Positions 1 through 64,000 of a DNA stretch of 64,000 nt are shown piece after piece. The notes under the pieces are model-generated. The model had not been told where the DNA came from. It did no database searches and saw only the letters and a list, made by a program, of their open reading frames with translations. Every line of letters begins with the position of its first letter. Position 1 is the first letter of the stretch. This DNA is from Acidobacteriaceae bacterium KBS 83 (GTDB lineage: Bacteria; Acidobacteriota; Terriglobia; Terriglobales; Acidobacteriaceae). Position numbers and translations under genes: made by a program. Where the stretch lies: contig KB906740.1 of NCBI GenBank assembly GCA_000381585.1, positions 124,001 through 188,000 of the forward strand, in the 5' to 3' direction.

Positions 1-195
1 CAGAAGGATGTAGCGCGGCTGCTCGAAGCGGGCCGCCACGCGATCGCGGCAGAGCCGGAGGTGCGCATCGACTATCTGGCCATTGTCGATTGGGACACGC
101 TGATGCCGTTCACCGAAGCTCGGGCGGGCGCGCTCGTAGCCGTCGCCGCACACGTGGGCAGCACACGTCTGATCGACAATACGATCCTTGAATAG
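1..195 (+). CDS. panC: Pantothenate synthetase, C-terminal fragment (cut by window edge)
   Basis: Only the last 64 codons are present, and the frame is open to base 1. The translated tail (…VRIDYLAIVDWDTLMPF… then VAVAAHVGSTRLIDN near the end) matches the C-terminal subdomain of pantothenate synthetase. That enzyme condenses pantoate and beta-alanine with ATP in the cytosol, in vitamin B5/CoA synthesis. The ATP- and pantoate-binding motifs lie upstream of the window, so activity cannot be judged here. It ends eight bases before the stop codon of the convergent DNA glycosylase gene. Identification rests on the conserved 'D-x-L…GxTRLIDN' tail and is fairly secure. Confidence 0.88.
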   Translation, partial: QKDVARLLEAGRHAIAAEPEVRIDYLAIVDWDTLMPFTEARAGALVAVAAHVGSTRLIDNTILE

Positions 196-203
196 ATACG
201 AAT

Positions 204-854
204 TCAGCCTCTGTTCGCGCGTGCCGGCCCGGAGACACAGGGGTGCCCCGCGACCGCAAAGCGCAGCGGGCGCTCCGCCGCTTTGGTGATCCCAATCCGC
301 GGTGTTGTAGCAATATCCGGCGCTTCGTAGCCATCGTCCCGAAGCTGCAACTCCGAATTCGCGCTCAGCAGGTCGACGCCGTTGTGTGTGGCGCGCGTAA
401 TCCCGAATGCCTGGCAGAGCCGGCCCGGTCCCGAGGTCAGCAGGCGTGGTGACGCATGCGGTCCGAGCCCCCGCCATGCCGCCATCTGTGACAGCCCCTG
501 CAACGGCTCAAGCGCACGTACCAGCACGCTGCCTGCCTGACCCGTGGGCTCGCACGAGATGTTCAGGCAACTGTGCATGCCATAGATGAAGTAGACGTAC
601 GCGTGGCCGGGCGGCCCAAAGAGCACTGCATTCCGCGCTGTGCGGCCTGCCGCGGCATGCGCTGCCGGATCGCCCTCGCCGAAGTACGCCTCTACTTCCA
701 CAATTCGTCCCACAAGCAGCGCATCCTTCGTTCGGCGCACCAGCAGCTTGCCCAGGATCAGGCGTGCAGCCATATCCGGTCGCGTCTCTAATAGCACGCG
801 GTCCAGCAACGTACCGGGGCTCGCGGTAGTTTCACCCGAGACGAAAGCGCTCAT
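204..854 (-). CDS. 3-methyladenine DNA glycosylase (AAG/MPG family)
   Basis: The 216-aa product is a cytosolic monofunctional DNA glycosylase that removes alkylated purines in base-excision repair. Family hallmarks are in order: LGKLLVRR near residue 35, the VEVEAY segment carrying the catalytic Glu, then TARNAVLFGPPGHAYVYFIY and GMHSCLNI, which form the DNA-binding and base-pocket core. Length fits the bacterial Mpg/AAG family (about 190-220 aa). The frame stays open upstream to about 1421, but the extra N-terminus is low-complexity, unlike the family, and overlaps the opposite gene, so the ATG at 854 was chosen. The SD in front is weak. It converges with panC and diverges from the glycine-zipper gene at 940. 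Confidence 0.88.
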   Translation of the reverse strand: MSAFVSGETTASPGTLLDRVLLETRPDMAARLILGKLLVRRTKDALLVGRIVEVEAYFGEGDPAAHAAAGRTARNAVLFGPPGHAYVYFIYGMHSCLNISCEPTGQAGSVLVRALEPLQGLSQMAAWRGLGPHASPRLLTSGPGRLCQAFGITRATHNGVDLLSANSELQLRDDGYEAPDIATTPRIGITKAAERPLRFAVAGHPCVSGPARANRG

Positions 855-884
855 AAAAAAAAGTACCAGCCTCTCTCTATCTAC

Positions 885-897
885 AATCTTAAAGATT
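885..897. promoter_or_regulatory. 13-bp palindrome in a divergent intergenic region
   Basis: AATCTT-A-AAGATT is a perfect 6-1-6 inverted repeat between the divergent starts at 854 and 940, inside an AT-rich stretch. Its position and symmetry suggest a transcription-factor operator acting on one or both genes. Which regulator binds is unknown; no regulator gene is adjacent. Confidence 0.35.
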
Positions 898-939
898 AGA
901 GGGACTGGGAAATCGAAGGATTGAGAGAGGAAGGATTGG

Positions 940-1497
940 ATGCTGACGAAACACTGGACGCGAAGATTCGCACAGAGCATGGGAGTGACTCTACTGATGG
1001 TATGTGCGATGGCTTCTGCGCAGCGCATTCCCGCCGGCACTGAAGTGACAGTGCGGCTTGCCGAGGGCCTTGAATCAGGCAAAGCAACTGCAGGACAGAC
1101 CTGGAACGGTACGCTAGTCAACGACCTCACCAGTCGAAACGGCAAGGTCCTTGCGCGGGCTAGTTCGCCGGTGACCGGCGTGGTCAGCGATTCCGAGGAC
1201 TCCGGCCGACTGCATGCGCCGGGCGTTCTTTCCTTGAAACTGACTGAGGTGAATGGCGTTTCCGTGAATACGGACACGATCACGCGCGATGGCGAGGGAC
1301 ACACGAAGAGCAATGTGGCCAAGATTGGCGGCGGCACTGCCGCCGGCGCATTGATTGGCGGCCTGGCCGGCGGTGGCAAGGGAGCGGGGATTGGCGCTCT
1401 GGTCGGTGCGGGCGCAGGCACGGTCGGGGCACTCGCTACAGGAAAGCGTCAGGCGAAGCTTCCTGCCGAAACTACCTTGACGTTCACAACGCGATGA
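940..1497 (+). CDS. Exported glycine-zipper protein of unknown function
   Basis: The protein has 185 aa. Residues 1-28 form a signal peptide (basic start, hydrophobic core, cleavage near ASA-Q). Residues 29-125 form a soluble domain rich in beta-prone segments. Residues 130-168 are a glycine zipper with GxxxG spacing (GGGTAAGALIGGLAGGGKG and on), able to form a membrane hairpin or oligomer. The tail (LPAETTLTFTTR) is polar. The start is supported by a strong GAGGAAGG ribosome site just upstream. Glycine-zipper proteins are usually envelope-associated; no specific activity can be assigned. The sequence at 1567-1748 looks like a decayed second copy of its C-terminal half. Confidence 0.75.
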   Translation: MLTKHWTRRFAQSMGVTLLMVCAMASAQRIPAGTEVTVRLAEGLESGKATAGQTWNGTLVNDLTSRNGKVLARASSPVTGVVSDSEDSGRLHAPGVLSLKLTEVNGVSVNTDTITRDGEGHTKSNVAKIGGGTAAGALIGGLAGGGKGAGIGALVGAGAGTVGALATGKRQAKLPAETTLTFTTR

Positions 1498-1566
1498 GCG
1501 ATGTTCACTCGCGGCAGTGCTGCATTGCTGACGGAATGAAGAGTGGAGTACGTGTGATCGAGCGAT

Positions 1567-1748
1567 GTTGCTGTTTATAGCTTTCCTGGCACCGCAGTCG
1601 GCGCTGCCCTCAGCGGGCTGATCGCCGGTGTCAGTCGAGCCGTTATCGGCGACGTTGTAGGGGCAATCACCGGCATCATCGCAGCGGCCACCACTCATGA
1701 CAGGGCAGCCATCCCAACGAGGCTGTCCTCACCTTTACCGTGCAATAA
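1567..1748 (+). pseudogene. Decayed partial copy of the glycine-zipper gene
   Basis: Reading from 1567 gives a Gly/Ala-rich stretch (GTAVGAALSGLIAGV… then GDVVGAITGIIAAATTH) like the glycine zipper of the gene ending at 1497. Shifting the frame by one base then gives HPNEAVLTFTVQ and a stop at 1746-1748, which parallels that gene's LPAETTLTFTTR ending. There is no start or signal peptide. The simplest reading is a tandem duplicate that lost its 5' part and picked up a frameshift. It is short, so chance resemblance is not excluded. Confidence 0.5.
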
Positions 1749-1754
1749 GCCGAG

Positions 1755-2222
1755 CTATTTCTTTGCGTCCGTTTTGATGGCCGCCAGCACCTCTTCGGCG
1801 TGACCTTCCGGCTTTACTTTCGCGAAGATGCGGGTCAGCTTGCGGTCGGGCCCGATCAGAAAAGTCGTGCGTTCGATCCCCCGCACCTTCTTGCCATACA
1901 TATTTTTGTCCTTCATTACGTCAAACAGATTGCAGACTTTTTCGTCTACATCTGCGAGGAGCGTATACGGCAGGTCGTATTTCTCTTTGAACTTCTTCTG
2001 CGCCTTCGGCGTGTCGCGCGAGATGCCGAGCACCGTCACGCCTGCCTTCTGCAGTTTCTTGAAGGTATCGCGGAAGCCGCAGGCCTCAATGGTGCAGCCC
2101 GGGGTGTCGGCGCGCGGATAGAAGAAAAGCACGACCGGCTTGCCGCTATAGTCGCTCAGGTGCACTGTTTCGTCGTTCTCGTTCTGTAAGGTGAAGTTCT
2201 CGATCGTATCTCCGACCTGCAT
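1755..2222 (-). CDS. bcp: Peroxiredoxin, Bcp/PrxQ type (thioredoxin-dependent peroxidase)
   Basis: The 155-aa enzyme reduces H2O2 and organic peroxides in the cytosol, using thioredoxin for recycling. The peroxidatic site is visible as DTPGCTIEACGF, with Cys43 as attacking cysteine and Cys48 as the partner five residues later, the atypical 2-Cys arrangement of PrxQ. The thioredoxin-fold start (VGDTIENFTL…VVLFFYPRADTPGC) and a C-terminal RTTFLIGPDRK strand are also typical. An in-frame upstream extension to 2387 is rejected because the ATG at 2222 has a strong GGAGGA site and gives the standard family length. It is divergent from the exported-protein gene at 2301, about 80 bp away. Confidence 0.92.
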   Translation of the reverse strand: MQVGDTIENFTLQNENDETVHLSDYSGKPVVLFFYPRADTPGCTIEACGFRDTFKKLQKAGVTVLGISRDTPKAQKKFKEKYDLPYTLLADVDEKVCNLFDVMKDKNMYGKKVRGIERTTFLIGPDRKLTRIFAKVKPEGHAEEVLAAIKTDAKK

Positions 2223-2300
2223 GACGCTTCCTCCGCCGCTTTCTCTTTCTCCAGGAACTACTAACATGGTAGCTGCAGGATTGCGGCTGCGGAGTGTGCC

Positions 2301-3692
2301 ATGAAATGTAGATGGCTGGTGAATGCCGGAACTGCGGTGATCGCTATCGGGTGCGCCGGTCTCGTGTGGGCGCAGTATCCCGGCCATATCGAAACAAAGC
2401 AGAAGCAGGCGGCAACATCGACGCTCCGTTCCGTCGCCGTCCTGGAGTGGACCGGCGACCGCAGCCGCCCCAATGCGATGCGGCTCATCCCTGTATCGCT
2501 CTTCGACGGAGTGCGTCTGCAGGACGCCGGTCTATACCTGGCGCGTCCCGTGCCGCTCGCACTCGACAGCGGAACCGAATACGAGATCGAGGGCGCCGGC
2601 CTGCCACAGGGCTGGTTTGATATCGCCGGCGCGCGCGAGATTGGCACCGACTGGTTTGGCTTTGGCAAGTGGACGCCATACGTGCCGCCGCCGCCGAAGA
2701 AGCTGCATCCGTCGCGCAATCCGCCCACGGTCGTGCGGGACAAGTCCAACGATGAAGATAAGCCGCACTTCGTAAGGCGTGATCAAACCACCCAATCCCA
2801 AAACCCAAGCGCAGGCACCACAGGCAGCGGGTCCGCCTCCTCCGACAAAACATCCGGCAACTCCCAGGCATCCTCAGAGCCGGCGGATCCGGATCGCCCC
2901 AAATTGCGTCGCAGGACCGACGACAGCCCACCTCCGCCGCAAGAGGCCGCCGCCGCCCCGGCGCCGGAGTCTCCCGGTAAGGCACCCGATGCGGATCGTC
3001 CGCACATCTCGCACGGCAAGCCGGCAGACCTGAAGGACGAGCCGCAGCCGCTCGAAGTAACCCCGGTGGCCTTGGGCCAGACCGTCGCCGTCTCCGACGC
3101 TGGAAGTGTTGGCAAGCTGTCGTTTGCTTTCGACTGGGCCAGCGCTGAGGACGCTGGGAACGCGCAGAAGGAGCTGGAAGCGCAGGCCGCGCTGTTACTA
3201 GCAAAGCAGGCTAAGACAACTTCGAGTATCGCGAAAAAGGAAACGACAACTGCCCAGCACAGCGCAACTCACAAGGCGCCGACTCGCAGAACTGGGTCGC
3301 GCACAAAGCCCTTAGAGCCATCGTCTGCGCTCACCGATGTGCACTTCGCCGCCTATGCACTTACGTACGGCAGCGGCGCGACCCTGGTGCTGACAGCGCA
3401 TGAAGCCTCCGGCGCGCACTCAATCGCAATGATCGCCCTGCAGGACATCTACGGCAAGATAGAGGTGCTGTGGCACTCCATTACCGACGACACGCATCTC
3501 GACGTAACCCCACGCATGAAGCTCATCGATGCGGTCGATCCGCGCGGCGATGGGCGTGCCAATCTACTCTTCGAGGAGCGCAACGCTACGGACCGCCGTT
3601 TCGTGCTCTATGCAGTCGGCGCATCCGACGCGCAGCAGGTCTTCTCCTCGGATCCACTTGCGTTGCACCCGGTCGCCCCAGAGCGCGACTGA
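2301..3692 (+). CDS. Exported Pro-rich protein of unknown function
   Basis: The protein has 463 aa. Residues 1-25 are a signal peptide ending VWA-Q; a Cys at about 18 also makes a lipoprotein signal conceivable. Residues 30-130 form a compact domain with Trp/Tyr-rich strands. Residues 130-250 are a disordered Pro/Ser/Asp-rich linker holding three imperfect repeats (DEDKPHFVRR, DPDRPKLRRR, DADRPHISHGKP). Residues 340-463 form a second folded domain with alternating hydrophobic strands. The repeat style is familiar from conserved acidobacterial exported proteins, but I do not recognise a function. A GGAG lies upstream of the ATG. It converges with the efflux operon ending at 3701. Confidence 0.72.
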   Translation: MKCRWLVNAGTAVIAIGCAGLVWAQYPGHIETKQKQAATSTLRSVAVLEWTGDRSRPNAMRLIPVSLFDGVRLQDAGLYLARPVPLALDSGTEYEIEGAGLPQGWFDIAGAREIGTDWFGFGKWTPYVPPPPKKLHPSRNPPTVVRDKSNDEDKPHFVRRDQTTQSQNPSAGTTGSGSASSDKTSGNSQASSEPADPDRPKLRRRTDDSPPPPQEAAAAPAPESPGKAPDADRPHISHGKPADLKDEPQPLEVTPVALGQTVAVSDAGSVGKLSFAFDWASAEDAGNAQKELEAQAALLLAKQAKTTSSIAKKETTTAQHSATHKAPTRRTGSRTKPLEPSSALTDVHFAAYALTYGSGATLVLTAHEASGAHSIAMIALQDIYGKIEVLWHSITDDTHLDVTPRMKLIDAVDPRGDGRANLLFEERNATDRRFVLYAVGASDAQQVFSSDPLALHPVAPERD

Positions 3693-3700
3693 TACCCAGC

Positions 3701-5179
3701 CTACGGATGCGGTAGCTGCGTGTTGTCCCAGCCGCCACCCAGCGCTTTCACCAGCTGCACACTGGCCGCGAACTGGCGTGTGGTGATGTCCGCTGCTGTC
3801 CGCCGGTTCGACAACTCAATCGCCTGCGCAGTGATCACCTGCAGATACGTGGTAAGTCCGCCTTTGTACTGGTTGGTCGATATTTGCAGTGAGCGCTCCG
3901 CGTCGGCAACCGTCTGCTGCTGCGCAGCCGCTTCCTGGTTCAGGATGCTCAATGCGGCCAGTTGGTCTTCGACATCCTGGAACGACTGCAGCACCGTCTG
4001 GCGGTAGTTGGCCACCTGCGCATCATAGGCCGCGCGTGCTTCCTCGGTAATTGCACGACGCTTGCCCGCGTCAAAAAGTAACTCCGTAGCTGAGCCGCCA
4101 AGCGACCACAACGCGCTCGGCCCCTGGAAGAGATTACCCGCCCGCGAAGACTCGAATCCGCCCGTGCCAGTGAGACTGATCTGGGGGTAGTAGGCGGCGA
4201 TGGCGATACCGATCTGTTCATTCGCAGCAGCAGCGCGTCGCTCCGCGGCGGCTACATCCGGACGCCGTTCCAGCATCTCCGAGGGCACGCCTACAGGGAA
4301 GGTGGGCAGCGAAAGAGTAAGCGGCGCCGGGGCGAGCGAAAAGCTCGACGCCGGCTGGCCAGTCAGCGTAGCGATCGCGTGCTCAAACTGCGCCCGCGCC
4401 ACTCCTACATCTATATCTTGCGCCTTGGTCTGGTCCAGCTGCGTCTGTGCCTGCGCCACGTCCGCATCTGTCGCGACTCCGCCGTGGAAGCGCGAGATCG
4501 TCAATTGAAGAAAATGCTGATACTGCTGAATGGTGTCGTCGAGCAACTGCTTCTGTGTGTCCAGCCCGCGCAGCTCGAAGTAATCCAGCGCCAGCTCGGA
4601 CTGCATGCTGAGCTGCACGTTCGCCAGGTCCGCGGCAGAGGCCTGCGCGTTGACGCGTGCCTGCTGCACGGAGCGGCGGATGTTGCCCCACAGATCCGGC
4701 TCCCACGTCGCCGAGCCGGCCACAATCACATCGCTGTACGGATTGCCCTTCACGGGAACGCCGAAGGGACGATTTTCCGATACGCGTGTGCGCGCATAAC
4801 TCGGCGAGAGCGAAACAGTAGGGAAGAGGTTGGAGCGAAACTGCCTCACCGCCGCTGCTGCCTGCGTGTACTGCGCCAGGGCCGCCTTCAGGTTCTGGTT
4901 AGAGACCGCAACGTGCTCTTCGAGCGTGTTGAGCTGCGGGTCGTTGTAGGACTCCCACCATTTGCTGCGAAGCTTGTCATCGCTCGGTTGTGCGTGCTTC
5001 CAGCCCACGCCCGGCGCGGTTGGCGGAGGTGTTTGGACCGTCTCTTCCTTGAACGAAGGCGCCATCGCCGTGTTCGGTTTCTTGTAGTTCGGCCCAACCT
5101 TGCAGCCGCCGGCAAACAGCACGAGCGTCAACGCACCCAGGGCCGCATCTCTCAATACTTCCAATCGCTGCGGGCTCAC
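3701..5179 (-). CDS. RND efflux outer-membrane factor lipoprotein (NodT/OprM type)
   Basis: The 492-aa protein is the TolC-like exit duct of a tripartite pump. The N-terminal signal ends in a lipobox (LVLFAGGC, Cys26) followed by KVGPNYKKP, the usual start of the mature OprM/NodT family. Two long helical repeats rich in Gln/Ala/Asn follow, with the family phrases RRPDVAAAERRAAAANEQIG near residue 305 and QYKGGLTTYLQVITAQ near 435. Its ATG overlaps the stop of the adaptor gene (5176-5179), so it is the third gene of a permease-adaptor-channel operon. It may also serve the divergent MdtABC-like operon at 10276, which has no channel of its own. Confidence 0.9.
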   Translation of the reverse strand: MSPQRLEVLRDAALGALTLVLFAGGCKVGPNYKKPNTAMAPSFKEETVQTPPPTAPGVGWKHAQPSDDKLRSKWWESYNDPQLNTLEEHVAVSNQNLKAALAQYTQAAAAVRQFRSNLFPTVSLSPSYARTRVSENRPFGVPVKGNPYSDVIVAGSATWEPDLWGNIRRSVQQARVNAQASAADLANVQLSMQSELALDYFELRGLDTQKQLLDDTIQQYQHFLQLTISRFHGGVATDADVAQAQTQLDQTKAQDIDVGVARAQFEHAIATLTGQPASSFSLAPAPLTLSLPTFPVGVPSEMLERRPDVAAAERRAAAANEQIGIAIAAYYPQISLTGTGGFESSRAGNLFQGPSALWSLGGSATELLFDAGKRRAITEEARAAYDAQVANYRQTVLQSFQDVEDQLAALSILNQEAAAQQQTVADAERSLQISTNQYKGGLTTYLQVITAQAIELSNRRTAADITTRQFAASVQLVKALGGGWDNTQLPHP

Positions 5180-6402
5180 TGTCCCTGCTCCTGCTTTCCA
5201 TCGCCCGGATTCTGCAGGACATGCACCTTTTCACCATCGATCACGGAATCGGGCGGGTTGGTAACGATGGGTGTGTTCGGATCGAGGCCGCTCACCACCT
5301 GCACCGTGTCGCCATCGTCGTGCCCAATGGTGATGGGTACCAGCTTCACGATGTCGCCATCGGCGGTGTGCTCGACGGTGGCAACGCGCAATCCTTCCTT
5401 GCGGAAGAGGAGCGTCGACACCGGAATGATGACCGAGGAAACCGGTCGCCCTACCTTCAGATGAACTTCGGTGTAAGCACCCGTCGTCAGGTCGCCTTTG
5501 CGGTTGTCGACGTCCACCTCCACCAGCAGGGTGCGCGAATTCAGGTCGATGGATTTTGCCGTTCGCACCAGCGTTCCCTCGAAGCTGCGGCCCGGATACT
5601 CAGCAAAGGTGAGCTGTGCCTTGGTCCCCGGCAATGCATCGCGAGAGTAGATCTGCGGCACATTCACATAGACGCGCAGCACATCGGTGGAAGCCATGTG
5701 GAAGAGCTCTTTGGCCGCCCCCTGATCAATGAGCTGGCCGATGTCGATGCTGCGTGAGGTGACCACTCCGTTGAACGGCGCGTAGACCTCTTCGAACGAA
5801 GTCAACTGCTCCAAACGCTGTACGTTTGCAATCTGCGACTTCACCGTTGTATTGGACGATTGCGCCTGTGTGGTGAAGTTCTCCGTGTCCTGCTGCGTTA
5901 CCGCATCTTGTCCCAGCAGGTCCTGGTAACGCTTTGCCGTGCTCTTGGCATAGTTGGCATTGGACTCCGCCGTCGCCAGGTCAGCACGTGCCTGCAGCAG
6001 TTGCTGATCGACTTCAGGCGAACTGATCACCGCCAGCAACTGTCCCTTGTGCACATGTGCGCCGATGTCGAAGTACCAATGGCTCAGGTAGCCGCTGGTG
6101 CGGGCATAGATAGGCGCGTCCTGGTAGGCAATCACGTTGCCAGGCAGCACGATCTCCGAATTCGGCGAAGCGCTTCTGGCTTTCGAGAGCAGCACATCTG
6201 GTGCGGCAAGCGCATTCGTCTCCGCCGCCAGCGCCTCGCGGGCGTTCTGGCGGTGTAGGATGCCAACAACAGCAATGACGGCGCCCACAATAAGGAGCAC
6301 TACGATCACGATGATCGCGGTGCGTCCGGAGACATTCGCCTGCGGTATGACCGCGGCGTGCTCGCCCTGCGGGGTTTGCGGTGTTTGATTAGGCTCGCTC
6401 AT
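5176..6402 (-). CDS. RND efflux periplasmic adaptor (membrane fusion protein)
   Basis: The protein has 408 aa and bridges the inner-membrane pump and outer-membrane channel. Residues 29-49 are an uncleaved membrane anchor (IIVIVVLLIVGAVIAVVGIL). A lipoyl/biotinyl half-motif (ARTSGYLSHWYFDIGAHVHK), a coiled-coil hairpin of about residues 125-190, the second lipoyl half (EVYAPFNGVVTSRSIDIGQL) and beta-barrel domains follow. This is the HlyD/AcrA layout. It overlaps the upstream permease by 14 bp and the downstream channel gene by 4 bp, so the three are translationally coupled. Substrate is unknown. No regulator gene is linked. Confidence 0.9.
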   Translation of the reverse strand: MSEPNQTPQTPQGEHAAVIPQANVSGRTAIIVIVVLLIVGAVIAVVGILHRQNAREALAAETNALAAPDVLLSKARSASPNSEIVLPGNVIAYQDAPIYARTSGYLSHWYFDIGAHVHKGQLLAVISSPEVDQQLLQARADLATAESNANYAKSTAKRYQDLLGQDAVTQQDTENFTTQAQSSNTTVKSQIANVQRLEQLTSFEEVYAPFNGVVTSRSIDIGQLIDQGAAKELFHMASTDVLRVYVNVPQIYSRDALPGTKAQLTFAEYPGRSFEGTLVRTAKSIDLNSRTLLVEVDVDNRKGDLTTGAYTEVHLKVGRPVSSVIIPVSTLLFRKEGLRVATVEHTADGDIVKLVPITIGHDDGDTVQVVSGLDPNTPIVTNPPDSVIDGEKVHVLQNPGDGKQEQGQ

Positions 6403-9400
6403 GGTCCTCGAATGATCCGGGATTGTCGCTTCCGGAGGTGCGGCCGTTCCGGTTCACGCGGGAGCGGCGGCGGCGCTCCAGCGCGCCATGCAGCACGCTG
6501 AAGAAGGTGGGTACGAAGAAGAGAGTGGCGGCTGTTGCAAACACAAGGCCCCCGATCACAGCGCGGCCCAGCGGGGCATTTTCTTCCCCGCCATCGCCAA
6601 GTCCTAACGCCATCGGCACCATGCCGATGATCATCGCCAGGGCCGTCATCAACACGGGGCGAAAGCGCGTGAAGCCCGCGGCAAGCGCGGCGCCGACGGC
6701 ATCCCCGTCATTGATCTCCAGTTGCTCCTTGGCAAAGGAGACCACCAGGATCGAATTTGCGGTGGCCACGCCCATGCACATAATGGAGCCGGTGAGCGCC
6801 GGAACGCTGATGTGCGTTCCGGTAAGGAAGAGCATCCACACGATACCGGCGAGCGCAGCGGGCAGCGCCGAAACAATGATGAACGGATCGAGCCACGACT
6901 GGAAGTTGACGACGATCAGCAGGTACACCAGAAGGATCGAGAACAGCAGCCCGCTCACCAGGCCGATGAACGAGGACCTCATTGTCTGCACCTGGCCACG
7001 CACCACCAGGTGCGATCCCGCGGGCAACTCCTTGCTGCGCTTGGCGAGGATCACCCTGATCTTGTCCGCGACGCTGCGCAGATCGGTCTTATCGATGTTC
7101 CCGTAAATGTCGATCACCGGCTGAATGTCGTAATGAGTCACGGTCGCAAGCTCTTCGCCGCGCGTAACAGAGGCCAGGTTGCTAAGGATCTGAATCGGCT
7201 GGCCGCCCATCTGTGCCGCCGGCGTAAACATGCTGAAGTTTGCGCTGGGGTTCGGCGCGGCGCTGGCCGTGATCGGTACGCTCTCCAGGTCGCCGAGCGT
7301 GTCCAGCGAATATTGCGGCGTTTGTGTCGCGATGTTGTAGCTCACGCCATTTTTTGGATTCAGCCAGAAAGTCGGCGATGTCTGGAACGAGCCGCTGAGC
7401 GCCACCAGCAGGGAACCGGCCACATCCCGCTGTGTCAGTCCGATATCTTGCGCGCGTGAGCGATCCACGTCGACGAACAGCCGCGGTTCGTTGAACGGCT
7501 GCTGGATGTGCAGATCAGCCGTTCCCGGCACGTACTTGATCTCCTGCATCAGCTTCTCGGCAAATTCATGATTGCCCACCACGTCCCGGCCGACTATCTG
7601 GATATCGATCGGCGCCGGCAGGCCGAAGTTCAGGATCTGGGTCGTCATGTCCACCGGCAGCGAGTAGAAGGTGACGCCGGGAAACTCCCGCGACAGCTTT
7701 CCGCGCAGATGTTCAACATAGTTATTGGTTGGCCCATGATCCTTGGTCAGGGACACCGTGATGTCCGCATCAGCCGACCCCACCACGCCCGAGTTGCCAT
7801 AAGAGAGATTCAGGCCTGAGTACGGGATTCCGATGTTGTCGATGATGGTGACGAGTTCCCGCGCCGGGATCTCGCGCCGGATCGAATTGTCGATCTGGTC
7901 GCACAGCCGCGCCGTCTCCTCGATTCGCGTCCCGGTACGTGCCCGTACATGCAGCTTGAACTGGCCGGCATCGACCGTGGGGAAGAAGTCTTGCCCCAGC
8001 CAGGGATAGAGCAAAACAAACGAGCCCAAGCAAAAGAGAAGGAAGAGGATCAGGAAAACAGAGCTACGGGCGACCGCCAGAGCCAGCAGCCCGTGATAGA
8101 AGCTGCGCAATTGTTCGAAGCGATGCTCGAAGGCAAGCTGGAAACGGATGAACGGATTGCGGCTCTCCTGCTTCCGCCTCTGCGCTTCCGCATCATGCTC
8201 TACCAGCAGGAACTTCGCCATCGTGGGGACCACGGTGCGCGAGAGGAAGTACGACGCAAGCATGGCGAAGACCACCGCTTCGGCCAGCGGCACAAAGAGA
8301 TACTTCGCGACGCCGCCCAGAAAGAACATGGGCACGAAGACGATGCAGATGGAAAGTGTGGAGACAAAAGCCGGGATTGCAATCTGCGCCGCGCCATCGA
8401 GAATCGCCTGCTCGATCTCCTTACCCTCTTCTAGATTGCGATTGATGTTCTCAATCTCGACCGTGGCATCGTCCACCAGAATGCCGACCGCTAGCGCCAA
8501 TCCGCCCAGCGTCATGATGTTGATCGTTTCGCCCAGCGCACTCAGAGTGATCAGCGAAACCAGAATCGACAGCGGAATCGAAACCGCGATGATGAGTGTT
8601 GACCGCCAGCTCCCGAGAAACACCAGGATCATGAAGCCGGTAAGACAGGCTGCAATGAGCGCCTCATGCACAACGCCGGAGATGGCGCCGCGTACGAAGA
8701 TCGATTGGTCGGAGAGTGGCGTGATGCGGAGCGCCGGCGTCGCCAGCGATTGCTTGATCCCCGGCAGCTTGTTGAAGATGCCTTTAATGATGTCCAGCGT
8801 GGACGCGTTGCCGTTTTTCTGGATGGTTAACAGCGCGGCTCGCTGGCCATCCACGCGGACAATGTTGGTCTGCGGTGGGAATCCGTCGCGCACGTGCGCA
8901 ACATCGTGGACGTAGACCATCGCGCCATTCACCTGGCGGATTGGCAGATCGTTCAGCGCCGCGATCGTCGTGGGCGCGCTGTTGGTTTCCACCTGGTATT
9001 CATAGGTGCCCACCTTCAACGTGCCCGACGGCAGGATCAGGTTCTGATTGGCGATGGTGGTCGTCACATCGCTTGGCGACAGTCCCTTGGCCTGCAGTTG
9101 ATGCATGTCGAGATCGACCTGCACCTGCCGCTGCTTGCCGCCATAGGGATACGGAACGGCCGCGCCGCGAATGGTAACGAGCTGCGTACGGATGAAGTTG
9201 AGGCTGAAGTCGTTGAGCTGCTGCTCGCTCAGCCCCTGGCCGGAGACGCCGAGCTGCAGAATCGGAACGCTCGAGGCACTGTAGTCAATGATGAGTGGCG
9301 GCGTCGTGCCCGCGGGAAGCTGCCGCAACTGCGTCTGCGAGACCGCCGTGACCTGCGCGATGGCCATCGGAAGATTGACTTGCGGCTGGAAGTACAACTT

Positions 9401-9676
9401 CACCACCGCCACGCCATAGAGTGAGTTCGATTCGATGTGATCGATATTGTCGACTGTGGTGGTAAGCGCGCGCTCCGTGATGGTGACGATGCGGTCCGCC
9501 ATCTGTTCCGCGGAGAGGCCCTGGTATTGCCAGACAATGCTCACCACCGGGATATCGATGTTGGGAAAGATATCGACCGGCGTGTTGATGATGGACAGCG
9601 GACCGATGATCAAGAGCAGCAGCGCAAGGACGGCGAACGTATATGGCCGTCGCAGGGCGAGTCGAACAATCCACAT
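6389..9676 (-). CDS. RND efflux permease (HAE1-like), unusual TM10
   Basis: The 1095-aa inner-membrane pump has the RND duplicated architecture: TM1 near residues 12-30, two large periplasmic loops, and TM segments near 335-540 and 870-1060. TM4 carries the Asp pair of the proton relay (AVGILVDDATVEIENINRN, about residues 400-401). The TM10 lysine found in AcrB (…AKNAILIVEF) is absent: the aligned segment here reads GVATANSILVVSF near residue 970. The length is slightly above the usual 1030-1050. It is first of a three-gene operon with adaptor and channel. The start gives the normal N-terminus (LALRRPYTFAVLALLLLIIG). Substrate cannot be told from sequence. Confidence 0.9.
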   Translation of the reverse strand: MWIVRLALRRPYTFAVLALLLLIIGPLSIINTPVDIFPNIDIPVVSIVWQYQGLSAEQMADRIVTITERALTTTVDNIDHIESNSLYGVAVVKLYFQPQVNLPMAIAQVTAVSQTQLRQLPAGTTPPLIIDYSASSVPILQLGVSGQGLSEQQLNDFSLNFIRTQLVTIRGAAVPYPYGGKQRQVQVDLDMHQLQAKGLSPSDVTTTIANQNLILPSGTLKVGTYEYQVETNSAPTTIAALNDLPIRQVNGAMVYVHDVAHVRDGFPPQTNIVRVDGQRAALLTIQKNGNASTLDIIKGIFNKLPGIKQSLATPALRITPLSDQSIFVRGAISGVVHEALIAACLTGFMILVFLGSWRSTLIIAVSIPLSILVSLITLSALGETINIMTLGGLALAVGILVDDATVEIENINRNLEEGKEIEQAILDGAAQIAIPAFVSTLSICIVFVPMFFLGGVAKYLFVPLAEAVVFAMLASYFLSRTVVPTMAKFLLVEHDAEAQRRKQESRNPFIRFQLAFEHRFEQLRSFYHGLLALAVARSSVFLILFLLFCLGSFVLLYPWLGQDFFPTVDAGQFKLHVRARTGTRIEETARLCDQIDNSIRREIPARELVTIIDNIGIPYSGLNLSYGNSGVVGSADADITVSLTKDHGPTNNYVEHLRGKLSREFPGVTFYSLPVDMTTQILNFGLPAPIDIQIVGRDVVGNHEFAEKLMQEIKYVPGTADLHIQQPFNEPRLFVDVDRSRAQDIGLTQRDVAGSLLVALSGSFQTSPTFWLNPKNGVSYNIATQTPQYSLDTLGDLESVPITASAAPNPSANFSMFTPAAQMGGQPIQILSNLASVTRGEELATVTHYDIQPVIDIYGNIDKTDLRSVADKIRVILAKRSKELPAGSHLVVRGQVQTMRSSFIGLVSGLLFSILLVYLLIVVNFQSWLDPFIIVSALPAALAGIVWMLFLTGTHISVPALTGSIMCMGVATANSILVVSFAKEQLEINDGDAVGAALAAGFTRFRPVLMTALAMIIGMVPMALGLGDGGEENAPLGRAVIGGLVFATAATLFFVPTFFSVLHGALERRRRSRVNRNGRTSGSDNPGSFEDHERA

Positions 9677-10275
9677 AGGCTTTGGGCACTTCCTATAAAG
9701 TCGGCATCCTGCGGAGCCGGCTGTTTTCGCCGCTCGCGGTCGTCATCGCGACCGCTTCAGCGGAGAAGATGTGTTTTGAGGTGGACGCTGCGCGAACCCT
9801 CTTCAGTGTACAAAGCAATCTGCAACAACAACGGCCGGCACAGACACTCCAACTGTCCGGGTGCCTTTCGCGGCCTTTTTTCTTTTGACTGCCGGTGCCG
9901 CTGCAATTCGGCCCGGTCTGAGACCCGATACCGCCCTGAGTGGGCGGCCGCCGCCTGGAAATCAAGCGGAAGAGTCTGTCAGGATGGTTGCACCCTGCTC
10001 AATGCAGCTAAGGATGTCTCGCCAGGCTCCTTCGATTCAAAAACGGAATGCTTTGGGCAAGGAATAGCCGCTTACGCCGGAGAGACGCCCCCTCTCGCAA
10101 TCTAATGATGTAAAAGGATGTAAAGTTTAAAGGGACTGAAGAAACCATTCTCCGGGTCAGCCCGTCCCTAGTGTCAGACCGGACCAGATTTTGGACCAGG
10201 ACTTGCCGCACGGGCCTCTATGTAAGACCTGGGGCGAAGCTCACTCCGACTGAAACTGGAAAGAAGAAAACCTTC
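9677..10275. other. Divergent intergenic region between two RND operons
   Basis: About 600 bp separate the starts of the two efflux operons. No credible coding frame is visible; the short frames lack ribosome sites, family motifs or consistent codon use. Near its right end, 10107-10124, is a direct repeat of GATGTAAA in an AT-rich patch, listed separately. The region probably carries both promoters and whatever operator coordinates the two pumps. Confidence 0.6.
10107..10124. promoter_or_regulatory. Direct repeat of GATGTAAA (possible operator)
   Basis: GATGTAAA occurs at 10107-10114 and again at 10117-10124, exactly one helical turn (10 bp) apart, followed by AT-rich GTTTAAA. Two half-sites on the same DNA face, 150 bp upstream of the adaptor start, fit a regulator-binding site. 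The cognate protein is not encoded nearby, so the function is inferred. Confidence 0.35.
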
Positions 10276-11649
10276 ATGTCACCTGCCGCGCCTACAGAAC
10301 AGGTTCCTACTTCGACCTACGCCTACCGCGTTCCCGGTGGCGATGCTCCGGGGGAGAACCCGCAGGAGCCCCGCAAGCGCGGCTGGCTGCGCTGGGCCGT
10401 TCTCGTGGTGCTGCTATCGCTCGCCGGGCTCATTACGTGGCGCACGGTCACGGCGAAGCGCGAGGAAAGAGCCACCGCAGTCCGCAGGCAGCGCGCGATG
10501 GCCAACCAGGCCGTGCCTGTGCAGGTCGCGCCAGTGCGCCAGGAGACGGTGCCCATCTATCTCACCGGTCTGGGAACCATCACGCCTTATTACAGCGTCA
10601 AAATCATCCCCCGCGTCACCGGCGAGCTGACCAACGTCTACTTCCGCGAGGGGCAGGACGTCCGCAAGGGCGCCGAGCTGATGACCATCGATCCTCGCCC
10701 CTATCAGGCCACGCTGGATCAGGCCAAGGGCCAGCTCGCGCGTGACCAGGCGCAGTTACACAACAACCAGGCCGAATACAACCGCTACAAGGCTCTTTAC
10801 GATCAAGGCGTTGTTTCCAAGGAGCAGTTGGACACCATGCAGTCCAACCTCGGTCAGTTCGTCGGCGCGATTCAGGGCGATGAGGCAGCGATCGAGGCGG
10901 CGCAGCTCAATATCACCTACTGCCATATCAAATCGCCGATCGATGGCAAGGTGGGCCTGCGCCAGGTGGACCCCGGCAATTTGGTCACCGCGAATACCAC
11001 CCAGACCGTGATCGTCAACCAGTTCCGGCCCATCGCCGTCTACTTCACGCTTCCCGAGGACCAGTTGCAACGCGTCCTTGCCAAGCTGCGCCAGGACCAC
11101 AAACTGGACGCCGTTGCGTTTGATCGCTCCGACACCACGCAACTCGAGAGCGGCCAGCTGACCGCCGCCGACAACCAGATTGACGTCACCACCGGCACGG
11201 ACAAGCTGAAGGCCGTCTTCGCAAACACCGATGAGAAGCTCTTCCCCAACCAGTTCGTGAACGTGCACCTCATCCTCGAGCAGCGGAAGAATTCCATCGT
11301 CGTTCCCTCCGCGGCGATCCAGCACAGCACGGACAACGACTACGTGTGGCTGGTTAAGCCAGACGCGAACCCCGCTCCAGCGGACCAGCCGGCTGCAAGC
11401 GGCAACGGCAGTGGCGCCCCGGGAAGTGCAGGGAGCAAACCCGGAAGCGGCACCGTCGTCATGCAGCCTGTTGTGATCGACACCACCCAGGGCTCGATGG
11501 TAGTCCTGAAGAGCGGCCTTGAAGCCAACCAGCAGGTCGTCGTCGATGGTGCGGACAAGCTGCAGGACGGCGCAAAAGTATCTACGACCGTAGCCGTTCA
11601 CCATCGCGTTCAGAAACAACAACAGCAGCAGCAATTGGGTCCGTCGTGA
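10276..11649 (+). CDS. RND efflux adaptor, MdtA-like
   Basis: The 457-aa periplasmic adaptor has a cytosolic Pro-rich N-terminus (1-35), a membrane anchor near 38-56 ([16 protein letters not shown]), the first lipoyl half ([19 protein letters not shown]), a coiled-coil hairpin with the repeated [15 protein letters not shown] phrase, the second half ([20 protein letters not shown]) and barrel domains. The MdtA-type phrase [15 protein letters not shown] is present. A low-complexity Gly/Ser insertion lies near residues 370-392 and the tail is Gln-rich. The frame extends upstream to 10171, but the ATG at 10276 follows a GGAAAGAAG purine run and gives a normal N-terminus. It overlaps the next gene by 4 bp. 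Confidence 0.9.
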
Positions 11650-14600
11650 GTCCGTCTCGCCTCTTCATCCTGCGGCCCGTGGCCACCTCACTCCTGATGG
11701 TGGCCATTCTGCTGGCGGGCTTTGTTGCCTATCGGCAGTTGCCCGTCTCCGCCCTGCCTGAGGTGGACTACCCCATCATCCAGGTGGTCACGTTCTATCC
11801 CGGCGCCAGCCCGGACGTGATGTCCTCCGCCGTTACCGCGCCGCTGGAGCGCCAGTTCGGCCAGATGCCCGGCCTCAATCAGATGACATCCACCAGTTCG
11901 CAGGGTGGCTCCGTCATCGCGCTGCAGTTCAATCTCACCGAGGACATCGACGTTGCCGAACAGGAGGTGCAGGCTGGCATCAACGCCGCGCAAAACTTCC
12001 TGCCCACCGGCCTGCCCAACCCGCCGATCTACAGCAAGGTGAACCCGGCCGATCAGCCGGTGATGACCCTCGCCCTCACCTCCGACACCATGCCGCTGCA
12101 GAAGGTCGAAGACCTGGCCGATACCAACATGGCGCAGAAGATCTCCCAGGTCTCCGGAGTCGGGCTCGTCTCCATCGCCGGCGGACAAAAACCTGCCGTT
12201 CGCATTCAGGCGAATCCGGCGCAGCTCGCCTCGTATGGCATCAGCCTTGAAGATTTGCGCACCGCCGTCAGCTCCGCCAATGTCAACACTGCCAAAGGCA
12301 ACCTGAACGGCACACGTCAGTCCTATACCATCGGCGCCAATGACCAGCTGTTGACTTCGGGCGACTACAAGCCCATCGTTATCGCCTATCGCAACGGTGC
12401 CCCGGTGCGCATGTCCGACGTGGCGGACATCGTCGACGGCTCGGAGAACACCATGCAGGCCGCGTGGATGGATCGCACGCCCGCCGTCATCGTGAACGTC
12501 CAGCGGCAGCCCGGCGCCAACATCATCGCCGTGGTCGATCGCATCAAGGCCATTCTGCCCCAGCTTCAGATAAGCCTGCCCGCCTCTATCAAAGTACAGA
12601 TCCTTACCGATCGCACCGAGACCATTCGCGCCTCAGTGAACGATGTGCAGTTCGAGCTGATGCTCACCATCGCCCTGGTAGTGATGGTCATCTTCCTCTT
12701 CCTGCGCTCGTTCGCCGCCACCATCATTCCCAGCATCGCGGTGCCGCTGTCGCTGGTGGGCACCTTCGGCATCATGTACCTGCTGGGGTACAGCCTGAAC
12801 AACCTCACCCTGATGGCGCTCACCATTTCGACCGGCTTCGTCGTTGACGATGCCATCGTGATGATCGAGAACATCTCGCGCTACATCGAGATGGGTGAAG
12901 ATCCGCTCGCCGCCGCGCTTAAAGGTTCCGAGCAGATCGGCTTCACCATCGTTTCACTCACCGTCTCTCTCATCGCCGTGCTCATCCCCCTGCTCTTCAT
13001 GGGCGATGTTGTCGGCCGCCTCTTTCGCGAATTTGCCATCACGCTCGCCGTCACCATCCTAGTCTCCGCCGTCGTCTCTTTGACCCTGACGCCGATGATG
13101 TGCGCCAGGCTGCTGAAGCACAAGCCGGAGTCGGAACAGAACCGCCTCTATCGCATGTCGGAGCACTTCTTCCAGTCCGTAATCGGCTTCTACGGCCGCA
13201 CGCTGCAATTCGTTCTTCGCTACCGCTTCACCACGCTGATGGTCACCATTGGCACCCTGGTGCTGACCCTGGTCCTCTACGTCATCGTTCCGAAAGGCTT
13301 TTTCCCGATCGAGGACACCGGCATCATCCTCGGCATCTCCGAAGCACCGCAGGCTGTCTCGTTTGAGAGTATGACCAGTCGTCAGCAAAAACTCGCCGAC
13401 GTCATCCTGAAGGACCCCGATGTGGAGAGTCTTTCATCATTCATCGGCATTGACGGCACGAACACGACCATCAACAGCGGCCGCATTCAGATCAATCTCA
13501 AACCGCTCGAACAACGCCACGATCGCGTCATGAATATCATTCAGCGGCTGCAGTCCAAGCTGAAGAGTGTCGAAGGGATTACGCTCTACCTGCAGCCGCT
13601 GCAGGACCTCACCGTTTCTGACGTCGTAAGCCGCACGCAATATCAGTACTCGCTGGAAAGTGCCGACGCGACCGAATTAAATACATGGACCTACAAGCTG
13701 GTGAATGAGTTGCGCAAGCACTCCGAACTGACCGACGTCGCCAGCAATATGCAGGACAAGGGGCTTGAGACCGACCTCGTCATCGATCGCGACAGCGCAT
13801 CGCGCATGGGCGTGCAGATGTCCACCATCGACAACGTGCTTTACGATGCCTTCGGCCAGCGTCAGGTCTCCACTATGTACACGCAGCTCAACCAGTACCA
13901 CGTGATCCTTGAGGTGAAGCCGAACTTCCAGCTCGACCCCAGCTCCCTCAGCAGCCTCTACGTCGCCTCATCCACGGGCACCCAGGTTCCGCTCAGCACC
14001 TTTGTCAAGGTGCAGCGCACCAACACGCCGCTATCCATCGAACACCTCGGTCAGTTTCCCGCCAGCACCCTCTCTTTCAATCTAGCGCCGGGCGCCTCTC
14101 TGGGCGATGCTGTCAAAGTCATCAACCAAGTGGAAAACGACCTCCACATGCCGGAGACGGTGAACGCCAGCTTCCAGGGAACAGCAAAAGCCTTTGAAGC
14201 ATCGCTCACCAACGAGCCGATCCTCATCCTCGCGGCGCTCATCACCGTCTATATCGTGCTGGGCGTGCTCTACGAGAGCTACATCCATCCGGTCACGATT
14301 CTCTCCACGCTCCCCTCAGCCGGCGTCGGCGCCATCCTCGCGCTGCTGCTCTTCCGCATGGATCTCAACGTCATCGGCATCATCGGCATCATCCTGCTCA
14401 TCGGCATCGTGAAGAAGAACGCCATCATGATGATCGATTTCGCGCTCGAAGCCGAGCGCCACGGCGGCAAGAACTCCGAAGAGGCCATCTTCGAGGCCTG
14501 CCTGCTACGCTTCCGCCCCATCATGATGACCACCATGGCCGCGCTGCTCGGCGGCCTGCCCCTCGCCCTCGGCACCGGCATGGGATCGGAGCTCCGTAAG

Positions 14601-14768
14601 CCGCTCGGCATCACCATCGTCGGCGGCCTCATCGTCTCTCAGGCGCTCACTCTCTACACCACGCCCGTGGTCTACCTCTACTTCGATCGCTTCGCGCAGC
14701 GGCTCAGCCGTCGGCGCGCACGCGTCTCCGCGCCTCGGCCCACCGAGCACACGGTCTCTGCGGACTAA
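11646..14768 (+). CDS. RND multidrug permease, MdtB-like
   Basis: The 1040-aa protein starts with GTG in a GTGA overlap with the adaptor stop. The N-terminus ([21 protein letters not shown], then [16 protein letters not shown]) is typical of MdtB/MdtC. The TM4 proton-relay Asp pair is intact ([13 protein letters not shown], about residues 400-401), as is the TM10 lysine region ([19 protein letters not shown], about 922). Two large periplasmic loops sit between TM1-2 and TM7-8. It lies between an MdtA-like adaptor and a second, closely related permease, matching the mdtABC order. In E. coli MdtB and MdtC form a mixed trimer; the same is likely here by inference. Confidence 0.92.
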
Positions 14769-14782
14769 GGAGACCCGGCGCC

Positions 14783-17700
14783 ATGCATATCTCCGCCCCC
14801 TTCATTCGCCGCCCGGTCGCGACCTCGCTGCTGAGCATCGCGCTGTTGCTCGGCGGCGCTGTGGGCTACTTCCTGCTTCCGGTTTCATCACTGCCGGAAG
14901 TTGAATTTCCCACCATCAACGTGCAGGCACAGTTGCCGGGCGCCAGCCCGGAGACGGCGGCATCGGCCCTCGCTACGCCACTTGAACGTCAGTTCGGACG
15001 CATCGCCGGCGTCACCCAGATGACCTCCTCCAGCACGCTCGGCGGCAGCAACATCACCCTGCAGTTCGATCTCAATCGCAATATCGATGGTGCCGCGCGC
15101 GATGTTCAGGCAGCCATTAATGCGGCACGCGCGCAGCTTCCCGCCAACCTGCCGCAAAACCCGCACTTCTTCAAATCCAATCCGGCCGACGCGCCGATCA
15201 TGATCCTGGCTCTCACCTCGGACCATTTGAGCCGGCCGGAAATGTATGACGCCGCGGACTCCGTGCTGCAGCAGAAGATCTCCCAGGTGCCGGGCGTGGG
15301 CGAGAGCTTCGTTGGCGGCGGAGCTAGCCCGGCGGTTCGCGTCGAGGCCAACCCGATGCAGCTGAGCTCCTATGGCATCGGACTCGAATCCCTCCGCGCC
15401 ACGCTCGGCGCGGTCAACCAGAACATGGCCACCGGCTACTTCCGGAATGACCATCGCATCAGCAATATCAACACCAACGATCAACTCTTCGGAGCCCGCA
15501 ACTATGCACCCCTCGTGGTCGGCTACAACCCGACGACCGGCGCCGCGGTGCGCCTGGAAGATCTCGCTTCAGTCGTCGATTCCACTTCGAACCTCTATAC
15601 TTCGGGCCTCGCCAACGGCAAGCCTGCCGTCCTGATCATCATCTTCAAAATCGCCGGCGCCAACGTCATCGACACCGTCGATCGCATCAAAACCGCGCTG
15701 CCCTCGCTCGAAGCCTCCATCTCGCCGCTCATCCACACGAGCATTGTGATGGACCGCACCGTCACCATCCGCGCCGCCATCCACGACGTCGAGATCACGC
15801 TGCTGGTCTCTATTGCACTGGTTATCGTCGTCGTCTTTGTCTTTTTGCGAGATGTGTGGGCCACCATCATTCCCAGCGTTGCTGTGCCGCTGTCGCTGGT
15901 GGGCACCTTCGGCGTCATGTACCTGCTCGGCTACACGATGGACAACCTGTCGTTGATGGCGCTCACCATCTCCACCGGCTTTGTGGTGGACGACGCGATC
16001 GTCGTGCTCGAGAACATCACCCGCTACCTCGAGCAGGGGATGACGCCCTTCGATGCTGCGATGAAGGGATCTAAGGAGATCGGCTTCACTGTGCTCTCCA
16101 TGAGCACCTCGCTCATCGCCGTCTTCATCCCTATTCTGCTGATGGGTGGCATCGTCGGCCGCCTCTTCCGCGAATTCGCCGTCACCCTCGCCGTCGCTAT
16201 CGCAGTGTCGCTTCTCATCTCGCTGACCACGACACCCATGATGTGCGCGAAGTTTCTTCGCCAGCACCATCCAAGCGAGCGTGGCCGCGCCTATCTCCTC
16301 GGCGAGCGGGCCTTCAATAGCATGCTGGCCGGCTATGACCGCGGCTTGCGCTGGGTGCTGCGCCACCAGAATCTGGTGCTCCTTATCGCAGTCGGCACGC
16401 TGGCGCTGAATATCTATCTCTACATCATCGTGCCCAAGGGATTCTTCCCTCAGGAAGATACCGGCCGGCTGGGTGGCGCCGCCCGCGCGTCGCAGGACAT
16501 CTCCTTCGACGCCATGACGGTGAAGCAGGCGCAACTCGCCGCGATTGTGCAAAAGGATCCCGGCGTCGATTACGTCCTCGCTTTTGCTGGTAGCGGCGGC
16601 GGCGGCGCGACCACCAACGTGGGCCGCATGTTCCTTTCGCTGAAGCCGCGCAGCGAGCGCGACGCCAGCGCCGACCAGATCATCAATCGCCTGCGGGGTA
16701 AACTTTCAAAAATCCCGGGCATTCAGCTCTTCCTGCAGTCTTCGCAGGACATCACCATTGGCGGTCGCTCCAGCGATTCGCAGTATCAATACACCCTCCA
16801 GGACTCCAATCTCGACGAGCTGAATGAATGGGCTCCGAAGCTGCTCGACAAGATGAAGACTATGCCGGAGCTGCGCGATGCCTCCACTGATCAGCAGGAA
16901 AACGGTCTGGAAGCGAGACTCGTCGTCGACCGCGATACTGCGTCACGCCTCGGCCTCACTATGCAGGACGTGGACAACGTGCTCTATGACGCCTTCGGGC
17001 AGCGCCAGGTATCGACCATGTACACCGGCCTCAATCAGTACTACGTCGTCATGGAGGTTGACCCAAAATATCAGCGCGACCCGGACTCGCTGAGGAACAT
17101 CTATCTTCGCTCTTCGAACGGTACGAATGTGCCGCTCTCCGCGATTTCGCACTTCGAGTCGCGTCGTACAGCGCTCGCGGTGAACCACTCCGGACAATAT
17201 CCGTCGATCACGCTGACCTTCAATCTCGCACCCAACGTCGCTCTCGGTCAGGCCGTCACCGCGCTGAACAAAGTCAAGCAGCAGATGGGAATGCCCAGCA
17301 CCGTGCAGGCCGCCTTCTCCGGCACCGCACAGGCCTTCCAGTCCTCGCTCGCCACTGAGCCCATGCTCATCGCCTTTGCACTCGGGACCGTCTACATCGT
17401 GCTTGGTATTCTCTACGAGAGCTTCGTGCACCCCATCACTATCCTCTCCACTCTGCCGTCCGCGGGTGTGGGCGCCATCCTCGCGCTGCTCCTTACCCAC
17501 ACGGAACTGAGCGTCATCGCATTGATCGGCATCATCCTGCTCATCGGCATCGTGAAGAAGAACGCCATCATGATGATCGATTTCGCGCTCGCTGCCGAGC
17601 GCGAGGAAGGGAAGTCGCCCGAGGCGGCCATCTACGAAGCCTGCCTGCTGCGCTTCCGTCCCATCATGATGACCACATGCGCCGCGCTCCTCGGCGGCCT

Positions 17701-17899
17701 GCCGCTCGCCCTCGGCACCGGTACCGGCTCCGAGTACCGCCGTCCCCTCGGCATCACCATCGTCGGCGGGCTCATCGTCTCCCAGATGCTGACGCTGTTC
17801 ACCACTCCGGTCGTCTACCTCGTCTTCGACCGCATCCGCCTCGCCTTCATCCCCGGCCACAAAGAACGCTGGGTCAGCGTCGAACAAAGCGGCGACTGA
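14783..17899 (+). CDS. RND multidrug permease, MdtC-like
   Basis: The 1038-aa permease is clearly paralogous to its upstream neighbour: its start ([22 protein letters not shown], shared FPTINVQAQLPGASPET style), TM4 Asp pair ([13 protein letters not shown], about residues 402-403) and TM10 lysines ([19 protein letters not shown], about 925) all align. It starts 14 bp after the MdtB-like stop behind an AAGGAG site, so the two are co-translated. Proton-relay residues are retained in both, so neither is obviously a dead subunit. The second periplasmic loop carries a Gly-rich GSGGGGATTN stretch. It is last in the operon; an outer-membrane factor must come from elsewhere, for example 3701-5179. 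Confidence 0.92.
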   Translation: MHISAPFIRRPVATSLLSIALLLGGAVGYFLLPVSSLPEVEFPTINVQAQLPGASPETAASALATPLERQFGRIAGVTQMTSSSTLGGSNITLQFDLNRNIDGAARDVQAAINAARAQLPANLPQNPHFFKSNPADAPIMILALTSDHLSRPEMYDAADSVLQQKISQVPGVGESFVGGGASPAVRVEANPMQLSSYGIGLESLRATLGAVNQNMATGYFRNDHRISNINTNDQLFGARNYAPLVVGYNPTTGAAVRLEDLASVVDSTSNLYTSGLANGKPAVLIIIFKIAGANVIDTVDRIKTALPSLEASISPLIHTSIVMDRTVTIRAAIHDVEITLLVSIALVIVVVFVFLRDVWATIIPSVAVPLSLVGTFGVMYLLGYTMDNLSLMALTISTGFVVDDAIVVLENITRYLEQGMTPFDAAMKGSKEIGFTVLSMSTSLIAVFIPILLMGGIVGRLFREFAVTLAVAIAVSLLISLTTTPMMCAKFLRQHHPSERGRAYLLGERAFNSMLAGYDRGLRWVLRHQNLVLLIAVGTLALNIYLYIIVPKGFFPQEDTGRLGGAARASQDISFDAMTVKQAQLAAIVQKDPGVDYVLAFAGSGGGGATTNVGRMFLSLKPRSERDASADQIINRLRGKLSKIPGIQLFLQSSQDITIGGRSSDSQYQYTLQDSNLDELNEWAPKLLDKMKTMPELRDASTDQQENGLEARLVVDRDTASRLGLTMQDVDNVLYDAFGQRQVSTMYTGLNQYYVVMEVDPKYQRDPDSLRNIYLRSSNGTNVPLSAISHFESRRTALAVNHSGQYPSITLTFNLAPNVALGQAVTALNKVKQQMGMPSTVQAAFSGTAQAFQSSLATEPMLIAFALGTVYIVLGILYESFVHPITILSTLPSAGVGAILALLLTHTELSVIALIGIILLIGIVKKNAIMMIDFALAAEREEGKSPEAAIYEACLLRFRPIMMTTCAALLGGLPLALGTGTGSEYRRPLGITIVGGLIVSQMLTLFTTPVVYLVFDRIRLAFIPGHKERWVSVEQSGD

Positions 17900-18111
17900 A
17901 CCTGCTTCCGCATGCTCACTCGGCGGTTCACAACGATCCGGACGGAGCACGCGTTTTATTACGTCGCCTCATTCCGTTGACGAAGCAGCTTCTTGTAGGC
18001 TTGTGGGCGCCGCTGCAACGACTAATTCCCCCTAGGTCTTTACAGTGGATCGCTCTATAGTTTGGACGAATTTGGGAGTCCCGACCAACCACAAGTACAC
18101 GGGCATACTCG

Positions 18112-18993
18112 ATGCGATCTTCCGAATGGATCCAGTCAGGCTTCGCGACTCTACTTGCAATCGCGGCATGGGTGTACCCGATCGCCCCTCGCCGTCGATT
18201 GACGATCACATTGCTGGCCGCATGCGCTGTCGTTGTCGTCGCCCTGGCGCGCGTTTCGGAGTATGTTCTCGCACCCGTGCAGGCATCGATTCTTCGCGAC
18301 TGGCTGCCGGTTCCGTTGATGCTCATTCCTTATTGGCAGACCGGGCAATTCTTCAAGGGACCAAATGAGAAGATTCAAGCGCGGCTGATGGAAATCGATC
18401 GCGGGCTGTTCGATCTGATGTCGCGACTCGGTTGGACGTTAGGCGGGTTTGCGCGCCTCACCCTGGAATGGGCCTACATGCTGTGCTACCCGCTGGTGCC
18501 GCTGGGATTGGCAACGCTGTACGCGGCCGGATTGCGAAGGTATGCAAACACATTCTGGTTCTTTGTTCTGGTACCGACCTATCTCTGCTATGCCATCACA
18601 CCCTTTGTTCCTGCACTGCCACCGCGCAGCATAGGATCAGCGCGCACCGATCCTTCATCCATGAAGAGCCGGGTTCTGAGGAACAGCCGGGTATTCAATC
18701 TGTGGATCCTCAAGCACGGGAGCATACAAGCGATTTCGTTCCCAAGCGCGCATGTCGCCTCCGCGCTGGCTGTATCGCTCGTGCTTCTGCACTATGTTCC
18801 GATCGCGGGAATCGTCTTCCTGGTCATCGCTTTCTGGATCGCTGTCGCGGCCGTTGTGGGAGGACAGCACTACATGATCGACGTGGTGCTGGGAGCAGCA
18901 ATTGCGTTGGCTTTGGATTTGGCGTGGCGCGCTCACCTGATCCCGAGCACCGTCTTCACCGCGCCGGCCATCGCTTTGGTTGCTCTGCTCTGA
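18112..18993 (+). CDS. PAP2-superfamily integral membrane phosphatase/phosphotransferase
   Basis: The 293-aa protein has about six to eight membrane helices. The PAP2 active-site signature is split near the C-terminus: SFPSAHVASALAV (residues ~203-215) and GGQHYMIDVVLG (~250-261), supplying the catalytic His residues and Asp. The first PAP2 motif (KxxxxxxRP) is not obvious, which is common in inositolphosphorylceramide-synthase-like members. Such enzymes act on lipid phosphates at the membrane. It converges with the radical SAM gene and overlaps its 3' end by 61 bp (18933-18993). A GT87 mannosyltransferase-like gene lies beyond. Together these hint at a lipid-linked modification pathway, by inference only. 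Confidence 0.8.
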   Translation: MRSSEWIQSGFATLLAIAAWVYPIAPRRRLTITLLAACAVVVVALARVSEYVLAPVQASILRDWLPVPLMLIPYWQTGQFFKGPNEKIQARLMEIDRGLFDLMSRLGWTLGGFARLTLEWAYMLCYPLVPLGLATLYAAGLRRYANTFWFFVLVPTYLCYAITPFVPALPPRSIGSARTDPSSMKSRVLRNSRVFNLWILKHGSIQAISFPSAHVASALAVSLVLLHYVPIAGIVFLVIAFWIAVAAVVGGQHYMIDVVLGAAIALALDLAWRAHLIPSTVFTAPAIALVALL

Positions 18994-20078
18994 ACCTTGC
19001 CATTCTCCGGGGGAAGGAAGAGAGAGGAAAGGAATTTGACTCCGAGTGGAAACTGGGCGGGCTCGCCGTGCGCCGGTGGGGGAAAGAACTTTGTCAGCGC
19101 AGCACGTGGATCCTCGCGCACCAGGTCAATCATGGCGACCCGGTGCACACAGGAGACGGTGCAATAGGGAGCGCACGGCTTCTTGCTCCAATATTCACGT
19201 TCCAGGTCCTCCGCGGTGTACTTTTCCAGCGGGATGGCGGGATATCCGCGCTGTTGCGAACAGTAGTGGACAAGGCCATCTTCGCAGATATAGAGATACC
19301 GGCTTCCCGCGCGGCATTGCCAATCATTCGGCTGGCCGGACACAAGGTTCCTTTGAAAAAGGTTGTCGTACGCGAATGCCCAGAAGCCCGGCTTTCGCTC
19401 CTTTTGTATCTGCTCGTAGACGGTTCGGTCCGCATCCGGCAGCGGCCGTAGTTGTCCGCCGCCATCGTGAATGGCGCCGACAGTCGTCTCAAAGCCCAAT
19501 TCCAGAGCACGCCGCGTAATCACGAGTGCATCTTGGGGATGCTCCACGCCAGCTCCGACAACGGAATTGATGCTTACATCGAAGTCGGCATACTCCCGTA
19601 GCCACTCCAGCTTCTTGTCCAGCACCTTCAGACTCTTTTTCGAGATCTCATCGGGCAACACGTTATCGATGCTGATCTGCAGGTGCTCCAGGCCCGCTCG
19701 GTTCAACTGGCGAATACGCTCCGGGCTTAGAAGAATTCCGTTCGTGATGAGAGTGGCAATGCGGCGATGACTACGGATACGCTGGATCAACTCGTCAAGG
19801 TCGGGATGCAGAAGAGGTTCACCCCCGCTGAAGGTGATGATCTCCGTTCCCAGAGCGGAGAGAAGATCGATGCGACGCAGCATCTCGGCTGTCGGCACGT
19901 GAACCGAGACTTTGTCGTACTCGTTGCAATACGCGCAAGCAAGATTGCAGCGCCGGACCGGAATGATATGGGCGAGGATGGGATGATCGCGTGACTTGAG
20001 TGCGCGAGCAATCATCCGGGCCTGATGAAAGCGGCGGCCCAATGAATGAATTTTCCTCAAGGGTGAGGCAAGCGTCAT
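18933..20078 (-). CDS. Radical SAM enzyme with Cys-rich C-terminal (SPASM/twitch-like) region
   Basis: The protein has 381 aa. The [4Fe-4S]-SAM motif CNLACAYC gives Cys44, Cys48 and Cys51, followed by the SGGEP motif at 84-88 and a strand near 130 (HLQISIDNV), the standard radical SAM barrel. The C-terminal third has further cysteines (WQCRAGSRYLYICEDG, HYCSQQRG, then PCAPYCTVSCVHR) that could bind an auxiliary cluster, as in SPASM or twitch enzymes. The substrate is unknown. HpnH-like and peptide-modifying subfamilies share this layout and cannot be separated here. It follows the GT87 gene on the same strand after 87 bp and overlaps the convergent PAP2 gene. Confidence 0.85.
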   Translation of the reverse strand: MTLASPLRKIHSLGRRFHQARMIARALKSRDHPILAHIIPVRRCNLACAYCNEYDKVSVHVPTAEMLRRIDLLSALGTEIITFSGGEPLLHPDLDELIQRIRSHRRIATLITNGILLSPERIRQLNRAGLEHLQISIDNVLPDEISKKSLKVLDKKLEWLREYADFDVSINSVVGAGVEHPQDALVITRRALELGFETTVGAIHDGGGQLRPLPDADRTVYEQIQKERKPGFWAFAYDNLFQRNLVSGQPNDWQCRAGSRYLYICEDGLVHYCSQQRGYPAIPLEKYTAEDLEREYWSKKPCAPYCTVSCVHRVAMIDLVREDPRAALTKFFPPPAHGEPAQFPLGVKFLSSLFLPPENGKVQSRATKAMAGAVKTVLGIR

Positions 20079-20165
20079 GTGGACCTCTCAAAGCTCAAAG
20101 AGAGACCGGCGAATCCAGTCTATGCCGGTGTGCCCAATGCCAGACGTACTTCTGCCACGTCCTCT

Positions 20166-21695
20166 TCATACGGTGCTATCCGCAAGGACGCTTCGTCTCT
20201 CACCGGATGCTTCAGTGCCGGATGACTCTGGCCGATGTCGAAATGCAAGCACCACCAGGATGACGATCACCGCCTGAGGCGCCAGTAGCGCTATCGAGAT
20301 CAGCCTTGGATCCGGATTCAACAGCGGTATCGCGGCATTCAGCACTACCCACGCCAGAAGCATGACGCACAGCCTCTTCATCGTGGGCGAAAGAGTAGCC
20401 GTCAGGAGCGTAAGAAGCCACACGGCGGGTATGACCCCATACCCAGGCAGGAATGGACTGCGTAATGACGCAACTATCAAAATCGCGAGCCAGAGAATCG
20501 GTTGCTCGTCTCGATGGCGTCTCTGTCTGGCGAGGATGATCGTGGCCGCCAGAACAATCGGTGTATAAATCCAGCCGACGATTCTCATTGCCGCAAATGA
20601 TGTGCCGGGCAGACCAAATAACTGGAGTTTGAAGACCATCCCTGGGACGGAATAATTCTTTGCAATGGACGCCGGGTTGCGAAAAGCCGGGAACGCCTCA
20701 CCTCCCAGCAATCGGGGCAGTTGATGAAGGAACGCATGATACGGCGCCCAGCCGGTGTCCAGCAGGGAGATAACAACCAGCGCAGTAGAAAGGCCCACGG
20801 TCCACTCAAGTGCGCGCCACCGCCGCCGCACCAGGAGATACACGATGAGCATGCCCGGGAATATCTTGCTCAGCGTGGCATAGGCCAATAGCGCGCCGCC
20901 GCTCAGATACCGGCCCCGGGCGAGGAACACCATCGCAAGCATTGCGAGCGCGATGACCATTGCCTGCAGATTGCCGATTTGCAATGTACTGATTGTGTGA
21001 TCGGAGGCGAATACGAGCGGCGAAAGCAGCAACGCACGCGTGCCCGCAAATGGTCCCATGATCCGGGCAACGACAAGTAGCCCGCTAAGCACTACGGCAC
21101 CATTGAGCGCAAACCAGACCATACGAAAGTGAAGAAAGTCCGGTGCCGGCACCGCCAGCGCACGAGGCAGTATCAGAAACGGCGGCGGATATTCGTAGAC
21201 ATCGATGTTGAACGGCTCAATGCGCTTCGGCTTCCGGATAGCCTCTGGCTTCTCCGATGGCAACGAATACAGGTCATCGCTGTAGATATTCGTCACTTGC
21301 GGCGCCGATCGGGCCGCCACGAAGTAGGCAGATACGCAGGAGTGCGCGGTAACGAGGCCGGGCCCGCGCAACGGACCCATGGCATAGCCGGCCGCCGCTG
21401 GGTTGACGATGAAGACGCACAACCGAGCCAACTGGGCGAGCGCGGCAATCGTAGCCAATCCTGAGACGACCTTCAGAGGACGGGAGGTTGCATTGTCCTT
21501 GAATGGAAGAAGAGAGCGCCGCCAAAAAAGCCACGCAACGAATACCGCGACGCCTGCCGGGACTAGGACCGCAGCCAGAACTGACCTTGTCACACCCACT
21601 GTTCCCGCAAACGCAAAAATTGCAAACGCGCAAGCGATCGACAGAGCAATCAGCGCGCGCTCTGTGCGTTGTTCTTTGGGAACTTCTGTGGTCAT
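20166..21695 (-). CDS. GT87-family (DUF2029) integral membrane glycosyltransferase
   Basis: The 509-aa protein has about ten to twelve hydrophobic helices and a periplasmic loop rich in Tyr/Pro (residues ~125-180, NIDVYEYPPPFLILPRALA). That loop resembles the region of polyprenol-phosphate-mannose-dependent mannosyltransferases of the GT-C fold. An acidic motif in the first loop (ATNIYSDDLYSL region) may hold the catalytic Asp. GT87 enzymes transfer sugars from lipid-phosphate donors outside the membrane. A GGAG sits ahead of the ATG. It lies upstream of the radical SAM gene on the same strand, with 87 bp between them. The product is unknown. Confidence 0.8.
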   Translation of the reverse strand: MTTEVPKEQRTERALIALSIACAFAIFAFAGTVGVTRSVLAAVLVPAGVAVFVAWLFWRRSLLPFKDNATSRPLKVVSGLATIAALAQLARLCVFIVNPAAAGYAMGPLRGPGLVTAHSCVSAYFVAARSAPQVTNIYSDDLYSLPSEKPEAIRKPKRIEPFNIDVYEYPPPFLILPRALAVPAPDFLHFRMVWFALNGAVVLSGLLVVARIMGPFAGTRALLLSPLVFASDHTISTLQIGNLQAMVIALAMLAMVFLARGRYLSGGALLAYATLSKIFPGMLIVYLLVRRRWRALEWTVGLSTALVVISLLDTGWAPYHAFLHQLPRLLGGEAFPAFRNPASIAKNYSVPGMVFKLQLFGLPGTSFAAMRIVGWIYTPIVLAATIILARQRRHRDEQPILWLAILIVASLRSPFLPGYGVIPAVWLLTLLTATLSPTMKRLCVMLLAWVVLNAAIPLLNPDPRLISIALLAPQAVIVILVVLAFRHRPESSGTEASGERRSVLADSTV

Positions 21696-21810
21696 GGCTT
21701 TGCGCTCCTGTTGTTGCGCTGGGCCGGATCATCTCAATGGTGGATGACGGTCACAGAGCTTACCACATCAGCGGCCTGACCTCGCAAAGCCATCCCTCTG
21801 TGAAAAGCAA

Positions 21811-21838
21811 AAGGAGCAGCGCATCCGCGCTGCTCCTT
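21811..21838 (-). terminator. Rho-independent terminator of the alpha-glucan phosphorylase gene
   Basis: A perfect 12-bp stem (AAGGAGCAGCGC paired with GCGCTGCTCCTT) closes a 4-nt loop. On the minus strand it is followed by TTTTGCTTTTC. It begins 19 bp downstream of the phosphorylase stop, so it should end that transcript. Confidence 0.88.
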
Positions 21839-21856
21839 TCTCACTGACTACGATTC

Positions 21857-23629
21857 CTATCGCGCGAAAGACTGCTCCAGCAGGTGCGCTGAATAGCTCG
21901 CCTTCTTCTCCGGGTAGTACGCATTCGAGACATACTGTTCGAGCATCCGCTGTGTGTTGAAGAACGATCCGTTCATCGCGATCGTGGTCTGCATCAGCTT
22001 CCGCCATCCCTGTTTGTCCTGGTAGTAGAGCGGCAGGATCTTCGACTCGAGCTTGTCGTACAGGCTGGCCGCTTCGTCTTCGGCGCGATCGCGGTCGTCA
22101 ATCGCCCATCCCGTCACGCCTTCAATGCAGCCTTCAATCCACCAGCCATCCAGCACGCTCAGGCTGGGGACCCCATTCAGCGCCGCCTTCATGCCGCTGG
22201 TGCCGGACGCCTCATACGGCCGCAGCGGATTGTTCAGCCACAGATCCACGCCGCCGGTAAGCAGCGCACCCAGGCGCCATTCATAGTCGGCCAGATAGAT
22301 AATGTGCAGCGACCCTGACGAGAGCCGGTGCGCCTCCTCAAAGACATGCCGGATGATCTGCTTCCCCGGTTCGTCGGCAGGGTGTGCCTTGCCCGCGTAC
22401 AGAATCTGCAGGCTGCCCGCGTTCTGTGCGATCCGCGCCAGCCGATCCGCCTCGGTAAACAGCAGATCGCCGCGCTTGTACGTAGCTACGCGGCGCGCAA
22501 ACCCGATGGTGAAGACGTCCTCGCGCAACTCGATGCCGCTGCGCTTCTTGACCTCGGCCAGCAGCACGCGCTTTCCGTCGGCATGCGCGGCCACGATCTC
22601 TTCTTGGGGAATGTCGATGGCATAGCGCAGGTGCATGTTGTCTTCGCGCCAGCGCGGCAGGTGCTTGTCGAAGGTGGCCTGCATCGCAGGCGCCGTCCAG
22701 GTGCCGGCATGGACGCCATTCGTAATCGCGGCAATGTCGTATTCCGGGAACATCTCGCGGCTGACCTTGCCATGCTGCATGGCCACGCCGTTCACGAAGC
22801 GCGAGAGCCGCAGTGCGATGTAGGTCATGTTCACCAGGCCCTCGTGACAGCCGCCGATCCGCTCGATCGTCTGCGTCGCCTCTCTGCCCAGAATGCGCTC
22901 CGACTGTTCGATGGAGAAGCGGTCATGCCCCGCCGGCACCGGGGTGTGCGTGGTAAACACGCAATGCTGGCGCACCGCGTCGAAATCGCGCTCCTGTGCA
23001 CTCGATAGCGCTCCGCCGCTCAATGTCTTTTCGAGGAGAGCCATCGTCAGCAGCGCCGCGTGCCCTTCATTCATGTGGTACACACTGATGTCGTATTCCA
23101 GCGCGTCGAGCATCCGCAGGCCGCCAATGCCGAGCACGATCTCCTGCGCCAGCCTGTAGTTCGTGTCGCCGCCGTAGAGCTGATCAGTCAGCGTCCGGTC
23201 GCGCGGATCGTTCGCCTCCAAGTCCGTATCCAGCATGTAGATGGGGATCGTGTGGCCCGTCACCCCTTCCATGTCATAGCGCCAGGCGCGAACATGCACC
23301 GGCCGGCCTTCGATGGTCACGACAACTCGCGGCTCTTCCTGTGGCAGCCGGGCTGCCGGATCCCATGGCTGCGGTTCCTCTGTCTGCTTCCCGTCCGCAT
23401 CCAGAATCTGCTTGAAGTAGCCTTTGCGGTGCACCAGCGTCACCGCCGCCAAAGGCAGTCCCATGTCCGCCGCCGACCGCAGCGTGTCGCCGGCCAGCAC
23501 CCCCAGACCGCCGCTGTAGGTGGGCATGCTGGGCTCGATCGCGATCTCCATGGAGAAATAGCCAACCATGCCTTCGCTGGCGGCCAGACGTACTGCATTC
23601 AAACTTCCAGACTTCAACCTATCGTCCAT
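21857..23629 (-). CDS. glgP: Alpha-glucan (glycogen/maltodextrin) phosphorylase, short GT35 type
   Basis: The 590-aa cytosolic enzyme releases glucose 1-phosphate from alpha-1,4-glucans. Family blocks in order: YFSMEIAIEPSMPTYSGGLG near residue 22, VYHMNEGHAAL near 220, FTTHTPVPAGHDRF near 255, ITNGVHAGTW near 325, and the PLP-binding EASGTSGMKAALNG with Lys481. This is the short 'SusP-type' phosphorylase (about 550-600 aa), not the 800-aa form. The frame is open upstream to 24127, but that part is not family-like. The ATG at 23629 follows GGAGGGAG at a suitable distance. A strong terminator follows the gene. Confidence 0.92.
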   Translation of the reverse strand: MDDRLKSGSLNAVRLAASEGMVGYFSMEIAIEPSMPTYSGGLGVLAGDTLRSAADMGLPLAAVTLVHRKGYFKQILDADGKQTEEPQPWDPAARLPQEEPRVVVTIEGRPVHVRAWRYDMEGVTGHTIPIYMLDTDLEANDPRDRTLTDQLYGGDTNYRLAQEIVLGIGGLRMLDALEYDISVYHMNEGHAALLTMALLEKTLSGGALSSAQERDFDAVRQHCVFTTHTPVPAGHDRFSIEQSERILGREATQTIERIGGCHEGLVNMTYIALRLSRFVNGVAMQHGKVSREMFPEYDIAAITNGVHAGTWTAPAMQATFDKHLPRWREDNMHLRYAIDIPQEEIVAAHADGKRVLLAEVKKRSGIELREDVFTIGFARRVATYKRGDLLFTEADRLARIAQNAGSLQILYAGKAHPADEPGKQIIRHVFEEAHRLSSGSLHIIYLADYEWRLGALLTGGVDLWLNNPLRPYEASGTSGMKAALNGVPSLSVLDGWWIEGCIEGVTGWAIDDRDRAEDEAASLYDKLESKILPLYYQDKQGWRKLMQTTIAMNGSFFNTQRMLEQYVSNAYYPEKKASYSAHLLEQSFAR

Positions 23630-23982
23630 CGAGCGAAAACTCCCTCCAGGGCCCATGTAGCGGCGCGTCAAATGCTGCCGATTCAGACAAATCGTTGCTC
23701 GTCTTGAGATGCGCAAGGGTTTGCGCAAGTCGCTTTCCCGCGAGATTTTTGGCCCTTCCCCATCCACCGGATTGGGGTGGAGTGGGCGTATTTTAACAAT
23801 CGAATCCCCCGAAGGAAATCGTTTACGTATGCGACTTCCGTGGCAATGCCTGTTGTCAAAGGGGTGACATCCATGGCACCCACTCCGATACATCACTCGC
23901 AACCCCTTGATTGGAGACACTTCTGCGTATCGTCTGCTGCTGTGGAAATGTGCATTGCGGGGGAGCACATCCGGGTTCGCGC
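23630..23982. other. Intergenic region upstream of glgP
   Basis: About 350 bp hold no credible gene. On the minus strand, TTGTTAAAAT near 23790-23800 is a possible -10 region for glgP, with a long leader that contains a CCCCATCCACC/GGGGTGG inverted repeat near 23758-23780. No riboswitch class is recognised. Confidence 0.4.
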
Positions 23983-25290
23983 TCAGTTTTCCTCCGGAAG
24001 CAGCTTCATCTGTGGCTGCAGTGCGTCGATCGCGTCCAATGTGCGCCCGGCAATCGCCTGCAGGTCCCCATTGATCCCTTCGCTCGCCTTGAGCACCAGC
24101 TCCAGCTGCTTTTCGCGCTTCGCCCATTGCCGTTCCATGAACTTTCGTTCCTGGTCCAGATCGGCCCGCATGTCAGTGAACTTCTCGGCAATCGTCTCCA
24201 CGCGATGGCGAAACTGCGCCCCGGTCAGGTAGCTGTAAACCTGCTGCGCCTTCGTCTCTTCGCCCTCGCCGGCACGCCGCACGCGCGCCAGTTCAATCAG
24301 CGCTTGTCGCAGCGCCACCGCCACGGGCAACGTGCACGCAAGACTGCTGACCCACACGCCCTCCACATGGTCAAACAAGGAGAGATCGCGCGGCAGCGTC
24401 TGCGTGGCCAGCACCGCCATCTCTGCGCCCGCCGCGCGCTGGTCGCCGCGCAGCTTCGCCAGCCATCCTTGGGACCAGTTCTGTGTGCGCTTGAATTCCC
24501 AAAGAATCGTTCCGCACGGCTGCCCCGCCGCGTCGCGTACCGTGTGTAGCAGGTCACCGCCAAACTGCCCCTTCGGCACCGGCTGGATGTCGTCCATCGG
24601 GAAGCGTGTGCGCAGCTGCTGTTCCGCCTGCGTCTCCAGCACCTCGCCCTGTGCCTGCTGCGACCCCTGCTCCGCCTTGCGCTTCAACTCGTCGATCTGC
24701 CGTCGCAGACCCTGGATCGCCTCGTCTTTGTCCCGCACCTGCAGCAGCATCTTCTCTTCTGCCTGCGACTGGGCCTGGCGCCGCACGGCGTCGAGCTCCT
24801 GCTGGACCTGCCGCTCCACCTTGAGCTCCAGCTCCCTGCGCTCATCCTCGAGCGCGCGCTTCTGGCAAAGAAACTCCGCCTCCTGCGCTTGTGCCGCCCT
24901 GAGCTTGCTGTTCAGCGATTCCAGGCGTGCCTCGCGGTCCTTCAATTCGCTGGCCTGCCGTTCGAGCTCGCCCGCCACCAGTTGTTTCGCGCGGTCAGTC
25001 TCCTCGGCCGCTACTTGCTTCCGCTCCGCTTCCAGCCGCACGCGTATTTGCTCCGCCATGCGGCGTTCCGCATCGGCCGCCTGCTTCTCGAGCTCTGCCG
25101 ATCGCGTCAGCACCTCCTGCTCTCTTCCAGCGATGGCAGCCTGCTGGTCGCGCATTTGCTGCTGGTACTTCCGCTCCACTGCGGCAATCAGCGGCGCCGC
25201 CAGTGACTCGGTCACCTTCATCTCGTAGCCGCACTGCGGGCACTCCATCGTCTGCTCGCTCGCTCTTTGACTCGTTGTCCCTTGTGTCAT
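23983..25290 (-). CDS. DUF2130 coiled-coil protein with a PD-(D/E)XK-like C-terminal core
   Basis: The protein has 435 aa. A zinc-ribbon-like start (MECPQCGYEMKV, residues 15-26) leads into about 180 residues of Glu/Gln/Arg-rich coiled coil (30-220). The C-terminal domain has the DUF2130 pattern: QFGGDLLHTV (Asp246), then GTILWEFKRTQNWSQGW (Glu265, Lys267), then KLRGDQRAAGAEMAVLAT. The D…ExK spacing after a Gly-rich turn resembles the PD-(D/E)XK nuclease fold, which is my inference. The first ATG is preceded by a GAGGCAG site. It is same-strand with the glycosyltransferase at 25328 (37 bp apart). The cellular role is not established. Confidence 0.82.
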   Translation of the reverse strand: MTQGTTSQRASEQTMECPQCGYEMKVTESLAAPLIAAVERKYQQQMRDQQAAIAGREQEVLTRSAELEKQAADAERRMAEQIRVRLEAERKQVAAEETDRAKQLVAGELERQASELKDREARLESLNSKLRAAQAQEAEFLCQKRALEDERRELELKVERQVQQELDAVRRQAQSQAEEKMLLQVRDKDEAIQGLRRQIDELKRKAEQGSQQAQGEVLETQAEQQLRTRFPMDDIQPVPKGQFGGDLLHTVRDAAGQPCGTILWEFKRTQNWSQGWLAKLRGDQRAAGAEMAVLATQTLPRDLSLFDHVEGVWVSSLACTLPVAVALRQALIELARVRRAGEGEETKAQQVYSYLTGAQFRHRVETIAEKFTDMRADLDQERKFMERQWAKREKQLELVLKASEGINGDLQAIAGRTLDAIDALQPQMKLLPEEN

Positions 25291-25327
25291 TTGGTTACTG
25301 CCTCATTTACTCGTCACATTCGCGCCA

Positions 25328-26602
25328 TCACCGTGCCTCGCGCCCAAATGCCTCCAGCGCATCGCACGCACGCGCCAACCCATCTTCATGCCGAAGCTGT
25401 TCGCCCACCTGCGCCGCGTCTTCGGCGAATCGCGGATGCCCCAGAATGCGCCAGATCCGCCGCGCCGCGCGTTCCGCCGTGTAATCCTGCCTGCGAATCA
25501 CGCCCGCTACACCCAGCCGCAGCATACGCCGCGCATTGTCCGGCTGATCATGACTATAGGGCATCACCAGCATGGGCTTGCCAGCCTGCATTGCCTGCGC
25601 CGTCGTGCCCACGCCGCCCTGGTGCACAATCAGCGACGCTCTCGGAAAAATCTTTGAGTACGGCGCATAGCGCGCCACGCAGAGATCCGGCGGTTGCATG
25701 CTCGGAACATTTCGCGGATCGGTCCCCACCAGCAGCACCGCGCGCACGCCCGCCATCCGCGCCGCCTCCGCGCTCTGCTCATAGAAGTCGCCTGCGTCCA
25801 GCACCGCCGCCGAGCCCAGGGTGAAGACCACCGGCGCCTCACCCGCCGCCAGAAACCGCTCCACTTCCACAGGCAGCTCCCGCTTGCCCGCGTCTCCGTC
25901 ATAAAACACGAAGCCAGTGATCTCCGTGTTCGGTGGCCAGTCCGGCTGTGGCTCGCCCAGCAGCGGCGAAAACATCGCCAGCACCAGCCGCGGCGCATGT
26001 TTCGCATCGAAGATCACATTCGCGCCGCGATCGAGTCCCAGGTCCGCGCGCAACTGATACACCGGCTCCGCCCAGTCGCGCGTCACCCAGCGGGCAAAAT
26101 GCTTCACCGCACGCCCGGTGGCAGGTACCGCGCTCTGCAGCCGCGCCAGCTTCGGATAGGGCGGCAGCACCGGCGCATCGTAGGCGGAAAAGAACGAGAG
26201 CGGCGCCAGCACATAGCTCGCCCAGCGAACACCGGTCACCTCCGCGACTACCGGCGCCTGGTAGGTAAGCTCGCCGGCCAGCATCAGGTCTGCCCGGCCG
26301 CCGTCTTCAACGGCAGCGCGCAGCTCTTCATAGCTCTGCCGGATCGCCGGAAACAGCACCTCGCGCAGCGTGCGCTCCGTTCCCTTGTGGATGTCCATCA
26401 GCTGGGCGACCTGCTGCGGATCTTCCGGGTTGAGCGTCGGCCCGACCTTTGCAAATTCGAGACCCAGAGGCTCAATCTTCGGCCGAAAAATCTCCGGCAC
26501 CGCCATCACCGGCACATGCCCGCGCCGCCGCATCTCCAAAGCGACACCGATCAGCGGGTGCACATCCCCCAAAGTCCCGAATGTAGTGAGAACGATCCGC
26601 AT
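25328..26602 (-). CDS. UGT/MGT-like glycosyltransferase (GT1)
   Basis: The 424-aa protein has the classic N-terminal phrase MRIVLTTFGTLGDVHPLIGVALEMRRRGH and a C-terminal nucleotide-sugar site (VHQGGVGTTAQAMQAGKPMLVMPYSHDQPDNA, around residues 325-355). This is the GT-B fold of macrolide, sterol and rhamnolipid glycosyltransferases. It would transfer a sugar from a nucleotide donor to a small lipophilic acceptor in the cytosol; the acceptor is unknown. The open frame continues to 26848, but MRIVLTT is the family start. The SD is weak. The 295 bp upstream to the next gene show no feature I can name. Confidence 0.88.
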   Translation of the reverse strand: MRIVLTTFGTLGDVHPLIGVALEMRRRGHVPVMAVPEIFRPKIEPLGLEFAKVGPTLNPEDPQQVAQLMDIHKGTERTLREVLFPAIRQSYEELRAAVEDGGRADLMLAGELTYQAPVVAEVTGVRWASYVLAPLSFFSAYDAPVLPPYPKLARLQSAVPATGRAVKHFARWVTRDWAEPVYQLRADLGLDRGANVIFDAKHAPRLVLAMFSPLLGEPQPDWPPNTEITGFVFYDGDAGKRELPVEVERFLAAGEAPVVFTLGSAAVLDAGDFYEQSAEAARMAGVRAVLLVGTDPRNVPSMQPPDLCVARYAPYSKIFPRASLIVHQGGVGTTAQAMQAGKPMLVMPYSHDQPDNARRMLRLGVAGVIRRQDYTAERAARRIWRILGHPRFAEDAAQVGEQLRHEDGLARACDALEAFGREAR

Positions 26603-26897
26603 GCCCAGCCAGCAGCTTATCGGATATGTCCCGACGGTGCCTTCGGTGCCAACCCGGTGCGAAGTCGCACCTGAACGGTCACCAGTGCAGGAACCCTCCC
26701 GGCACGGGCTTACGAAACTGAAAAGCGATTTCTCAGTACTTATTTCTTCCCATGAGTGAGCCGGTGTTTTTGCACTCCGCAATGAAACGCGCCTCTTGCA
26801 GTTACTAAATACCAAATAGCTGAAACGGAAGACTGCGCGGCCACACAATCGTACTGGGCCAGGTTACGCAAGCGTACTGAAGTAGAAGGCGAGGTAA

Positions 26898-27776
26898 ATG
26901 ATGGTGCAAGTTAGTAGTTCTGTAACTCCGCATTTGGAAACAGAAGCGGAACGTGAAGCGCTAAACAAGGTAAAGGTGAATTCGTTTAGCGTTGTCCCAG
27001 CTAAAGTGAGTCCCTATGGCACGGTAACCGCCACATGGGATGTAACGATACCGACCGACGTCCCATTCGACATCCTGCTCACACTGCACGAACAAGAGGT
27101 CGGTGCCAAAGGCAGTATGACATTCAGAATGGCGAACCAGAGCCAGAGCTTCACCCTGAGGGCTGTGATCAATGATCCACCGCTGCCATTTGCTGCCAGG
27201 ATATTGAAGACTTTGACCGTCGTTGTGAATACGACCGGTTGCGGGGATGTCCCATATCCGACGTCGGCGGTCACAGGCCTGCTGAAAGACGGAATGGACC
27301 AAGCGTTTAGCTCAGGCGATAACTTCACTCTCAACGACGGCGGATCAACTGTAACGGCGGGCGACGCTGGCCTGGTCGATATTCACGTACCACTCACCAT
27401 CGCGGTTCCCGACTGGTTCGATGCGGACATGGATGTCCATATCCAGCTGGCCATTTCCGGAGCCGATGGTCATGTGTTTGTCGCTGCTCCCGTTGTCGAC
27501 CCGCAGGTGAATTGGTCACTGTTGTCCAACCTGGCGAGCTTCGGCTGCACCGACGCGATCGGCCTCGGGATGACGAAGATATCGTACGCGTTCCTGGAAC
27601 GTATTGTGGACAACGAAGTCCGACCGACGGTGACGCAGAAGCTTGTGGACATAGTCAACCTGTCCCTCGCAACGCTGCAGAACAACGACTCGGACAAGAG
27701 GACGTTTGTGATGACAACGCTGATCTTCACGGCAGAACGAGGACTGTTGATTACTGGCTGTCCCCAGGCAGCTTGA
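26898..27776 (+). CDS. Unrecognised two-domain protein, lower GC than neighbours
   Basis: The 292-aa protein has no recognised family and no signal peptide. Residues ~25-110 look like a beta sandwich (VNSFSVVPAKVSPYGTVTAT, then a run of alternating hydrophobic strands ending FTLRAVINDPPLP), similar in style to Ig-like domains. Residues ~125-290 contain a helix-turn near TSAVTGLLKDGMDQAF, several strands (LVDIHVPLTIAVPDWFDADM) and a C-terminal helix with VRPTVTQKLVDIVNLSLATL. Four Cys residues are scattered. A GAGGTAA sits before the start. The gene and flanks are less GC-rich than neighbours, a possible sign of recent arrival. Alternative functions cannot be ranked. Confidence 0.65.
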   Translation: MMVQVSSSVTPHLETEAEREALNKVKVNSFSVVPAKVSPYGTVTATWDVTIPTDVPFDILLTLHEQEVGAKGSMTFRMANQSQSFTLRAVINDPPLPFAARILKTLTVVVNTTGCGDVPYPTSAVTGLLKDGMDQAFSSGDNFTLNDGGSTVTAGDAGLVDIHVPLTIAVPDWFDADMDVHIQLAISGADGHVFVAAPVVDPQVNWSLLSNLASFGCTDAIGLGMTKISYAFLERIVDNEVRPTVTQKLVDIVNLSLATLQNNDSDKRTFVMTTLIFTAERGLLITGCPQAA

Positions 27777-28080
27777 TTTTGAATGGATAGACAAAGCTCC
27801 GTGACGCCGAATGGCGAAACGCTGGCTGCTTCATATTCGTTACCGTATTTGTTTCCGGCAGTCGAATCTGCCAGTTTTTTTTGCTCAGCGCCAACCGATC
27901 AGCGGGTCTACCTCCCGATTGCCGCTCAGAGCGGCTTACCCGACAGCATCCTGTGCACGTGCATCAGCGCTCTGCGGCACAATCTTTGCGGCCACGCGAA
28001 TGCGGCCTTGCCTGAGGGCAACATTCTCAGAGCATGGTAGAGTGCGTTCGCGTGTGCTCTGTCGCCGCGGAGGACTCTGA
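27777..28080. other. Intergenic region before the acid phosphatase gene
   Basis: About 300 bp with no convincing gene. Short inverted repeats (GCTCAGAGC near 27925, GCGGCCAC…GCGGCC near 27990-28005) could terminate the upstream transcript, but none has a T-tract. GGAGGACTCTG just before 28081 is the ribosome site of the next gene. Confidence 0.4.
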
Positions 28081-29448
28081 ATGACAAGAATCGTATTCAC
28101 GATAGCGTGTTTTGCCTTTGCCTTCTCTCCCGTGTTCTCCTCGGCAAACGCGCAATCGCCGACGGACATGCCTGTGTTGCAGGGCCTCGCTCCGGTCACC
28201 ACTCTGTCCAAAACCGACGCGGGCCAAGCCGCTCTGGCTGCGAACTATACCGTCACTGGCGGAATCCAAACGGGTGCCATTCGCCAGCCCACTCTGCTGC
28301 CCTTCGCTGAACAGCAGCAGCAGGCGCTTCGCGACGCCTTCATCACTGATGCGAATCTCGCAGAGCTTGCTGACGGCCTCGGAACGACACTCGGCTCTGC
28401 GTGGCTGGCGCGCGCGCACTACATCGATCGCAGCGGCTCCAACGCCACCGAAATATCGCACGCCGTCACTGTCGTCATTGCCTACTCGAATGCCACATCC
28501 GGCGCGAATGCGGCGTCCGGCAAGTTCTTTTTCGCCAACCTGACCACCGATGGAAAGACACCCGTCTCGTCCGAAGCGAAGGCCATCCTCACCAACAACG
28601 GCGGCTCTCCAGATATGTTCGGCTCCGCATATGGCCTTCCTGCCTGCAATACCGGAGCCGACAAGTTCGGCAATTCGCGCCCCTTCCAGACAGAGCAGAG
28701 CGTCACACGTTTCGTCGGTCTGGATTATTTCAATACGCCCGCAGACAACTCCGATTACAACCGCGGCCCGATCATGAACCTGGTCAACAGTCCTTCCTTT
28801 CCCAGCGGCCACACCACCTACGGCTACACGGGATCGGTCATGCTCGCCGTCCTCGTGCCGGAGCGCTACCAGCAGATGATTGCGCGCGCCGCCGAATACG
28901 GGAATGACCGCATCATCATGGGCGCGCACTATGCAATGGACGTGCTCGGCGGCCGCACACTCGCGCTCTATGACATGGCGCATCTGCTCGCCAACGATCC
29001 GAAATACCTAGGAAAGAACCTGAAAGACGGCACGCCGATGAACGACTTCCGCGCGGCGGTAGAAAAGGCCCGCACCGATGTGACCGCGACTCTGCGTCAG
29101 GCATGCAGCAATTCGATCGACGCCTGCGCCCGCCAGGACACGGGGCGCCTCAGCAATCCCGCCGCCAATGAAGCCTTCTACGCTGCCACGCAGACCTACG
29201 GCCTTCCCGTCGTCTATCCCGGCAATGCCGGTGCCATCGAAGATGTCGGCAAGCTCGCTCCTGAGGCTGGATATCTCCTGACCGTGGCCTTTCCCGCTCT
29301 TACTCTCGAGCAGGCAGACGCCATCCTCACCGAGACCGAAGGGCCGGGCGGCGGCTTTCTCGATGATGGCTCGTCCTTCGGCGTCTACTCCCGGCTGAAT
29401 CTTTACGCTGCCGCCGGACGCGCTGCACAACTCGCCGGACGGAAGTGA
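28081..29448 (+). CDS. Exported PAP2-type acid phosphatase / haloperoxidase-fold protein
   Basis: The 455-aa protein has a signal peptide (residues 1-24, cleavage at ANA-Q). The active site sits mid-protein: SPSFPSGHTTYGYTG (residues 238-251) and DRIIMGAHYAMDVLGGR (276-291), the second and third motifs of the class A acid phosphatase and vanadium haloperoxidase fold. The first motif is less clear. The protein is longer than class A acid phosphatases (about 250 aa), with an extra N-terminal helical region and a C-terminal tail, so it is probably a periplasmic phosphatase of a distinct subgroup. A strong GGAGG precedes the ATG. It converges with the SnoaL-like gene 29 bp downstream. Confidence 0.85.
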   Translation: MTRIVFTIACFAFAFSPVFSSANAQSPTDMPVLQGLAPVTTLSKTDAGQAALAANYTVTGGIQTGAIRQPTLLPFAEQQQQALRDAFITDANLAELADGLGTTLGSAWLARAHYIDRSGSNATEISHAVTVVIAYSNATSGANAASGKFFFANLTTDGKTPVSSEAKAILTNNGGSPDMFGSAYGLPACNTGADKFGNSRPFQTEQSVTRFVGLDYFNTPADNSDYNRGPIMNLVNSPSFPSGHTTYGYTGSVMLAVLVPERYQQMIARAAEYGNDRIIMGAHYAMDVLGGRTLALYDMAHLLANDPKYLGKNLKDGTPMNDFRAAVEKARTDVTATLRQACSNSIDACARQDTGRLSNPAANEAFYAATQTYGLPVVYPGNAGAIEDVGKLAPEAGYLLTVAFPALTLEQADAILTETEGPGGGFLDDGSSFGVYSRLNLYAAAGRAAQLAGRK

Positions 29449-29477
29449 CCCGACGCATGCCGTTCAGTGTCAGCCTT

Positions 29478-29876
29478 TCACGTCGCCGGTTCGGAATGAT
29501 GCTCGTGAACGATGACCCATGCGTCGTCGCGTTTTTCAAAACACATGGTCAGCCGAAAGTGAACTTCGGTGACGCCACCCTTCTCCTTGCTGAGACATTT
29601 CCCATGCGCGGTGGCAAAGGCTAGATCAGAGCCGACCGTCACTCGCACATCCGAGAAGTCGAACGTTGCTGGCTCAGCCATAGTGCTGAAGAACAAATCC
29701 CATGTCTTGCGATACGCTTCCAGCCCCTCTGACTGAAACGGTGGCGGCAGATCGAACATCAGAATGTCTGCCGCATGGTGCGCCAATACGCCGTCGTAGT
29801 CGCGCCGTCGTGCGGCCGCGCTCCAATCAGCGATCATCTGTCGCAGAATCCGTTCGTCGTCCGATCGTATGTTCAT
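29478..29876 (-). CDS. SnoaL-like/DUF4440 small alpha+beta barrel protein
   Basis: The 132-aa protein has the NTF2/SnoaL fold signature: an N-terminal helix (DDERILRQMIADWSAAARRRD), then YDGVLAHHAADILMFDLPPPF and a curved sheet ending with VHFRLTMCFEKRDDAWVIVHEHHS. Proteins of this type bind or isomerise small molecules or act as ketosteroid-isomerase-like enzymes; the ligand is not predictable. The start is either GTG at 29879 or, more likely, the adjacent ATG at 29876, behind GGAGGAG. It stands alone. About 290 bp upstream, before the HAF gene, hold nothing recognisable. Confidence 0.8.
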   Translation of the reverse strand: MNIRSDDERILRQMIADWSAAARRRDYDGVLAHHAADILMFDLPPPFQSEGLEAYRKTWDLFFSTMAEPATFDFSDVRVTVGSDLAFATAHGKCLSKEKGGVTEVHFRLTMCFEKRDDAWVIVHEHHSEPAT

Positions 29877-30167
29877 CACGCGCTCTCCTCCGAAAGAAAG
29901 ACGTAGTCCTGTCTACGCGCCATTCCAGCTTCGTCATGGTGATTCATCTTCGCCTCGACGCTTGCCTATGTGCGATATCGTACAGACGCCGCGACCTGCT
30001 TGGCACATCATCCCATTCGACATTCGTTACGTCATCCGCGGCCTCATAAGCCATCTGTAATACGTCTCTGCCACTGTCCGTCCAGAAGCTGACCAGGCAA
30101 TCCGCCCCTTTTCGCCACCGCTGCTAAATCCCCAGAACTCATATCCATCGCACACATGAGAGGCTCT

Positions 30168-31322
30168 ATGCGCTGTCTGTCATCTGCACTCGCTGCAAAT
30201 CTCTGCCTCGCTCTGCTGGCTGCCCAGGCCGCCACGGCGCAGAAATATAAAGTCACCGACCTGGGCACACTCGGCGGTCAAAGCTTTGGAATGGACATCG
30301 GCCAGACCGGCAAGGTGACAGGTGATTCCTACATCGCCTGCTCGGAATGCGCGCTCTCCCATGCCTTCCTGTATAGGAACGGCATAATGCTGGATCTCGG
30401 CACTTTGCCGGGAGGGAGCTTTAGTTCAGGATTCGGCATCAGCGAGGGAGAACGACGAGAGGGAGAAAGACGAAAAGAGCTCCTGGTGACCGGCTCTTCG
30501 AACTTCGAATCATGCACCTTCGATAATTGCAGCCCCATTCACGCCGTTCTCTTCAAGAACGGCAACGTGATCGATCTCGGCACTCTGCCCGGGGGGACCG
30601 ACAGCCAGGGGTACGCCGTCAACCGCGAAGGAGATGTAACGGGTTGGGCGGATGATGGACAGAACCAGCATCCTTTCCTCTACACCGACGGAGAGATGCG
30701 GGACCTTGGAACCCTCCCGGGAGGCGTAGAGGGATTTGGCATGGATCTAACCGAGGGAGAGAGCAGAGACAGGGATACGAGGTGGGCGAATCACAGAGAT
30801 CGTGAGCAGCGTGTTCAGGTGACTGGCTTTTCCTCCACCGCTGCGGGGTTCGAGCACGCCTTCCTGTACAGGAACGGCAAGATGCACGACCTGGGTACGC
30901 TGCCTGGAGGAAGCTCCAGCGCCGGGTACGCCATCAACCAGGACGGCCAGGTGACGGGTTATTCAAGCGCCTCCGATGGGAACGCTCATGCGATTCTGTA
31001 CACCCATGGAGTCATGCATGACCTGGGCACGTTGCCGGGAAGAACTGAGAGCTTTGGAGATGACATCAACCGCTTCGGACGGATCGTCGGTTTTTCCCGA
31101 TTGGGCTTTGACTCGCACGCCTTTCTCTACAGCCATGGCGCCATGCAGGATCTGAACGATCTCATCTCACCCACTTCGGGATGGATCCTCGAATTCGCCA
31201 ATGCCCTCAACGACCGCGGGCAGATCACCGGGACCGGCAATCACAACGGAGAGGAGCACGCCTTTCGGCTCACCCCCATCTCAGATCCTAAGATCGATGA
31301 AGATGGCGACGATAGCGATTAG
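30168..31322 (+). CDS. Exported HAF-repeat protein with charged insertions
   Basis: The 384-aa protein has a signal peptide (MRCLSSALAANLCLALLAAQ…) and then about six repeats of 40-55 residues of the HAF type, each with a HAFLYRNG-like strand and a DLGTLPGG turn, probably forming a propeller-like exported protein. Function is unknown for the family. Repeats 2 and 4 carry insertions of strongly charged residues (Glu/Arg-rich) at the same place, just before the VTG strand; the DNA there (30441-30480, 30751-30816) is nearly all purine. The second ATG (30168) is preferred over 30156 because GAGAGG lies four bases ahead. Confidence 0.85.
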   Translation: MRCLSSALAANLCLALLAAQAATAQKYKVTDLGTLGGQSFGMDIGQTGKVTGDSYIACSECALSHAFLYRNGIMLDLGTLPGGSFSSGFGISEGERREGERRKELLVTGSSNFESCTFDNCSPIHAVLFKNGNVIDLGTLPGGTDSQGYAVNREGDVTGWADDGQNQHPFLYTDGEMRDLGTLPGGVEGFGMDLTEGESRDRDTRWANHRDREQRVQVTGFSSTAAGFEHAFLYRNGKMHDLGTLPGGSSSAGYAINQDGQVTGYSSASDGNAHAILYTHGVMHDLGTLPGRTESFGDDINRFGRIVGFSRLGFDSHAFLYSHGAMQDLNDLISPTSGWILEFANALNDRGQITGTGNHNGEEHAFRLTPISDPKIDEDGDDSD

Positions 31323-31353
31323 GCAGGCAGCATTTAGCCCTCATCGAGTTCCG

Positions 31354-32187
31354 TCACTGATCGCTGCCCTTCACGCCGCTGGCAGGCGAAGGCTCAGGCA
31401 CGAGACGTAGCCTTTTGTTGATCGTCGGCCAGTACTGGCGTAACAGATTTCCGCCGAACTTCCACCCCAGGTCGGAGGCATAACGTATAAAGGTGTCGCC
31501 CACGGTGCGGTTTTCGTCGGGAAAGTAGACATTGGCTAGGCCTTCAGCCATTAAGGGGCCTACCAGACCCGAATAGTTGACCTGATCGTTGCCGGCATCC
31601 GTGCCGGTGATAACCACCCTGGCTGCGGCGTACTCGACCGATTGCTTAAACGACAGATCGTTTTTTACAAAAAAGCGCGGATCTTGATGGAGAGCAGTTG
31701 CCAACAGAAAATTTCCGAACATGTTAATCGACGCGGCACGAGCCATGTCGGATCCAAAGCGCTTAGCGTACCCTTCCCCACCCTGGCCATACCCCGAGGG
31801 GCTATCAATGGCCTGATTGTATGCGGAGCCAATCAGCGCCCCTCCAATCGTTGCTAACCCCACGCTGTTGTTCGCCGCCAGCTCGAATTTCTGCGGACCG
31901 CTCAAAGGTCCCTTGCTGGTTGCGAGGTCCGGAAAGACCAGTGATTTTCGGTCCAGCAGTTTAAAGAGACCAACGCTGCCTTGTATTGGATTGAACGATT
32001 GTGAAGGCGTCTGCTGTTGTTGGCTTGGCGTGGGCGCATCCGGCACGGGCTCTGGTTTAGATTGTTGCGCCACACCGAAATTGCAGATCAACAACCAGGC
32101 GGCGGCGAGGATCAGGCAATGCATCCTGCGCCTTCGTTCAAGGGCCTTCGTATAAGTGCCCCTGGAGACAAGCAAATCCATCCGCAT
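31354..32187 (-). CDS. Conserved exported protein of unknown function
   Basis: The 277-aa protein has a basic N-terminus, a hydrophobic signal core (MHCLILAAAWLLICNFGVAQ) and a Pro/Gln-rich linker (PVPDAPTPSQQQQTPSQ). The C-terminal 190 residues have several Ala/Gly-rich helices: SVGLATIGGALIGSAY, then NMFGNFLLATALHQDPRFF, then YAAARVVITGTDAGNDQVNY. This pattern, especially HQDPRFF and the ITG-D-G stretch, recurs in acidobacterial exported proteins as I know them. The ATG at 32187 was chosen: GGAG lies five bases upstream and it begins 10 bp after the hydrolase stop, suggesting co-transcription. Longer (32226) and shorter (32124) starts are possible. Confidence 0.7.
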   Translation of the reverse strand: MRMDLLVSRGTYTKALERRRRMHCLILAAAWLLICNFGVAQQSKPEPVPDAPTPSQQQQTPSQSFNPIQGSVGLFKLLDRKSLVFPDLATSKGPLSGPQKFELAANNSVGLATIGGALIGSAYNQAIDSPSGYGQGGEGYAKRFGSDMARAASINMFGNFLLATALHQDPRFFVKNDLSFKQSVEYAAARVVITGTDAGNDQVNYSGLVGPLMAEGLANVYFPDENRTVGDTFIRYASDLGWKFGGNLLRQYWPTINKRLRLVPEPSPASGVKGSDQ

Positions 32188-32197
32188 TTTCACTCCG

Positions 32198-34174
32198 CTA
32201 CTTCGCCTCCGCATATCGATACTCATGTTGTCTGTCGCGGATCACCAAACCCGGTCCCGTGTCACCGTTTGTCACCACGAAATCCAGGCCGTCCTCGCCC
32301 GGCGAGATAGTCACGAAGGAGAGGGAGCCGTCGTCGTTCCGGCGGGATGCCACCTCGCTCTGCCATGCTCCGAAGTCGAAGCTGGTCTTCCCGTCTGCGC
32401 GCGACACGGCGACGTGACCCAGGGATGCATTGCGATACATCGCGCCGAGTTTTGCCGCCTCGCTGCTGTCGGCTGGTACCACCAGACGCTTCCGCTCTGC
32501 CAGCACCTCCGCTTTCACGCTCTTCGCGCTCGCGGCCACGCTGGCTGCGGCGATCGGCCGTCCATCGAACAGCACCTCCAGCAAACGCCGCTGCAGCGGT
32601 CCTCGAATGAATACGCCATTATCCGCATTCGTCAGGATCACGGCGCCCACCTGCCGCTCCGGAAGCCACATCATGTCGGAGTGAAAGCCGGTCAAGTCTC
32701 CGCCATGGTGCACCACCGGAACTCCCCAGGTATGGTCCACCATCAGCCCCATCCCGTAACTCCCTGTGCTTCCCAGCGCGACCTGCGGGCGGCGCCGTTC
32801 CAACAGGTTCTCCTCAGAGACGTAGCGCGTGCCATCCGGCAACACGCCGTTTGCCAGTTCCATCTCGACATAGCGCAACATGTCATCGATGGAACTCCAT
32901 GCCGCGCCTGCCGGCCGCGCTGCGTAGATCGCCTCATTGATCCCCATGCCGGCCACTTCAGTATGGCCATCCACGTCAAGCGCGTGAGGCGTCGCATGAT
33001 CGTGCTGCCGCACGACTGACTCATCGAAGGTCGTTTCTTTCATGCCCAGTGGCTGAAAGACCTGCTGCTGCATCGCAGCGTCGTACCCCGCGCCAAACTC
33101 CTTGTCCGGATACAGAGCATGCGCGCCGACGTAGCCGGCAGCCGCGGCCATCAGGTTGGAGTACTGAAAGAGCTGGCCGAACTTGCTCGTCGGCTGCATC
33201 GTTCCCAGCTCCGCCAGCACCGACTCCGGTGTCGCGCTCTGGCTGTTCAGCAGCCACTCTAGATCCTGTCGTGGAAGTCCGGTGCACGCGCAGATCAGGT
33301 GTTTGATCAGCACCTGCCTGGTCGTCTCGGCGTCGCCAAGCTTGAAGCTGGGCAGCACCTGGGTCACCGGCGTATCCCAGCCGAACTTCTTCTGGTCCAC
33401 CATGCGCGCCAGCATCACGGTGGTCAGCGCCTTGGTGTTTGACGCGATCATGAACAGAGTATCGGCATCGACGGCATCCGGCTTGCCCAGCTCGCGGACG
33501 CCAAAGCCCCCGGCGAAGACGACCTTGCCATGATCGATGAGTCCGATGGCGACCCCCGGCACATCGAGCTCTTTGCGTGACTCCTCTACGAACTGCTTCA
33601 ACTGCTCCACCCGGGCCGCATCCAGCGGATGAGCGGTCTTCCCGGCAAAGCTCTCGCGCGTGTAGCCCTTGGGCAACAGGCGGTCGAAGATCATCGCTCT
33701 CTGCGACGCCCGCTTCTCAGCGACAGCGTTGTCCATGTCAACGATCGCGACCGTGTAAGCGTCTCCGCGGCGATAGACATTTGCGCCGACACTTCGTTTG
33801 TCGTTGGCAGAAGTCTCATAGTCGTAGTGGCGAATCTGATCCCAATCATCGCGCGGCGACCCATCGACCGCCGTCTTCAGGGGCCAGGTGCGTGGCGGGG
33901 CGTACGCAGCCCAGGCTGCTGCAACCGCGGCATCGGGGTCCTTCGCCGTCACATCCACCAGCACAATATGCGAACCCGGCTCCGGAGGATTGAGCACCAC
34001 GACCGGAGGCCGGACTTGGATCGTCCAGCCTGCCGGCGCGATGAACTGGGTGCCCGCGGGAGTGGTGCGCGGCGTATCCGCAGGCAGGCTCACAGAGGCT
34101 GTGGTTTGCGCGTGGAATGGCACGCAAAGAACTGCGACGGCTGCAACAGTTATCCAACCGCGAAGCATCGGCAT
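32198..34174 (-). CDS. Exported serine hydrolase, class C beta-lactamase fold
   Basis: The 658-aa protein has a signal peptide (1-22, ending FHA-Q). Residues 30-180 are an extra N-terminal domain. Residues 185-540 form the beta-lactamase/DD-peptidase domain: SxxK as SNTK (Ser245-Lys248), YxN as YSN in [12 protein letters not shown], and a third motif [11 protein letters not shown]. The C-terminal 110 residues form a DUF3471-like barrel. Such enzymes are usually esterases, D-aminopeptidases or peptidases rather than resistance lactamases. It is divergent from hemL and followed 10 bp later by the exported protein at 31354. Substrate unknown. Confidence 0.88.
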
Positions 34175-34306
34175 ACCTCACTCATCGAATTGCCGGAGAA
34201 CTGGCACAACTATTGCATCGGGCGACTGTCCGAGAATACCCCATGCCGCCTCACGGAACTTCGTATGTGGTCTGATGCCCGGCGGCGAGTGCCTATACTG
34301 AAAGCG

Positions 34307-35620
34307 ATGCGAACACTCGATCGCTCCCGCCAGTTGCAACAGCGTGCAGAACATCTCCTCCCCGGCGGCGTCGACTCGCCCGTCCGCGCTTTCCGCGCTG
34401 TCGGCGGCGATCCCCCCTTCGTGGTGCGTGCCGAGGGCGCATATCTCTGGGACGCGGACGGCAACCGCTACATCGACTACTTCGGCTCTTGGGGACCGAT
34501 GATCCTCGGCCACGCCTTCCCGGCCGTCGTCGAGGCTATCCAGCAGGCCGCTGCTCATTCCGCCAGTTTCGGCGCGTCCACGCCGGCCGAAGCGGAACTT
34601 GCCGGCCTCATCAAAGCCGCGGTCCCGTCGATCGAGAAGCTTCGCTTCGTCTCCTCCGGCACCGAAGCTACGATGTCAGCGATCCGCCTCGCCCGCGGCT
34701 TCACCAACCGCAAATACATCATCAAGTTTGAGGGCTGCTATCACGGTCACGCCGATGGACTGCTGGTAAAGGCGGGTTCAGGCGTCGCCACCTTCGGAAT
34801 CCCCGGATCTGCCGGCGTGCCGGAGGAGATCGCGCACTTCACATTGGCCCTCCCCTACAACGATATCTCCGCGGTCGAAGCTGCCTTCGCCGCGCGGCCG
34901 CAACAGATCGCCGCCATCATCCTCGAACCCGTCGCCGGCAACATGGGCTGCGTCCCGCCCCACCCCGGCTATCTCGCCGCGTTGCGCGAGATCACGAAGC
35001 GCGACGGCGCGCTGCTGATCTTCGACGAAGTGATGACCGGCTTCCGTGTCGCCCACGGTGGCGCGCAGCAACTTTATGGCATCACCCCGGACCTCACTTG
35101 CCTGGGCAAGATCATCGGCGGCGGACTGCCCTGCGGCGTATTCGGAGGTCGCGCGGAGACCATGGACATGCTCGCGCCGCTCGGCCCCGTCTACCAAGCC
35201 GGCACCCTTAGCGGCAATCCGCTCGCCATGGCCGCGGGCGTCGCGACGCTCGGGCATTTGGCGCGAAATTGCGAAGCGGTGTACGTCAACATTGACGAAA
35301 CAAGCCGCCTGGTAGCTGAGGGTGTCGCCGACGTGCTTTCCGAAGCAGGTGTCCCGGTGACAACCAATCGCGTCGGCGCGATGTGGACTTGGTTCTTCAC
35401 TCACCAACCGGTCGTCGACTTCGCCACCGCTGCCACCTCGGACACCGCACGCTTCGGCGTCTTTCACCGCGCCATGATGGAATCAGGTGTGTGGCTGCCG
35501 CCCTCGCAATTCGAGGCCATCTTCCTCGGCACAGCTCACACGCCTGAGATCGTCGAGGCCACCCTCACCGCGGCACGGCAGGCTGTCGCTTCACTTCACG
35601 AGGCACAGCCGGCCCGCTGA
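34307..35620 (+). CDS. hemL: Glutamate-1-semialdehyde 2,1-aminomutase
   Basis: The 437-aa cytosolic PLP enzyme makes 5-aminolevulinate from glutamate 1-semialdehyde in the C5 route to heme. Typical blocks: [19 protein letters not shown] near residue 17, [17 protein letters not shown] near 116, EGCYHGHAD near 142, [13 protein letters not shown] near 237, and the PLP lysine in [13 protein letters not shown] (Lys268). The upstream open frame to 33629 is not family-like and overlaps the opposite gene, so the ATG at 34307 is used. A TATACT box lies at 34294-34299, so the leader would be very short. It converges with the nitroreductase gene. Confidence 0.95.
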
Positions 35621-35644
35621 TCTGCCCCCGGATCGGAACCTCGA

Positions 35645-36259
35645 TCAGAACGCCGGCTTGTCCCACTCCGAAAAGACAATCTCCTTCAGATCCTTGCGCT
35701 GACGAGGCGCGACCTCCGACTTGCGCGGCCCCTCTGGCAATGACTCCGGATCCCCCAGATATCCCACCGCCGTCACAGCAACAGTCTCGAAGTCATCCGG
35801 AATGTGAAACGCAGCCTGCGCCTTCGCATGATCGAAGCCGGCCATGGAGTGCGAGTGCAGCCCCAGCGCTGTAATCTGCACCCCGAAGTTCGCCATAGCC
35901 GCGCCGGTGTCGTGCCAGGAGTGGAGGTTGACTTCTCCGTTGTGCGCGAAGTGTTTGCGTGCCACCGACAGGATCAGAACCGGCGCGCTCTTTGCCCAGC
36001 TCTGGTTGAACGGGACCAGCGAATCGAAGATCTTCTGGTACGTCGCATCGCCGCGCCGCCCCACCAGGAAGCGCCATGGCTGCTCGTTAAACGACGACGC
36101 TGCCCAGCGAGCAGCCTCGAAGCCCTTCTTCAGGTCTTCTACCGGCACATCCTTGTCCGCGTAGGCGCGCGGGCTCCAGCGGTGAAGAATGTGGTGCACC
36201 ATCCCCTCCACTCCGGGGGCGTGCTTCAGACTCTCTAGCGATTCCTTCGTCGGCGCCAT
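35645..36259 (-). CDS. Nitroreductase-family flavoprotein
   Basis: The 204-aa enzyme should be an FMN-dependent NAD(P)H oxidoreductase. It has the family start (HHILHRWSPRAYADKDVP), the FMN-contact segment AARWAASSFNEQPWRFLVG near residue 48, SAPVLILSVA near 90 and a C-terminal AVTAVGYLGDPESLPE. Length fits the oxygen-insensitive nitroreductase family. The ATG at 36259 follows AAGGAGAG; the upstream frame to 36343 is discarded. Physiological substrate unknown. It is same-strand with the GH5 gene, 108 bp downstream of it, and may share its transcript. Confidence 0.88.
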   Translation of the reverse strand: MAPTKESLESLKHAPGVEGMVHHILHRWSPRAYADKDVPVEDLKKGFEAARWAASSFNEQPWRFLVGRRGDATYQKIFDSLVPFNQSWAKSAPVLILSVARKHFAHNGEVNLHSWHDTGAAMANFGVQITALGLHSHSMAGFDHAKAQAAFHIPDDFETVAVTAVGYLGDPESLPEGPRKSEVAPRQRKDLKEIVFSEWDKPAF

Positions 36260-36367
36260 ACGTGTTGCTCTCCTTAGCCGTCTCGAAAAACGGATTGTTT
36301 CGAAATCTGTGCGCGCTCGTGCGCGCCCGATGGTTGGATTCAACGAAGCCCTCCCGGGCTGCCGAAA

Positions 36368-37519
36368 TCATTGCGGATGCAGGCCCAGCGCCTCGGCGAT
36401 TGCCGGAATGGGCGCAGCTTTTCCCTCCGTCTTGGTCACCACGGCGAAGCTTCCTTGATAATCCCACACCGCCCACCCGATACCTTGCTCCTCCAGTGCC
36501 GTCCGCGTGTCACGCAGCCACGCTGCCCGCATCGCCGGATCGGCATATGGCTCATGCACGCCGAACTCGCCGCAGTACACCGGCACATGATGCTGCGCGG
36601 CCCACTTGCCCGCGAAGCTCAGCTCCGCTCGAATCCGCGCCGCATCCCAGCAGTTCAATCCATATGTGTCGATCCAATGCTGGTCCACAAGGCTCTGTTC
36701 CTGCGCAACCGCCGTCGCAATATTCTCCGGCGACGACGGGTACGGCACGCGCCGCAGGGGCCGCACCGCTGCCATCGTCCACATAGCGCCCTGGTGCGTG
36801 AAGGGAAAAGGCTCGTAGTCATGGAAGGTATAAATCACATTCGCATCCGCCACCGGCTCGAGCGCAAGCAGATCAGTGAGCCCGGAGTAGTGCCCCGCCG
36901 TCGCAATGATGGTGTGGCTCGGCGCAGCCAGCCGGATCGCGGCAATCGCGCGCGTCTGGACGGTCTTCCACTGCTCAGCGTCTGCAAACTCCGGTTCGTT
37001 CAATACCTCGAAGAACACGCGCTCCGGATCGCTCTGCACATAATGACCGGCAAGCGCGCTCCATAGTCCGCAGAATCGAGTCACCGCGGCATCGTCCGTG
37101 CGAAGCCGGCGCTTGAACTCATCAGAAGGGTGCACGTCGACAATGACACGCAGCCCGTCTTTCAGCATCGTGTTCACCGCCGTATCCAGCTCGGCGACGA
37201 AGTTCATATTCAGGCCGTTCGGTGGCGCCCCACGCAGAAGTTCATCCCCGTCGATGCTGAGGCGCACATGGTCAAATCCCATCGCGTGTATCAATGCAAT
37301 GTCATCGGCCGTCGTGAAGCTGCGCAGCCGGGCAGGGGAGTAATCGCTCGCCTGCGCAAACCACATGCTCGCGTTCACACCGCGATGCAGCAGTTGCGCC
37401 CGCCTCGCGGCGGTAGCAGCGATATCTGAAGCGGCCGGATTGGCCGGCTGCGGCTGGGCCGCTACGGAAGAACTGAGAACAGAACAGCAGAAGAGAAGAC
37501 AGGCGAGAAGCGTTCGCAT
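36368..37519 (-). CDS. Exported glycoside hydrolase family 5 (cellulase-like)
   Basis: The 383-aa protein has a signal peptide (1-21, ending VAA-Q). The GH5 (beta/alpha)8 barrel shows HRGVNASMWF near 46, HVRLSIDGDELL near 84, the acid/base glutamate in FFEVLNEPEF (Glu175), FHDYEPFPFTHQG near 232 and the nucleophile in VYCGEFGVH (Glu318). Both catalytic residues are present, so it is probably active on beta-linked glucans or mannans; the subfamily cannot be fixed by eye. The ATG at 37519 follows AAGGAAGG. It diverges from the Fur-family gene at 37607. Confidence 0.9.
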   Translation of the reverse strand: MRTLLACLLFCCSVLSSSVAAQPQPANPAASDIAATAARRAQLLHRGVNASMWFAQASDYSPARLRSFTTADDIALIHAMGFDHVRLSIDGDELLRGAPPNGLNMNFVAELDTAVNTMLKDGLRVIVDVHPSDEFKRRLRTDDAAVTRFCGLWSALAGHYVQSDPERVFFEVLNEPEFADAEQWKTVQTRAIAAIRLAAPSHTIIATAGHYSGLTDLLALEPVADANVIYTFHDYEPFPFTHQGAMWTMAAVRPLRRVPYPSSPENIATAVAQEQSLVDQHWIDTYGLNCWDAARIRAELSFAGKWAAQHHVPVYCGEFGVHEPYADPAMRAAWLRDTRTALEEQGIGWAVWDYQGSFAVVTKTEGKAAPIPAIAEALGLHPQ

Positions 37520-37587
37520 GGCGCCTTCCTTTGTACAACAGCGTAGCGGGCGAAAATTCTGCATACTGGAAATGGAACTGAAACCCC

Positions 37588-37598
37588 GTTATCATTAA
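37588..37598 (+). promoter_or_regulatory. Putative Zur/Fur-family box before the regulator gene
   Basis: GTTATCATTAA lies 8 bp upstream of the regulator's start codon and recurs exactly at 38039-38049 before the ZIP transporter gene. With the following C it reads GTTA-TCAT-TAAC, an inverted repeat. The AT-rich, short-symmetric style is like Fur-family operators, so autoregulation is likely. Confidence 0.55.
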
Positions 37599-37606
37599 CT
37601 GTTCCC

Positions 37607-38029
37607 ATGGCACAACCCATTCCACGCAATACACGCCAGAAACAAGCCATCCGCGACGCCTTCATCGAAGCCGATCGCCCGCTTTCCCCTGAGGAAGCGC
37701 TCGCCGCCGCGCAGCACCACTACGGGACACTCGGCATCGCAACGGTCTACCGCAACATCAAGTCGTTGCTGGCCGAGGGCTGGCTGGAACCTGTCTCGCT
37801 GCCTGGTCAGGCTACCCGCTACGAGGTCGCCGGCAAGGCCCACCATCATCATTTCCACTGCCGCAAATGTGGACGCATGTACGAGCTCGGGGACTGCGCC
37901 GGCACCGTGCTGCCCCGGCCGCCTCGCGGCTTTCGCGTTGCCGGCCACGAGTTGCTGCTCTATGGCAACTGCGCGCGCTGCTTAAATATGCCGGCGTCCG
38001 CGAAGACCCGGGCTCGCATCAGAAGATAA
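37607..38029 (+). CDS. Fur-family metal-responsive repressor, probably Zur
   Basis: The 140-aa regulator has a winged-helix DNA-binding half (IRDAFIEADRPLSPEEAL, then the recognition segment GIATVYRNIKSLLAEGWLE) and a metal-binding half: the His-rich HHHHFHC with CRKC, and a second CxxC as CARC near the end, for structural zinc. It is 73 bp upstream of a ZIP-family metal transporter, and the two genes share an 11-bp upstream element. Zinc sensing (Zur) is therefore the best guess; iron or manganese are alternatives. No clear SD precedes the ATG; the shared box sits almost at the start, so the mRNA leader may be minimal. Confidence 0.85.
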   Translation: MAQPIPRNTRQKQAIRDAFIEADRPLSPEEALAAAQHHYGTLGIATVYRNIKSLLAEGWLEPVSLPGQATRYEVAGKAHHHHFHCRKCGRMYELGDCAGTVLPRPPRGFRVAGHELLLYGNCARCLNMPASAKTRARIRR

Positions 38030-38049
38030 CGAGTATTTGTTATCATTAA
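38025..38049 (+). promoter_or_regulatory. Putative Zur/Fur-family box before the ZIP transporter
   Basis: GTTATCATTAA at 38039-38049 is identical to the element before the Fur-family gene. Here it is preceded by GATAAC (38025-38030), so GATAAC-N8-GTTATC forms an extra inverted repeat that overlaps the regulator's stop codon. It is placed to control the ZIP gene at 38103. Confidence 0.55.
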
Positions 38050-38102
38050 TGCATATCCGGCCCCCGGGCAGTTGACTCGAGCACAGCAAGGTTTGTCTCC
38101 CC

Positions 38103-38888
38103 ATGCACATCGCCATCCTCGCCCACGCACTGCTGGCCGTCTTCGCTCTGGAAGCGATCGCCATGCTGGCGGCATGGCTCCTGCGCCGGCGTGACTATGC
38201 GCTGAGCGCATTCCTGCCCTATCTCGTCAGCGTGGCCACCGGCCTTCTGCTCGCCACCGCGCTGCTCCATCTGCTGCCGGAAGCCATCGCCAGCCTCGGC
38301 AACACGCCGCGCGTCTGGTATCTGCTGGCAGGCGGTATCCTCGGCCTCTTCTGTGTGGAGCAGATCGTTGCCGCCATCGTGCACGCCGGCGACGCGAGCG
38401 TTGTCCACGTCCATGCACACGGCCACTCCCATCACCATTCACTTCGCCCCGCGAACCTGATCGTCGCCAGCAGCCTGCATAGCTTTCTCGACGGCGTCTC
38501 CGTGGCGGCAGCCTTCGCGGCGGGCCCGCGCGTTGGCTGGATCACTGCCCTCGCCATCAGCCTCCATGAGGTGCCGCATCGCGTCGGCGACTTTGCTGTG
38601 CTGCTGCACGCAGGCTACTCGGCCACCAGTGCGCTGCGCATGGCGGTGCTGCCGTCACTCGGTGCACTGCTTGGCGTGGCGCTGGTCGCCGCCTTCGGAG
38701 CCAGCGGCGGCACCGCCGTGTATTGGCTCTTGCCCATCAGCGCCGCAAGCTTCCTCTACATTGCCTGCGTCAACCTGCTGCCGGAGCTGCGTCACCAGCA
38801 CAGCCGCCTCGCAGTCGCGCTGCAGATGCTCTGCCTCTTTGGTGGCGCGGCGCTTGTCGCCCTGGTTGCCGGTCTGCCCGGCGCATAA
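38103..38888 (+). CDS. ZIP-family divalent metal transporter
   Basis: The 261-aa integral membrane protein probably imports zinc or a related metal. It has about eight helices and a cytosolic His-rich loop (VHVHAHGHSHHH, residues 101-112). The TM4/TM5 metal site reads HSFLDGVSVAAAF (His126, Asp130) and HEVPHRVGDFAVLLHAG (His155, His159, Asp163), the ZIP signature. It is downstream of a Fur-type regulator with a shared upstream box, so it is probably derepressed when metal is scarce. It is followed by an inverted-repeat spacer and a convergent TonB receptor gene. Confidence 0.88.
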   Translation: MHIAILAHALLAVFALEAIAMLAAWLLRRRDYALSAFLPYLVSVATGLLLATALLHLLPEAIASLGNTPRVWYLLAGGILGLFCVEQIVAAIVHAGDASVVHVHAHGHSHHHSLRPANLIVASSLHSFLDGVSVAAAFAAGPRVGWITALAISLHEVPHRVGDFAVLLHAGYSATSALRMAVLPSLGALLGVALVAAFGASGGTAVYWLLPISAASFLYIACVNLLPELRHQHSRLAVALQMLCLFGGAALVALVAGLPGA

Positions 38889-38897
38889 CTGTCTAAA

Positions 38898-39006
38898 CCG
38901 TTTTCACAAAAGGTGTAGGCGCCGAAACAACACCGGACGCAGCTTTTCCGTAAAGAAAAGATGCTCTTCGTGGCTGCTCGTCCGGACACAGTATTTGTGA
39001 AAACGG
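38898..39006. repeat. Inverted repeat bounding a 109-bp convergent spacer
   Basis: CCGTTTTCACAAA (38898-38910) is the exact reverse complement of TTTGTGAAAACGG (38994-39006). A smaller CTTTTC/GAAAAG hairpin (38943-38960) lies inside. It sits between the convergent ZIP and TonB-receptor genes, so it may be a bidirectional terminator with an odd, long loop or a small MITE-like remnant. Confidence 0.5.
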
Positions 39007-39007
39007 A

Positions 39008-41647
39008 CTAGAAGACGAAATCCAGCTGCCCTGTAAATGTTCGCGGCGAAACGAAATGCGTCCCGCTGAACGTCGACAGGAAGTTATACAGCGCGTACTT
39101 GTTCGTCAGGTTCACCACGGACAGGCTGGCATTCACCTTGTAACGCTCCGTGTGAAACACATTGTCATACCCGCCCAGCGCGTCGAAGGTGTTGCGCGGC
39201 TGAACCCGCGGCGGATTCTTGTCGTCATTCTCCGTACCGGGCGCCGGTATCTTCACCAGCGGTGAGCTAAGCTGGTTGCCCGCGCAGCTCGTCAGGGGAT
39301 TGGCAATCGTCGCCCGCTGGCTGCCGCAGGTCAGGTTGATCTGCGCCTGCTGGTCCGGTGTCAGCCCGGTAAGGTTCACCTGAAAGTCTGGTGAGTTGGG
39401 ATCCGCAGTCGGCGAGAAGGGAACCGCGCCCGCCACCAGGCCGCTCTCATATGTCCAGTTCAAGCCAAGCATCGGCCCGTGGCCTGGTGACTTCTGATAT
39501 TGCAGGTGCGTCGTCTGCTGAAATGCCTGATCGTGATCGATGCGGAACGGCGCGCCGGAGAGCGGCGTGTTCGGATTGTTGAAGAGAATGCCGCCCACCT
39601 CAGGTCCGAAGAAGCGCGAGCGCGAGTGGCCCAGCACCGCATACGCGGAGACGCCATGCGTCGGCGTCAGGTTCGCGCGAATCGCGTACCCGTCGATCTT
39701 CGACTTGTTCCATTGAATCGGAAACGACAGCGGCGTGTTGAACAGCACATCGAAGTCATAGTCGCGATCGGTGAACTTCCAGAAGTAGTCGCCCTGCACC
39801 GCGATCTTCGGCCCAATCGCCTGCTCAAACCCTGCTGAAAAGTGATTGCGCTTGCCCGGCTTCAGTGTTGCATCGCCGAAGGCGCCGAAGACATTCTGTG
39901 CCAGCCCGCCGGCGCCCGTGGAACTCGAGAGGATCAGGTTCTCGTTGTACGGCGTCATGAAGAACTTGCCATACGAGCCGCGAAGCACTGTGTTCGTCTT
40001 CGCAACCCGATAGGACGCGCCTGCTCGCGGTTCCACCATCGACCGGCTGGAGATGCCGTTGTAATTGTCCGCGCGCACGCCGCCGCTCAGCAGCCATCCG
40101 CCAAAGTGCAGCTCGTCTTCGACGTACACCGCCTCCTGCTTGATGTCCGTGGTCCCGTTGAAGTTGAACAGCTTGCCGCCCCGGCTCAGGTCATAGGGCA
40201 GCAGGCTGGGCAAAAAGGCCGGGTTCGCTGTCTGGCCCGCACCCGTGCAGTGCAGATCGCTCGGATCCGTCACCGGCGCGCCGCTCGCGTCGAGGCACGG
40301 CGAGTTGTACGCGGGATCGGTAATGCCTAGCCGGAAGCTCTCCGCCAGCGGCGTCTGGTAAATGTTCGCGCCGATCTTCAGGCTCTGGATGCCCTTCGAA
40401 TACGTGAAATCTTCTTTCACGCCGAAGTTGGTCAGGCGCCGCGCCTGCTGCAGCGTAGCCGGCTGGTCATCAAACAGATTCGCCGAAGGGTAGTAGTGCA
40501 CCTGGTCCTGACGAAGATAGATATTCGAGCTCAGCAGCGACGCGGGATTGAAGATGTGGGTCCAGAACACGGAGGTGTTAAAGCTCTTGATCTCGTTGCG
40601 CTGGTCCTGTCCCAGGGCCTCCTGATCGTACTGGTTCGGCGTCTGCGCCCAGGAGCGTGAGGCGCTCAGGTCCAGGTGAATCATGTTCGTCGGATTCGCA
40701 TTCCAGTCCAGGCGTTCGAACACGTTCTCGACGTTGCCGTGATCGTGCATCGGGGAAAACTCCGGCGTATCGAGAAATCGCCCGCTGTTCACAACGTCCA
40801 GGCTGGTGAACGATCCGTATCGCGACGAGCCGATGCCCAGGCTTCCGCCTCCGGTTCCGCTGCCGAACGAACCGTACCCACCATACACATCGCCGTGCAG
40901 CTTATGACCCAAACCGGATTTCGTCGTCGTCTGCACCACCAGGCTTGCCTTGTCGCCGTACTCCGCCGGCGGCACGCCGCTGATCACATTCATGCTGTCG
41001 ATCGAGCTCAGCGCAATCTGGTTGGAGAACTGGCGGCTCTGCTGATCGCTGATCGGCTGGCCATCCACGCTGAACTGCACATCCTGGTGCTCGCCTTGCG
41101 CATGGATAAGGCCGTCGGAGTCCTGCGCAATGCCCGGAGTCGCCAGTGTGATCAGCGAGCTCACCGCCGCGTTGGTGTTTTGATAGGGGATCTGTTTCAA
41201 CGCGCTCGAGTCCAGGTCCGTGTGCGCCGTCGGCGTATTGGTGACGACGTCCTCCGCCCCGGCCGTCACGTTCACCGTAGTGGCAACGCCTGAGAGAACA
41301 AGCTGCAGCTTCAGGTTCACCGGAACCGCGCTGCGCAGGCTCACATCAGTGGTATCGGTCGAAAAGCCGGTCGCGGCAACCGCCATGTGATAGCTGCCAA
41401 ACGGAACATTGCTGAAGGCGAAGCTACCCGTTGCATCGGACTTCATCGAGTGGTCAAAGCCGCTGACGGTATTCTGCATTGTCACCAGGGCGCCGGGAAT
41501 TGCATTCCCCTGCGGATCGGTGACCTGTCCTGTTACAGAACCGGTGAGAGTCTGAGCGCTGGCTGCTGCCGCCATCACGACGAATGGCGCAGACGCCAGA
41601 AGAATGCGGCTGAGCCGCCTGGAATGGAAAAACAAATGGAATAACAC
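39008..41647 (-). CDS. TonB-dependent outer-membrane receptor, Oar-like
   Basis: The protein has 879 aa. A signal peptide (ending ASA-Q) is followed by a carboxypeptidase-regulatory-like domain (residues ~30-105: GSVTGQVTDPQGNAIPGALVTMQN…), a plug domain (~115-235, including QFSVDGQPISDQQSRQFSN) and a beta-barrel ending in a C-terminal aromatic (TGQLDFVF). This arrangement is the Oar-like receptor type abundant in Acidobacteriota. It imports a large substrate using TonB energy. GTG at 41647 (AGAGG five bases ahead) is preferred; a TTG at 41668 has no SD. A small His/Cys membrane protein and a GH78 enzyme are upstream on the same strand, suggesting an oligosaccharide or metal-linked substrate. 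Confidence 0.88.
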   Translation of the reverse strand: MLFHLFFHSRRLSRILLASAPFVVMAAAASAQTLTGSVTGQVTDPQGNAIPGALVTMQNTVSGFDHSMKSDATGSFAFSNVPFGSYHMAVAATGFSTDTTDVSLRSAVPVNLKLQLVLSGVATTVNVTAGAEDVVTNTPTAHTDLDSSALKQIPYQNTNAAVSSLITLATPGIAQDSDGLIHAQGEHQDVQFSVDGQPISDQQSRQFSNQIALSSIDSMNVISGVPPAEYGDKASLVVQTTTKSGLGHKLHGDVYGGYGSFGSGTGGGSLGIGSSRYGSFTSLDVVNSGRFLDTPEFSPMHDHGNVENVFERLDWNANPTNMIHLDLSASRSWAQTPNQYDQEALGQDQRNEIKSFNTSVFWTHIFNPASLLSSNIYLRQDQVHYYPSANLFDDQPATLQQARRLTNFGVKEDFTYSKGIQSLKIGANIYQTPLAESFRLGITDPAYNSPCLDASGAPVTDPSDLHCTGAGQTANPAFLPSLLPYDLSRGGKLFNFNGTTDIKQEAVYVEDELHFGGWLLSGGVRADNYNGISSRSMVEPRAGASYRVAKTNTVLRGSYGKFFMTPYNENLILSSSTGAGGLAQNVFGAFGDATLKPGKRNHFSAGFEQAIGPKIAVQGDYFWKFTDRDYDFDVLFNTPLSFPIQWNKSKIDGYAIRANLTPTHGVSAYAVLGHSRSRFFGPEVGGILFNNPNTPLSGAPFRIDHDQAFQQTTHLQYQKSPGHGPMLGLNWTYESGLVAGAVPFSPTADPNSPDFQVNLTGLTPDQQAQINLTCGSQRATIANPLTSCAGNQLSSPLVKIPAPGTENDDKNPPRVQPRNTFDALGGYDNVFHTERYKVNASLSVVNLTNKYALYNFLSTFSGTHFVSPRTFTGQLDFVF

Positions 41648-41716
41648 AGGAGCCTCTGGATCAAACAAGATCGGATATCTGCAGAAAAGGAAGATGGACT
41701 ACGTGCAGAGAGGGAT

Positions 41717-42007
41717 CTAGAGGCAGGTGGGCGGAGGACGGGTGGTCGGAACTGCAACGAGGCTGGGCGAACCGCGGCTAGGCGCGGCGACCAGCAACAC
41801 CATCAGCGTCTGCATCATGACAATCAGGCTGACGACGCTTGCGATGGATGGCGTGGTATGGCCAAGAGTGCAGATCTGGCAATTTTCCGCGTGCCCGCTG
41901 ACACCGTGATGATGCATCAGCAACGCAGAGAAGAAGACCACAATCGAAACGCACAGAACCACCGCAAGGACGCGAAGTGCGAACGATTTGCGGTCTCTAT
42001 AGGGCAT
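41717..42007 (-). CDS. Small His/Cys membrane protein upstream of the TonB receptor
   Basis: The protein has 96 aa with two hydrophobic segments: ALRVLAVVLCVSIVVFFSAL (about residues 9-28) and a second near 57-78. Between them is HHHGVSGHAENCQICTLGH, with several His and a CxxC. Its layout recalls the DUF2946-type small proteins often encoded beside TonB receptors or copper genes, but I cannot confirm membership. The ATG at 42007 is chosen over a TTG at 42046; no good SD is seen for either. It lies 70 bp before the TonB receptor on the same strand. A metal-binding or receptor-accessory role is a guess. Confidence 0.6.
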   Translation of the reverse strand: MPYRDRKSFALRVLAVVLCVSIVVFFSALLMHHHGVSGHAENCQICTLGHTTPSIASVVSLIVMMQTLMVLLVAAPSRGSPSLVAVPTTRPPPTCL

Positions 42008-42133
42008 ATGTTCTGGTCGATGACGGATATTGCTACTGATATTCAAGTATCAGTGGTTCTCAAAGCGAAGTCAATGCGCAGAACGGGTTACCAGGTTACG
42101 GCTCGGCACGAAGCCGCGTCTTTTATTGGACGT

Positions 42134-44518
42134 TTATTGGACGTCCAAAGTCGTCTTTCCGGCACCCAGCGGATGCGATTGTCCGTGCCATTCCAACGTG
42201 CCCTGAAGCCCCGCCGGCAGGGTAATCTCGGCATGCAGACCGCGCGCAGTCACCTCGTATTGAGCCACGATCTCCCCCACCGGGTGCGGATACCGGACCG
42301 TGAGTCTTTTCAGGTCGCTGAGCTCCGGGGCGATCCTCACGGTACGAAATCCCGGACTTCCGGGATGAATCCCACCGACGATCGTCAACAGATCGTAGGT
42401 CGGATGCGCGCTCCAGGCGTGCGAGTCGGAGCGCGAATCGCCCGGCATCTCCGGCCAGGTGCTGAAGCCCATCGGCAGTAGCGCCCGCCACGGTCCCAGT
42501 GACGCCAGATACAAGTTGCCCTGCCCGGCATGCTCCAGCGCACGCGCCAGGTAGAAGCGAAAGTAGTAGCTGGCCGGCATCAGATGCTCCCGGCCATTCA
42601 CTATGCGCTGCAGCACCTCCTGCTGTTCAGCTTTCGGAATCACGTCATACAGCACGCCCAGAATGTTCGCGTGTTCGCTGAAGAGGGTGCGCTCTGGAGT
42701 ATCCGCCAGCAACTTCCGTTCCGGCGACCAGCAGCGCTGGTATACCCCCTCACGCATCTGCTTCAGGCTCGATTCATACGATGTGCCGATCGACGGGTTG
42801 CCGAGCGCGTGCTCAAGCTCCGACGCATCCTTGAGCGCGCCCATCATCTCCAGCGACAACACGCACGACTCCCCATGCGCATCCACTGTCGGAATCTTCT
42901 GGTCCTCCGGCACCCAGTCCACAAAGTTCCAGTAAGGCGGCTCGCGCAGCAATCCATCCGTATCGAGATAGCCGAAGAACCACGCCAGCACATCGCGCGT
43001 GCCCTGCAGATTCTCTTTCACGATCTGCGCATCCGGACGGTACCAGTACAGATCGTCCAGCATTCCGATCCAGTAAAGCGAGAACGGTGGAATGATCTGT
43101 TCCAGGCTGCTTGGATAGCGGCTCTGCGTCAGCCCCTCGGGGATATGCGAGTTGGCAAACGCCTCGATCGCCTGCCGCGCCAGCCGGTCATCGCCCGTCA
43201 CCGCATACGAGATCAGCGCTTGAATACGCGTATCGCCGATGTACTGCAATTGCTCGTAGTACGGGGTATCCATATAGGTCTCATGTGCGTCAAGCCGCGC
43301 CGTGCGCCAGCCAATCTCCCAGATCTTCTGCAACGCAGCATCGCCTGAATCGAACTGTGCCCGCTGCTCGAACGGATACGTGCTCTCGTTCGCCCGCAGA
43401 CTCTCGAGCGTCAGCCCCTCATCGCCGGTAGTGATGTCGATCTGCATGTACCGCCACGTCCGCCACCACAGCGGCTCGAAGGTGTGTTGCTCTCCGCCAT
43501 CCGGCAGCACGATGTCGTGAAAGCCGATCGCATGCCGGCCCGCAATGTCATCGCGGTTGCCCTTCTTCAACTGCGCATCGTAGAGCGCCTCGGCATAGGT
43601 AAGCACGACCCGTGAGCCGCGCCCGCCGCTGAATGTCAGCTCGGGGTACGCCGTCGTCAGCGTCTTGCGATCGAGCATCACCTCCGTCGTCGTATGCGGC
43701 GGAATGCTCAACGCCTTCGCAGGAAATCCCGAGCCTGCCGAGCCTGCTAATCCCGCGCGGACGATTGCCCCCGGGCTCTCTTCCTTGTGCGTCATCTGCG
43801 GCAGCGGGTCCGGCATCAGCCGCCAGGGAATGTTCGCGACATCGTGCTCCGACGCTGCCTCGCCCGCGTGCGCGCCATCATCCTCGCGCATCGCCGTACG
43901 CGCCTGCAACCAGTGCAGGGAAGTGTCCCCCGGCTCCTGCCAATTCCAGCCATATTTCGCCGCGTCCAGCTTTTCGCCCGGGCTCGCCGCCATGTAATCG
44001 CCGCGTCCATCGTTCGCGCGCGGCACCACGCTGATCCCTGGCTCCTCCGCCACCGACCAGCTCGCATTCGTATCTGCCGCCGTCTCCTGCTCCGTATCCC
44101 CCTGCACCAGAAACGCCGTCCGGTCCGACATCTGCGCAATTGCCGAGTAGATCCCGGAGTTCCACACCGTCGCCGTCAGCAGATTTGTGCCTTCATGGAG
44201 CGCCGGCGCCAGGTCGAACGTCTCGTAGCGCCAGTGCGGCAGGTCGCTCGCCGCCGGTCCCGCGCCGATGCGCTGCCTATTCACGTAGAAGAGAAATCTG
44301 CGATCGCCGCTCACATGCACGATGAAATGCTGCGGCACGGCCGTCAGCTCGATCGACTTGCGAAAGTGCAGCACAATCGGCTCGCGCAGCGGTGCCGTCG
44401 GATGCGAGATCCATATCGCCGACCATTCTCCGCGCGGTTCCTCGGCATGGACAAAGGCTGCTGCGGCAAACAAAGCGATAGCAATCAGGCGCCGGAGCGA
44501 CGGCTTGCGGATCGGCAA
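42134..44518 (-). CDS. Exported alpha-L-rhamnosidase-like glycoside hydrolase (GH78)
   Basis: The protein has about 794 aa. A signal peptide (LRRLIAIALFAAAAFVHA) is followed by two N-terminal beta domains (WSAIWISHPTAPLREP, then VNRQRIGAGPA near 85), and the (alpha/alpha)6 catalytic barrel from about residue 400 with TYMDTPYYEQLQYIGDTRIQ near 425 and DSHAWSAHPTYDLL near 700, as in GH78. The Asp/Glu of the DTPYYEQLQYIGD block are candidate catalytic residues. The frame opens with a TTG at 44581; TTG at 44518 is preferred for its GGGGGG-type SD and a normal signal peptide, though neither is certain. It is upstream of the small membrane protein and TonB receptor. Confidence 0.83.
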   Translation of the reverse strand: MPIRKPSLRRLIAIALFAAAAFVHAEEPRGEWSAIWISHPTAPLREPIVLHFRKSIELTAVPQHFIVHVSGDRRFLFYVNRQRIGAGPAASDLPHWRYETFDLAPALHEGTNLLTATVWNSGIYSAIAQMSDRTAFLVQGDTEQETAADTNASWSVAEEPGISVVPRANDGRGDYMAASPGEKLDAAKYGWNWQEPGDTSLHWLQARTAMREDDGAHAGEAASEHDVANIPWRLMPDPLPQMTHKEESPGAIVRAGLAGSAGSGFPAKALSIPPHTTTEVMLDRKTLTTAYPELTFSGGRGSRVVLTYAEALYDAQLKKGNRDDIAGRHAIGFHDIVLPDGGEQHTFEPLWWRTWRYMQIDITTGDEGLTLESLRANESTYPFEQRAQFDSGDAALQKIWEIGWRTARLDAHETYMDTPYYEQLQYIGDTRIQALISYAVTGDDRLARQAIEAFANSHIPEGLTQSRYPSSLEQIIPPFSLYWIGMLDDLYWYRPDAQIVKENLQGTRDVLAWFFGYLDTDGLLREPPYWNFVDWVPEDQKIPTVDAHGESCVLSLEMMGALKDASELEHALGNPSIGTSYESSLKQMREGVYQRCWSPERKLLADTPERTLFSEHANILGVLYDVIPKAEQQEVLQRIVNGREHLMPASYYFRFYLARALEHAGQGNLYLASLGPWRALLPMGFSTWPEMPGDSRSDSHAWSAHPTYDLLTIVGGIHPGSPGFRTVRIAPELSDLKRLTVRYPHPVGEIVAQYEVTARGLHAEITLPAGLQGTLEWHGQSHPLGAGKTTLDVQ

Positions 44519-44581
44519 ATCAGGCCCCCCATGATGCGAAACATGATACGAGAATGGCGCGCGGCAACTACTTCGCCCCAA

Positions 44582-45316
44582 CTACTTCATGGAGTCGCGC
44601 AGCGAAATCATCGCCTGATCGCGGTCGCGCAAACCAATCAACCCGTGGCGCGGATACTCCACGTCCAGAATCGTATACACGGTCAGCGTAACCGCCAGCG
44701 CCAGCGCAATCGAGGACATCCAGTCGGGCGGACCGAATTTCTTGCTGTATCCCGCCATCAGCGCGCAGCCCCCGCTGAAGAAAAACAGCAGCCAGAACAC
44801 CACATCCGGTGGATGCATATAGAACGCATTCCGCCGCGTCGACGTAATGTCGATCATGTTGTTAAGCGCTGGCAGCAGCAACTTCGTGGCGTCGGGGTTG
44901 GCTCCAGGCGACGATGCCGCCGCCGTTGCTCGTTGCCATATCTCGCGTTGCAGGCGCTCCGTCTCTGACGATATCTCCGGTCCCACCTGATCAAACAGAC
45001 CCGTCCGTGAATTCGCGTAGTCGCGGAACAGCTGTCGCATCTCCGGCTGTGCGTTCGCCGGCAGAAGATCCAGCCGCAGATACGCCGTGCCGATGTCGTT
45101 CACCTCTTCAGTCAGCAGCAGGCGATGATTGTCATAGCGGGAGATCGCTCCTGAGATCGTGAACGCTAGCAGCAGCCCGAAAAGTCCAAAGATCGCGCCT
45201 TCAACCGTGGTGTCCAACTCCGCGCCCGCGCGTCGCCGGCGTAACCGCCGCCCCAGCTCCAGCAGCAGGATCATCGCCGGGAACAGCAGCAACGCACTCA
45301 ATGGATTGAAGATCAT
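44582..45316 (-). CDS. DUF4239 bestrophin-like membrane protein
   Basis: The 244-aa protein has four hydrophobic helices: near 5-19, 40-60 (EGAIFGLFGLLLAFTISGA), ~175-192 and ~205-222. A conserved stretch SRYDNHRLLLTEEVNDIGTAYLRLDLLP (about 59-87) marks the DUF4239 family. Function is not established; a channel-like role has been suggested by distant resemblance to bestrophins, and I hold that loosely. The ATG at 45316 follows AGGGAG; the upstream frame to 45424 is rejected. It precedes the GH78 gene with 63 bp between stop and start. Confidence 0.8.
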   Translation of the reverse strand: MIFNPLSALLLFPAMILLLELGRRLRRRRAGAELDTTVEGAIFGLFGLLLAFTISGAISRYDNHRLLLTEEVNDIGTAYLRLDLLPANAQPEMRQLFRDYANSRTGLFDQVGPEISSETERLQREIWQRATAAASSPGANPDATKLLLPALNNMIDITSTRRNAFYMHPPDVVFWLLFFFSGGCALMAGYSKKFGPPDWMSSIALALAVTLTVYTILDVEYPRHGLIGLRDRDQAMISLRDSMK

Positions 45317-45651
45317 GGCAACTCCCTGGCACAACGGAAGATCACGATGGAGGAGATGAGGTGCGTCAGCATTGGCCCAGGAGACGGATCGGCACGGATC
45401 GGTTCGGTACGGATAGGTTCGCAACAGTGTCGGTCATTCTACCGTCCCATCCCGCGATGGCCAGAGCTAATCTGCCCAAACTCGAACCGCGCCTTGTGCC
45501 GATTCCGGCGACCCATTACGGGAATCATCGATACATCGCGTATCCGCGCCTCTCACCATCCTTGACAGCCGCGCCGATTGCGTCGAAGATGAGCGCCCCT
45601 GAAAAACTGCCAGGAAACATTGGCCTAAAATCTCTTCTTCGAAGGCAGGTC
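45317..45651. other. Divergent intergenic region with short direct repeats
   Basis: About 335 bp between divergent genes. ACGGAT(C/A)GG occurs three times at 45384-45392, 45394-45402 and 45409-45417, making a short degenerate tandem array that could bind a regulator or be a simple-repeat remnant. The frame open on the plus strand here lacks a ribosome site or recognisable protein. Confidence 0.4.
45384..45417. repeat. Three ACGGAT(C/A)GG direct repeats
   Basis: Three near-identical 9-mers stand within 34 bp with spacings of 10 and 15 bases, in the divergent region between the DUF4239 gene and the exported-protein gene. The number and order suggest iteron-like operator sites, but this is not proven. 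Confidence 0.4.
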
Positions 45652-46434
45652 ATGATGAATCGGCTTGGGATCACCGCGTGCGCCCTTGCGTCGTTTGTGG
45701 CACTCGCACTTCCCTGCGTCGCGCAGGATAGCCACGAGAAGAATCCCTGGAACGGCTCCTGGAAGATCGACCGCTCCACCCTCAAGTACGACGGCCCCAC
45801 CGTCTCTATAACCACCGACGCCGAGGGGTACACCGTCACCCGTGGCGGCAAAGCCAGCCCGAAGGTCGTCTGCAACGGCAAGCCCAGCGCACAACCCGAC
45901 GGCGCCACCACCATCTGCAGTAAGGTCGGCTCCGGCTATGAAGTGGACACTTCCCACGACGGCAAGCCAGTCAGCAAGGGTAAAGTTGAGCTGTCCGCCG
46001 ATGGCAAGACCCTCAACCGCACCTTCCAGATCACCCCACCGGACGGCAGCCCCTTCACCATGACCACCACATCGAAGAAGCTATCCGGCGGCGACGGCTT
46101 CGACGGGACATGGAAGGAAACCGCCTTCACCGAATCACAGGACACCGGAATCCTCACCATCCAGATCAATGGCGACAGTGTCGACTTCAAAGAGACGGAC
46201 AACGACAAGCCGATCACCTGCAAACTGGACGGCACGCCGGTGGCCATGGGAATGCAAGGCATGTCCGTGAAAATGGATGGTCCGCACACCCTCAAGGTGA
46301 CTTACACCCGCGAAGGCAATGTCGCCCGGGAAAACACCTTCGTCCTGAGCGCCGACGGCAAAACCATCCAGGAGACCGACGTTACACCCGCGCCCTCCGC
46401 ATCCACCATGTCGGTTATGTTCAACAAGTCGTAG
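45652..46434 (+). CDS. Exported beta-rich protein of unknown function
   Basis: The protein has 260 aa with a signal peptide (residues 1-25, MMNRLGITACALASFVALALP, ending VAQ). The mature part is rich in Asp/Gly/Thr/Lys and shows two similar halves, each with a W-x-K core (NGSWKIDRSTLKYDG at 35-50; DGTWKETAFTESQDTG at 148-163) followed by a strand ladder and a closing LSADGKT turn (about 117 and 236). This suggests a duplicated lipocalin-like or META-type sheet domain. No enzyme residues are evident. The ATG at 45652 has an AGGCAGG just upstream. It converges with the metallo-hydrolase gene beyond a hairpin at 46460. Confidence 0.7.
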   Translation: MMNRLGITACALASFVALALPCVAQDSHEKNPWNGSWKIDRSTLKYDGPTVSITTDAEGYTVTRGGKASPKVVCNGKPSAQPDGATTICSKVGSGYEVDTSHDGKPVSKGKVELSADGKTLNRTFQITPPDGSPFTMTTTSKKLSGGDGFDGTWKETAFTESQDTGILTIQINGDSVDFKETDNDKPITCKLDGTPVAMGMQGMSVKMDGPHTLKVTYTREGNVARENTFVLSADGKTIQETDVTPAPSASTMSVMFNKS

Positions 46435-46459
46435 CCCATATCGAAGAAGCAAATCGCGA

Positions 46460-46488
46460 ACCCCATGTCCCTGTGTCGGGCATGGGGT
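46460..46488. terminator. Hairpin between convergent genes
   Basis: ACCCCATG (46460-46467) pairs with CATGGGGT (46481-46488) around a 13-nt loop. There is no T-tract, so if it terminates transcription it would do so weakly, possibly for both convergent genes. Confidence 0.4.
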
Positions 46489-46569
46489 GTGTGACGGCGC
46501 TCTCCCATGTGCGCATCGGTGAGCACGAGTGCCCTAAGCTGGGCGCAACCCAGCATTTGCGGTCAAGCG

Positions 46570-47508
46570 TCACTTGAGAGGAAAGCAATCCAGGTCATTG
46601 GCAAACGCCATCGGCCCTGAATACCGTCGCCGTATCTCCACCTGCGTCTCCTTCTCTTTTCCAAGAGTCCGCAACATGCGGTGAGACAGCACCAATTGTT
46701 TGACATGGGCATTTCCGGCGATCGTGCCGATGACAGACGGCGGCATATGGAGCCGTCTTTCCACTCCCGTCGCACCCTCCGGGACCGCGTTGTGAGCGAC
46801 GAATATGTCTGCATTCGTTGCCAGCAGTGTCAGGCCTTCACCTTCTCCGTTCGTATCTCCGCTGAAGACGATTCGCTTTCCGCCAATCTCCACCCGCCAG
46901 GCCAGCGCGGGAAATGCACCATGAATGACGCGCACCGCATACACCGCCAGCTCGCTATTGCGAAACACGACCACCGGCACCGCGCCGGCATCCACATTGT
47001 GCGGTTGTAATTGGTAGCCTCCCGGGGAGTCCGGCGTCACCAGATCGCTAAGATAACGCCACGCACCGTGTGGCTCGCTGAACAAGTCGCCCACAAATTC
47101 TGTCGTCGAAGGCATGTATTCGTTTCCCGGCGGTCCGAATATCGGTAACGGATGTTTGCGATCTTCAAACCAGGAAGAGAAAATCAGGGCGGGGAAATCG
47201 CCGCTGTGGTCGATATGAAAATGGCTGAAGAGAAAAATATCCACTTCAGACATCTTTGCATCGCTTTCTCCAAAGCGGAGAGCGCTGCCCCCTCCCGCGT
47301 CCACCATCACCCGCGCCTTCCCGTTCTCCCAGACGAGATAGCTGCTCGAGGCGCGCTTATCCTCCAGCTCCGGGCCACCGGAGCCCAGCACCTGCACCGC
47401 CACGCCTCGAGCACCGCAGGATTGCGCCGTTGCACGCCGAGCCTCGCACACAAAGAACAGCGAGACGAGAATCAGTAGAGCCTTCGCCGGTAGCCTGAGC
47501 GCATACAT
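46570..47508 (-). CDS. Exported metallo-beta-lactamase-fold hydrolase
   Basis: The 312-aa protein has a signal peptide (MYALRLPAKALLILVSLFFV…, ending ATAQ). The zinc site is clear: FSHFHIDHSGD (HxHxDH, near residues 102-107), then VIHGAFPALAW, FSGDTNGEGEG and a final SHRM, like the RNase Z/arylsulfatase-type MBL branch. GSGGP near residue 42 and a VDAGGGSALRF loop are typical of that branch. Substrate unknown. The frame opens upstream to 47655 and would overlap the cupin gene; the ATG at 47508 is preferred because it begins a proper signal peptide, though no SD is visible. A diverged paralogue is at 61740. Confidence 0.85.
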   Translation of the reverse strand: MYALRLPAKALLILVSLFFVCEARRATAQSCGARGVAVQVLGSGGPELEDKRASSSYLVWENGKARVMVDAGGGSALRFGESDAKMSEVDIFLFSHFHIDHSGDFPALIFSSWFEDRKHPLPIFGPPGNEYMPSTTEFVGDLFSEPHGAWRYLSDLVTPDSPGGYQLQPHNVDAGAVPVVVFRNSELAVYAVRVIHGAFPALAWRVEIGGKRIVFSGDTNGEGEGLTLLATNADIFVAHNAVPEGATGVERRLHMPPSVIGTIAGNAHVKQLVLSHRMLRTLGKEKETQVEIRRRYSGPMAFANDLDCFPLK

Positions 47509-47606
47509 AGAAGAAATTCGGGATCCCCCGGCTGACATCGGCGAGCGGAACTCGCCATCAACAGAGTGCCTCATCCTGCCGAAGCGAGGGGTTAGATCAG
47601 CAAACC

Positions 47607-48155
47607 TCAAACATCCGCAAACCGCCGACCCACCGCATTTCCCCGGCCGACCCACTCCGCCAGCGCAAACAGACCGCGCTGCAAAAACAAAGGCACCCCC
47701 GGCAGGAATCCCTCACTGATCCGGATAAAGTTCAGCCGCGCGATCAAATTGCGCGGCAGGCCATCCCTTGCCGCGCCGCCCGCGTTCGCCACCGCATATG
47801 CCATCTCGAAGGCCGCCACCACGCCGCCCGGCGGCCGCGTCTCCACGGTAAAGGTGGTCCACTCATCGCGGTCGTTGCCGAAGGTGTGTGGCTGCCCAAT
47901 CTCCGCGGTCACACGCTGACCCGGACCGAGCGTCACCCGCCGCCGCTCCCGCCCCAGGTAGAAGTCGAGGGCACCCTCCATCACCGTAAATGTCTCCGCG
48001 AAAGCGACGTGATAGTGCAGTGGCGGACTCGGCCTGCGCGGTGGAATCCGCACCGCGTACAACTGCCGCACCCCACCGCTCTCGAGCATCGTCAGCGTCT
48101 CACCCGTCACATCGTTTCGGATCGTCTCGCCACTTTGCATAGGTTCGAACCTCAT
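47607..48155 (-). CDS. Cupin-domain protein
   Basis: The 182-aa protein has a conserved-barrel cupin: PPLHYHVAFAETFTVMEGALDFYLG (motif 1 His/His/Glu, near residues 47-68) and QRVTAEIGQPHTFGND (motif 2 Pro-His, near 80). A C-terminal tail of about 60 residues is helical and hydrophobic (FLPGVPLFLQRGLFALAEWVG). A single metal site is likely; the activity (small-molecule binding or dioxygenase-like) is unclear. The start could be 48155 or 48140: 48140 has GAGG at a fair distance, 48155 none. A 12-bp palindrome overlaps this start region. It is upstream of the MBL gene by 98 bp. Confidence 0.8.
   Translation of the reverse strand: MRFEPMQSGETIRNDVTGETLTMLESGGVRQLYAVRIPPRRPSPPLHYHVAFAETFTVMEGALDFYLGRERRRVTLGPGQRVTAEIGQPHTFGNDRDEWTTFTVETRPPGGVVAAFEMAYAVANAGGAARDGLPRNLIARLNFIRISEGFLPGVPLFLQRGLFALAEWVGRGNAVGRRFADV
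48141..48152. promoter_or_regulatory. 12-bp palindrome at the cupin start
   Basis: AGGTTCGAACCT is a perfect palindrome lying between the two possible start codons of the cupin gene. If the downstream start is used it is exactly where a repressor would block translation or transcription. It is also the shape of a tRNA T-arm, but no tRNA surrounds it. Confidence 0.3.
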
Positions 48156-48236
48156 ACTTGTTCGATACCGCAGCCTGTCGGGAGTCTCAGGAATCACGAG
48201 AAGTCAGTCATGACCACGATCGTCCACGCCAGGGCA

Positions 48237-48287
48237 TGTCATCCCGACCGAGGCGGCGAAGCCGCGAAGTGAAGGGATCCGCTTTTT
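48237..48287. repeat. GTCATCCCGA…AAGGGATC intergenic repeat
   Basis: TGTCATCCCGACCGAGGCGG runs into a GGCGGCGAAGCCGC hairpin, then GAAGTGAAGGGATCC and a CTTTTT run. Elements of this 'GTCATCC(C/T)GA…GAAGGGA(T/C)C' type are scattered between genes in many Acidobacteria, to my knowledge. Only one copy is recognised in this window, so the identification leans on background knowledge. Confidence 0.45.
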
Positions 48288-48451
48288 CCCATCCCTCCTC
48301 GGCGAAAGTCTTCAAAGCCCAGCAAATAGCACAAAACCCAGTGTTTATAGGGGTCGCGCCACGTTACACGGCGTGTCCATAGTTGCTGCGATAGTCTGGC
48401 GCGGTCCTTGTCACCCCGAAACTTACGACTATCCGGGTCCTGTATGCCGAC

Positions 48452-48479
48452 GGCCCGGGCATCCCGTCTGGGCCTTTTT
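48452..48479 (+). terminator. Free-standing Rho-independent terminator
   Basis: GGCCC (48452-48456) pairs with GGGCC (48470-48474), with extra pairing GGG/CCC inside, and TTTTT follows on the plus strand. No gene precedes it within 300 bp on that strand, which leaves an untranslated transcript as the likeliest client. Confidence 0.6.
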
Positions 48480-48804
48480 AGGACCGCCACGCCGATGTCC
48501 GGGGCGGTCACTCCCAGTACCCGGAACCCTACGCCCAATTGACGCGCGGTGTCCCGCGGGGTCGGCGGCGATCGTCGGCAGGCGGGTTTAATCGGTGTGC
48601 ACGGGGGTCGAAACCAAGGCCCGGATCAATCCGGCAAACGAGGCAGGAATCCTGTCTGGAGGTAAGGATTCCCGGTCCCGGCGCGCCGCCCGTACACAGC
48701 GCGACGTGGCGCGAATCGGGCCAAATCCAAAAAAGTTCGCGGACGCACCCTGGAAATTGTTACTATGCTCGCGCTATCGGCTCCTCCCCCGAGGGGGTTG
48801 TCGC

Positions 48805-48984
48805 ATGTTTTCGACTGAGCTGTTTTCTCATCGAAGAAACAAGGATGGAACCATCGTTTCCATCTGCGCCCGCTGCTATTTGACGGTAGGCACCGCGTGG
48901 AACGAATCAGAACTCCCCAAAATCGAACATAGCCATACCTGCAATCCGGACTGGCTGTTTCGCTGGCAACTACTGAGCCGCTAG
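48805..48984 (+). CDS. 59-aa Cys/His small protein ('RNKDG' type)
   Basis: The peptide starts MFSTELFSHRRNKDGTIVSI and continues with CARCYLTVGTAWNESELPKI and then EHSHTC near residue 49. CxxC (residues 21-24) and a later HxHxC-like group could bind zinc. Small proteins with an HRRNKDGT..SIC..C core recur in Acidobacteria as far as I recall; function unknown. The start is well supported by GAGGGGG seven bases upstream; a longer in-frame reading from 48595 has no family-like content. A strong hairpin terminator lies 206 bp downstream (49191). Confidence 0.7.
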   Translation: MFSTELFSHRRNKDGTIVSICARCYLTVGTAWNESELPKIEHSHTCNPDWLFRWQLLSR

Positions 48985-49152
48985 CAGGTATTGCCGCCCG
49001 ACGGTCGCACACAGGGCAAACGGACTGGCGTCTGACATCTGCTGTTCGCTCCCGTGCGAATCATCGTGACTCGCGAACACGATCCCAATTCCGGAACCCA
49101 CCCCAAATTTCCGCCTCAAATTCCCCCAAGGCTGGCAAGTTAATTCCGCAGA

Positions 49153-49374
49153 CTCGATACACTGGAAATAGGGGCAATATCCAAGACCAAAGCCACGGCT
49201 CAGGCCGTGGCTTTTTCATGCCCGTGAGTTATTTGGTTGGAGGACTTTACCGCTAAACCTTTTGAAATGACGACTTTAGTCTGCGGGAAGACAGATAAAC
49301 CTGTCATTCCACGAAACTTACGGCCACCGCTTCCGTGACGTGAGGCGGAGGGGGTAGCGGGTAACGTGACCCGG
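49153..49374 (+). repeat. Dispersed ~225-bp repeat, copy A
   Basis: Compared base by base with the reverse complement of 61281-61508, this stretch matches along its full length with scattered differences. Shared blocks include ACTCGATACACTGGAAATAG, a hairpin AAGCCACGGC/GCCGTGGCTT, TTTGGTTGGAGGACTTTACC, TAAACCTTTTG, ATGACGACTTTAG, and a GGTAACG…GACCCGG end. There is no open reading frame. It is either a non-autonomous mobile element or a structured untranslated element. Confidence 0.8.
49191..49217 (+). terminator. Terminator hairpin within repeat copy A
   Basis: AAGCCACGGC pairs perfectly with GCCGTGGCTT around a TCAG loop and runs into TTTTT on the plus strand. It would end transcripts from the small gene at 48805; on the minus strand the T-run is poor. 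Confidence 0.75.
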
Positions 49375-49406
49375 CTCAGACCCGCCCATGCCGCAGGTCA
49401 GATCGG

Positions 49407-50474
<1,068 letters not shown>

Positions 50475-50512
50475 AAGAGCCAAGATGAGCTTCGCTGCCG
50501 TGAGGATGCAGC

Positions 50513-51286
50513 TTACGGCGAAGCGGCCTTGTGGAACGCGGTGTCCATTCCCGGCGGCGACGGCAACGGAATCTGCTGCGCATCGAGCCCCACCAGCCGA
50601 TCGCCATCCAGCCGGTAGATGGATGTCTCGCTGCTCGCCGCCAGCGTATAGATGGTCGCCGTAGGATCGGCTGTTCCCTTGCTGCTCGTCCATGACCCGG
50701 TCATCACACTGGTCAGCGTTCCCCCGGGCGCGTCCTTGTACGTGCGTCGCAGCACGAACGGCGTCTCGCCCGGCGCGCGGTAGAGAACAAGATGCTCCGC
50801 GAGTCCGCTGCAGTCGCCGCACGGCTCCGTGCGCTCGTACGCACCTACCTGCTCCATCTGCGATACCGGCGGCTGTTGCGCCTCCTCGGGACCCAGCGCC
50901 TCGCCCGCAACCACGAGCTGCACGGTGTACGTCTTCTTGGGCGTCGCTGCGCGCGAGGCCGAGTTTCCATAGACCAGCGTCAGCTCGCCGTCGCCCTCGC
51001 CAACAGCGCGCCACGCGAATCTGCTCGTGCCCAGGTCGCTCATCCGGCCGCCGAAGACGCGCTGGGTCTTGCCCAGCTCCATAAGCTGCTGCGGCGCATG
51101 CCCCCGTACGCCCCACTGCAGCCCGGCAACAGGGTTCGTCTCCAGCTCAATACGCAGCACATCCCCCGGGTGCAGTGCCACCTGCACGCGCGAGCCATCC
51201 CTCTCCGTCAGTCGCACGGCAACTGCGTGCGCGCTGGAAGCGAGTAGAAAGGCGGTGAACGCAAGCCGAAGGCACCGATGCAGCAT
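50513..51286 (-). CDS. Exported chagasin-like (I42) inhibitor fused to an NlpE-like domain
   Basis: The 257-aa protein has a signal peptide (1-21, ASSAHA). Residues 25-130 match the I42 cysteine-protease-inhibitor layout: NPVAGLQW (51-58, equivalent to the NPTTGxxW loop), strands through LTLVYGNSASRA, and VQLVV. Residues 145-257 resemble the copper-resistance/outer-membrane-sensing NlpE domain: EPCGDCSGLAEHLVLYR with CxxC (Cys156, Cys159), then FVLRRTYKDAPGGT and TGSWTSSKG. The fusion is uncommon. It may link periplasmic protease control with envelope or metal sensing, which is inference. It has no lipobox. It is divergent from hisS, with only about 55 bp between. Confidence 0.72.
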   Translation of the reverse strand: MLHRCLRLAFTAFLLASSAHAVAVRLTERDGSRVQVALHPGDVLRIELETNPVAGLQWGVRGHAPQQLMELGKTQRVFGGRMSDLGTSRFAWRAVGEGDGELTLVYGNSASRAATPKKTYTVQLVVAGEALGPEEAQQPPVSQMEQVGAYERTEPCGDCSGLAEHLVLYRAPGETPFVLRRTYKDAPGGTLTSVMTGSWTSSKGTADPTATIYTLAASSETSIYRLDGDRLVGLDAQQIPLPSPPGMDTAFHKAASP

Positions 51287-51341
51287 CGGTGCGATTCTAG
51301 CCTTCTGCACTCGTGCCGATACACTAATGCCAGCACCAGTC

Positions 51342-52649
51342 ATGAGCCAGACCCTGAAAGCTATCCAGCCGTTGAAAGCTGTGCGCGGCACCCGCGACCT
51401 CCTACCGCCCGAGACCGAACTGTGGAACCACATCGACGCCACCGCGCGCCGCGTCTTCGCCCGGTACAACTTCGGCGAGATCCGCACCCCGATCTTCGAG
51501 GACACCCAGCTCTTCGCCCGCGGCGTGGGCGAGGAAACCGACATTGTCTCCAAGGAGATGTACACGTGGGAGGACAAGGCCCGCGCGCAGTCGGAGAAGG
51601 CCCAGTCGCTCACGTTGCGGCCCGAGAACACTGCGGGAGTCGTTCGCGCCTGCATCGAGCACAAGCTGGGCGAGCAGGGCCTGCTGCAGAAGCTCTACTA
51701 CATCGGCCCGCAGTTCCGTCGTGAGCGTCCGCAGAAGGGCCGTTACCGCCAGTTCTTCCAGATCGGTGCGGAGGTCATCGGTCCGCCGAGCGCCGGGTCG
51801 GAGTCGCCGCTGCGTGATGCCGAAGTGCTGGAGATGCTGGCTACCCTGCTCGACGAACTGGGCATCACCGGCTGGCGCCTGCTCATCAACTCCGTCGGAA
51901 CCCCGCAGGACCGCCCGCGCTACATCGCGACACTACGATCTGCATTGCAGCCCGTGGTCGGCCAGATGTGCGCCGATTGCCAGCGTCGCGCGGAGACCAA
52001 TCCATTGCGTGTGCTCGACTGCAAGCACCCTGAGGACCAGCCGATCATCGCGACCTTGCCGCGCATCTGGGACTCGCTCGACGAGGAGTCGCGTGCCCAC
52101 TTCGAACAGGTCTGCGAAGCCCTGGATGCGTGCGGCGTGCCCTACGAGCACGACCACCGGCTTGTCCGTGGCCTGGACTACTACACACGCACCACCTTCG
52201 AGTTCCAGCACGGCGGCCTCGGCGCACAGAATGCGCTGCTTGGTGGCGGCCGCTACGACGGTCTCTCGGAGGCAATCGGCGGCCCGCGTGCCCCGGGTAT
52301 CGGTTTTGCCATCGGCGAAGACCGCCTGGTGCTGACGTTGCAGGCGCAGGCTGAAACTGCAAGAGCGGATCGCGCAGATGCCTACATCGCACCGATGGGC
52401 GAGGCGAGGAATGCAATGGCACTTGGACTGGCGCGTGAGTTGCGCGCGGCAGGACTGCGCGTCGAGCTGGGCGATGGAAGCTTCCGGCTGAAGAAGTCCT
52501 TTGAGATCGCCGACAAGCTAGCGCGCAAGATCGCGATCCTAGGTGAGGACGAGGCCGCCTCACGTATCCTGACAGTGAAAGATTTCGCTACCGGCGAGCA
52601 GATGAAGGTGCCCTGGGCCGAGCTCAAGGCCCACCTGCTGCCGCACTAA
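51342..52649 (+). CDS. hisS: Histidyl-tRNA synthetase
   Basis: The 435-aa class II enzyme charges tRNA-His. It has KAVRGTRDLLPPE (start of the catalytic domain, residues 11-23), motif 2 region LTLRPENTAGVVRA and RRERPQKGRYRQFFQ (near 90-125), the histidine-binding HRLVRGLDYYTRTTFEF (near 280), GGGRYDGL and a C-terminal anticodon domain (ADAYIAPMGEA on). An ATG 15 bases earlier (51327) could also be used; TACACT at 51320 reads as a -10 region, implying a very short leader, and no SD is clear for either. It is followed after 17 bp by aspS, so the two synthetases probably form one operon. Confidence 0.95.
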   Translation: MSQTLKAIQPLKAVRGTRDLLPPETELWNHIDATARRVFARYNFGEIRTPIFEDTQLFARGVGEETDIVSKEMYTWEDKARAQSEKAQSLTLRPENTAGVVRACIEHKLGEQGLLQKLYYIGPQFRRERPQKGRYRQFFQIGAEVIGPPSAGSESPLRDAEVLEMLATLLDELGITGWRLLINSVGTPQDRPRYIATLRSALQPVVGQMCADCQRRAETNPLRVLDCKHPEDQPIIATLPRIWDSLDEESRAHFEQVCEALDACGVPYEHDHRLVRGLDYYTRTTFEFQHGGLGAQNALLGGGRYDGLSEAIGGPRAPGIGFAIGEDRLVLTLQAQAETARADRADAYIAPMGEARNAMALGLARELRAAGLRVELGDGSFRLKKSFEIADKLARKIAILGEDEAASRILTVKDFATGEQMKVPWAELKAHLLPH

Positions 52650-52666
52650 ATTCCAAAGGAACGCAA

Positions 52667-54505
52667 TTGCTCGACTTTCTTGGAACATTGCAGCGCACCC
52701 ATACCTGCGGGGAGCTTCGCGCCGGCGATGCCGGCAAAGACGTTGTGCTGATGGGCTGGGTCAATCGCCGCCGCGATCACGGCAACCTCATCTTCCTCGA
52801 TCTGCGCGACCGCTCTGGCGTCACGCAGATTGTCCTCGACAAGGACATTTCTCCCGAAGGTCACGCGAAGGCCGAACAGGTGCGTCCCGAGTACGTGGTT
52901 GCCGCAAAAGGTACGCTTCGCCGCCGCGACACGAGTGCTCTCAATCCCAAGATGCCGACCGGCGAAGTCGAGCTGGTGGCTAACGAACTCTCGGTTCTGA
53001 ATGATTCACGCGTGCCGCCATTCTCGCCCGCAGAGGACGCCATCGCGAACGAAGAGGTCCGGCTGCAGTATCGCTATCTCGATCTGCGGCGCCCGGAGAT
53101 GCAGGCCAATTTCGCCCTCCGTCATCGGGTCGCGCTCGCGATTCGTAACTATCTTTCCGCACAGGGATTCTTGGAAATCGAGACCCCATTCATGACGCGC
53201 TCCACGCCGGAAGGAGCACGCGATTATCTCGTGCCCAGTCGCGTTCACCCTGCGCATTTTTACGCCCTGCCCCAATCGCCGCAGTTGTTCAAACAGATCC
53301 TGATGATCTCAGGCTTCGATCGCTACTTTCAGATCGTGCGTTGCTTCCGCGACGAGGATCTGCGGGCGGATCGCCAGCCGGAGTTCACGCAGATCGACCT
53401 GGAGATGACCTTCCCGCAACAAGAGACGATCTTCGCGGTGGTCGAAGGCTTTCTAAAGGCGGCATTTCACGAAGCCGGAGTTGATCTTGTGGGCGGCTTC
53501 CCGCGGATGAGCTTCGACGAGGCAATCCGCTTGTACGGCATTGACAAGCCGGATATGCGGCTGCCTGCCATGACAGATGTCCGGAGTGTCATTAGCCCAC
53601 AAACGGCCGGGACTTTGAAGACGACTGCCGCCCTGCCGGTGATCGCTGTCCGGATTCCAAATGTGGGCGAGCTTTCGCGTAAGGAGCGCGACGATCTGCG
53701 GCTTCTGTATCCCCAGAAGGTGGCGACGCAGAAAATTAGGGCGCTCGACGATTTCAAGCGACTGGAAAAGTCCTTCCCAGAAGAGATGGCCAAGGTTCGC
53801 ACTGCTACCGGCGCACAGGAGGGCGATCTGCTGGTGCTGGTCGTAGCGGACGGCGAGACAGTACCCGAACAGCGTGTGGTCGGGAAACGGCTTCCACCTC
53901 GCGACCGCGAGCTCTTCGAGGCGGCCGGCCAGGTGCGTCTGGCGCTGGCGCAGCAATTCGCTTCACGTCACCGTGCGTTTGAGAAGAAAGGCACCGCTGA
54001 CGATTACAAATTCCTCTGGGTTACGGATTTCCCGATGTTTGAGTGGGATGAGGATGGAAAAACGTGGATTGCTGCGCACCATCCGTTCACTTCTCCGGAT
54101 GAAGATGATCTGAAGGCAGGCCGTCTCACCAGCGATCCGGGCGCAGTGCGTGCGCTCGCATATGACATTGTGCTGAACGGTACCGAGCTTGGTTCAGGTT
54201 CGATTCGTATTCATCAACGGGCGGTGCAATCGGAGATTTTCCGAGCTTTGGGAATGACCGACGAAGAGGCAAAAGAACGCTTCGGCTTTTTTCTTGAAGC
54301 GCTGACCTATGGGACGCCGCCTCATGGCGGGATCGCTCTGGGTCTGGATCGTATTGCGATGATCCTGGCCGGCGCCCCCAGTCTTCGTGAGGTGATTGCG
54401 TTCCCCAAAACAGCGAAGGCGATTGACCTGATGGTGGATGCGCCCACACCCGTTTCGGATACCCAAATGCGGGAGTTGCATATCAGGCCAGTTCTGAAGG
54501 GCTAG
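52667..54505 (+). CDS. aspS: Aspartyl-tRNA synthetase
   Basis: The 612-aa class II enzyme is of bacterial length. The N-terminal OB anticodon domain starts with [20 protein letters not shown] and holds [15 protein letters not shown] (residues 34-48). The catalytic core shows motif 2 [18 protein letters not shown] (near 225) and motif 3 [13 protein letters not shown] (near 550). A GAD-type insertion domain lies between. A His where E. coli AspRS has Leu (RRDH) resembles non-discriminating enzymes, see findings. The start is TTG with AAAGGA six bases ahead. It lies 17 bp after hisS; the downstream Wzi-like gene converges. Confidence 0.95.
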
Positions 54506-54517
54506 CGACCCCATCAA

Positions 54518-56218
54518 CTAGTGGCCGACACGCAGGTGCGGGTACCAGGTCATCTGGATGGAGGTCGTGAAGTCGCTCTTTCGCCCGGATGCGAGGACTG
54601 GCACGGTCCATTGTTCATACTGCGCCAGCGCGTTCAACTCTAGATTCTTTTTTACGCGCACGATGGCGTTCGCGGCGAACAGGTTCTGCGTGGTGCCGCC
54701 GGGCACGAAGTCTTTCGCGGATTTGGCGTTGCGATAATTGAATATGATTCGCTCCTGCGGCGAGAGCCAGTAGGTAAGCCACGCCTCTCCCCCCTTGCCC
54801 TCGCGTCCGATCCAATTGCCCAGCAGGTAGCCGCTGTCGGTGTATACATCCCGGTACACGACCTCCCAATAAATGTATGTGCCGCCGACACTGTGCGGAG
54901 TTGGCGGATCGGTGTAGACGGCTTCGGCGCGGAAGTCTAGCTTGGGCGCTCCGGGAAAGTGAGAGATATAGATGCCGGGGTTGATGGCAGCATGGCGCGG
55001 CGCAGCTACCGGCGACACGTCATCGTGAATGATGGAATCCGAATACAGCGTCACCCAATTACGCAAAAAGGGAAGCCGATAGTTGAAGTCGAAGCTGGCG
55101 TGGCGCGCCCCGGGATCATTCCGCGAGAATTTTTCCGAGGCAGGCACATTCTGAAAACTGGAGAAGCTATGCCAGAACGTTCCAAAGGTGAGCGGCACGT
55201 GCCCCTGACCGGCAAACATGACGATGCGTGAAAAGCCGAACTCCAGATTGGGCGTTGGCTTGAAATTGACCTTGCCAGTATGCACCCATGGCTGATTTGG
55301 GTAGCGATGGCCCTTCAGATCACCGAAGGTCGCTTCATAGCGAAACGGCCCCAACAACCGGGAGAGCAGTGGAATTTTGAGCGGTTCGACGCGATCGATG
55401 CGCAGTCCGTACATCCCCTGAGCATTGGTGCTCCATGCCATTGCGCCGCTCTCGCCTGGCCCCCACCAATTCTCGCTTTTGCCGACGGAGATTTCATTAT
55501 TCAGGATGTGATACGAAATGTAGGCATCGATGAGCCGAAATTCGTTGGTTGTGTCTACGGGTGTCGCGGGCAACAGATCCGCCTGGTCCATGGTCGCAAT
55601 CGTCTGACGAACGCTGAGTGGATACGCCGCGCGGCCCGGTGCGTGCTGAAATTCGCCGCGCACCTTCATGGAAAGGCGAACATCCTCTGCGCGTGCGCTG
55701 AAACCTGCCAACCCGTTGAAGCCGCCTTCATACGCGCGCCCGTAATCATTGATCAGCGTTGAGCCGAAATGCGAAGAGTCATTGAGTGGCCGGCCGCTGA
55801 TATACATCGCACGCCCATAAAGACGATCGAGTTCTGCATGCGCGTTCGAACGAGTGGGATCAAGCGCATCGCGATCGCTCGAGAGCTCGCGCCCTAACGC
55901 ATTGAAGAGTTCGCGCGCCTCGCGGTTGCCGGGCGAACTCGGCGGACCGTCGAAGATGGCGGATTGGGATGCCTGGAGCATATGAAGTGCACTGAGACGT
56001 GTCCAGGGACGCAGACCCAGAAAAGCCGTATCGAGATAACCCAGCCCGTAAAGTCGCTCTAGAGCCGGGTACATCCAACTGTCCATCGAGATGTAGACGG
56101 AACCCGAGATGTTGTCGCCTGTGGGAGAAAGGATGACGGGAGTCGCAGCTTGCTGTGCGTAACTGGAGAGGCTGAAAAGCACGGCGATGACCGCCACAAA
56201 AGCAGACAAACGACTCAG
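54518..56218 (-). CDS. Wzi-family outer-membrane capsule-assembly protein
   Basis: The protein has about 566 aa, with a signal peptide (SRLSAFVAVIAVLFSLSSYAQ) and a beta-barrel rich in Tyr/Trp/Asn strands. Wzi-type phrases include YISMDSWMYPALERLYGLGYL near residue 45 and SVGKSENWWGPGESGAMAWS near 250. E. coli Wzi anchors group 1 capsule at the surface; here an exopolysaccharide-surface role is likely. The ATG-type start is unclear: a TTG at 56209 has no good SD, but a CTG at 56218 has GAGGTG exactly five bases upstream and gives a better charged N-terminus, so 56218 is used. It converges with aspS 12 bp away. Confidence 0.8.
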   Translation of the reverse strand: MSRLSAFVAVIAVLFSLSSYAQQAATPVILSPTGDNISGSVYISMDSWMYPALERLYGLGYLDTAFLGLRPWTRLSALHMLQASQSAIFDGPPSSPGNREARELFNALGRELSSDRDALDPTRSNAHAELDRLYGRAMYISGRPLNDSSHFGSTLINDYGRAYEGGFNGLAGFSARAEDVRLSMKVRGEFQHAPGRAAYPLSVRQTIATMDQADLLPATPVDTTNEFRLIDAYISYHILNNEISVGKSENWWGPGESGAMAWSTNAQGMYGLRIDRVEPLKIPLLSRLLGPFRYEATFGDLKGHRYPNQPWVHTGKVNFKPTPNLEFGFSRIVMFAGQGHVPLTFGTFWHSFSSFQNVPASEKFSRNDPGARHASFDFNYRLPFLRNWVTLYSDSIIHDDVSPVAAPRHAAINPGIYISHFPGAPKLDFRAEAVYTDPPTPHSVGGTYIYWEVVYRDVYTDSGYLLGNWIGREGKGGEAWLTYWLSPQERIIFNYRNAKSAKDFVPGGTTQNLFAANAIVRVKKNLELNALAQYEQWTVPVLASGRKSDFTTSIQMTWYPHLRVGH

Positions 56219-56268
56219 GAGAACACCTCGAATGCAAGACTGCGTTCTTTGATCTTACTTGGCGATCC

Positions 56269-57594
56269 CTACGGTTGCCGAATGGAGGGATCCTCCCTAT
56301 GCACGATACGAGCCTCGCGCATGGTGAGACGTACCTTGCCCGGCAGTGACCAGCCGTCGAACGGTGTATTACGAGAACGGGAGCGCGATTCACTCGCGCG
56401 AAAAGCCCACTCTGTCTCTGGTGCAAGCAGCACCACGTCCGCCGTCGCGCCCACTGCAAGTGTGCCGGCCGCGAGCCCAAGAAGGGCGGCGGGACGCGCA
56501 CTGAGCAGAGCAAGTATCTGAAGGAGCGACATGCCATGCCGGCGATGCAGCACGGCGAGGCTGAGACCGAGCGATGTCTCCAGACCGGTGATGCCGTTCG
56601 GCGCACGCTCGAACTCCTGCTCCTTCTCATGCGCTGCGTGAGGCGCGTGATCGGTTGCGATGCAGTCGATGGTCCCGTCCAGTAGGCCTTCGATCATGGC
56701 ATCGCGGTCTTCGACGGTACGCAGCGGAGGATTCATTTTCGCGTGTGCGTCGTATTCATCGACTGCCTCTTCGGTAAGGACGAAATGGTGCGGAGTCACC
56801 TCACAAGTGACATGCAGCCCGCTGTGTCGCGCCGCGCGTACATGATCAAGTGCCTTCTTTGTCGAGAGATGGGCAACGTGCAGATGTGCGCGATCGTCAT
56901 CCAATTCGCGGAGCAGTGCTATGTCACGTGCCACAATTCCGGCCTCGGCTTCCACGGGCATACCACGCAGGCCCAGACGAAAGGCTAGCGGTCCAGCGTT
57001 CATGGAACAGCCGCCAGTTAAGCGGGTGTCCTCTGCGTGCTGGATTACCGGAAGTCCTGCCGCGGCGGCAGCACTCAGCACCGCGCGCATCGTTTCATCG
57101 CCCAAAATTGGCTTGCCGTCGTCACTTACCGCCACAGCACCTGAGTCGCGGAGGGCTTCATAGTTTGTAAGAGTTGCGCCCATGCTGCCCACCGTTGCGG
57201 CGCCAATCGGGTAAACGCGTGCCCGCGCATCGCGTTCTGGGGCCTGCATCCATCGCGTGATCTCGGCGGAGTCATTAACCGGGATCGTGTTGGGCATCGC
57301 GGCCACGCTGGTGAAGCCTCCCGCGGCCGCGGCAGCTGTGCCACTCGCGATGGTTTCCTTATAACTCTGGCCAGGCTCGCGCAGGTGAACGTGAATATCC
57401 ACCAGTCCCGGCGTGACGACGAGACCAGTTGCGTCAATGACCTGCACATCTCCCGGATTCGCATTCAGCTTCGTGTCCACGGCAGCAATGCGGCCGTTCT
57501 CGATCAAAAGGTCGCGGGGGCCATCAGTTTTGGTGGCAGGGTCAATGAGGTGGCCGCCCTTGATCCAAATCCTGTTCACATCGTTCGAACTCAT
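56269..57594 (-). CDS. pyrC: Dihydroorotase
   Basis: The 441-aa zinc amidohydrolase catalyses the third step of UMP synthesis, carbamoyl aspartate to dihydroorotate. The metal site reads DIHVHLREPGQSYKET near residue 66, with HVAHLS (near 240), THP-like CEVTPHHF (near 265) and the catalytic Asp in TDHAPHAAHEKE (near 315). NPPLRT and a C-terminal MREARIVHR tail fit class I dihydroorotase. Its ATG overlaps the pyrB stop by 4 bp. pyrR-pyrB-pyrC are one operon. Confidence 0.95.
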   Translation of the reverse strand: MSSNDVNRIWIKGGHLIDPATKTDGPRDLLIENGRIAAVDTKLNANPGDVQVIDATGLVVTPGLVDIHVHLREPGQSYKETIASGTAAAAAGGFTSVAAMPNTIPVNDSAEITRWMQAPERDARARVYPIGAATVGSMGATLTNYEALRDSGAVAVSDDGKPILGDETMRAVLSAAAAAGLPVIQHAEDTRLTGGCSMNAGPLAFRLGLRGMPVEAEAGIVARDIALLRELDDDRAHLHVAHLSTKKALDHVRAARHSGLHVTCEVTPHHFVLTEEAVDEYDAHAKMNPPLRTVEDRDAMIEGLLDGTIDCIATDHAPHAAHEKEQEFERAPNGITGLETSLGLSLAVLHRRHGMSLLQILALLSARPAALLGLAAGTLAVGATADVVLLAPETEWAFRASESRSRSRNTPFDGWSLPGKVRLTMREARIVHREDPSIRQP

Positions 57595-58589
57595 GCGGAT
57601 ACCAACTCCGGCATTGCGTCCAGCGCCCGCGCAATGAGCGCGGTGCGTACAGCAACACCATGGCGTACCTGTTCTTCAATAACCGACTGCGGCCCATCGG
57701 CTACTTCGCTTGTGATCTCCATGCCGCGGATCATCGGTCCTGGGTGCATCACAAGTGCGCGGGGCGCGTTCTCCGCAAGCCGCTCCGCGTTCAACTGATA
57801 ATGAGCGATGTAGTCGTTGAGGTTGAGCTCAAGGCCCGCCAGCCGTTCCTTTTGGATTCGCAGCATCATCACTACTTGTGCACCGCGCATTGCATGCGCA
57901 AAGTTCCTCTCAATAGCAATGCCCGGGCCAATTTCCGAAGCACATTCCGGTAGCAATGCCTTTGGCCCGCACAGGATGACGCGGGCGCCCAGCCGGGGAA
58001 GGAGTTCTGCGTTCGATCGGGCCACGCGGCTGTGCAGGATGTCGCCCGTAATCAGCACGGTGACACCGGCAAGGGTGCTCTCGTCGATCTCGGCGTTCGT
58101 GTGCTCTGGCCTCAGCCGGTGCAGGATGGTGCGCAGATCGAGCAGCGCCTGTGAGGGATGAGCGTGCATACCGTCACCGGCGTTCAGTACAGGAAGATGC
58201 GTAACACGGTCCAGCAGATATGGAGCGCCGGAGTTGGGGTGGCGCAAAATGATGCATTCCGCGCCGAGAGCGCGCAACGTGAGGCCGGTGTCCTTCAGGC
58301 TTTCGCCCTTTTCGATGCTGGAGGAGAGTGCGCTGACAAGAGTGGTATCTGCGCCTAGGCCCTTTGCCGCCAACTCGAAGGAAGTGCGCGTGCGGGTACT
58401 CGACTCGTAAAAGAGCAGGGCGACACGACGCTTTGCGAGCCGATGGGCGCGTTGCAGGGGGTCTTCTTTCTCCAGGAAGGAGGCAGCCTGCATAAGAGCT
58501 GCGATGTCGGGAACTGAGAGATCGGCGGTAGAGAGTAGTGACCGGCCGCGCGACGGGAGAGTGCGGCTGCCTGGTTCGCTTTTAATCAA
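57591..58589 (-). CDS. pyrB: Aspartate carbamoyltransferase catalytic subunit
   Basis: The 332-aa enzyme makes carbamoyl aspartate. The carbamoyl-phosphate loop ESSTRTRTSFELAAKGLG (near residue 62), SSSIEKGESLKDTG with the mobile Lys, the HPSQALLDLRTI block (near 145), and HPGPMIRGMEI (near 288) are conserved. The start TTG at 58589 is inferred: it has GGAG five bases upstream and lies inside the last codons of pyrR (8-bp overlap); an earlier TTG at 58625 gives an odd Cys/Trp-rich N-terminus. It should act with pyrC in the same operon; no pyrI regulatory gene is present. Confidence 0.93.
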   Translation of the reverse strand: MIKSEPGSRTLPSRGRSLLSTADLSVPDIAALMQAASFLEKEDPLQRAHRLAKRRVALLFYESSTRTRTSFELAAKGLGADTTLVSALSSSIEKGESLKDTGLTLRALGAECIILRHPNSGAPYLLDRVTHLPVLNAGDGMHAHPSQALLDLRTILHRLRPEHTNAEIDESTLAGVTVLITGDILHSRVARSNAELLPRLGARVILCGPKALLPECASEIGPGIAIERNFAHAMRGAQVVMMLRIQKERLAGLELNLNDYIAHYQLNAERLAENAPRALVMHPGPMIRGMEITSEVADGPQSVIEEQVRHGVAVRTALIARALDAMPELVSA

Positions 58590-59145
58590 CGCGCTCCACC
58601 AGCAGCACCTGCTCGTCTCCGTCAACCTCGTGAAGCTTTACTTCGACGATCTCGCGCGAGGTGGTCTGTATTTTGCGTCCGACGAAGGTCGCTTCAATAG
58701 GCAGCTCGCGATGCCCTCGATCGATGAGGGCGAGAAGTTGCACGCGGCGGGGGCGGCCATGATCGAAGAGTGCGTCGAGCGCGGCTCGAATCGTGCGTCC
58801 GGTATAGAGCACATCGTCAACCAGCACGATATCCCGCGCATTTACATCGAAGCCAATCGCGCCCGGCTGCACCACGGGGCGAATGTCGCGGGTGGAGAGA
58901 TCGTCGCGGTAGAAGTTGATGTCCAGCACGCCGCTGTCGACCGGATGTTTCTCAATGTTGGCAATCATCTGAGTGAGGCGGTGTGCCAGGGGCACTCCAC
59001 GGCGCTTGATCCCGACCAGGCCGAGCGCTTCCGCTCCGGAGTTCTTCTCTACGATTTCGTGTGCCAGCCGGACGAGTGTGCGGTCGATCTCCGACGCCGA
59101 CATGATGCGGCCCTTTTCGCGCAGTTGTGGAGTGATCGTAGTCAT
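58582..59145 (-). CDS. pyrR: Bifunctional pyr operon regulator / uracil phosphoribosyltransferase
   Basis: The 187-aa protein has the phosphoribosyltransferase fold, with the PRPP-binding loop DIVLVDDVLYTGRTIRAALDAL (near residues 105-126) and a PyrR-style start (MSASEIDRTLVRLAHEIVE). Known PyrR proteins bind pyr mRNA when UMP is high and attenuate transcription; some only act enzymatically. Here it is first of pyrR-pyrB-pyrC. Only 57 bp separate it from the upstream gene and no anti-terminator hairpin is visible, so RNA control at this site is doubtful, though it could act elsewhere. Confidence 0.93.
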   Translation of the reverse strand: MTTITPQLREKGRIMSASEIDRTLVRLAHEIVEKNSGAEALGLVGIKRRGVPLAHRLTQMIANIEKHPVDSGVLDINFYRDDLSTRDIRPVVQPGAIGFDVNARDIVLVDDVLYTGRTIRAALDALFDHGRPRRVQLLALIDRGHRELPIEATFVGRKIQTTSREIVEVKLHEVDGDEQVLLVERVD

Positions 59146-59202
59146 ACCGGCGGATTCCTGACGATGATACGAGGTGGCGCAGATGGGAGCAACCGACGCA
59201 CC

Positions 59203-59865
59203 CTACTGCGGGGCAGAGCGACGCGACAGGCGCGCGCCCAGCATGCCGCCCAGGCCAGCGAGCAGCACGATGCCAAAAGCCATGGCTGCTGTGTAGAAGA
59301 AGGTGTAGGCGACGCGTCCATCCGGGGATAGAAAGAAGGCCAGCATCGCGCGTGCCTGCTGGGCGTTCACGCTATTGGACTGTGCCATCCGCTGGGTCGC
59401 TTCCGCCGATTGCTGTACCTGCATGGCAAACTCCGCATCGAGTGCCGATCCCTGGTGGAGCGAATAGCGCTCGAAGAGCTGCCAGCCAGCCAGGCCGAAG
59501 GCGGAGACGTAAGCGGCCAGCAGGCCCAGCAGAGATCCAACGCGGAAGCCGGTCTTACCGTCGAGCGGACTTTGGGGCCGGCGCCTGCGATACAGCGAGA
59601 TCAGAAGGATGGGGCCGGCGATGACCATGGGAAAGAAAAATGGCGCGATGAGCCCCACCGGGATCGCGATCCAGAGGGCGAGCCGGATCATGTTCTGCCA
59701 GTCGATGGCGCGGCGGTCGTGCACGAAGGAGTGGATGGGGCCGGGGGTAGCGGGCTCTGCTGTCTCCTCCGGCGGCGCGACTTTGAGCTGCGGAGCGCCG
59801 CAGTGGGGGCAGAAGCTGGCGTCCTCTTCGAGGGTGCCGGAGCAGCGGTGGCAGTGGGCAACCAT
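59203..59865 (-). CDS. Zinc-ribbon membrane protein of unknown function
   Basis: The 220-aa protein opens with a zinc ribbon, CHRCSGTLEEDASFCPHCG (CxxC…CxxC, residues 5-23), followed by a short linker and three or four membrane helices: ~62-83, ~107-124 (GSLLGLLAAYVSAFGLAGW) and ~185-208 (AMAFGIVLLAGLGGMLGA). Zinc-ribbon plus TM proteins of this kind are common and functionally undefined. It precedes pyrR on the same strand by 57 bp and may be co-transcribed, though nothing links it to pyrimidines. Confidence 0.75.
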   Translation of the reverse strand: MVAHCHRCSGTLEEDASFCPHCGAPQLKVAPPEETAEPATPGPIHSFVHDRRAIDWQNMIRLALWIAIPVGLIAPFFFPMVIAGPILLISLYRRRRPQSPLDGKTGFRVGSLLGLLAAYVSAFGLAGWQLFERYSLHQGSALDAEFAMQVQQSAEATQRMAQSNSVNAQQARAMLAFFLSPDGRVAYTFFYTAAMAFGIVLLAGLGGMLGARLSRRSAPQ

Positions 59866-59913
59866 TCACTGTTGAAGCTACAGGAAGCGCCAGTCCGGGG
59901 CAATTTGTCGGCG

Positions 59914-60537
59914 TTAGTCCGTTTCGCGGCCCTTCTTCCAGGTTTCGGCAGGAAGATCGAGCGCGATCAGGGTGAACTTGGTCGGTCCGGAGGCGGAAGC
60001 CGCGTCATCTTTATCGAAGGCGACGATGTGCTGGTGCCGCCGTGAGCCGGCGCGCAGGGTCAGGCCGTGCTCATCGTTGTCCATCTTGATGTGATGGTCC
60101 TTGTCGTTCTCTGAGCAGCTGAGCCCGTCGGCCGTCTTCTGCGGGGTGCCGACCGGCTGATTATCCCTGCACTCGATGACGTCGCCGTAGCGGCCAAGCG
60201 ACTTGCGGTAATAGGCAAGAACCTTGTCCCGATCGTCGGCGGAGTTGTAGTGCGCGACCTGTACCCGCATCTTCCATTCGCCGAAGCCGAGCTGCACGTC
60301 GGCGTCCTTATCGCCATCGTGGTCCGGCTGGGAGACTGCGCCGGGGTATACGGCAATGCCGATGCTGCCGGACGGCTTATCCGCGTTGACGTGGATGTTG
60401 CCGAGCGGGGTATCGATCTTGACCTTCTTGTCCTCGCCGTTTTCGCCCTTCTTCACGTTGATGGAGCAACCGACCGTCGCGAGCGGCAAAGCGAGGAGCA
60501 GCAGCGAGACGGCTGCGCGGTATGGTGCCGTGGGCAT
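59914..60537 (-). CDS. Predicted lipoprotein of unknown function
   Basis: The 207-aa protein has an N-terminal signal with lipobox (LATVGC, Cys24) followed by SINVKKGENGEDKKVKIDTP. The body has an alpha/beta pattern: an NIHVNADKPSGSIGIAVYPGA strand, VAHYNSADDRDKVLAYYRKSL helix, HIKMDNDEHGLTLRAGSR, ending in a beta strand. Several Asp/Lys-rich stretches suggest an exposed surface. No family is recognised with confidence; similar lipoproteins are seen in Acidobacteria. It diverges from the MerR-type gene. Confidence 0.72.
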   Translation of the reverse strand: MPTAPYRAAVSLLLLALPLATVGCSINVKKGENGEDKKVKIDTPLGNIHVNADKPSGSIGIAVYPGAVSQPDHDGDKDADVQLGFGEWKMRVQVAHYNSADDRDKVLAYYRKSLGRYGDVIECRDNQPVGTPQKTADGLSCSENDKDHHIKMDNDEHGLTLRAGSRRHQHIVAFDKDDAASASGPTKFTLIALDLPAETWKKGRETD

Positions 60538-60717
60538 GACGAAAAACCCTCCGCCAGCAAGATACGCCGCGCGAGAGTACCGCGTTCCGCAAAATCCTCA
60601 ACGGCGGCGGGCAATCGCGGCGAAAAAAGTGTTATCGATCGCTGTCAGCGCCTATACTGCCGGGGAAACGTGCTGCGGGTCCGGCCTGGCCGGTGCGTTG
60701 CACGAGTGCAACAAGTC

Positions 60718-61251
60718 ATGGCGAGCAAGTCTTCTACAGCTGCGAGAGCAATGCCCAAGAAGGCCGCGGAGCGGCACGCGCCGACGCGGCACAAGAAGCA
60801 GACGCTGCCGGAGATACCGGACAAGCTCTACTACCGGATCGGCGAAGTGGCCCGGCTTTGCGCGGTCGAGACCTACGTGCTGCGTTTCTGGGAAACAGAG
60901 TTTCCGCAGCTCAAGCCGAACAAGAGCGGGGCGGGGCAGCGGCTCTACCGGCGGCGGGAGGTCGACCTGGCTCGCCGGATCCGTCATCTGCTTTACGAAG
61001 AGGGCTACACCATCCCGGGCGCGCGCCAGGCGATTCAGACGGAGGCGCGCAAGCCGACCGAGAGCGCACAGCTCCGGCTCGCCGACGCGGGGCCGAGCCC
61101 GAAGCTGGGCAAACTGCGGACGGAGCTCAAGGAAATCCTGGGCATGCTGTCTACAGTGCCGAAGGCGGCTTCGAATGCCAAGCGCGGTCAGCCGGCGGAG
61201 TCGTCGCGGCGTGGGACGAAAGCGTCTCGTGGTCCGGAGCTCTTCGACTAG
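60718..61251 (+). CDS. MerR-family transcriptional regulator
   Basis: The 177-aa regulator has a Lys/Arg-rich N-tail (1-30), then the MerR winged helix: YYRIGEVARLCAVETYVLRFWETEFPQL (residues 38-65), a wing (GQRLYRRREVDLARRIRHLL, 74-93) and the loop EEGYTIPGARQAI. The dimerisation part is short and has no Cys for metal sensing, as in HspR-like or generic MerR members. TATACT at 60653-60658 is a plausible -10. The start at 60718 is by context; 60751 is an alternative. The tail after 130 is disordered. It lies just before repeat copy B. Confidence 0.83.
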   Translation: MASKSSTAARAMPKKAAERHAPTRHKKQTLPEIPDKLYYRIGEVARLCAVETYVLRFWETEFPQLKPNKSGAGQRLYRRREVDLARRIRHLLYEEGYTIPGARQAIQTEARKPTESAQLRLADAGPSPKLGKLRTELKEILGMLSTVPKAASNAKRGQPAESSRRGTKASRGPELFD

Positions 61252-61280
61252 CTCTGTTTCGGACCCTGCGGTCGCTGTAT

Positions 61281-61508
61281 CCGGGTCAGTACCGTTACCT
61301 CGTACCCCTCCCCCCTTCCCGTCACCGGAGGCGTCGCCGTAAGTGTCGTGGAATGCTAGGTTTATCCGCCCTCCCGAGGGCTAAAGTCGTCATCCCAAAA
61401 GGTTTAACGGTAAAGTCCTCCAACCAAACGGCTTACAAGCATGAAAAAGCCACGGCCTGGGCCGTGGCTTTGGTCTTTGATATTGCTCCTATTTCCAGTG
61501 TATCGAGT
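61281..61508 (-). repeat. Dispersed ~225-bp repeat, copy B (inverted)
   Basis: This is the reverse complement partner of 49153-49374. It starts 29 bp downstream of the MerR-type gene and keeps the same blocks in reverse order, with the 10-bp hairpin arms at 61447-61470 unchanged in sequence. The hairpin's loop differs (TCAG in copy A, CCAG here on the same strand), so the arms are the conserved part. Confidence 0.8.
61447..61470 (-). terminator. Terminator hairpin within repeat copy B
   Basis: AAGCCACGGC (61447-61456) pairs with GCCGTGGCTT (61461-61470). The following T-run (TTTTT on the minus strand, AAAAA at 61444-61448 on the plus strand) marks the minus orientation. On the plus strand TTTGGTCTTT follows, so it may end the merR transcript less efficiently. 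Confidence 0.65.
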
Positions 61509-61739
61509 TGAAGAGAATTGATTGGCAGATTTTTCGATCGCTGCGCCGATTCGGTTTTCGATTTGGGAATCTGCCCGTTCTGCGGTTTCGGATGCGGGCG
61601 CCGTACTGCTCGGGGTAGTCGACGGCGACGTGATTTACCACCTACCATCCGCTCCGACTTGCCGTCATCGCCGTCGTGGAAGTAGAGGAAGCTGTCAACC
61701 AGGCGATCCTGTTATGCTCACGCGCAACGCGAGGATGCC

Positions 61740-62729
61740 ATGAGAATCACTCAGATCATGCGTCACTCCGCTCTGCTGCTAGCGCTCACAGTGATCCCCC
61801 AACAACTAGTGAGCCAGCCGGCGAAAGAACACGCCACCCGAACGATGGTGGTGCTGCTCGGTACTGGCACTCCTGTGCCCGATCCCGACCGTTCCGGTCC
61901 TGCGACCGCTATCGTGATCGGCGATAGCGCCTATCTTGTCGATTTCGGGCCCGGCGTCGTCCGCCGCGCTCAGGCCGCAGTTCTGGACAGGGGTGTCACC
62001 GCGCTAGAACCCGGCAATCTGAAGGTGGCGTTTGTGACGCACCTCCATTCTGATCACACGGCTGGGTATTCAGATTTGATCTTCACTGGATGGACTTCGG
62101 GCCGGAGCACACCGCTTGAAGTGTATGGTCCGACCGGACTGAACTCGATGACCGAGCATATCCTGCAGGCCTACCGCATTGACATCGAGACACGCACGAA
62201 CCCAGAGGGAAACCAGCGTGCCATCGCGGATGGCTGGAAAGTGAACGCCCACGAGATCAAGCCAGGGGTGATCTATAAAGACGCAAAGGTCACGGTCACC
62301 GCCTTCGCGACGAGACACGCCATGGAGAGCTATGGGTATCGGTTCGATACGCCTGACCGCAGCATCGTCATCTCAGGCGATACAGCTCCGACGGAGGAGA
62401 CAATCAAGGCTTGTAATGGCTGCGATGTTCTGGTCCACGAGGCGCAGATGCTTGAGTTGTATGAGAAGATGCCGGAACGTCTCCACTCGTTCGTAACGAA
62501 ATATCACACAACCACAGAACAGCTTGGGGCACTTGCAACGAAAGCCAGACCGAAGCTTCTCATCGTCTATCACACCATAGGTTTTCGTCCTGGAATCGTC
62601 CCTCCAAAATTTTTGTCCTCAATGAATGGTGTCGCCGCGTCCCGCTCTACGGCAGAAGTACTTCAGGAAGAAATCGCCTCGCGATACTCGGGACCGTTCG
62701 TTATCGGGCGTGACCTGGACGTGTACTAG
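61740..62729 (+). CDS. Exported metallo-beta-lactamase-fold hydrolase (paralogue)
   Basis: The 329-aa protein has a signal peptide (MRITQIMRHSALLLALTVIP…, ending VSQ). The RNase Z/arylsulfatase-type MBL core includes VLLGTGTPVPDPDRSGPATAI, VDFGPG, then the zinc motif VTHLHSDHTAG (HxHxDH, near residues 101-106), VTAFATRHAMESYGYRF, VISGDTAPTEE, VHEAQM, and a final VYHT. It is similar in plan to the protein at 46570-47508. Substrate unknown; arylsulfatase-like or cyclic-nucleotide-like phosphodiesterase roles are possible. GAGGATGCC precedes the ATG. It stands alone between repeat copy B and the ECF41 promoter. Confidence 0.85.
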   Translation: MRITQIMRHSALLLALTVIPQQLVSQPAKEHATRTMVVLLGTGTPVPDPDRSGPATAIVIGDSAYLVDFGPGVVRRAQAAVLDRGVTALEPGNLKVAFVTHLHSDHTAGYSDLIFTGWTSGRSTPLEVYGPTGLNSMTEHILQAYRIDIETRTNPEGNQRAIADGWKVNAHEIKPGVIYKDAKVTVTAFATRHAMESYGYRFDTPDRSIVISGDTAPTEETIKACNGCDVLVHEAQMLELYEKMPERLHSFVTKYHTTTEQLGALATKARPKLLIVYHTIGFRPGIVPPKFLSSMNGVAASRSTAEVLQEEIASRYSGPFVIGRDLDVY

Positions 62730-62869
62730 GGATCTAACAGACCAAAGTTTTCAGATCATCGCATCGCATTGCAGACGATCGCGATCGAGTGGCTGGAGGA
62801 TTTGCGCAGACATACGCCTGGCGCAAAGCACCAATAAAAGCGGCGGGATGGCCGTTTCTCGCAAAGCCG

Positions 62870-62896
62870 TGTCACAAAAGAGTCCGCTACCTGGTC
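62870..62896 (+). promoter_or_regulatory. ECF41-type promoter for the sigma gene
   Basis: TGTCACA (62870-62876) and GGTC (62893-62896) are separated by exactly 16 bases, 41 bp upstream of the sigma factor's GTG. TGTCACA with a CGTC-like -10 at this spacing is the known ECF41 target motif. The same pair appears at 63932. It supports positive autoregulation. Confidence 0.75.
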
Positions 62897-62937
62897 CAGA
62901 GAGATGAATCTCTCTCTGTGAGTGAGGAAATGTCATT

Positions 62938-63924
62938 GTGAGCCGAGACGATTCCGCCGAACCTATCGAAACAGAACCGGCTGACTCTGAGACCGCGGTT
63001 CGGCTGGCTACATTCGACCAGTACCGCGGGCTGCTTTTCTCCGTGGCCTACCGGATGCTGGGCAGCGTGGCGGATGCCGAGGACATGTTGCAGGAGACCT
63101 TTCTTCGCTGGCAGCAGGCATCGATCGAGGAGATTCGGTCGCCGCGTGCGTTTCTGGTCACGATCATCAGCCGGCTTTCGATCAATCATCTGCAGTCGGC
63201 GCGGGTCGCGCGCGAAGAGTACTTCGGCGAGTGGCTGCCGGAACCGCTGGTGACGCATGACGGGAAAGACCCGCTGTCGCTTCTGCGCATGGACGAGACG
63301 TTGTCGATGGCATTCCTGGTGCTGCTGGAGAGGCTGACTCCGGTGGAGCGCGCGGTTTTTCTGCTGCGCGAGGTGTTTGAGTACGAGTATGCAGAGATTG
63401 CGAGCATGCTGGGACAGAGCGAAGTGAATTGCCGGCAACTGCTGCGGCGAGCGCGGCAGCATGTCAGGAGCATGAGGCCACGCTTTGCGGCTTCGCGGCA
63501 GAAGCAAACAGAGCTGCTGGAACGGTTTCTTCGCGCAACTGGAAGCGGCGATATGGGCGGATTGCTCGATTTGCTGTCTGCGGACGTTGTGCTCTACGCC
63601 GATGGAGGCGGGAAAGGGCCGGCCGTGCCCAATGCGATTCGCGGTGCAGATAAGGTGGCGCGAGGCATTCTGGGTGGTCTTGAAAAGCTGGTCCCGAAGC
63701 GTGTGGTGCGACGCATCGTCGAGGTGAACGGCCAAGCAGGCGTAGCCGGCTACCTCGATGGGAAGCCGTTCTCGGTAATCACGCTCGAAGGCGAGGACGA
63801 TGACGGGGCGGTGGAAGGGGCGACGTGCGGGACGGCGAGCAGGACGACGATTCGGGCGATCTATATGGTGACGAATCCGGAGAAACTCTCGCGGCTGCCG
63901 GGCCTGGTCGACGATGTGAACTGA
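62938..63924 (+). CDS. ECF41-type RNA polymerase sigma factor with fused C-terminal SnoaL-like domain
   Basis: The 328-aa sigma factor has sigma2 (residues 25-95: FDQYRGLLFSVAYRMLGSVADAEDMLQETFLRW) and sigma4 (120-178: TLSMAFLVLLERLTPVERAVFLLREV, EYEYAEIASMLGQSEVNCRQLLRRAR). The linker has EWLPEPLV. The C-terminal 130 residues form an NTF2/SnoaL-like domain with the ECF41 DGGG motif (Asp222-Gly225), which in studied members modulates sigma activity in place of an anti-sigma factor. GTG start with GAGG upstream. It has an own-type promoter in front and one behind, so it probably controls itself and the next gene. Confidence 0.93.
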   Translation: MSRDDSAEPIETEPADSETAVRLATFDQYRGLLFSVAYRMLGSVADAEDMLQETFLRWQQASIEEIRSPRAFLVTIISRLSINHLQSARVAREEYFGEWLPEPLVTHDGKDPLSLLRMDETLSMAFLVLLERLTPVERAVFLLREVFEYEYAEIASMLGQSEVNCRQLLRRARQHVRSMRPRFAASRQKQTELLERFLRATGSGDMGGLLDLLSADVVLYADGGGKGPAVPNAIRGADKVARGILGGLEKLVPKRVVRRIVEVNGQAGVAGYLDGKPFSVITLEGEDDDGAVEGATCGTASRTTIRAIYMVTNPEKLSRLPGLVDDVN

Positions 63925-63931
63925 AGGCCTC

Positions 63932-63958
63932 TGTCACAAATGGAACTCGTCTCCGGTC
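63932..63958 (+). promoter_or_regulatory. ECF41-type promoter for the gene at the right edge
   Basis: TGTCACA (63932-63938), a 16-base spacer and GGTC (63955-63958) copy the promoter before the sigma gene in both elements and spacing, with nearby AAA shared too. It lies 40 bp before a GGAGG ribosome site, so it should drive the next gene. Confidence 0.75.
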
Positions 63959-63989
63959 TCCGTGGTGAGAACAGTCAGTTCGTTCTCAC

Positions 63990-64000
63990 GGAGGAATCAT
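63990..64000 (+). other. Ribosome site and probable start of the next gene (cut by window edge)
   Basis: GGAGG at 63990-63994, four bases, then AT as the last two bases. If the next base is G, an ATG begins at 63999. ECF41 genes are usually followed by carboxymuconolactone-decarboxylase, oxidoreductase or epimerase-type genes, so one of these is expected. The product cannot be read here. Confidence 0.55.

Follow-up and report, generated by a model that had tools for sequence, protein, structure and literature searches.

The closest described counterparts of the locus analysed here come from cyanobacteria, Francisella novicida, Caulobacter crescentus and the actinobacteria Streptomyces and Mycobacterium. 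The nearest printed operator that we found is the cyanobacterial Zur box, NTNANAATGATNATCATTNTNAN, which originates from RegPrecise and is quoted in the consulted excerpts of PMC9337993; its halves stand 1 bp apart. In F. novicida, whose zur/FTN_0880/zupT cluster appears in excerpts of PMC5786701, a ZIP-family importer and zur itself are under Zur control, ZupT is proposed to serve as primary importer when zinc is scarce, and an additional znuACB system lies outside Zur control. In C. crescentus (excerpts of PMC4176598), TonB-dependent zinc receptors are Zur-repressed, the sites are of the kind GATGTTATATCATAACAAT, and DUF2946 is found among the zur-dependent genes, two DUF2946 genes having gone down in the zur mutant. 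In their consulted sections, the Zur review PMC6103462 treats Actinobacteria, Firmicutes, Proteobacteria and Cyanobacteria, and PMC3087516 names Zur and Acidobacteria, with a Zur-site search that covered Actinobacteria, Clostridia and Proteobacteria; a term search of the retrieved texts of PMC6103462 and PMC8000910 gave no match to 'Acidobacteri'. Among the matches listed in the open-licence literature, from which most subscription journals are absent, no title dealt with a Zur regulon of Acidobacteriota. The kind of circuit that we propose below is known, and a lineage-specific operator sequence was not found described for Acidobacteriota in the literature searched.

The locus lies in the window, by which we mean the whole 64-kb stretch of DNA that was analysed, and to judge from its sequence it is in all likelihood an autoregulated zinc-uptake module made up of a Zur protein, 20-bp inverted-repeat operators and a ZIP importer. 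The initial annotation had seen in the combination of regulator, box and metal importer a Zur regulon, which is still the best-supported reading. What was computed is the sites themselves, how rare they are, how they recur at related promoters and how the genes are linked. The features are as follows.

37567..37595, plus strand: promoter-like sequence TGGAAA-17-TATCAT, overlapping the zur operator
37577..37596, plus strand: candidate zur operator ACTGAAACCCCGTTATCATT, right half strong and left half weak, overlapping the promoter-like -10 TATCAT
37588..37598, plus strand: box 1, first copy of GTTATCATTAA, 8 bp before the ATG (37607) of the Fur-family regulator
37607..38029, plus strand: Fur-family regulator of 140 aa, read as Zur (Pfam FUR, 63.4 bits; cut-off 23.1)
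38028..38047, plus strand: candidate ZIP operator AACGAGTATTTGTTATCATT, with a wider dyad GATAAC-N8-GTTATC spanning 38025-38044
38039..38049, plus strand: box 2, second copy of GTTATCATTAA, 53 bp before the ATG (38103) of the ZIP gene
38103..38888, plus strand: ZIP-family metal transporter of 261 aa, likely a zinc importer (Pfam Zip, 140.9 bits; cut-off 35.1)
39008..41668, minus strand: TonB-dependent-receptor-like outer-membrane protein, candidate zinc receptor (Pfam CarboxypepD_reg, OMP_b-brl_4 and Plug)
41717..42007, minus strand: DUF2946-like protein of 96 aa, encoded ahead of the receptor and carrying an HAENCQIC motif (15.1 bits with Pfam DUF2946, below the cut-off of 23.7)
42035..42054, minus strand: possible third operator ACTGATACTTGAATATCAGT, a weak candidate, 27 bp before the ATG at 42007

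To the extent that the excerpts describe them, the F. novicida cluster resembles this arrangement in placing both a ZIP-family importer and zur under Zur control, and differs from it in gene order and in the presence of znuACB. The likeness to C. crescentus lies in the TonB-dependent receptor and the DUF2946-type protein; the C. crescentus sites are different in sequence, and its ABC-2 transporter stands where the ZIP protein stands here.

The initial annotation had singled out GTTATCATTAA as a box occurring exactly twice, 8 bp before the regulator start and 54 bp before the ZIP start, with a GATAAC/GTTATC inverted repeat overlapping the second copy. Both strands of the 6,250,814-bp genome hold exactly two copies, both at this locus, and by coordinates only the second distance needs amending, to 53 bp. 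The inverted repeat is present (38025-38030 and 38039-38044), and its left arm shares bases with the TAA stop codon of the regulator gene, an overlap that may explain part of the conservation of this arm. With no mismatch allowed, GATAAY-N8-RTTATC has a single genome-wide match, box 2. Both boxes are kept in place, in a spacer that has otherwise diverged, in the one same-genus genome drawn (G001, the same contig as L003; this genome is incomplete, at 85%).

The two boxes could in principle be alike by chance, and relaxed versions of GTTATCATTAA are indeed no commoner than the control (seven matches against 16 genome-wide at one mismatch). We regard this explanation as extremely improbable: window composition predicts 0.31 (order-1) or 0.08 (order-2) copies per genome, the two copies found lie at adjacent promoters, the boxes are kept in the sister genome, and related sites recur in the family. 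The reversed-pattern control occurs once in the same genome. The expectation that variants of the 11-mer would stand upstream of other zinc genes was not borne out at one mismatch in this genome. The one-mismatch copies were dropped as further sites, being un-enriched over the control, and no zinc-homeostasis gene was recognised beside the five extra matches. One of these five, GTTATCATGAA at position 1501 of L034, lies six bases 5' of the ATG of a small CxxC ORF and may be a chance match, since its tail doubles as a ribosome-binding site.

GTTATCATTAA is very probably one half, the right one, of an imperfect 20-bp inverted repeat of the approximate form AWTGMKAAY-NN-RTTMKCAWT, which is met again at zinc-type promoters of Acidobacteriaceae and of some other Acidobacteriota; the right half reads RTTATCAWT in the window. 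The 11-mer first noted as the box is conserved and rare, and it covers only one half of the candidate operator. The left arm of the zur operator, taken alone, falls only within the top 1.4-4% of positions, and that of the ZIP operator within the top 0.13-0.16%. With matrices trained on other genera, the zur and ZIP sites come first and second in the 64-kb window, an outcome that none of 200 column-shuffled matrices gave, although the right arm of the four-genus matrix had been picked for likeness to the window sites and is to that degree circular; its left arm had not. The Fur box of E. coli is GATAATGATAATCATTATC; the present sites share GATAAT-type hexamers with it, the reversed 11-mer being TTAATGATAAC, and differ from it in spacing, gene context and probable metal.

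Because TATCAT lies inside both boxes, and TGGAAA-17-TATCAT is the only promoter-like site in 37400-39100 (one found; mean 0.3 in shuffles), the shared box might be read as nothing but the -10 element of two promoters, with no operator present. This is very unlikely, as the identity extends over 11 bp including both flanks, is unique in 6.25 Mb and exceeds a -10, and as the left arm and dyad of the ZIP site recur in other genera. A -10 and an operator can also coexist, as they do in Synechococcus, where the -10 elements of znuA and znuC are overlapped by the Zur box (excerpts of PMC9337993). The candidate operators resemble this cyanobacterial box, as quoted there, in the half-site AATGAT/ATCATT, the inverted repeat, the -10 overlap and the zinc-import neighbours; unlike it, they have outer AWTGA/TCAWT arms separated by an AAY-NN-RTT core. 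The cyanobacterial-type core as given in the excerpt, AATGATNATCATT, is absent at both window sites, which hold the ATCATT half only, so that the half is common to the two and the spacing is not. The suggestion that the box matches no familiar Zur consensus and may be specific to Acidobacteria accordingly survives in part: related 20-bp sites recur in the phylum, but the ATCATT half is shared with the cyanobacterial box as quoted.

The sequence of the regulator alone is ambiguous as to its identity, and gene context decides for Zur. Seven NCBIfam models of the Fur/PerR/Irr kind matched the protein, all far below cut-off and with PerR/Fur favoured; there was no Zur model among the seven. Its best PDB match is Campylobacter Fur, followed by Zur of Mycobacterium (2o03, 50.5 bits by sequence) and Streptomyces (3mwm, 46.7 bits), while a profile of the clade scores the top Fur at 81.9 bits and the two actinobacterial Zur structures at 78.1 and 77.2 bits. 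Across 33 aligned sequences, E73, H79-H82, H84, C85, C88, C97, H114, C122 and C125 are invariant. These residues include both CxxC pairs of the Cys4 structural zinc site, C85/C88 and C122/C125; according to excerpts of PMC6103462, such pairs occur also in Fur-family members that sense other metals, and the known Zur sensory sites are N2OS, with a Cys among the ligands. In an alignment read by eye, the sensory Cys of actinobacterial Zur (C79 of ScZur, and its counterpart in MtZur) falls on an Ala of our regulator, and the extra invariant C97 is a possible S-donating replacement ligand. The protein is like Streptomyces and Mycobacterium Zur in its Fur fold and Cys4 site, and unlike them in the Ala at the ScZur C79 position and in the additional C97.

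We best read the regulator as Zur because genes of its clade adjoin ZnuA-type, ZIP or ZigA-like genes in several phyla. Pfam was run on nine neighbour proteins from seven loci among 31 relatives' loci, plus one from L043. ZnuA-type binding-protein genes adjoin or diverge from the orthologue in L022, L024, L025, L026 and L028, and further ZnuA-type neighbours occur in L131 and L137. A ZIP gene adjoins it in L004, a neighbour in L132 has ZnuC as its best model (153 bits; cut-off 306), and in another genus of the same family (L043/G032) a CobW-type GTPase beside the orthologue reaches 576.7 bits with the ZigA model (cut-off 600). Many other orthologue loci have no zinc neighbour in the stretch examined.

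These comparisons also bear on the choice of metal. A Mur- or Fur-like regulator that senses manganese or iron, with a ZIP protein importing that metal, would agree with the iron Fur as best solved-structure match and with the MntC model in second place for three of the seven binding proteins (L024, L028 and L137); moreover, proteins of the PF01297 and ZIP families are able to transport Mn or Fe as well, and ZupT-type ZIP proteins are broad in specificity (excerpts of PMC5786701). Against this, a zinc model leads for all seven binding proteins (each below cut-off), the ZigA-like protein beside the G032 orthologue would be a zinc chaperone, and the clade profile scores actinobacterial Zur nearly as high as the top Fur. 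We consider a metal other than zinc unlikely, and keep to the reading of the regulator as Zur.

Two observations on the orthologue loci concern their arrangement and labelling. In six Acidobacteria MAGs (L005, L009, L012, L013, L014 and L017), zur follows an ArsR-type regulator gene, an assignment for which Pfam was run on L012 alone. Three of them (L009, L012 and L017) also encode a small His-rich protein, CGHEAVPHGxHxDYL, ahead of zur; in L012 this His-rich protein has no Pfam match. The arrangement suggests a joint zinc-homeostasis operon. The record of L004 is titled Verrucomicrobia, yet its upstream DNA is the same as that of L090, which comes from a genome placed in the family of the window; the title or the binning may be wrong.

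The ZIP protein scores below the NCBIfam ZupT cut-off (31.8 bits against 252) and has no PDB sequence match at E 0.001. ZnuA was not found in this 99.3%-complete genome, which makes the ZIP protein the likely inner-membrane importer; the znuABC promoters named as a check by the initial annotation could accordingly be looked at in relatives only. Among 398 family genomes drawn, ZIP (E <= 1e-60) is present in 20, zur (E <= 1e-25) in 48 and both in 10; zur thus occurs in 10 of 20 genomes with ZIP and in 38 of 378 others (Fisher P 1.9e-5, uncorrected for relatedness). In six of the ten (G000, G001, G217, G265, G351 and G407), the two matches lie <100 bp apart.

Dyads like AWTGANAAYNNRTTATCAWT stand at the zur locus of G102, G476, G435 and three genomes of one further genus. 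These same sites had supplied the pattern, so that the genome-wide counts are the independent part of the search. With <=2 mismatches, six of 11 chosen genomes (G001, G476, G435, G467, G687 and G443) have a single site, which is at the zur locus. In G102 the best of three sites is at zur, in G164 one of two is there, in G140 one of three lies just downstream of zur, and in G634 the single site is away from zur; of the five sites in the genome of the window, two are at zur and ZIP. In G435 the site occupies the zur-znuA gap, an order equivalent to zur-box-ZIP in the window, and in three G467-type genomes it lies 0.6-0.85 kb upstream of zur, not directly before it. The sole zero-mismatch site in the genome of the window is at C2:880030-880049 (G000, L133), with no recognisable zinc gene nearby.

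The RTTATC form is found in the genus of the window, in G102 and in some distant Acidobacteriota; other family members have TTCGCAA- or TTGCA-like inner forms, and outer AWTG...CAWT and inner AA...TT are common to the GAGAAC/TTCGCAA and GCAAA/TTTGC forms. Genus g35 (L091, L101, L102, L103, L106, L107 and L108) carries a conserved 20-bp imperfect dyad, GTTGAGACTATCTTCGCAAC, before zur, with one-base variants in L099, L109 and L111, and this may be the same operator skeleton in a diverged form. At six family ZIP loci, L152-L157, no RTTATC-type site was seen with up to 3 mismatches; looser sites stand at three of these ZIP genes (in L193, L194 and L195). The prediction that the box would recur at other zinc promoters held in the phylum for related sites before zinc-type genes, but not for an RTTATC-type site at L152-L157. 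A one-mismatch half-site, sought in the 250 bp upstream of 69 orthologues, was set aside, having been found six times against 1.9 expected and just as often (six) with the reversed control; enrichment was confined to the last 80 bp (five against 0.5 expected), and the interval -240 to -160 holds none. RTTATCAWT occurs in nine of 71 upstream regions (0.18 expected), a count on which we do not rely, the motif having been partly defined from the same sequences; L027, L032, L042 and L090 were left out, and five of 76 regions were removed as near-identical.

Matrix scans in the family extended these counts; their training was partly circular, the first sites having been picked by eye for the window half-site and later ones by a matrix that held the window's sites. 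With the tested genome outside training, the top 20-mer lay at a zur, ZIP or DUF2946/receptor promoter in 7/7 zinc-cluster loci, compared with 0.6 on average and at most 4 among 200 shuffled matrices, in a set chosen for zur near a ZIP or DUF2946-like gene and with the control's promoter intervals set after the matches had been seen. Four of the genomes (G407, G334, G124 and G412) were wholly outside training. A wider test took 31 family loci out of 53 zur matches listed, a selection outside which L113 and the window's own genus lay, and retained 24 after L090 (a duplicate of L004) and the near-identical L097, L103, L106, L108, L109 and L111 had been skipped. Using a matrix without the tested zur-promoter sites, 13 of the 24 had their top 20-mer in the 200 bp upstream of zur, and 11 did so when the two sites of the window's genome also left training. 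Column-shuffled matrices averaged 2.8, with 8 as the highest count in 300, and this control is fairer than a binomial test, whose expectation of 1.44 takes no account of AT-rich promoters and whose P is too small because sites are common to congeners (L091, L101 and L107 have one and the same 20-mer).

At the remaining 11 loci the top site lay elsewhere than upstream of zur: it stood 225 bp (L098) or 9 bp (L100) upstream of an adjacent ZIP gene, and in L043 before the ZigA-like gene, a site that was in training and was not scored as a success. Several zur loci, such as L112, showed nothing convincing by matrix scan. At the three G3E/COG0523 matches in this genome, the best family-matrix scores were 10.6 (L082), 19.0 (L083) and 5.3 (L084). 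The L083 site falls within the coding sequence of a HypF-like gene that precedes HypA- and HypB-like genes, and on account of that position it was rejected as an operator and taken as chance; its score exceeds those of the zur and ZIP sites, which indicates that the false-positive rate of the family matrix is not small.

Homologues of the TonB-dependent-receptor-like protein, at 42-45% identity, occur near zur in five of seven fetched stretches. Matches to the DUF2946-like protein, mostly weak, were found in 35 of the 398 family genomes, eight of which hold zur; in five of these eight (G000, G067, G124, G265 and G334) the two lie within 7 kb, the nearby zur match of G124 being the more distant of two (43% identity). 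Because such homologues group together with zur and ZIP elsewhere in the Acidobacteriaceae, the receptor unit beside the ZIP gene may be part of the same uptake system, as its outer-membrane component. The contig of the sister genome (L158, G001:C125), compared with window positions 39209-42137, lacks the unit save for the last 66 receptor residues, and a deletion of the receptor/DUF2946 unit in G001 seems likely, with the genome itself 85% complete. The candidate third operator ranks third with the four-genus matrix (0.1 expected per 64-kb surrogate) and fifth with a wider matrix (1.9 expected); with the family matrix trained without this genome it is not among the eight best sites.

We entertain a more specific reading, in which the Acidobacteriota have their own Zur clade, with no sensory Cys at the known position and an invariant extra Cys, and share a 20-bp AWTG-MK-AAY-NN-RTT-MK-CAWT operator skeleton, its inner letters drifting from genus to genus; in Acidobacteriaceae this operator would control a complete zinc route from the outer to the inner membrane (TonB receptor, DUF2946-like helper and ZIP) that functions without ZnuABC. 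The third site falling outside the top 8 led us to lower its probability, and we hold this reading tentatively, at a little short of an even chance.

The autoregulated zinc-uptake module would work as follows; that its metal is zinc, that control is by repression and that the regulator binds DNA directly is what we infer. When cytoplasmic zinc is sufficient, a zinc-loaded Zur dimer would bind the 20-bp repeat over the zur -10 and before the ZIP gene, and transcription of both genes would be blocked. As zinc falls, Zur would release the sites and the ZIP protein would import zinc. The neighbouring TonB-dependent receptor and its DUF2946-like helper may aid zinc entry, and zinc-loaded Zur may repress the receptor too.

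Acidobacteriota are a phylum common in soils. If the proposed circuit is correct, its operator would offer a searchable signature for zinc-responsive genes in these bacteria, and the locus would point to a ZIP and TonB-receptor route in place of ZnuABC. The related genomes would then allow the co-evolution of a Fur-family protein and its operator to be read.
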